Part shown: positions 1 through 20,266 of the stretch, piece after piece
How positions within the stretch are numbered: position 1 is the first letter of the stretch
Layout of the letters: each line of letters begins with the position of its first letter
Virus record (IMG/VR): IMGVR_UViG_3300008735_000126
Span: 1-20,266 of that record
Direction: 5' to 3' (one strand)
DNA: 20,266 nucleotides
Source: a virus
Made by a program: the position numbers and the translations under genes
The notes under the pieces: generated by a model
Seen by the model: the letters and a program-made list of their open reading frames with translations, nothing else
What the model was told of the DNA's origin: nothing
The model's database searches: none

Positions 1-1256
1 CTGATGCAAGATGGCAAACAGCGGCCGCCGCTAAAGTAAGTGGCACAGGCGCTGGTACTGCATCAAGTATTGCAGATTTATTAAGCGATGATTTCCTAGA
101 TCCGGATGCTCCAGATCCTGCGTCATATCCACGTGGTATGTTGCTATGGAATACAAGACGCAGTGGTTATACAGTAAAAGAATATAAGAAAGATTTTGTT
201 ACAACATCAAAATATTCTTCAGGTAACCCACGTATGTCAAGCGAATCTGTTGCTACTTATTATCCAGATCGTTGGACAAACAAGTCAGGCACAAAATCTA
301 ATGGAACACTATACGCAGGTCGCAAGGCCCAACGTGCAGTCGTTGTTGCCGCAATGAAATCAGCGGTTGATGCAAATACAGATATTCGTGAAGAGCAACG
401 TCAATTTAACTTACTTGCCGCCCCTGGATATCCAGAATTGCTATCAAATATGACTACATTGAACGTAGATAGAAAAGAAACTGCTCACGTTATTGGTGAT
501 ACTCCGTTCCGTTTAGCAGATAATTCTGCGAAAATTCAAGTATGGAGTAAAAACTCTAATGCAGCCGAAGATAACGGTGAAGATGGCCTAGTAACTAATA
601 ATGAATATATGTCAGTTTACTACCCATCAGGGTTATCAAATGACCTAGCAGGTAACAAAATTGTTGTTCCGGCAAGTCATATGGTATTACGCACATTTGC
701 TTATAATGATAGTGTCGGTTATCCATGGTTTGCGGCCGCAGGCACAAACAGAGGAAAAATTTCCAATGCTACAGCAATTGGTTATATTGATGGATCAGGA
801 GAGTTTAACAGCATTGCAGTTAGAGAAGGACTACGTGACGTATTATATACTGATAACATTAATCCATTAACATTTATTAATGGCAGTGGTTTGATGAACT
901 TTGGTAATAAGACCCGCTCTTCTACATCTTCCGCAATTGATAGAGTTAACGTTTCAAGACTCGTGTCTTACATGAGACGTCAACTAGATCTTATCGCAAA
1001 ACCATTTATTTTCGAACCCAATGATGAATTAACCCGTAACGAAATTAAGGGTGTAATTGATTCATTTTGTAATGAACTATTGGCTAAGCGAGCAATTGGT
1101 GATTACTTGGTAGTATGTGATGAAACTAATAACACCCCGGCTAGAATTGATCGTAACGAATTATACGTTGACGTAGCAATTGAGCCAATTAAGGCGTTAG
1201 AGTTCATTTATATTCCAGTAAGATTGAAGAATACAGGAGAAATCGCGGCTCTATAG
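1..1256 (+). CDS. 18: Contractile tail sheath protein (T4 gp18-like), 5' end missing
   Basis: The reading frame is open from base 3 to the stop at 1254-1256, giving about 417 residues. The true start lies upstream of the window, so the first internal ATG at 138 is not the start. The sheath protein polymerises around the tail tube and contracts to drive DNA injection. The C-terminal third reads like the conserved sheath core: a long helix region with RNEIKGVIDSF, then YLVVCDETNNTP and a final strand region (YVDVAIEPIKALEFIYIPV) that in this family links neighbouring subunits. T4 gp18 is about 660 aa, so roughly a third or more of the gene may be missing. It is followed by a hairpin and then the tail tube gene, the usual 18-19 order in T4-like phages. 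Identification is from family sequence features recalled, not from a search. Confidence 0.9.
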   Translation, partial: DARWQTAAAAKVSGTGAGTASSIADLLSDDFLDPDAPDPASYPRGMLLWNTRRSGYTVKEYKKDFVTTSKYSSGNPRMSSESVATYYPDRWTNKSGTKSNGTLYAGRKAQRAVVVAAMKSAVDANTDIREEQRQFNLLAAPGYPELLSNMTTLNVDRKETAHVIGDTPFRLADNSAKIQVWSKNSNAAEDNGEDGLVTNNEYMSVYYPSGLSNDLAGNKIVVPASHMVLRTFAYNDSVGYPWFAAAGTNRGKISNATAIGYIDGSGEFNSIAVREGLRDVLYTDNINPLTFINGSGLMNFGNKTRSSTSSAIDRVNVSRLVSYMRRQLDLIAKPFIFEPNDELTRNEIKGVIDSFCNELLAKRAIGDYLVVCDETNNTPARIDRNELYVDVAIEPIKALEFIYIPVRLKNTGEIAAL

Positions 1257-1270
1257 AGTTTAAACAATGA

Positions 1271-1296
1271 TTAGGGGTGGCAAAAACCACCCCTAA
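1271..1296 (+). terminator. Hairpin between sheath and tube genes
   Basis: A perfect 10-bp inverted repeat (TTAGGGGTGG / CCACCCCTAA) encloses the 6-base loop CAAAAA, 14 bases after the sheath stop. The stem is GC-rich against an AT-rich background. No run of T follows, so it may be a weak terminator, an mRNA 3'-end stabiliser or a processing site rather than a strict intrinsic terminator. A late-promoter-like box follows at once, which fits a transcription unit boundary. Confidence 0.6.
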
Positions 1297-1302
1297 TACA
1301 TA

Positions 1303-1310
1303 GATAAATA
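1303..1310 (+). promoter_or_regulatory. Late-promoter-like box upstream of gp19
   Basis: GATAAATA matches the T4-type late promoter TATAAATA at 7 of 8 positions. It lies 20 bases before the tube start, leaving room for a short leader with the AGGAG ribosome site at 1319-1323. It sits between the hairpin and the gene it would serve. Inferred from position and motif only. Confidence 0.5.
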
Positions 1311-1329
1311 AAAGAAATAGGAGAATAAT

Positions 1330-1938
1330 ATGTCCGTAGCGTCATTAACAAAATTCACAGTTCCAATTAGTGGAGCCGGATCTCAAGGTACTTTGATGCC
1401 GAAATTGAAATATCGCTTTAGAGCGATAATGGAAAACTTTGGCGTTACTACTCCGAGATCAGAAATCACAAAGAATGTAATGGATATTACTCGACCAACA
1501 GCATCCTTTGAGAATCAAATTATAGATGTTTACAACTCAAGAATTAATGTTCTTGGTAAACATACATGGGAACCAGTTACAATTAATCTACGTGATGATG
1601 TAAACGGTGAGATGACTCGCCGAGTAGGTGAACAAATGCAGAAGCAGTTCGACTTCTTCGAGCAAATGAGTTCAGTATCTGGTATTGATTACAAGTTTAC
1701 ACTAAAGTACGAAGTACTTGACGGTGGTAACGGTGCGACAGCCCCGGGTGTTCTAGAAACATGGGAATTGTACGGTTGCTATATTGAAAACGTAAATTAT
1801 AATGACTTGACTTATACAGCAAGTGACCCAGCAACAATTACAATGTCAATTAGATATGATAACGCATTGAACACACCGATTGGTAATGGTGTTGGTGCGC
1901 CCGTATCAAGAGGAGCAGGTTCAGTAGCGACAGGCTAA
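1330..1938 (+). CDS. 19: Tail tube protein (T4 gp19-like)
   Basis: This 202-aa protein forms the stacked hexameric tube inside the sheath through which DNA leaves the head. The N-terminus (FTVPI, then PKLKYRFRAIMENFG) and the middle (SRINVLGKHTWEPVTINLRD) are typical of the T4-like tube family, which carries an N-terminal arm and a beta-barrel. The C-terminal portion has a paired-strand pattern with WELYGCYIENVNYNDL and ends in a Gly/Ala/Ser-rich tail. It is longer than T4 gp19 (163 aa), as I recall is common in marine relatives. The start is supported by AGGAG seven bases upstream and by a late-promoter-like box. It lies directly after the sheath gene, the expected tail order. Confidence 0.92.
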   Translation: MSVASLTKFTVPISGAGSQGTLMPKLKYRFRAIMENFGVTTPRSEITKNVMDITRPTASFENQIIDVYNSRINVLGKHTWEPVTINLRDDVNGEMTRRVGEQMQKQFDFFEQMSSVSGIDYKFTLKYEVLDGGNGATAPGVLETWELYGCYIENVNYNDLTYTASDPATITMSIRYDNALNTPIGNGVGAPVSRGAGSVATG

Positions 1939-1942
1939 TTTA

Positions 1943-2953
1943 ATGGCATCGTATCTTAACAATTATTTGCGTGGTATTGGGGCCGGCGGTTTTATGAAGG
2001 ACTACCGCCACGCAAGTAACCTTTACACACATTCTAATTACAGACTTTCACCTAAGTTTAGATTTTTATATCATTGTGTTTTTATTTTAGATAGTTCTGC
2101 AAAGACATTAAATTATCAAGACAATGAAGTAGGCTTTATGGTAAAGTCTGTTGATCTACCAGGTGTTAGTTTTGATGTAGAGGAACTTAAACAATACAAT
2201 AGAAAGTCTTTTAATTATACAGGTGTTGCGTATAACGGTGTAAACATCGTATTTCATGATGATAACGCAAATAATGTTAGAAACTTTCTTTCAAATGTTT
2301 ATAACCACTACACTTCTGACGGGAATAAGGCCGATGGTGAATATGGTATTAGAACATCAGGATTAAAAGACACCTATCAGGAAGCAAGTTCAAGTGCATT
2401 ATTGAGTTGGGGTTTAGATTCTAACTTTACTTTGCAAGGAACAAATTTAATTAAAGAAATACAAATATATTCTTTATCAAAAGGAATAGGAAGTAGATAT
2501 AGTTTAAAAAATCCTATCGTAACCCAATTCTCTCATGGGTCCCATGATCAATCAGACGGCTCTGGTCCCAAGGAAAGTAATATTGCTATAAGTTATGATG
2601 CGTATACATATGCAGATATCCCCGTGGCACAGATTCCAAATTTTGGGGCTGCTGGTTATGACAGACTTCCAGGATCCACTGCAGACGGACTTGGAGCAAG
2701 CAGTGAATCAATAATATCAGGGTTGCGTGGAGTATTAGATTCTATTCCTGATAAAAATCCATATGATATATTAAATACAGCAGTACAAACCGCGGCACAA
2801 ATTGAAGCATTTGATAGTCAGAATTTAATACAATCTGCATTTGGGTCTTCTTTGCCGTCTACAATAGAGCAGGTTGTTAAAAACGCATCACACGCATTTC
2901 CTACTGCCACCGTTAGAAAAGCACAGGAAATAATTAAAGGAATTAAAGGTTAA
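1943..2953 (+). CDS. Conserved tail-tube-like virion protein
   Basis: This 336-aa protein starts four bases after the gp19 stop and is probably translated from the same message; its Shine-Dalgarno is weak. The N-terminus (YLRGIGAGGFMKDYRHAS, then YRLSPKFRFLYH) and the block MVKSVDLPGVSF...LKQYNRK...HDDNANNVRNF (about residues 66-115) resemble a virion protein I recall from marine T4-like phages. The pattern of a strand, 'PGVSF', and a 'HDDN..N.VRN' helix suggests a fold like the tube family, to which T4 baseplate tube proteins gp48 and gp54 also belong. It could be a tube-initiating or tube-capping protein. The last 80 residues are Ser/Gly/Asp-rich and probably flexible. The assignment to a particular T4 gene is not certain. 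Confidence 0.6.
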   Translation: MASYLNNYLRGIGAGGFMKDYRHASNLYTHSNYRLSPKFRFLYHCVFILDSSAKTLNYQDNEVGFMVKSVDLPGVSFDVEELKQYNRKSFNYTGVAYNGVNIVFHDDNANNVRNFLSNVYNHYTSDGNKADGEYGIRTSGLKDTYQEASSSALLSWGLDSNFTLQGTNLIKEIQIYSLSKGIGSRYSLKNPIVTQFSHGSHDQSDGSGPKESNIAISYDAYTYADIPVAQIPNFGAAGYDRLPGSTADGLGASSESIISGLRGVLDSIPDKNPYDILNTAVQTAAQIEAFDSQNLIQSAFGSSLPSTIEQVVKNASHAFPTATVRKAQEIIKGIKG

Positions 2954-2958
2954 TAACA

Positions 2959-3366
2959 ATGCCTAATTATACAAATTATTATAAAAATACAGCACAACCT
3001 ATAAATGAAACTAGTTCAGGCAAATTAAGTGTTGACGACAAAAGGCAAAAGTTCTTTAATAATTATTATACAAAAGTTCAATCAGTTGATCCGGCCCAAT
3101 ATGATATTGTTATCGGTTTTTTAAAGGGAAGAGGTTATGAAGAATCTGTTCAAAGAAATTTATCAATTACATTAATGGAAATCGCTGTAGAACAGGATGT
3201 AAATATAGTAGATTTAATAAATCAACTTGAAGAAGTAAAAGATTCTATAAAATTAAATACTCTTCTATGCATATTATGTAATACTACAAGAAATAGAACA
3301 AGTGTGTTAGGTTTTAAAAAAGATGGCTCAATAAATAGTACAGTAAAAAGAACAATACTGGCTTAA
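2959..3366 (+). CDS. Small conserved marine T4-like phage protein, probably virion-associated
   Basis: This 135-aa protein lies five bases after the preceding gene. The N-terminus is Tyr/Asn-rich and probably extended (YTNYYKNTAQPIN). The middle is an all-helical domain (about residues 45-105: IVIGFLKGRGYEESVQ and a following helix with IAVEQDVNIVDLINQLEEV). The C-terminus NRTSVLGFKKDGSIN...KRTIL is a motif I associate with hypothetical proteins near the tail and neck genes of marine T4-like phages. No catalytic motif is visible. It may be a small neck, tail-completion or assembly protein; the role is inferred only from its position between tail and head-completion genes. Confidence 0.6.
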   Translation: MPNYTNYYKNTAQPINETSSGKLSVDDKRQKFFNNYYTKVQSVDPAQYDIVIGFLKGRGYEESVQRNLSITLMEIAVEQDVNIVDLINQLEEVKDSIKLNTLLCILCNTTRNRTSVLGFKKDGSINSTVKRTILA

Positions 3367-3369
3367 ATT

Positions 3370-3804
3370 ATGGCAAAATATGCCCAAGGGAAATTCATTC
3401 CCAAAAATAATAAAAAATATGTAGGAAAAGGTTCACCAACTTATAGAAGTGGTTGGGAGTTTGCCTTTATGAAATTCTGTGACAACCACCCGTCAGTAAC
3501 TGAATGGGCAAGCGAACCAATGAAGATTCCATATCGTAATCCTTTAACAGGCAGACAAACTGTTTATGTTCCAGATTTTTTAATCATATACGAAGGCAAA
3601 AGCGGAAGACGCGCAGAATTAATAGAAATAAAACCCAAAAGCCAAACATTGAAAGAACGCGCCGGCCGTAGTAAATATAATCAAGCAAGTGTCGCAGTTA
3701 ACCATGCAAAATGGGAAGCAGCCTATAAATGGTGTCAACGACAAGGCATACAATTTCGTATCGTAACAGAGGATGATATTTTTCATCAAGGCCGCAAACG
3801 CTAA
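3370..3804 (+). CDS. 4: Head completion protein, gp4-like nuclease fold
   Basis: The T4 gp4 (also called gp50/65) family acts after packaging to finish the filled head before tail joining, and it has a TnsA/restriction-endonuclease-like fold. The 144-aa length fits the family (about 150 aa). The expected motif series is present: YRSGWE with Glu30, VTEWASEP with Glu49, YVPDF with Asp69, and ELIEIKPKSQ with Glu86, Lys88 and Gln92. Together these form the E...PD...(E)xK pattern of this nuclease superfamily. The C-terminal helix (AVNHAKWEAAYKWCQ) followed by a strand (FRIVTEDDIF) is also characteristic. It starts three bases after the previous stop. It is the last recognisable virion gene before the accessory cassette. 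Confidence 0.85.
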   Translation: MAKYAQGKFIPKNNKKYVGKGSPTYRSGWEFAFMKFCDNHPSVTEWASEPMKIPYRNPLTGRQTVYVPDFLIIYEGKSGRRAELIEIKPKSQTLKERAGRSKYNQASVAVNHAKWEAAYKWCQRQGIQFRIVTEDDIFHQGRKR

Positions 3805-3815
3805 TAAGTAATAGT

Positions 3816-4544
3816 GTGTCCTTCAATAGTTTTAAATATATTTTTGTCTGCTATCCACACGGCGGCGGCGGCGAATTTTTATCATACATTATAAGCAAAG
3901 CAGAAGAATGTAATACATTAGTGCGACGAAAAGTTGGCAATCGTACAAAAGTACATGACATTTTTAATCAGCATATGCTTAGAATGGATTTTAGTATTGA
4001 TCGTTGTTTTAATGATTACGGTGATAATGGCGATTTGACTGGAATAGATGACAGCAAGTATGTTGTAGTTCCTACACATTACAGGGAAGATGCCGTAGGA
4101 CAATATTTTAAGAATTATAAGTTTGTAAACATTTTATATCCGAGAACAGAAGAAGGCCACAAAAGAGTTTTGTGTAATATTAAAGATAAAGTTTGGATGC
4201 AGCCCCAACCTACTCAGTTGGAATTCTTTGGTATGCTTCAGCAATTGGAAAAGGATGTAGGCAATAGAGATTGGTTTGTTAATACACACTTTTCAATGAA
4301 CACAATTGACATACTTCTAGCATCTCAAGGAAAAGAACTAACTGATGAGAATAGAGAACAACTTGAAAATGATTGGAATAATGATTTACAAACAAAGCAT
4401 AAGAAAAAAGATAACAACTTGTGTATTGAATATGAAAATATTATTAATAGTTTAGAACAAATTGGAAAATACTTAGACATTACTATTACAGAAAAAATGC
4501 AAATAGAATTACAAGAAAAAATACAAAATGATGAAAAAATATGA
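3816..4544 (+). CDS. P-loop / sulfotransferase-like protein of unknown function
   Basis: This 242-aa protein starts at a GTG 11 bases after the gp4 stop. The N-terminal strand and glycine loop, YIFVCYPHGGGGEFLSYIIS (residues 8-27), look like the phosphate-binding loop that opens a sulfotransferase-type fold, and similar 'GGGGEFLS' openings occur, as I recall, in uncharacterised phage proteins. A later VNILYPRTEEG could be another nucleotide-fold strand-turn. The last 80 residues are Lys/Glu/Asn-rich helices. No clear PAPS 3'-phosphate motif is visible, so a sulfotransferase activity is only a suggestion; a kinase-like or glycan-related role is equally open. Its end overlaps the next gene by 17 bases, so the two are likely translated together. 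Confidence 0.55.
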   Translation: MSFNSFKYIFVCYPHGGGGEFLSYIISKAEECNTLVRRKVGNRTKVHDIFNQHMLRMDFSIDRCFNDYGDNGDLTGIDDSKYVVVPTHYREDAVGQYFKNYKFVNILYPRTEEGHKRVLCNIKDKVWMQPQPTQLEFFGMLQQLEKDVGNRDWFVNTHFSMNTIDILLASQGKELTDENREQLENDWNNDLQTKHKKKDNNLCIEYENIINSLEQIGKYLDITITEKMQIELQEKIQNDEKI

Positions 4545-5415
4545 TCTAAATTATATTGATATAATGGTACAGTATGCATGTAGTTTATCTTGCAAGGGTT
4601 GTATTACGTTGTCTAATTATGATCGTAAAGGACATGTTTCTTGGAAGGAGGGCGAACAATGGTTAAGGGAGTGGAGTCTACGCATTAAACCAAAAGAAAT
4701 CAATCTAATGGGAGGTGAACCACTACTAAACAAAGATTTCCAACAATGGTTATATGGCGTAAGGGAGTACTTTCCAAAATCTCGTATTAAGTTTATTACC
4801 AATGGATTCCATTATAAGTCTCGTCCGGCGTTATACCAATGGTGTAAAGAAGTTAATAATGTATTAATACAAACTAGTTTACACTATCGCCCTCCTCCTG
4901 AGAAATATATAGATAGTATTAAATTCTTTTTAAGTCAAACTGATTGGAAAATAGATGGCATACCGTTTGATCCGCCTGATAAACTTATTAAATTAATTGA
5001 TAAGAATACTAATATTAAATGGCATATGAACTTGTTTGGAGAATTTAGGCGTCCGTTCATGGGAGAAGGTGCGAATATATATCCAGCAAATAACGACAAT
5101 TATATAGGAGCACATAGAGTATGTGGATCACCAAATTCTCCAACAATATATAAAAATAAATTATATAAATGCCCTGCAATTGCTAACCTAGAAGATACAT
5201 TAAGAGTTTTTGGTAAAGAGAACGAAGAACAATGGGCACCATACTTAAATACTGGATTAGACTATAATAGCGATTTAGATAAGTTTATAGGAAATATATA
5301 TAAACCAGATCCAGTAGCATGTAGAGCATGTAGCAGTAATTCGCAAGAGATTGAATATGATCATTATGCACTCGGAAATGTTATTACAAGGAAAGAATAT
5401 AATAAAATAAAATGA
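4528..5415 (+). CDS. Radical SAM enzyme with C-terminal SPASM/twitch-like cysteines
   Basis: This 295-aa protein carries the radical SAM signature CxxxCxxC at Cys18, Cys22 and Cys25 (CSLSCKGC), which would hold a [4Fe-4S] cluster that cleaves S-adenosylmethionine to a 5'-deoxyadenosyl radical. The SAM-binding GGEP motif is at residues 62-65 and is followed by PLLNKDF, as in the AdoMet radical barrel. FITNG (89-93) is the usual next strand. Four C-terminal cysteines (Cys199, Cys215, Cys265, Cys268), with YKNKLYKCPA around Cys215, resemble a twitch/SPASM half that binds an auxiliary cluster. Enzymes of this architecture often modify peptides, proteins or small carbohydrates. The substrate here is unknown. 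The start ATGATG overlaps the previous gene by 17 bases, and its stop overlaps the next ATG (ATGA). Confidence 0.85.
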   Translation: MMKKYDLNYIDIMVQYACSLSCKGCITLSNYDRKGHVSWKEGEQWLREWSLRIKPKEINLMGGEPLLNKDFQQWLYGVREYFPKSRIKFITNGFHYKSRPALYQWCKEVNNVLIQTSLHYRPPPEKYIDSIKFFLSQTDWKIDGIPFDPPDKLIKLIDKNTNIKWHMNLFGEFRRPFMGEGANIYPANNDNYIGAHRVCGSPNSPTIYKNKLYKCPAIANLEDTLRVFGKENEEQWAPYLNTGLDYNSDLDKFIGNIYKPDPVACRACSSNSQEIEYDHYALGNVITRKEYNKIK

Positions 5416-6215
5416 GTAAATTAATCACAGCCGGCTGTGGTATTAGCCAGCGAGACTTTAAACATTATCCAATTTGGGTACACTTTCCCACACTTACGCA
5501 CAAATTAAAACACATTTCTATTGGCGGCCCAGCAGTGGGCAATGAGTATATTGGCCGCACTTGCAAAAAACATATATTAGAAAACTTAGATGTTGAAGCA
5601 GTTATTATACAATGGACTAGTATTGGTAAACTTGATTTATTTGTAGAGAACGAAGAAATACTTTCTCAAATAAAAGACTTTAATTTACGAAATTTTATTG
5701 TCGATATGGATGCTAATGTCGTCGATGGAAGAGGTTTTTGGGCGAGCAGTAGCAGTGATGATAACGTAATTAAAGAAGTTTACAACGATGTTTTTAAATC
5801 TAATATATATGAGCACATGAAAGATCTAGAGCAAATATTAGATATACAAACATTGTGTGAGTTGCATGGAATTCCATATTATTTTTTCTTTGGCTATGCT
5901 TTTAATTTTGATTTTATAAAAGAGACACCTGAATTACAGCATTTATATTATAATATAAATTGGAATAAGTTTATAACGCCAAAACCAATATATGAAATTT
6001 ATAAAGAAAGTGAAGAGTTTGAATTAGACGTATTTGATAAAGATGCAAGATATATGTCACCCAACAGTGCGTTTCAAATTGATTTTTATGTTAAATATAT
6101 AATACCAATATTAAATGACTATTTTACTACTATAAATTTTGATATCGAACGATTACAAAAACATAGCATTAAATTGGCACAAAATTTAAGAAAATTATAT
6201 GGAAATATGGAATAA
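5412..6215 (+). CDS. SGNH/GDSL-hydrolase-like protein, probably catalytically degenerate
   Basis: This 267-aa protein is coupled to the preceding radical SAM gene by an ATGA overlap. It follows the block order of phage SGNH-like proteins: an opening strand and turn (LITAGCGISQRDF, 4-16), then SIGGPAVGNEYIGRT (36-50) as the Gly...GN block, and AVIIQWTSIGKLDLF (63-77) as the following strand. In active relatives the first block carries a catalytic Ser and a late D-x-H-P-N block carries the His. Here the first block is GCGIS and the late block reads YMSPNSAF (214-221), so the usual Ser and His positions look changed. It may be a binding protein or use other residues. This is very AT-rich DNA (15 of 60 bases at 6121-6180 are G or C). 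The family call is by pattern only. Confidence 0.55.
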   Translation: MSKLITAGCGISQRDFKHYPIWVHFPTLTHKLKHISIGGPAVGNEYIGRTCKKHILENLDVEAVIIQWTSIGKLDLFVENEEILSQIKDFNLRNFIVDMDANVVDGRGFWASSSSDDNVIKEVYNDVFKSNIYEHMKDLEQILDIQTLCELHGIPYYFFFGYAFNFDFIKETPELQHLYYNINWNKFITPKPIYEIYKESEEFELDVFDKDARYMSPNSAFQIDFYVKYIIPILNDYFTTINFDIERLQKHSIKLAQNLRKLYGNME

Positions 6216-7152
6216 AATAACAATTGTTCATGTAGAGCCAACAACCAAATGTAATGCTAGTTGCCCAGGATGTCCGCGCAATAATAATGGATATGGACTT
6301 AAAGACAATTTTGAATTAATTGATCTTGATCTAGATTTTTTTATTGATTTTGTTAATAAATGTAATATATTAAAAAATATTCATTTATGTGGAAATCGAG
6401 GAGACCCTGCAGCCTATAAGCATCTTAAAGATCTTTTAAGATTGGTATCATTCGATAACAGAGAATTTTTTGTTTCAATGCACACAAGCGGTAGTTTAAG
6501 ATCTACGACTTGGTGGGCCGATTTAGGAAGTTATAAAAGCAATCAACTTGAAGTTACTTTCTCAATTGATGGACTAGAGGATACAAATCATATCTATAGA
6601 CAAGGCACAAATTTTAATAAAATAATAGATAATGCAAAGGCATATATCGACGCCGGCGGCCACGCGGTGTGGAAATTTTTAACGTTTAAACATAACCAGC
6701 ACCAAGTTGAAGAGGCAAGGGAATTGTCTCATAAATTAGGGTTTTCAGAATTTTATACAGAATTGCCCTATGTGCCAGAGGCATTTCATTGGAAAACTAA
6801 TGAAAGATATTTATTAGAGTTTCCTGATGAAGATAATAATTCATATGACTCAGTAAAGACTCAAGTATTCGAAAACACAGCAATTTCAAATGAAGTAGAT
6901 AAAAAAGCCTATTTAGATAAGATTATTTCCAATAATTATGTCGATCCAAATGTTTGTGATCATTTACAGTGCTCTGACGATGATGAGCATTATCAACTTT
7001 TTATAAGCGCAGATGGCGTAATTCATCCTTGCTGTTTTTGGGAAGATGAAAGAAAAGAAGTTTATGATATTGAAACTTTAAACATAGCAAAAGAATTTTC
7101 CCAAGGATTGTATCGAAAGACATGTTTAGAAGTATGCGGAGTGATTAAATAA
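6199..7152 (+). CDS. Radical SAM/SPASM-type enzyme
   Basis: This 317-aa protein has the CxxxCxxC cluster motif at Cys18, Cys22 and Cys25 (CNASCPGC), at exactly the same residue numbers as the other radical SAM protein of this cassette, after an EPTTKCN lead-in typical of SPASM family members. The usual GGEP is replaced by CGNRGDP (64-70), which occurs in some members. FSIDGL (121-126) is a further barrel strand motif. The C-terminal part holds Cys253, Cys258, ISADGVIHPCCFW with Cys278/279, and Cys309/Cys313, matching a SPASM auxiliary-cluster layout. Such proteins often install cross-links or modify peptides, or modify sugars, but the substrate is unknown here. It overlaps the SGNH-like gene by 17 bases and ends four bases before gp16. 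Confidence 0.87.
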   Translation: MEIWNKITIVHVEPTTKCNASCPGCPRNNNGYGLKDNFELIDLDLDFFIDFVNKCNILKNIHLCGNRGDPAAYKHLKDLLRLVSFDNREFFVSMHTSGSLRSTTWWADLGSYKSNQLEVTFSIDGLEDTNHIYRQGTNFNKIIDNAKAYIDAGGHAVWKFLTFKHNQHQVEEARELSHKLGFSEFYTELPYVPEAFHWKTNERYLLEFPDEDNNSYDSVKTQVFENTAISNEVDKKAYLDKIISNNYVDPNVCDHLQCSDDDEHYQLFISADGVIHPCCFWEDERKEVYDIETLNIAKEFSQGLYRKTCLEVCGVIK

Positions 7153-7156
7153 CGTT

Positions 7157-7648
7157 ATGACAAAAAAACTAGAAGAACTTTTTGATTTAGCACAATCAGA
7201 GCAAGAAGAAGAGAAGCCCTCGGACTTTAAACCCGAAGAAGCAACAAAACTACAGTCAGTATTAAGCGATGTAGATAAAATTGATAGTGCATTACCACTA
7301 GTTAGAGATTTAGAATCTAATGATAAAGAAATGGACAACATTGCTGAAAAGTCCATAACAACATTTAATGATCTAATGGATTTGGGCATGAATGTAGAAG
7401 CACGATACGCAGGTAAGATATTTGAAGTAGCAGGCACTATGATGAAGAACGCCATTGATGCTAAAGCCGCAAAAATTGATAAGAAATTGCGTATGGTTGA
7501 ATTGCAAATTAAGAAGCAACGTGTAGATCAACAAGAAAGGGATGTTGGCGGACTAGAAATAGAAGCAGAAGCAACTATTGTAGCAGATCGCAACGAACTA
7601 ATTAAGCAAATCCTAGATCAAAATAAAGACAGCAAAGATAAAAAATAG
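7157..7648 (+). CDS. 16: Terminase small subunit (T4 gp16-like)
   Basis: gp16 recognises the DNA to be packaged and stimulates the large terminase gp17. The 163-aa length matches T4 gp16 (164 aa). The family core is clear: DVDKIDSALPLVRDLESNDKE, then TTFNDLMDLGMNVEARYAG, FEVAGTMMKNAIDAKAAKIDKKLRMVELQIKK. These are two long antiparallel coiled-coil helices that form the oligomeric ring. The acidic N-terminal extension and the Lys/Asp-rich C-terminus are probably flexible. It begins four bases after the second radical SAM gene, so the accessory cassette and packaging genes probably share a transcript. In T4 gene 16 is followed directly by 17; here about 1.7 kb with three genes intervenes. Confidence 0.88.
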   Translation: MTKKLEELFDLAQSEQEEEKPSDFKPEEATKLQSVLSDVDKIDSALPLVRDLESNDKEMDNIAEKSITTFNDLMDLGMNVEARYAGKIFEVAGTMMKNAIDAKAAKIDKKLRMVELQIKKQRVDQQERDVGGLEIEAEATIVADRNELIKQILDQNKDSKDKK

Positions 7649-7657
7649 TGTGATTTA

Positions 7658-7665
7658 AATAAATA
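7658..7665 (+). promoter_or_regulatory. Late-promoter-like box
   Basis: AATAAATA, inside TTTAAATAAATAAG, follows gp16 and precedes the next start by 29 bases. It matches seven of the eight positions of the T4 late box. A purine-rich AAAAGAG Shine-Dalgarno-like site lies at 7680-7686. The region is so AT-rich that chance occurrence must be considered. Confidence 0.4.
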
Positions 7666-7694
7666 AGTAATATAAAACTTAAAAGAGTACCCTT

Positions 7695-8297
7695 ATGAAA
7701 AGTTTAAAACAATACATTACAGAAGCAAAAACAGATTATCCTTTTAGATTGAAGTTTGCTGTAGATATTACAGACGAACACTTAGATCGCCTAGAAGGAT
7801 GTTTGAATAGATACGGCGTTAAAAGCGTATCTAAAGCAAACAAAACAATTATGCAAAAACATCCAATGGATTTTGGTAATTTAGGAGCTGGTGAAATTTA
7901 TATTGTAGATATTGTATTAGAATATCCTACTACTCCCAACGTATTACAAAATTATATTCATAGCATGTTAGGAATTCCTGAAAGTCATATTGTTGTTCGT
8001 AGTCCAGATCATCCAGAAGAAGTTCAAAATGACAAAGACCAAAAGGAACTAGACGAAAAGGATCCAGATGCTAAACCAGAATCACTATTAGATAGTGATT
8101 ATCCAGAATCAGAAGGCGACTTACCTGCTGGACAAGAACACACAGATAAGATGCTTGCAGATGAAGATGAAAAACGCAAAGGTAGATTGTTTGATATGGT
8201 TAATTTTGCAAAAGATCCAAGTAGTGAAATTGAGCACGAGCCGGACGAATTTTTGAAAGCACCGATGGGTACTACATCACCAGTAGGAACTAATTAA
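7695..8297 (+). CDS. Unassigned virion-type protein with capsid-targeting-like N-terminus
   Basis: This 200-aa protein begins MKSLKQYITEAK, close to the short amphipathic leader at the N-terminus of T4 internal and core proteins that targets them into the prohead and is cut by the prohead protease. Residues about 16-105 form a small alpha/beta domain (FRLKFAVDITDEHLDRLE, then AGEIYIVDIVLEYPTTPNVL and LGIPESHIVVRS), with a ferredoxin-like strand-helix pattern. The rest is an acidic, low-complexity tail rich in Asp, Glu, Pro and Lys. No enzyme motif is seen. Similar proteins are, as I recall, found in marine T4-like phages as hypothetical or structural proteins. It lies between gp16 and gp17 and ends one base before the next start. 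Confidence 0.6.
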   Translation: MKSLKQYITEAKTDYPFRLKFAVDITDEHLDRLEGCLNRYGVKSVSKANKTIMQKHPMDFGNLGAGEIYIVDIVLEYPTTPNVLQNYIHSMLGIPESHIVVRSPDHPEEVQNDKDQKELDEKDPDAKPESLLDSDYPESEGDLPAGQEHTDKMLADEDEKRKGRLFDMVNFAKDPSSEIEHEPDEFLKAPMGTTSPVGTN

Positions 8298-8298
8298 A

Positions 8299-9195
8299 AT
8301 GGAAACAAAATATAACCTAAATATTACAACATCTGGAGAGAACGGTGATAACGCAACAACATCAATTTCTACTACAGATGCAAACAAACTAGCAGAGTTG
8401 CTAAATTTAGCAGGCATGAGCCAATCTCATCCTGTAGCATTAAATGTAAGTCCTGAAGAAGAGTATGATGCTCCATGCCCAGACTGTGGTGATTCACCAT
8501 GTGGTTGCGGTATGACAGAAGGCGAAAGTTGGGATAATGAGCCAGAAGCAACAGTTCATTCACCAGAAGAAGTTTTTAAAGTAGGTGACGACTTGCATAG
8601 GGTAAAGAAAAGTTATCCTCCAGTAGCAGGCGGTGACAATCCAATGGCATTGGAATCTGCAGAAAATAAATTACGCAATGCGTATGACGAGTTTATTGCT
8701 GAAAGTGAAGAAGAAGCTGAGGAAGTTGAAGAGGCAATTAGAGTCAAATACCGCACAAAGAAAGAAGTTCCTCACCGTGCTAGAAAACCTTTAGAAAAAG
8801 AAGAGGTAGAAGAAGAAGTAGAAGAAGTTCATGAAACACCCGCTGGATGGGCCAAAAGTAAAGAAATAGATAACATGGAGTTTCCTACTAAAGGTGTAAA
8901 ACCGGGTTGGAAAGAAGATGCAATCAAAGCCGCAATAAAAGTAGTACACGATATGGCAGGCGATTACGATGGTGCGTGGGCTGCAATTAAAGATGCTTAT
9001 GGTGAAGATGTTTTAAATGATGATGCTGTACAAGATGCATTATATAAAGCAAATGTAGAAGAAGATGTTAATCGTATTAGACAACTAGCAGGTTTGGATG
9101 AAGCCGCAGGAAAACGGAAAAAGCCTGAAGAGGCAAAAAAAGCACCAGAAAAGAAAGACGACGGTAAAGGAAAAACCTGGGGTGTAGTAGCCTAA
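8299..9195 (+). CDS. Acidic low-complexity protein with a Cys cluster, probably virion or prohead-core associated
   Basis: This 298-aa protein is not recognised as a named family. An N-terminal part with TTDANKLAELLNLAGMS is followed by a cysteine cluster CPDCGDSPCGCG (Cys60, 63, 68, 70), which could bind zinc. Residues 135-180 are Glu/Val-rich and probably a long acidic helix (ESEEEAEEVEEAI and KEEVEEEVEEVHE). A folded segment around 200-250 (GWKEDAIKAAIKVVHDMAG, YDGAWAAIKDAYGEDVL) and EEDVNRIRQLAGLDEA (254-269) follow. The basic tail is Lys/Pro-rich. The composition resembles prohead core or internal proteins of T4-like phages. It starts one base after the previous stop, so translation is probably coupled. 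Confidence 0.55.
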   Translation: METKYNLNITTSGENGDNATTSISTTDANKLAELLNLAGMSQSHPVALNVSPEEEYDAPCPDCGDSPCGCGMTEGESWDNEPEATVHSPEEVFKVGDDLHRVKKSYPPVAGGDNPMALESAENKLRNAYDEFIAESEEEAEEVEEAIRVKYRTKKEVPHRARKPLEKEEVEEEVEEVHETPAGWAKSKEIDNMEFPTKGVKPGWKEDAIKAAIKVVHDMAGDYDGAWAAIKDAYGEDVLNDDAVQDALYKANVEEDVNRIRQLAGLDEAAGKRKKPEEAKKAPEKKDDGKGKTWGVVA

Positions 9196-9348
9196 GTGCG
9201 TATTTCCGAACTACTTCTCGAAAAAGCACCTCCAGGTAGAGAGAAGCAAGTTAAGAAGTTAAAGAAAAAGATGTGCGGCGGGGATGACGATTGTCCCGCC
9301 GCATACGCCATTGCTTGGTCACAGCATAACAAAAAGAAAAAGAAATAA
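9196..9348 (+). CDS. Small basic 50-aa protein before gp17
   Basis: A GTG directly after the TAA of the preceding gene opens a 50-codon frame ending in TAA at 9346-9348. The product begins MRISELLLEKAPPGREKQVK and ends IAWSQHNKKKKK. The pieces 'APPGREKQVKKLKKK' and 'PAAYAIAWSQHN' match a short domain I recall in phage proteins (PPG.EK.VK.LKK...PAAIAWA..N). The N-terminal amphipathic ISELLLEK resembles the leader of neighbouring virion-type proteins. The net charge is strongly positive, which suggests DNA or prohead contact. The middle of the gene forms a GC-rich hairpin at 9274-9303. The zero-gap stop/start junction supports translation by re-initiation. Function is unknown. Confidence 0.65.
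   Translation: MRISELLLEKAPPGREKQVKKLKKKMCGGDDDCPAAYAIAWSQHNKKKKK
9274..9303 (+). repeat. GC-rich inverted repeat inside the 50-aa gene
   Basis: TGCGGCGGG (9274-9282) is a perfect reverse complement of CCCGCCGCA (9295-9303), with a 12-base loop. This is an unusually strong stem for the surrounding AT-rich DNA and lies about 75 bases before the large terminase start. It is within codons for CGGDDDCPAA, so it may merely reflect coding choice. No T-run follows it. Confidence 0.55.
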
Positions 9349-9358
9349 CCCCCTTAAA

Positions 9359-9375
9359 AACTGTTAAATACAGTT
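9359..9375 (+). promoter_or_regulatory. Inverted repeat with late-promoter-like core abutting the gp17 start
   Basis: AACTGT and ACAGTT (9359-9364 and 9370-9375) flank TAAAT, and the next three bases are the gp17 ATG. GTTAAATA (9363-9370) matches six of the eight late-box positions. No Shine-Dalgarno is visible. If the box works as a T4 late promoter, transcription would begin close to the start codon and the message would be leaderless or nearly so. Alternatively the small hairpin hides the start in longer transcripts. Confidence 0.35.
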
Positions 9376-10959
9376 ATGTCCAATAAATCACTTGACGGCA
9401 ATTTAGTCAAAAAAGCACACACTAGAGAATCATACACAGATGAACAGTTATTGGAACTGGCAAAATGTGCTGATCCTGACACCGGCCCTGCTTATTTTTT
9501 AGAGAACTATTTTTGGATACAACATCCACGCAGAGGTAGAATAAAATACCATGCGTATGAATATCAAACACGTTTGTTGGACAGTTATCACAAACATAGA
9601 TTTAGTGTTAATCTAATGCCTAGGCAAACTGGTAAAACTACCACCGCGGCAGGATATTTGTTATGGCATGCTATGTTTATTCCAGATAGCACAATACTTG
9701 TTGCGGCGCACAAGTATGCTGGCTCACAAGAGATTATGCAACGCATACGATATTCATATGAAGACGTTCCTGATTTTATTCGTCCGGGTGTTTATTCATA
9801 TAATAAAGGTAGTATAGACTTTGATAACAGTAGTAGAATTGTTAGCACAACTACTACAGAAAACACAGGACGTGGTTTGTCCATCTCACTACTATACTTA
9901 GACGAGTTTGCGTTTGTAAAGCCTAGCATTGCGAAAGAATTCTGGACGTCCATATCTCCAACACTAGCAACAGGCGGTGGTGCTATTATTACCTCAACGC
10001 CAAACAGTGATGAAGACCAGTTTGCTATGATTTGGAGAGACGCAAATAAAACTATTGATGATTACGGTAATGAAACAGACGTAGGACGCAATGGCTTTTT
10101 TGCGTTTAGAGCATATTGGAACGAACATCCAGAGCGTGATGAGAAGTGGCGACAGGAAGAACTAGGACGCATTGGTGCAGAACGCTTTGCTCGCGAACAT
10201 GATTGCGAGTTTGTTATTAACGACGAGACATTAATTGACTCTCGCGTATTGGCATCATTACGTCCAATACATGTATTGGAAAAACACGGTCAAGTTAAAT
10301 GGTACACCAAGCCACAAAAAGGACACAATTACTTAATAGCATTGGATCCAAGTTTAGGCACAGGTGGAGACAATGCCGCTATACAGGTATTTGAAATACC
10401 TACAATGAAACAAGTAGCAGAGTGGATGCATAATAAAACACCAGTACAAGGACAAATAAAAATATTAAGAGATATTACATATTATATTGCAGAAGAAATA
10501 GGTGCAAAGAATTTAGATACACCACAAATATGGTTTAGTATAGAAAATAATACACTAGGCGAAGCGGCATTAGTCGTTATAGATGATCTAGGTGAAGAAC
10601 AGTTTAAAGGTATATTTTTATCTGAGACTAAAAAGCACGGCAATTCGCGTAGATTTAGAAAAGGTTTTAATACTACGCATAAATCAAAGTTATTAGCATG
10701 TAGTAGATTAAAAAACCTAATTGAAACAGATAAAATTGAAATAAAAAGTAAAAATTTAATCTCTGAACTAAAAACATATATAGCAAGAGGGCAAAGTTAT
10801 GCCGCAAAAGACGGCGAAACAGATGATTTAGTATCTGCTACATTGTTGATAGTTCGAATGAGTTATGAAGTAAGGCAATGGGATACTGGATTATTTGATA
10901 GATTAAAGGATGATATTGATTCTGAACAAGATATGCCAATGCCGTTTATTGTGGTTTAA
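9376..10959 (+). CDS. 17: Terminase large subunit (T4 gp17-like)
   Basis: gp17 is the ATP-driven motor that threads concatemeric DNA into the prohead and cuts it. The 527-aa protein has the N-terminal ATPase: Walker A MPRQTGKTT (81-89, Lys87), Walker B LLYLDE (172-177, Asp176 and catalytic Glu177), and the coupling motif IITSTPN (204-210). The C-terminal RNase H-like nuclease has its acidic residues at Asp324 (ALDPSLGTGGDN), Glu390 (FSIENNTLGE) and Asp483/484 (GETDDLVSA). It is shorter than T4 gp17 (610 aa), as in marine relatives. All catalytic positions are present. No Shine-Dalgarno precedes the ATG; see the site at 9359-9375. Unusually for T4-like phages it lies well downstream of the sheath and tube genes instead of just before them. 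Confidence 0.95.
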   Translation: MSNKSLDGNLVKKAHTRESYTDEQLLELAKCADPDTGPAYFLENYFWIQHPRRGRIKYHAYEYQTRLLDSYHKHRFSVNLMPRQTGKTTTAAGYLLWHAMFIPDSTILVAAHKYAGSQEIMQRIRYSYEDVPDFIRPGVYSYNKGSIDFDNSSRIVSTTTTENTGRGLSISLLYLDEFAFVKPSIAKEFWTSISPTLATGGGAIITSTPNSDEDQFAMIWRDANKTIDDYGNETDVGRNGFFAFRAYWNEHPERDEKWRQEELGRIGAERFAREHDCEFVINDETLIDSRVLASLRPIHVLEKHGQVKWYTKPQKGHNYLIALDPSLGTGGDNAAIQVFEIPTMKQVAEWMHNKTPVQGQIKILRDITYYIAEEIGAKNLDTPQIWFSIENNTLGEAALVVIDDLGEEQFKGIFLSETKKHGNSRRFRKGFNTTHKSKLLACSRLKNLIETDKIEIKSKNLISELKTYIARGQSYAAKDGETDDLVSATLLIVRMSYEVRQWDTGLFDRLKDDIDSEQDMPMPFIVV

Positions 10960-10960
10960 G

Positions 10961-10968
10961 CATAAATA
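10961..10968 (+). promoter_or_regulatory. Late-promoter-like box just before a start codon
   Basis: CATAAATA, followed by CTAACA and then ATG at 10975, matches seven of eight late-box positions. Only six bases separate box and start codon, and no Shine-Dalgarno is visible, so any transcript from it would be leaderless or nearly so. The box overlaps the end of gp17 closely (the stop is at 10957-10959). Confidence 0.45.
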
Positions 10969-10974
10969 CTAACA

Positions 10975-12342
10975 ATGGAAAATATTGAAAAAATTGCTGA
11001 AGATCTTTTTAATAAATTAAGATCAGTTTATCCAACACTAACAATTGGTGATGCAAGTGCAATGAAAACACTTGAGCCAAGAGAAGCCCGCTTCTTTGAT
11101 TTTGTATTTGAAGACAATGGTACAGACGTTGGCACAGTTACTATTAGTTTAGTAGACGACAAATTTAAAGTTTACTATGGTAATGATTTAGTAGAAAGTT
11201 TGGGTGATAGTAAACAGCAATGGTATAATTTTTTAAAAGAAATGCGTCAATTTGCAAAACGCAGAATGTTGACGTTTGATGTAAGAGATATTAATAAGTC
11301 CAATTTGGAAAGAAAAGATTTTGAATTTTTACGCAATCAGCAAGCAGAATTTAAGGATAGTGATATGAACGAGTCAAAAATGTATGGTAGCATTAAAAGT
11401 AGTTACCAAGATTTAGGTGAGACTGCAAGAATTATTGTCAGACATAGACGCCCAGTAGATGAAGAAGTTAGAGGATCACGCAGTAGAAATATTAGCAAAA
11501 TTTTTGTTGAAACTACAAGCGGTGAAAGAACACTACTTCCATTTACTAACTTACTAGGTGCAAGAGCAGTTGCAAGGCACATTAGTGAAGGTGGCAACTT
11601 GCATGATGACATTGGCACACACATTGTTAACAATGTTAACCAATTAGGCCAATTAAAGAACTTTGTAGCATACAGCAGACGCAATAGCTTAGTAAATGAA
11701 GATACAGCAGACATTGTAGAAAGTGTACGTGATGCTTACAATGGTATTAGGAGCAGTTTAGCACGTATCTCAACAGCACGTGGATACACCTCATTTGCAG
11801 AAAGTTTTGAAGCACAAGAAGAAACACTATCCGAAGATAACTTAGATGAAATGAAAGACTTCTTTACAGTTAAGAAGTTTGATGAAAGCGTATTTGAGTC
11901 CCTACCATTAATTAATAGCATTTACAAAACTGCTATGGAAAATAAAGCAAACAAACTAAACCAAATCAGAGAGTTTATTGAAAGCGGTGATCTAGTATTA
12001 GAGAGTTCAGTTGATACAGATCAATTTGCTCGTTCAGTTCAGCACGATGATGTAAGAAGTTTAGTGAGCACTGCTCTAGAAGATATCAGCAATCGTATTG
12101 TTGACAATGACATTGTTAGAGAGTTTGCACATAAGTTTGTTGGTGCAGAACTTTCCGAATCAGAGGAAGGTGCATTAGCAGTACAACTAGCAAAGAAATA
12201 TGTAAGCGACTTGGGCCGTATTAACGAAGATGAAGAATATACTCAACGTGTAAGATATACTCACGCAGTAGAAAGCAAGTCATTTAAAGATGAAGCAGAT
12301 CTAGTAGAAGAATGGGCAGACGAAATTACACAAGGTTACTAA
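10975..12342 (+). CDS. Conserved 455-aa protein of marine T4-like phages, probably structural
   Basis: This protein is not assigned to a named function. A small alpha/beta domain fills residues 1-100 (FDFVFEDNGTDVGTVTISLVD, WYNFLKEMRQFAKR). The central segment RGSRSRNISKIFVETTSGER (166-185), followed by LLPFTNLLGARAVARHISEGG (187-207), is a pattern I associate with a virion-type protein that is widespread in cyanophage and pelagic T4-like genomes. From about residue 210 it is a long helical region with acidic stretches. No membrane segment, nuclease or ATPase motif is seen. It stands between gp17 and a basic protein among late genes, so a head or internal component is likely. Translation may start without a leader from the box at 10961-10968. 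Confidence 0.55.
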   Translation: MENIEKIAEDLFNKLRSVYPTLTIGDASAMKTLEPREARFFDFVFEDNGTDVGTVTISLVDDKFKVYYGNDLVESLGDSKQQWYNFLKEMRQFAKRRMLTFDVRDINKSNLERKDFEFLRNQQAEFKDSDMNESKMYGSIKSSYQDLGETARIIVRHRRPVDEEVRGSRSRNISKIFVETTSGERTLLPFTNLLGARAVARHISEGGNLHDDIGTHIVNNVNQLGQLKNFVAYSRRNSLVNEDTADIVESVRDAYNGIRSSLARISTARGYTSFAESFEAQEETLSEDNLDEMKDFFTVKKFDESVFESLPLINSIYKTAMENKANKLNQIREFIESGDLVLESSVDTDQFARSVQHDDVRSLVSTALEDISNRIVDNDIVREFAHKFVGAELSESEEGALAVQLAKKYVSDLGRINEDEEYTQRVRYTHAVESKSFKDEADLVEEWADEITQGY

Positions 12343-12343
12343 A

Positions 12344-13144
12344 ATGCTTTTAGAAGAACTTTTTAATGATAATGATACAAAAATGTTAGAAGTTCTTAAT
12401 AAACTCACGCCTGAAGATATAGGCGATTATGTTTTTGAATCATTCATATTAGTAGAAACAAATCCATTTCATCTTCACCCAGAAAAAAGGTCAGGAGAAG
12501 GAGAAGGAGAAGATGAGTCAGGCATCCTTGCCAATGTGCCAGGGGGCATGCCGGCGGCCACTAGTGCCGTGTTGGCTTATAGAGCTGCAAATAAAATGCG
12601 CCGAGCAGCGGGCCATGCATTGAATCAGAAAAGAGCCCAATTGGTAAACAAAACGACTCCGAGAACCAAGCGCGGGGTATTAAAAAAAGCAAAACTTAAT
12701 GCAAAAGCCATAGGATCTGAAGTTGGACAGAATGCTAAATCAAACAAGCTACGAACAAGAGGCAGTATAACTGCCGCCCAGGCCGATGCTGCGAAGCGAG
12801 CCCAAGCCAACGTTGATGATAACGTTAAAGACTGGAACAAGAAATATCCTGACAATAAATTCGATCCTGAAAAGGTCAAACCAGCAAAAAAGAAAGCAGC
12901 CAATATCGCATCAAAAATAGCCGCAAGGCACGCGGCCGCAACATTACTTGGTGGCGGATTTCTCTCCTGGGCAACTAACGCGGCTGCATTAGGTTGGGAT
13001 GTTTGGGATATCTATAATTGGTATCAAGATAAAAACAACTCAGGCAGTGACTCCACTAGTACAAAAAGTAAAAGAAAATCCGAAGTAGAAAAAGCCAAAG
13101 AACTCCTTGCGAATCCGAATGATGCCCTGGGACTATCAGGTTAA
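12344..13144 (+). CDS. Basic protein with hydrophobic C-terminal segment, function unknown
   Basis: This 266-aa protein starts one base after the previous stop. The N-terminus MLLEELFND is an acidic amphipathic helix, and EKRSGEGEGEDESG (48-61) is a Gly/Glu linker. Residues 80-200 are strongly Lys/Arg/Ala/Asn-rich, helical and low in complexity. A hydrophobic stretch with LLGGGFLSWATNAAALGWDVWDIYNW (around 201-227) could contact a membrane, and the Ser/Lys tail follows. This composition, basic with Ala-rich helices and one hydrophobic patch, would suit an internal or ejected virion protein that binds DNA and later meets the cell envelope. That is inference; I do not recognise the family. It ends the late gene block before the gp32 promoter. 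Confidence 0.5.
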   Translation: MLLEELFNDNDTKMLEVLNKLTPEDIGDYVFESFILVETNPFHLHPEKRSGEGEGEDESGILANVPGGMPAATSAVLAYRAANKMRRAAGHALNQKRAQLVNKTTPRTKRGVLKKAKLNAKAIGSEVGQNAKSNKLRTRGSITAAQADAAKRAQANVDDNVKDWNKKYPDNKFDPEKVKPAKKKAANIASKIAARHAAATLLGGGFLSWATNAAALGWDVWDIYNWYQDKNNSGSDSTSTKSKRKSEVEKAKELLANPNDALGLSG

Positions 13145-13166
13145 CCATAAAATCCCTCTTTTTTAC

Positions 13167-13207
13167 TTGACAAACTAAATACTTTATCATATACTATATA
13201 GTATGTG
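13167..13207 (+). promoter_or_regulatory. Sigma70-type promoter of gp32 with overlapping palindrome
   Basis: TTGACA (13167-13172) and TATACT (13190-13195) are separated by exactly 17 bases, close to the bacterial housekeeping consensus. The -10 lies within a 14-base perfect palindrome, ATACTATATAGTAT (13191-13204), which becomes a 20-base near-palindrome when the flanks (13188-13207) are included. It therefore spans the -10 and predicted start of transcription. A late-like CTAAATA (13175-13181) falls in the spacer. The position suits an early or middle promoter with an operator. Transcription would start near 13202, about 48 bases before the gp32 ATG. Confidence 0.75.
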
Positions 13208-13249
13208 TTTTAGGCACAAATTTAGGCAAACAACAAGAGGCAAATTATT

Positions 13250-14194
13250 ATGGCATCATTAGCAGATATACGAGCTAAGCTACAGGCTCAAGAAAACAAA
13301 GGTAGCGGTTCTTCATTTATTGGCGACAACGCCATTTATCCTTTCTGGAATATTCCAGAACAATCCACAGCAGTACTAAGGTTTTTACCCGACGGTAATG
13401 AAAGTAATCCGTTTTTCTGGGTAGAAAGACTTATGATTAGACTTCCATTTAGCGGAATTAAAGGCGATAGTGATTCTAAGAATACTTTCGTACAGGTTCC
13501 GTGTATGGAAATGTGGAACGAAACTTGTCCAGTTTTGACCGAGGTTCGCACTTGGTTTAAGGACCCAGCACTAGAAGATATGGGTCGTAAGTACTGGAAA
13601 AAGCGTTCTTACATTTTCCAAGGATTTGTATTGGATAGTCCACTTGCTGAGGATACTGTTCCGGAAAATCCAATTCGTCGTTTTATTATTGGACCACAAA
13701 TTTTCCAATTACTTAAAGCGGCATTGATGGATCCTGAACTGGAGGAACTTCCAACTGATTATACAAATGGATTGGACTTCCGTTTGACAAAAACAACTAA
13801 AGGTGGATATGCTGATTATTCAACATCTACTTGGGCAAGACGCGAACGTGCTCTTGACAAAGAAGAAATGGATGCAATCTCACAATATGGCTTGTTTGAT
13901 CTTAGCAGTTTCCTTCCTAACAAACCGGATGAAACGGCGGTCAATGTTATTAAAGATATGTTTGAAGCATCTGTAGACGGAAAGCAGTATGATCCAGATC
14001 TTTATGGACAATATTTCCGTCCAGCAGGTATGTACAAACCAGAAACAACTTCCAACGATTCAAAAGCAACCACTACCGCTTCTGAACCTAAGGAAGAAAA
14101 ACAAGAATCGGTAGTCTCCGAAACTCCGCAGAGTAGTGGTGGTTCCAAAGCAGAGGATATTTTAGCAACTATCCGTGCTAGACAGGGCCAGTAA
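13250..14194 (+). CDS. 32: Single-stranded DNA-binding protein (T4 gp32-like)
   Basis: gp32 coats single-stranded DNA in replication, recombination and repair and works with UvsX and UvsY. The 314-aa protein begins with a short basic cooperativity-type leader (MASLADIRAKLQAQ), then the OB-type core with FWNIPEQSTAVLRFLPDGNE, WVERLMIRLPF, VPCMEMWNETCPVLTEVRTWF, and a YIFQGFV strand. The C-terminus from about 255 is Ser/Thr/Glu/Lys-rich and acidic, ending KAEDILATIRARQGQ, the expected protein-interaction tail. T4 gp32 binds zinc through His and three Cys, one pair as Cys-x2-Cys. Here only Cys85 and Cys93 fall in that area and the second is followed by PVL, so the T4 zinc site appears lost. The ribosome site AAGAGG lies about nine bases upstream of the start. 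Confidence 0.9.
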   Translation: MASLADIRAKLQAQENKGSGSSFIGDNAIYPFWNIPEQSTAVLRFLPDGNESNPFFWVERLMIRLPFSGIKGDSDSKNTFVQVPCMEMWNETCPVLTEVRTWFKDPALEDMGRKYWKKRSYIFQGFVLDSPLAEDTVPENPIRRFIIGPQIFQLLKAALMDPELEELPTDYTNGLDFRLTKTTKGGYADYSTSTWARRERALDKEEMDAISQYGLFDLSSFLPNKPDETAVNVIKDMFEASVDGKQYDPDLYGQYFRPAGMYKPETTSNDSKATTTASEPKEEKQESVVSETPQSSGGSKAEDILATIRARQGQ

Positions 14195-14206
14195 TATAAA
14201 GTAATA

Positions 14207-14240
14207 GGGGCGGGTTAACGCTCGCCCCGTCTTTATTCTA
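14207..14240 (+). terminator. Intrinsic-type terminator after gp32
   Basis: GGGGCGGG (14207-14214) pairs with CTCGCCCC (14221-14228), with one G-T pair and a six-base loop TTAACG, and is followed by GTCTTTATTCTA. The stem is GC-rich and a T-rich tract follows after the G, starting 13 bases after the gp32 stop. It could end most gp32 transcripts and set a higher gp32 to uvsX ratio. The T-run is imperfect, so read-through is likely. Confidence 0.65.
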
Positions 14241-14290
14241 TTAGAGGAAAATTATAAGGATGGAAACATACTAATGAAACAAAAGAAAAG

Positions 14291-14407
14291 ATGCGAGGCC
14301 CAAGGGGACCCATGCCTGAATGGCGTAAAGAAATACAAAGAAAAAATGCATCAAAAGGTTGGGAGACACGTAGAAAAAGATATGGCGAAAACGGGAGGAA
14401 GAAATGA
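14291..14407 (+). CDS. Tiny NUMOD3-like protein coupled to uvsX, possibly with a lost start
   Basis: A 38-codon frame from ATG 14291 ends in a TGA that shares ATGA with the uvsX start (14404-14407). It reads MRGPRGPMPEWRKEIQRK and then NASKGWETRR. The frame stays open upstream to the stop at 14255-14257 and there encodes KHTNETKEK, joining to give a HTNETKEKMRGPRGP pattern that resembles the NUMOD3 DNA-binding repeat of phage homing endonucleases. No ATG, GTG or TTG exists in that upstream part. An ATG at 14260 behind AAGG is one frame off and stops after four codons. So either the short form is used or a one-base change has broken a longer gene. Confidence 0.5.
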   Translation: MRGPRGPMPEWRKEIQRKNASKGWETRRKRYGENGRKK

Positions 14408-15474
14408 GACCGTTTGACGTGGCAAAATTTAGAAAAGATATTACAAAGTCTATTGACGGCTTGTCAGTAGGCTTTAGCGATCCTACCGATTGGATTTCTG
14501 TAGGTAATTATTGTTTAAACTATCTTGTCAGTGGAGACTTTTACAAAGGCATTCCATTAGGAAGAGTCACTGTATTAGCAGGAGAATCAGGCTCAGGCAA
14601 ATCTTATATTGCTTCTGGGAATATCGTTAAAGAAGCACAAAAACAAGATATTTTTGTAGTTTTGATCGACTCTGAATCTGCTCTAGATAAGGAGTGGTTA
14701 GAAAGACTAGGTGTTGATACTAGCGAAGAAAAACTACTTCGCTTGTCTATGAGTATGATTGATGACGTTGCTAAAACTATCAGCGTCTTTATGAAAGACT
14801 ACAAGACAATGGAAGAGGAAGAACGCCCTAAAGTTCTTTTTGTTATTGACTCTTTAGGTATGTTACTTACTCCCACAGACGTAGATCAATTTGATAAAGG
14901 TGATCTAAAAGGTGATATGGGCCGCAAACCTAAAGCATTAACCGCACTTGTTCGCAATTGCGTTAATATGTTTGGCGGACACAATGTAGGATTAGTAGCA
15001 ACAAACCACACTTATGCATCTCAAGATATGTTTGATCCAGATGATAAGATTTCAGGGGGTCAAGGCTTTATCTACGCAAGTTCTATCGTTATTGCTATGA
15101 AAAAGTTAAAACTTAAAGAAGATGCAGATGGCAACAAAACATCACAAGTCTATGGTATTAGGGCAGGTTGTAAGGTAATGAAAACACGCTATGCCAAACC
15201 ATTTGAAGGTGTTCAAGTTAAAATTCCTTATGAAACAGGCATGGATCCTTATAGTGGCTTGATAGAAATGTTTGAAGCACAAGGCTGGGTTAAGAAAACC
15301 GGCAATAGACTTGGTTATACATGTAAAGATGGTACTGAAATTCTAGAGTTTAGAAAAGGATGGACTGGCGAGAAATTAGATCGCGTTATGCGTGATGTAA
15401 TGTCAGGTGGTATTGGCGAAAATGTAGAATCAGACCCCGATGTAGAATTTGAAGAAACTGAAACAGAAGCATAA
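14404..15474 (+). CDS. uvsX: RecA-like recombinase (T4 UvsX-like)
   Basis: UvsX forms filaments on gp32-coated single-stranded DNA and drives strand invasion for recombination-dependent replication and repair. The 356-aa protein (T4 UvsX 391 aa) has Walker A GESGSGKS (60-67, Lys66), Walker B VLFVIDS (144-150, Asp149), and the L2/Q-loop region ATNHTYASQ...ISGGQGFIYASS. The C-terminus is acidic (ESDPDVEFEETETEA), as in the family, probably tuning gp32 and UvsY interaction. The ATG shares ATGA with the tiny upstream ORF, and GGGAGG lies seven bases before the start, inside that ORF. It follows gp32 closely; in T4 these genes are far apart. Confidence 0.93.
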   Translation: MRPFDVAKFRKDITKSIDGLSVGFSDPTDWISVGNYCLNYLVSGDFYKGIPLGRVTVLAGESGSGKSYIASGNIVKEAQKQDIFVVLIDSESALDKEWLERLGVDTSEEKLLRLSMSMIDDVAKTISVFMKDYKTMEEEERPKVLFVIDSLGMLLTPTDVDQFDKGDLKGDMGRKPKALTALVRNCVNMFGGHNVGLVATNHTYASQDMFDPDDKISGGQGFIYASSIVIAMKKLKLKEDADGNKTSQVYGIRAGCKVMKTRYAKPFEGVQVKIPYETGMDPYSGLIEMFEAQGWVKKTGNRLGYTCKDGTEILEFRKGWTGEKLDRVMRDVMSGGIGENVESDPDVEFEETETEA

Positions 15475-15477
15475 ATA
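15470..15477 (+). promoter_or_regulatory. Late-promoter-like box after uvsX
   Basis: CATAAATA overlaps the uvsX stop codon and lies 27 bases before the next start, which has its own TTGAGGA ribosome site at 15491-15497. Seven of eight late-box positions match. It could add late expression to the uvsY and methyltransferase genes. Motif evidence only. Confidence 0.4.
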
Positions 15478-15504
15478 TCCTTAACTTTAACTTGAGGAAT
15501 ATTT

Positions 15505-15732
15505 GTGGATAAAATTGTTTTAGTTCATACATGGGAAATGTTGAAAGCATACATTCCGAAAAAAGAGTTACCACTTGCCGCAGAACAACTAGTAAACTAT
15601 CTAACTGATGAAGATATGTCTGAAGTAATAGATGAATTAGCAAACAACTGTCCAACTATTGCACAACTTTTAAATGATTTAGATGAAGAAGATTACGAAG
15701 ATGAAGATTATGACGAGGACACAGAGTGGTGA
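15505..15732 (+). CDS. Small acidic protein between uvsX and uvsY
   Basis: This 75-aa protein starts at GTG with TTGAGGA about seven bases upstream. It begins MDKIVLVHTWEMLKAYIPKK, followed by helices (LPLAAEQLVNYLTDEDMSEVIDEL) and an extremely acidic tail, EEDYEDEDYDEDTEW. Small proteins with a similar 'WEMLK.YIP.KE...AA..FV..L' opening and acidic end occur near recombination genes in marine T4-like phages, as I recall. The acidic tail looks like a DNA mimic or a contact surface for a basic partner, but no function is known. It ends six bases before uvsY. Confidence 0.65.
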   Translation: MDKIVLVHTWEMLKAYIPKKELPLAAEQLVNYLTDEDMSEVIDELANNCPTIAQLLNDLDEEDYEDEDYDEDTEW

Positions 15733-15738
15733 CTTATA

Positions 15739-16191
15739 GTGTGGTATAATAAAATTGTCCAAGACATGGGTAATATACCGGATGCTCTAGAATATTTCGA
15801 GAACGAATTAACTGGTGCTAAAAAAGACGTCAAAATTTCTGGCGTCTTAGAAAAAAATGCAACAGCGTTACCAGGTATTGTAGAGCATCGCTTTAATCAA
15901 CTTCAAGAGTTAGAAGCAATCCTGCAACATCTTAATATTCAACTACGCAAACTTAGACGTAAACACTTTAAAAAATACTTAGAAAGTTATAATAGAGCCT
16001 TGAGTGCTCGTGACGCTGAAAAATATGTAGACGGCGAAGATGAAGTGGTTGATCTAGAAACTGTTATTAATGAAGTTGCATTGGTTCGCAACAAATGGTT
16101 AGGAGTTATTAAAGGACTTGATGTTAAGCAATTTCAGGTAAGTAATGTAATAAGACTTCGCACAGCAGGTATGGAGGATGTTACAGTATAA
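15739..16191 (+). CDS. uvsY: Recombination mediator protein (T4 UvsY-like)
   Basis: UvsY helps UvsX replace gp32 on single-stranded DNA. The 150-aa length is close to T4 UvsY (137 aa). The family core is plain: ALPGIVEHRFNQLQELEAIL, then LNIQLRKLRRKHFKKYLE, SYNRALSARDAEKYVDGE, and INEVALVRNKWLGVIKGL, ending RLRTAGMEDVTV. These are the basic DNA-binding helices and the coiled-coil assembly part. The start is a GTG (GTGTGGTAT) six bases after the preceding stop. No strong ribosome site is seen, so coupling to the preceding gene is likely. Its TAA shares TAATG with the methyltransferase start. Confidence 0.92.
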   Translation: MWYNKIVQDMGNIPDALEYFENELTGAKKDVKISGVLEKNATALPGIVEHRFNQLQELEAILQHLNIQLRKLRRKHFKKYLESYNRALSARDAEKYVDGEDEVVDLETVINEVALVRNKWLGVIKGLDVKQFQVSNVIRLRTAGMEDVTV

Positions 16192-16946
16192 TGAATAAAA
16201 CACTTATATATGGTGATTTAGTCGAACAAAGAAAATCAGCCCAAGAAGTTTTCAAAGTAGTTTCTAAACAATTGTTTGAGAACATGTTGCATGTATGTGA
16301 TTTTGGCTGTGGGGATGGATCTAATACAGAATGGTGGTGTAACCAAGCATCATATGAAGAATCTGCACCATACGCTAATCACACAAAAGTTTCTGGTATT
16401 GATTTAATTGATAGGGAAACTGATAAATTTGACTTTACTTGTGGCGATATTTTAAATATGCCATACAAAGACGATGAATTTAATATTGGTTGGTGTCACT
16501 ATACATTACAACAATTGAAAGACCCTATACAAGGGTTATTAGAAATGCGTAGAGTACTTACTCCTTTTTCATTACTGTTTATAACTGTTCCACAAACATT
16601 AGATACAGAGTTTGGTAGACTAAAAACTAAATTTGGAAGATATGATAGAAACTTTTATACCTTACCTACATTTATAAATCAGTTAGCAATAACAGGCTGG
16701 GATTGTAGAAAGGGATATTTTCTTAAAAATTTTAATGATCGTAATATTTACGGTATTGTTAAACCCAAACAAGATTGGGAAGAACTAGATGATCCAATGG
16801 ATTTAGGACCAGTAGATCTTATGGAAAGAGAAGTCTTGCCTGAAAGTACGGATGATATGATAAAAGCAAAAGGTTATTTTGACGAGTCTGCGTTAATGCT
16901 AACGTGGATGAATGGCTCAATTACTGATTATGGAAGTAGAGTGTAA
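16191..16946 (+). CDS. Class I SAM-dependent methyltransferase (type 11)
   Basis: This 251-aa protein has the SAM-binding motif I at DFGCGDGS (37-44), a GIDLID strand with the acidic ribose contact, FTCGDILNMPYKDDEFNIGWCHYTLQQLKDP as the motif II/III region, and MRRVLTPFSLLFITVP. The 'MPYKDDEFN' step is typical of small-molecule and lipid or sugar methyltransferases of the type 11 group. No target-recognition domain of a DNA methyltransferase (NPPY or PCQ) is present, so the substrate is probably not DNA bases. The TAATG overlap with uvsY and the same overlap with the next gene indicate translational coupling in one operon. Confidence 0.82.
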   Translation: MNKTLIYGDLVEQRKSAQEVFKVVSKQLFENMLHVCDFGCGDGSNTEWWCNQASYEESAPYANHTKVSGIDLIDRETDKFDFTCGDILNMPYKDDEFNIGWCHYTLQQLKDPIQGLLEMRRVLTPFSLLFITVPQTLDTEFGRLKTKFGRYDRNFYTLPTFINQLAITGWDCRKGYFLKNFNDRNIYGIVKPKQDWEELDDPMDLGPVDLMEREVLPESTDDMIKAKGYFDESALMLTWMNGSITDYGSRV

Positions 16947-17815
16947 TGGGTTTTCCTATACTACAATGTGAAAATGTTAGAGTTAAGCCGTGTAAGCACG
17001 GAGATTTTGCATATAATATCAAAGACACAATTGTCGGTCGTAGTTTAGATTTATACGGTGAATATGCAGAGGCAGAACTAGCATTGGCATCACAATTATT
17101 ACGACCAGGTGCTAAAGTTATTGATGTAGGGGCTAATATAGGATTACATTCTGTGTTTTATTCTAGAATAGTAGGCAAGGAAGGAGAAGTATATGCTTTT
17201 GAACCAAGCCATTTAAATTATTTTTTCTTAATGACTAATCTGACTATTAATAGTGCATTTAACGTAACGCCAGTCAAAGGAGCAGTGGGAACAAAACGGC
17301 CATTATACTTGCCATTGAATAGAGTAGATGACGAAATGAATCATGGCGCATTAAAAACATCTGACAATGATACAGGCAATGATGTAGAACGTTGCGCGGT
17401 GTTTAATTTAGATGATATTGGTCTCGATTATTGTAATTTGGTTAAAGTAGATGTAGAAGGTAATGAATCAGATGTTCTACATACTGGTACAAGGCTATTC
17501 TCAACTCATAGACCATTTGTTATTGCAGAATGCCAAGAAAACCAAAAAGAATTGCTACAAACTTTTAAAGATATGGATTATGACTGTTATTGGCTTCCCT
17601 CTCCGGATTTTAATCCAGATAATTACTTTGAAAATTCTGAGTGTATTTTTGTAGATCCCACAGGTGCTGTAATCAACGTTTTTGCCCACCCTAAAGAAAT
17701 TGACATCAAAATAGATAATTTGACTAAAATCCGCAAAGTTACAGATAAGTGGAAATCTCCAAAAACCACTAAAAAATCCAAGAAAAAGACTACTAAGAAA
17801 ACTAAGAAAAAGTAG
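16946..17815 (+). CDS. FkbM-family methyltransferase with Lys-rich tail
   Basis: This 289-aa protein shows the FkbM domain: VIDVGANIGLHSVFY (58-72), EVYAFEPSHLNY (81-92), a mid-domain FNLDDIGL, and VKVDVEGNESDVLHTG (167-181). FkbM enzymes commonly O-methylate sugars, and phages and surface-glycan clusters often carry them. The last ~25 residues are almost only Lys, Thr and Ser (SPKTTKKSKKK, then TTKKTKKK), an unusual tail for this family. It could bind nucleic acid, or an acidic partner such as the tail of the 75-aa protein or gp32. The start TAATG couples it to the preceding methyltransferase. After it comes an AT-rich repeat region, so this may end the operon. Confidence 0.85.
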   Translation: MGFPILQCENVRVKPCKHGDFAYNIKDTIVGRSLDLYGEYAEAELALASQLLRPGAKVIDVGANIGLHSVFYSRIVGKEGEVYAFEPSHLNYFFLMTNLTINSAFNVTPVKGAVGTKRPLYLPLNRVDDEMNHGALKTSDNDTGNDVERCAVFNLDDIGLDYCNLVKVDVEGNESDVLHTGTRLFSTHRPFVIAECQENQKELLQTFKDMDYDCYWLPSPDFNPDNYFENSECIFVDPTGAVINVFAHPKEIDIKIDNLTKIRKVTDKWKSPKTTKKSKKKTTKKTKKK

Positions 17816-17822
17816 CAATTAG

Positions 17823-17917
17823 TAAGTCATTGATTTTATTGGCTTTTTTCTTCAATGATTTCAAACACTTACCAAAATATCAAAAATAGTTGATTCTTCA
17901 ATAAAATCAAGCACTTA
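17823..17917 (+). repeat. Three related 19-24 base repeats, two direct and one inverted
   Basis: The AT-rich gap after the FkbM gene holds TTCTTCAATGATTTCAAACACTTA (17848-17871; 24 bases) and a second copy at 17894-17917 agreeing at 20 of 24 positions. The stretch 17823-17841 is a near-perfect inverted copy of 17899-17917 (17 of 19 match). The set ends 14 bases before the -35 of the following promoter. Possible roles are operators for the downstream operon or part of a replication origin; neither is shown. Confidence 0.65.
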
Positions 17918-17931
17918 GAGTACAAAAAAAA

Positions 17932-17959
17932 GTGACAGATCTGACAAAATCAGTATAAT
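17932..17959 (+). promoter_or_regulatory. Sigma70-type promoter for the 17994-19506 operon
   Basis: GTGACA (17932-17937) and a perfect TATAAT (17954-17959) are separated by 16 bases. Transcription would start near 17966. The DNA between has CAGATCTG (17936-17943), an 8-base palindrome, and a second TGACA, either of which could bind a regulator. An in-frame ATG at 17958 overlaps the -10 and so cannot be the start of the downstream gene. The presence of a housekeeping promoter suggests early or middle expression. Confidence 0.75.
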
Positions 17960-17993
17960 GTATATATACGCTAAAGAAACAAGGAGAAACGTG

Positions 17994-18170
17994 ATGACTA
18001 GAACAGAAATTGTAAACAAACTTCTTGAGTCTTACAATGATGAAGAAATAAAGTCAGTAGGAAATGCTATCGGCATAGGATATACTAGTCTTTGGAGACA
18101 AGAAGTAATGAATATGTTTGTCGAAGCGATAAATGATTTCTTGTCAGACCCAACTAACAAGGAGCGATAG
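17994..18170 (+). CDS. Small protein of unknown function
   Basis: This 58-aa protein begins MTRTEIVNKLLESYNDEEIK and continues with a helical SVGNAIGIGYTSLWRQEVMNMF. Start choice: AAGGAG (17981-17986) is seven bases before ATG 17994, so this is the preferred start; a GTG at 17991 is also in frame. The longer frame from 17958 would overlap the promoter. It looks like an all-helix protein with a helix-turn-helix-like rhythm, but I cannot support a DNA-binding call. First gene of the sigma70-type operon. Confidence 0.65.
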   Translation: MTRTEIVNKLLESYNDEEIKSVGNAIGIGYTSLWRQEVMNMFVEAINDFLSDPTNKER

Positions 18171-18416
18171 ATGCGTAATACTTTTGTAATCAACTTTCGA
18201 AACATTGCTGGATCTCAGCGTGAGACTTGTGTTTACGACGACACGCTGGTGGGTGCTGTTGGGCAGTTTAATGCCAATCCCAAAACCAGTGGCTTCGATA
18301 CTCCGTTGAGAGTGCAGGCGTTCAAGGGCGAAGTACATTGGCCCGCAACTGGCAATGCCACGCGCCTCGGCACCTTCACCATGCAGGGACGATATGACGT
18401 CCCCCGCCAAGTTTAA
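18171..18416 (+). CDS. Small protein of unknown function, GC-rich
   Basis: This 81-aa protein begins right after the previous stop, with AAGGAG (18159-18164) six bases before the ATG. It reads MRNTFVINFRNIAGSQRET, then YDDTLVGAVGQFNANPKTS, VQAFKGEVHWPATGNATR and FTMQGRYDVPRQV, a strand-rich pattern. The base composition is different from the late genes: 36 of 60 bases at 18361-18420 are G or C. I do not recognise the family. The ribosome site and spacing, and the matching site of the next gene, support that it is a real gene. Confidence 0.6.
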   Translation: MRNTFVINFRNIAGSQRETCVYDDTLVGAVGQFNANPKTSGFDTPLRVQAFKGEVHWPATGNATRLGTFTMQGRYDVPRQV

Positions 18417-18441
18417 TCCACTGACATATAAGGAGCGAATT

Positions 18442-19506
18442 ATGTCACACATTAAAGTCCTCAAAGGCATCATCAACCGTAAAGACTCTCCCACTAAGGA
18501 TGTGGAAAATGTCATTTTCCCACTGGTCAAAAATTATCGTCCGTCTACTAAAGGCGGCGGCAAGATTACCGTAGACGGAACTGATATGCTGGGATTCCCG
18601 CAGTATACATTCGCAATCCAGGTTGAGTCTCCACTACATATTGAAATGGTGGGCGAGAGTGAAGCCGAGGAATATGCAAAGAAAATGGCTGCAGGAAATA
18701 CCTCGTCTAAAAGTCCCGTTGTAGAGAAGGTCGAAGAAACTGACGAAGAGGTCATGAACCGCATTGAAGAGCGTTTCAGCATCCTCAACGAAATGACTGA
18801 AGCGACTATCAATGGTGATGTCCGTGCAATGATTGTCACAGGCCCTCCTGGAGTTGGTAAGTCCTACGGTGTAGAGACCACCCTGGAAAAGGCCTCACTG
18901 TTCGACAAAATCAAAGGCACTCGTACACGATACGATGTTGTAAAAGGTGCGATGACTGCTCTTGGACTGTACGCGAAACTGTATGAGTACAGCGATCCAG
19001 GCAACGTGTTGGTGTTTGATGACTGCGACACTGTATTGTTTGATGACTTGTCACTCAACATACTGAAAGCGGCATTGGACTCGGGTAAGAGACGCCGAAT
19101 CCATTGGAATGCTGACAGTGTCAAACTCCGTGCAGAAGGCATTCCTAATTCGTTTGACTTCCGCGGGTCAGCAATCTTCATCACTAACGTGAAGTTTGAG
19201 AATATACGCTCTAAGAAAGTACAGGACCACTTGGAAGCACTCCAGTCACGTTGCCACTACTTGGACCTTACGTTGGACACAATGCGTGACAAGATCCTGC
19301 GTATCAAACAGATTGCCAAAAGCGGTGAATTGTTCAACGGATACAAGTTTAATAAACAAACGCAAGACGAGGTTCTTGACTACATGGAAAAGAACAAAGA
19401 CCGAGTTCGAGAAATGTCACTTCGTACTGCTCTCAAGATTGGTGACTTGCGTAAAATCTCCAAAGATAATTGGAGACGTATGGCGGAGGTTAGCATACTT
19501 CGTTAA
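18442..19506 (+). CDS. AAA+ ATPase
   Basis: This 354-aa protein has Walker A TGPPGVGKS (133-141, Lys140), Walker B VLVFDDCD (189-196) and a sensor 1-like AIFITNV (244-250, Asn249), the core of an AAA+ module. The N-terminal 125 residues form a separate domain of unknown kind, with GEESEAEEYAK-type acidic helices before the ATPase. Similar AAA ATPases occur in marine T4-like phages as hypothetical proteins, as I recall; no DnaA, DnaC or clamp-loader (gp44) signature is clear. The start is chosen at 18442 because AAGGAG lies at 18430-18435; an upstream in-frame ATG at 18355 lies inside the preceding gene and has no site. Base composition is GC-richer than the late genes. A double hairpin follows. 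Confidence 0.85.
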   Translation: MSHIKVLKGIINRKDSPTKDVENVIFPLVKNYRPSTKGGGKITVDGTDMLGFPQYTFAIQVESPLHIEMVGESEAEEYAKKMAAGNTSSKSPVVEKVEETDEEVMNRIEERFSILNEMTEATINGDVRAMIVTGPPGVGKSYGVETTLEKASLFDKIKGTRTRYDVVKGAMTALGLYAKLYEYSDPGNVLVFDDCDTVLFDDLSLNILKAALDSGKRRRIHWNADSVKLRAEGIPNSFDFRGSAIFITNVKFENIRSKKVQDHLEALQSRCHYLDLTLDTMRDKILRIKQIAKSGELFNGYKFNKQTQDEVLDYMEKNKDRVREMSLRTALKIGDLRKISKDNWRRMAEVSILR

Positions 19507-19518
19507 CACCCGCCAAAA

Positions 19519-19555
19519 TAGATACTTATTGCCTCGCTCCGGCGATAAGTATCTA
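19519..19555 (+). repeat. Long inverted repeat after the AAA+ gene
   Basis: TAGATACTTATTGCC (19519-19533) pairs with GGCGATAAGTATCTA (19541-19555), 15 positions with one G-T pair, and a seven-base loop TCGCTCC. It lies 12 bases after the AAA+ stop. It could form an RNA stem protecting the transcript end, or be an operator. No T-run follows directly, so the next hairpin is the terminator. Confidence 0.7.
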
Positions 19556-19563
19556 ATACACTT

Positions 19564-19596
19564 GGGGAGGCCTAGTGTCTCCCCTTTCTTTTTATT
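19564..19596 (+). terminator. Intrinsic terminator ending the 17994-19506 operon
   Basis: GGGGAGGC (19564-19571) and GTCTCCCC (19577-19584) form an eight-position stem with one G-T pair and loop CTAGT, followed by TTTCTTTTTATT. This is a textbook rho-independent terminator. The next gene's ATG (19597) begins right after the T-run, leaving no Shine-Dalgarno of its own. Confidence 0.85.
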
Positions 19597-20266
19597 ATGA
19601 ATAAACCTGTCAAAGTTTATATAGACGACAAAAAGATTTATCTAAAACTTCCGTTTTCAATGACGGGATTAGACATTACTGAAAGATTTAGCACTTCAGA
19701 TATACCACGCAGACTATTCGCACACGGTAAGCAAAGCAATACAGACTTGACTTGGGATGTAGAGCGTAAAGCTTGGGCTTTTAGTTTAGCAGAGATTAAT
19801 TTTACTTTTATACAAGACTTTTTACAAAGCCTTGAGATTACCGAAGTAGAATACAGCAACGAAATACAAGAATATTTAGATACTATAAACGAAATAAAGC
19901 AGTCTGAAGATGAATACAGAGTTGAACTTTGTGTTGATAATAGTTTTAAACCGTATATTAAAAACGCATCACAGGCATTGTTAGATTATTTAGAAAAAAA
20001 AGAAATAATTGATCTTTGGGATTTAATAGACAAGTCTGCAGAACTTGGTTATGGTTTAAGTAATAAAATAAAACTATTGCTTAACGATTCTGTAGAGCAT
20101 ATTATGGCATCCAATACTCGTGTGTCGTTAACAGGCTCAGTAAAAGACAAGGAAAAGAAACTAAAGCATATGATTTTGTATGCTTTGAAATACAATAGAC
20201 TTCCAATAGTATTTTATTCACCAGAGCGTTTATTATTTGGTCCAAAGGTAGACGCAGGCATTGCTA
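19597..20266 (+). CDS. Unrecognised protein, 3' end beyond the window
   Basis: An open frame from ATG 19597 runs to the end of the window (223 codons, no stop). It begins MNKPVKVYIDDKKIYLKLPF and later reads TERFSTSDIPRRLFAHGKQS and LTWDVERKAWAFSLAE, then a helical ASQALLDYLEKKEIIDLWD and KHMILYALKYNRLPIVFYSP near the edge. The tail could lead into an NTPase or helicase domain such as UvsW, but no Walker motif is visible, and UvsW identity is not supported. The frame has no internal stop and has an AT-rich phage-like composition. An alternative internal start is Met22 (19660). No ribosome site precedes it, because a terminator ends at its first base. Confidence 0.6.
   Translation, partial: MNKPVKVYIDDKKIYLKLPFSMTGLDITERFSTSDIPRRLFAHGKQSNTDLTWDVERKAWAFSLAEINFTFIQDFLQSLEITEVEYSNEIQEYLDTINEIKQSEDEYRVELCVDNSFKPYIKNASQALLDYLEKKEIIDLWDLIDKSAELGYGLSNKIKLLLNDSVEHIMASNTRVSLTGSVKDKEKKLKHMILYALKYNRLPIVFYSPERLLFGPKVDAGIA

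Follow-up and report, generated by a model that had tools for sequence, protein, structure and literature searches.

In a T4-like phage, four overlapping genes, here termed A, B, C and D, form a cassette between gp4 and gp16, in which a fixed core, A-B-C, stands beside an exchangeable radical SAM gene, D. The cassette occupies positions 3816–7152, all on the + strand in the ORF list, of the window, that is, the whole 20,266-nucleotide stretch analysed (IMG/VR record IMGVR_UViG_3300008735_000126). The probable product is an unusual chemical decoration, and our best guess is a late decoration pathway, with sugars a likelier target than proteins.

Position, distribution and timing of the cassette

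Gene A (3816–4544, +) has a GTG start and encodes 242 aa with a P-loop-like N-terminus, YPHGxGGEFLSYI. Gene B (4528–5415, +) encodes a predicted radical SAM protein of 295 aa with a four-Cys, twitch-like C-terminal site (nine variants aligned), and gene C (5412–6215, +) a putative SGNH-superfamily (DUF6071-like) protein of 267 aa, without the catalytic Ser and His. Gene D (6199–7152, +) encodes a predicted radical SAM protein of 317 aa from a wide phage and bacterial family. The preliminary description of four overlapping genes interposed between gp4 and gp16 was reproduced exactly, with overlaps of 17 bases between A and B (4528–4544), ATGA between B and C (5412–5415) and 17 bases between C and D (6199–6215); D ends 4 bases before the start of gp16. 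The upstream flank is gp4 (3370–3804, +), a putative head closure protein with a TnsA-like endonuclease fold (PHROG 218, 151.8 bits; Pfam TnsA-like N, 87.7 bits). The downstream flank, the putative terminase small subunit gp16 (7157–7648, +), is assigned from synteny and a weak match to PHROG 445 (24 bits).

Co-conservation of the four genes across phage neighbourhoods, which had been proposed as a check, is evident. A-B-C-D occur in the same order in 24 of the 28 IMG/VR contigs that carry A (including contig 031801, in which D runs off the contig end), and the other four contigs stop within the set. The cassette is present in 19/19 readable loci with gp4 identity of at least 77% and in none of the 59 readable relatives with gp4 identity of 68% or less. 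In 56 of the latter, gp4 and gp16 are neighbours, and in the other three a single ORF separates them. Presence in close gp4 relatives and absence from distant ones indicates a single insertion in one clade, kept since; no loss was seen within the clade. Purifying selection acts on A, B and C in all eight pairs measured (in pair 010934/007513, dN is 0.013 and dS 0.19 for B, and dN 0.023 and dS 0.31 for C). Together with the constant order in the 24 contigs that reach D, this indicates an association beyond chance.

The opposite possibility, that the genes are scattered independently among other phages, is contradicted for A and C and applies in part to D. IMG/VR profile scans with A and C returned matches from the same clade only, and a tblastn search of named phages found no relative of either. 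Close relatives of B occur only within the cassette, but two phage records have distant B-like genes (24–26% identity) and neither A nor C. D-type radical SAM genes also stand alone in other phages and in bacteria. In the tblastn search D matched four records, B two and one gene of a cassette relative (G006) two, while two genes from an island of the window's phage (SGNH and sulfotransferase-like) had no match. B gave no match in a scan of the genome collection; these collection scans were seeded from exact short patterns, which distant relatives can escape. No description of an A-B-C-D cassette was found in the literature searched, in keeping with the initial impression that the combination is not a described system.

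The late-stage role suggested initially from the location of the cassette gains from the positions of ATAAATA motifs, which we take to be late promoters in T4-type phages. One motif (1304–1310, +) lies 26 bases before the tail-tube gene (gp19), and its counterparts lie 26–30 bases before gp19 in 6/6 genomes examined. Another (3331–3337, +) lies 39 bases before gp4, with no further + strand motif between it and the cassette, and is absent from this position in the other five genomes. The motif is not found directly ahead of A, B, C, D or gp16, and contig 031800 has one copy within C, 171 bases before D. The count is not enriched (6 seen versus 11.5 expected), and position alone is telling. On this basis, the cassette is probably expressed late. 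The GC content of A–D is 0.295–0.324, whereas the window as a whole has 0.365, but neither GC3 nor codon usage is out of the ordinary, and there is no sign of very recent entry.

Predicted products of the four genes

B (37.4 bits) and D (32.3 bits) both exceed the cut-off of 29.5 for the Pfam Radical_SAM family (PF04055), and the CX3CX2C cluster motif (C18, C22 and C25 in each protein; 4579–4602 in B and 6250–6273 in D, both +) is invariant in the alignments. Judged by profile and motif, the two proteins are members of the radical SAM superfamily, as first described; D also matches PHROG 21308 (81.5 bits). The claim of SPASM-type cysteines in both enzymes did not stand. The SPASM domain is a C-terminal domain with seven cysteines and two auxiliary clusters, and the twitch domain is a shortened form with cysteines for one auxiliary cluster. 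D scores 16.2 bits against Pfam SPASM (PF13186), below the cut-off of 21.5, and B is not listed. Each enzyme has about four conserved C-terminal Cys positions, a pattern that fits twitch: C199, C215, C265 and C268 in B (5122–5331, +), and C253, C278–C279, C309 and C313 in D (6955–7137, +). In both cases these are invariant in the alignment and presumed to form a single auxiliary Fe–S site; in the D family alignment of 19 members, C278, C309 and C313 are invariant. This suggests one auxiliary cluster per enzyme, and that B and D are twitch-like rather than full SPASM proteins.

Neither enzyme is a member of N_Twi_rSAM (NF033640; B 28.4 bits, D 30.3 bits, cut-off 170). The top NCBIfam scores are HxsC for B (29.6, cut-off 268) and W_rSAM_matur for D (44.2, cut-off 380), and B also scores 26.2 against MoaA (284), 24.6 against viperin (180), 22.8 against NrdG2 (131) and 17.9 against QueE_Clost (260). 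Queuosine synthesis, a known pathway raised as a possible match, was rejected, as B and D are far under every NCBIfam cut-off listed. At a reduced [4Fe-4S] cluster, both enzymes would cleave SAM, and the resulting 5'-deoxyadenosyl radical would abstract hydrogen from the substrate; the one further Fe–S cluster predicted in each may lie near that substrate.

Many radical SAM enzymes with C-terminal Fe–S domains act on peptides. B and D could likewise install cross-links, epimerized residues or other radical changes on a structural protein encoded in the late operon, A and C then being accessory proteins. The late position amid tail, head and packaging genes agrees with modification of a virion protein, as do weak matches of both enzymes to the solved structure of the YydG peptide epimerase (E 0.0017 for B, which has a better, also weak, match to 7wzv at E 2e-05; E 0.0034 for D, its best match). 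However, no short ORF resembling a RiPP-type precursor adjoins the genes in the cassette and its immediate flanks, the region covered by the search; the genes overlap, 4 bases separate D from gp16, and the flanks are gp4 and gp16. The Cys-containing gene at 8299–9195, in the gp16/gp17 interval, was tried as a substrate and rejected, because its Cys motif is also found in some phages lacking the cassette. In addition, radical SAM genes at other places in the genome are paired with SGNH and carbamoyltransferase genes, which points to sugars. Taken together, a virion protein is a somewhat unlikely target.

C is 'SGNH-like', as originally described, in kinship and not in catalytic residues. Compared with a profile of nine phage SGNH proteins, it gave an hhalign probability of 98.2%, while A, B and D, used as controls, gave about 0%. 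DUF6071 matched weakly, under the Pfam cut-off, in 5/10 C members, and likewise at the C locus of two relatives (G009, E 0.01; G004, E 0.03). In the hhalign register, SGNH block I of C is degenerate (5433–5447, +), reading GCGIS in 10/10 variants in place of the GDS or GSS seen in 9/9 phage SGNH proteins. Block V, with the register set by eye, reads SPxxxxH in seven and SPxxxxQ in three of the ten variants, compared with H[PF]xxxxH in 9/9 phage SGNH proteins. C is thus, as judged from these alignments, kin to the phage SGNH proteins, with the catalytic Ser and His lost. An SGNH fold of this type would probably serve in substrate binding or as a scaffold, not in hydrolysis. Prediction from the ten-row alignment gave no usable structure (mean pLDDT 37.3), and a single weak match to a solved structure (E 0.033) was taken for chance.

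The P-loop-like motif of A, PHGGGGEFLS in translation (3855–3884, +), is conserved, with P14, H15, G16, G18, G19, E20, F21, L22 and S23 invariant in ten aligned variants. Its likeness to sulfotransferases, noted in the preliminary description, was seen by eye only, and neither the libraries nor a small profile comparison backed it. A had no significant match in the family libraries searched, its ten members matched no sulfotransferase family, and nothing was returned from solved structures at E up to 10. Comparison by hhalign with phage sulfotransferase-like proteins gave 0.2%, with a template of only three sequences, and Sulfotransfer_3 was below the cut-off throughout 14 phage records (weak in four). 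Here, too, prediction from ten rows gave no usable structure (mean pLDDT 37.7). With its P-loop-like start, A would probably carry out group transfer or activation.

Exchange of gene D and the likely substrate

D is an exchangeable slot beside fixed A-B-C. Between contigs 010934 and 007513, identity is 96% in A, 97% in B, 95% in C and 55% in D, and DNA identity falls at a sharp boundary from 91–97% across A–C to 54–78% in D. In some phages D is doubled, and in some relatives a third radical SAM gene, E, follows gp16. Gene E is a clear member of N_Twi_rSAM (309.9 bits, cut-off 170; 307.7–309.4 in G004, G005, G006 and G008).

The cassette lies in a radical-SAM-rich T4-like phage, a kind defined by T4-like core genes together with at least ten radical SAM genes; this one has T4-like genes and about 16 radical SAM genes. 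The 201,690-base genome that represents it (G001, which matches the entire window at 99.98% identity) has 14 Pfam radical SAM matches, 16 CX3CX2C ORFs of more than 200 aa and nine N_Twi_rSAM members over the cut-off. It also has an A-type Fe–S carrier-like gene, just under the PF01521 cut-off at 23 bits; this family is over the cut-off in 1/7 contigs. Radical SAM matches occur in 2/10 cassette-less contigs, many of them short, and one of these (G013, 357,559 bases) has 13. Relatives without the cassette are therefore not uniformly poor in radical SAM genes.

The case for sugars comes from the neighbours of B-like and D-like genes elsewhere and from partners in an island of the window's phage; the cassette and its immediate neighbours contain no sugar gene. 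In phage S-SCSM2R a B-like gene lies among glycosyltransferases, a gene annotated as '3-amino-5-hydroxybenzoic acid synthase' and an inosamine amidinotransferase, and in MH319720 one lies by ORFs read by eye as carbamoyltransferase-like. D-like genes adjoin a sugar aminotransferase and a carbamoyltransferase in Mosig, and two genes noted as NDP-sugar transferases, with an amidinotransferase, in CP220. The 4.7–33 kb island of the window's phage has radical SAM and SGNH genes together with PIG-L, DegT, epimerase and carbamoyltransferase genes. These contexts of relatives would not amount to proof regarding the gp4–gp16 locus. Bacterial D genes were sampled at 14 loci hand-picked from 80, each with one D gene and not phage-like, most of them on long contigs. 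Of 108 neighbouring ORFs 76 were scanned, the remaining 32 being set aside on inspection as long or probably spurious. Among the 25 of 84 families listed, Glycos_transf_2 and GFO_IDH_MocA each accounted for 3/76 neighbours, and housekeeping genes, for example those for PheRS subunits, were about as common. A general location of bacterial D genes in glycan loci was rejected, since Glycos_transf_2 was found in only 3/76 neighbours, and these mixed neighbourhoods weaken the sugar reading.

The amidinotransferases that adjoin radical SAM genes in related phages, and the weak resemblance of B to the models for MoaA, QueE and viperin, would also be consistent with a small molecule or nucleotide product. 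Such a product, for example a guanidino or aminocyclitol compound, a cofactor, a nucleotide analogue or a hypermodified DNA base, would serve the infection without decorating any surface. This is quite unlikely, as the scores are far under the family cut-offs, those for viperin and MoaA included, and exchange of D alleles around a fixed core would be unexpected for a housekeeping-type step.

The sugar reading is tentatively preferred, at somewhat less than even chance. A four-gene modification pathway would have entered the late head and packaging transcription unit of one marine T4-like clade by a single ancestral insertion, with A, B and C as the fixed core and D as the exchangeable position. 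The set would be transcribed late, its likeliest product being a sugar or glycan of unusual type that decorates virions or the surface of the dying cell, and the D allele may set the chemistry or the target. A bolder version, which we consider unlikely, is a modular decoration machine in which A, B and C, the last a dead SGNH adaptor, work with a plug-in D, which is doubled in some cases and in others accompanied by a third enzyme encoded after gp16. The machine would be expressed together with the virion genes and would yield a type-switchable, radical-made virion modification, so that phages within the clade could change their particle chemistry by swapping one enzyme gene.

Comparison with known systems

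The richness of T4-like phages in radical SAM genes is already described (PMC2853527, PMC5332604, PMC7029224); such genes have been counted since 2010, and the passages of these papers that deal with them give no substrate. The Campylobacter phages CP220 and CPt10 are reported to encode 11 and 12 radical SAM proteins, five of them in an exchangeable module (Timms et al. 2010, PMC2853527). By HMM, CP220 resembles the cassette phage in having D-type members (three ORFs of L265, up to 52 bits). Unlike the cassette, its module has beside it a glycine amidinotransferase and genes recorded as NDP-sugar transferases, lies outside the gp4–gp16 interval and, in the 16.5-kb region examined, contains no match to A, B or C. 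TARA_ERS488813_N000010, a T4-like genome of 183 kb with 12 radical SAM genes and Fe–S assembly genes (PMC5332604), resembles the window's phage as a marine, radical-SAM-rich relative with Fe–S genes; compared by its description only, it is given no gp4–gp16 cassette there.

Pelagimyophages, also marine and T4-like, are described as having variable radical SAM cassettes in a hypervariable host-recognition region that also contains glycosyltransferases, and it is these transferases that are proposed to modify the host surface (PMC7029224). These cassettes, and the module of CP220, which its authors' account calls interchangeable and likely non-essential (PMC2853527), would fit a moron-like set that entered the late operon where insertion is tolerated and was retained to change the host surface against superinfection, unrelated to virions. 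Such a set appears improbable, and the least probable of the alternatives, as all 19 readable gp4 loci of the clade retain the cassette, the site is a conserved packaging block and not a hypervariable region, and late rather than early expression is implied. In contrast to the pelagimyophage cassettes, the present one is fixed in the packaging region, with replacement limited to one slot.

Among protein families, gene E of the relatives belongs to N_Twi_rSAM, whereas B and D do not, and C, although profile-related to DUF6071 and the phage SGNH hydrolases, has GCG for GDS or GSS and SPxxxxH or SPxxxxQ for H[PF]xxxxH. For experiments, a small set that every readable member of a clade has, that lies in a conserved packaging block and in which one enzyme is exchangeable, is more promising than the large hypervariable islands. 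Should its product be found on virions, phage particles would carry chemistry of a new kind, and a series of natural enzyme variants would be at work beside one core. What is new in comparison with the systems above is D as an exchangeable slot, doubled in some phages, and the third radical SAM gene that follows gp16 in others.

The cassette and its genomic setting

The ORF call reproduced the four + strand genes of the preliminary description, with their coordinates and all three overlaps: A (3816-4544), B (4528-5415), C (5412-6215) and D (6199-7152). Upstream lies gp4, which matches the head closure family (151.8 bits), and downstream gp16, a weak match (24 bits) to the terminase small subunit. 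The viral record spans 20,266 bases, and proteins identical to A-D are encoded on five more IMG/VR contigs, 13 to 202 kb long. The longest, G001 (201,690 b), is taken as the window's phage because it matches the entire window at 99.98%.

When the window's proteins were used as tblastn queries, the order A-B-C-D was present in 24 of 28 A-bearing contigs, counting 031801, whose D runs off the contig end; the other four (044246, 027844, 048880 and 009193) end within the cassette. gp16 lies 3' of the cassette in 20/20 A-bearing contigs long enough to reach it. A scan of IMG/VR for C gave 25 contigs, all inside the set of 28, and the scans used found neither A nor C outside this clade in named phages or IMG/VR. 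Many of the 28 contigs are near-duplicates, and ten distinct variants were used for alignment. Among the best 80 of at least 555 gp4 relatives, the cassette is present in 19/19 readable loci with gp4 identity of at least 77% (one of 20 is cut) and in 0/59 with identity of 68% or less (one of 60 is cut); in the latter, gp16 adjoins in 56/59, and a single unrelated ORF intervenes in 3/59. The simplest reading is a single insertion without later loss. The gene at 8299-9195, between gp16 and gp17, retains its N-terminal part across the cassette-bearing clade, and its product ranges in length from 219 to 612 aa.

ATAAATA occurs six times in the window against 11.5 expected, and so is not enriched. 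The five motifs on the + strand all lie 13-39 b 5' of ORF starts (1330, 3370, 7695, 10975 and 15505), and that upstream of gp19 is conserved in 6/6 genomes. None lies directly 5' of A, B, C, D or gp16 in the six genomes; 031800 does have a motif within C, 171 b upstream of D. In T4, motifs of this kind are late promoters; if they are so here, A-D would be transcribed together with the late genes.

The four proteins and the exchange of D

B and D both pass the Pfam radical SAM cut-off, and CX3CX2C is conserved in the aligned variants of each. Conserved C-terminal cysteines occupy about four positions in B (C199, C215, C265 and C268) and in D (C253, C278-C279, C309 and C313). A SPASM domain has seven cysteines; the pattern in B and D fits one putative auxiliary cluster per protein, rather than the SPASM type first proposed. 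Both proteins fall far under every NCBIfam cut-off, including the queuosine and viperin models; a match to queuosine synthesis, which the preliminary description had named as contrary evidence, is therefore absent. The P-loop-like start of A is invariant in ten aligned variants, and its proposed likeness to a sulfotransferase was backed by none of the tools applied.

The suggestion that C is SGNH-like was borne out: in hhalign comparisons with a profile of nine SGNH proteins from the window's phage and other phages, C scored 98.2%, whereas A, B and D each scored about 0%. The active-site GDS/GSS of 9/9 phage SGNH proteins is GCG in 10/10 C variants, and H[PF]xxxxH (block V, register by eye) becomes SPxxxxH in 7/10 and SPxxxxQ in 3/10, the window's C among the three. 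Despite this altered active site, C is under purifying selection (dN 0.009-0.15, dS 0.27-2.45, eight pairs), and its role is therefore probably not that of a hydrolase.

D is the exchangeable slot of the cassette. Contigs 010934 and 007513 are 96, 97 and 95% identical in A, B and C, and only 55% in D; at the DNA level they share 91-97% over A-C, dropping to 54-78% once D is reached. For the pair 032138 and 010883, identity is higher in D (93%) than in A (85%) or B (89%). The trees also conflict, 010934 grouping with 025676 for D and with 032138 and 007513 for B, at a weakly supported fork. Two D copies are present in the 007513 group and in 032138, where the second is cut. An extra ORF of about 400-424 aa lies 3' of gp16 in the 031800, 007513, 010883 and 025676 groups, and those tested (007513 and 025676) are true N_Twi_rSAM members; no such ORF is present in the window and 025108 groups. 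Alone among the aligned alleles, the D of the 025676 group (L059:7746-8873) contains an inserted glycine-rich stretch of some 40 aa.

Radical SAM genes elsewhere and possible hosts

Pfam finds 14 radical SAM matches in G001, which has 16 CX3CX2C ORFs >200 aa. Nine of its genes exceed the N_Twi_rSAM cut-off; the model also gives matches in 14 control genomes, above cut-off in 0/14. The main island, at about 4.7-33 kb (L109/L110), holds nine radical SAM ORFs, two SGNH-type genes, and PIG-L deacetylase, DegT aminotransferase, epimerase and carbamoyltransferase genes. An A-type Fe-S carrier-like gene at G001:178296-178628 (L117:18296-18628; PF01521 23 bits, just under the 26.3 cut-off) could serve the phage's many Fe-S enzymes. 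Radical SAM matches were absent in 8/10 cassette-less contigs searched, many of them short; the richness nevertheless extends beyond the cassette clade, since the cassette-less relative G013 has 13 matches.

A permuted tmRNA at G001:171815-172136 (L117:11815-12136; Rfam tmRNA_permuted 121.8 bits), with the tag ANDDYYDYALAA, also matches alpha_tmRNA (83.7 bits), which hints at an alphaproteobacterial host. The metagenome-assembled genome (MAG) contig L311, which carries the name Candidatus Pelagibacter, seems to be a T4-like phage and a relative of G001, with 25-63% identity in nine genes other than radical SAM genes; such co-binning hints faintly at a SAR11 host.

The D family is broad: paralogues occur within the same phages, and D-family phage genes also adjoin other core genes (gp47-like and helicase-like, recognized by eye). 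The genome collection holds 184 bacterial relatives. The best 80 of these have 22-40% identity; most of the closest come from MAGs, Bdellovibrionia and Myxococcales among them, and a small number come from isolates, for example Paraburkholderia fynbosensis. In some MAG loci, radical SAM-like ORFs follow one another in strings, with up to 12 CX3CX2C ORFs >230 aa in about 17 kb. Six such contigs (L277, L279, L282, L300, L309 and L315; 7-12 ORFs >230 aa in 10-17 kb), labelled variously as Bdellovibrionales/Bdellovibrionia, Rickettsiales, unclassified bacterium, Heimdallarchaeota and Acidimicrobiaceae, may include misbinned phage. For an island protein without a Pfam match (G001:29707-30633), five of the bacterial MAG loci, L268 (44% identity), L269, L270, L280 and L300, carry homologues close to a gene of the D type, possibly as a shared module.

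Function and known relatives

Gene company is the best clue to function. Among named phages, B-like genes were found in two records: in S-SCSM2R, beside glycosyltransferases, an inosamine amidinotransferase and a gene annotated 3-amino-5-hydroxybenzoic acid synthase; and in MH319720, beside carbamoyltransferase-like ORFs (read by eye). D-like genes neighbour a sugar aminotransferase and a carbamoyltransferase in Mosig, and genes noted as NDP-sugar transferases in CP220. This company points to a late decoration of sugar or glycan type, a reading put forward tentatively, at somewhat under an even chance, because bacterial D-type neighbourhoods are mixed in content and the cassette itself contains no sugar gene. 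Modification of a virion protein seems rather unlikely, and a role in small-molecule or host-surface change less likely still. Directly 3' of uvsY, the window carries a tandem methyltransferase gene pair (16191-17815), the second gene FkbM-type (51.5 bits), possibly part of the same theme of decoration.

In literature on radical SAM genes in phages, covering few subscription papers, no description of the cassette was found. Published work records 11 radical SAM genes in CP220 and 12 in CPt10 (PMC2853527), and 12 together with Fe-S assembly genes in a 183 kb marine T4-like genome (PMC5332604); in this richness both the CP220/CPt10 pair of T4-like phages and the marine genome resemble the window's phage. 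An abundance of radical SAM genes in some phages of this kind is thus already known; what is new is a fixed gene set in the packaging operon, with a single enzyme that is exchangeable and an SGNH partner that has lost its catalytic residues.
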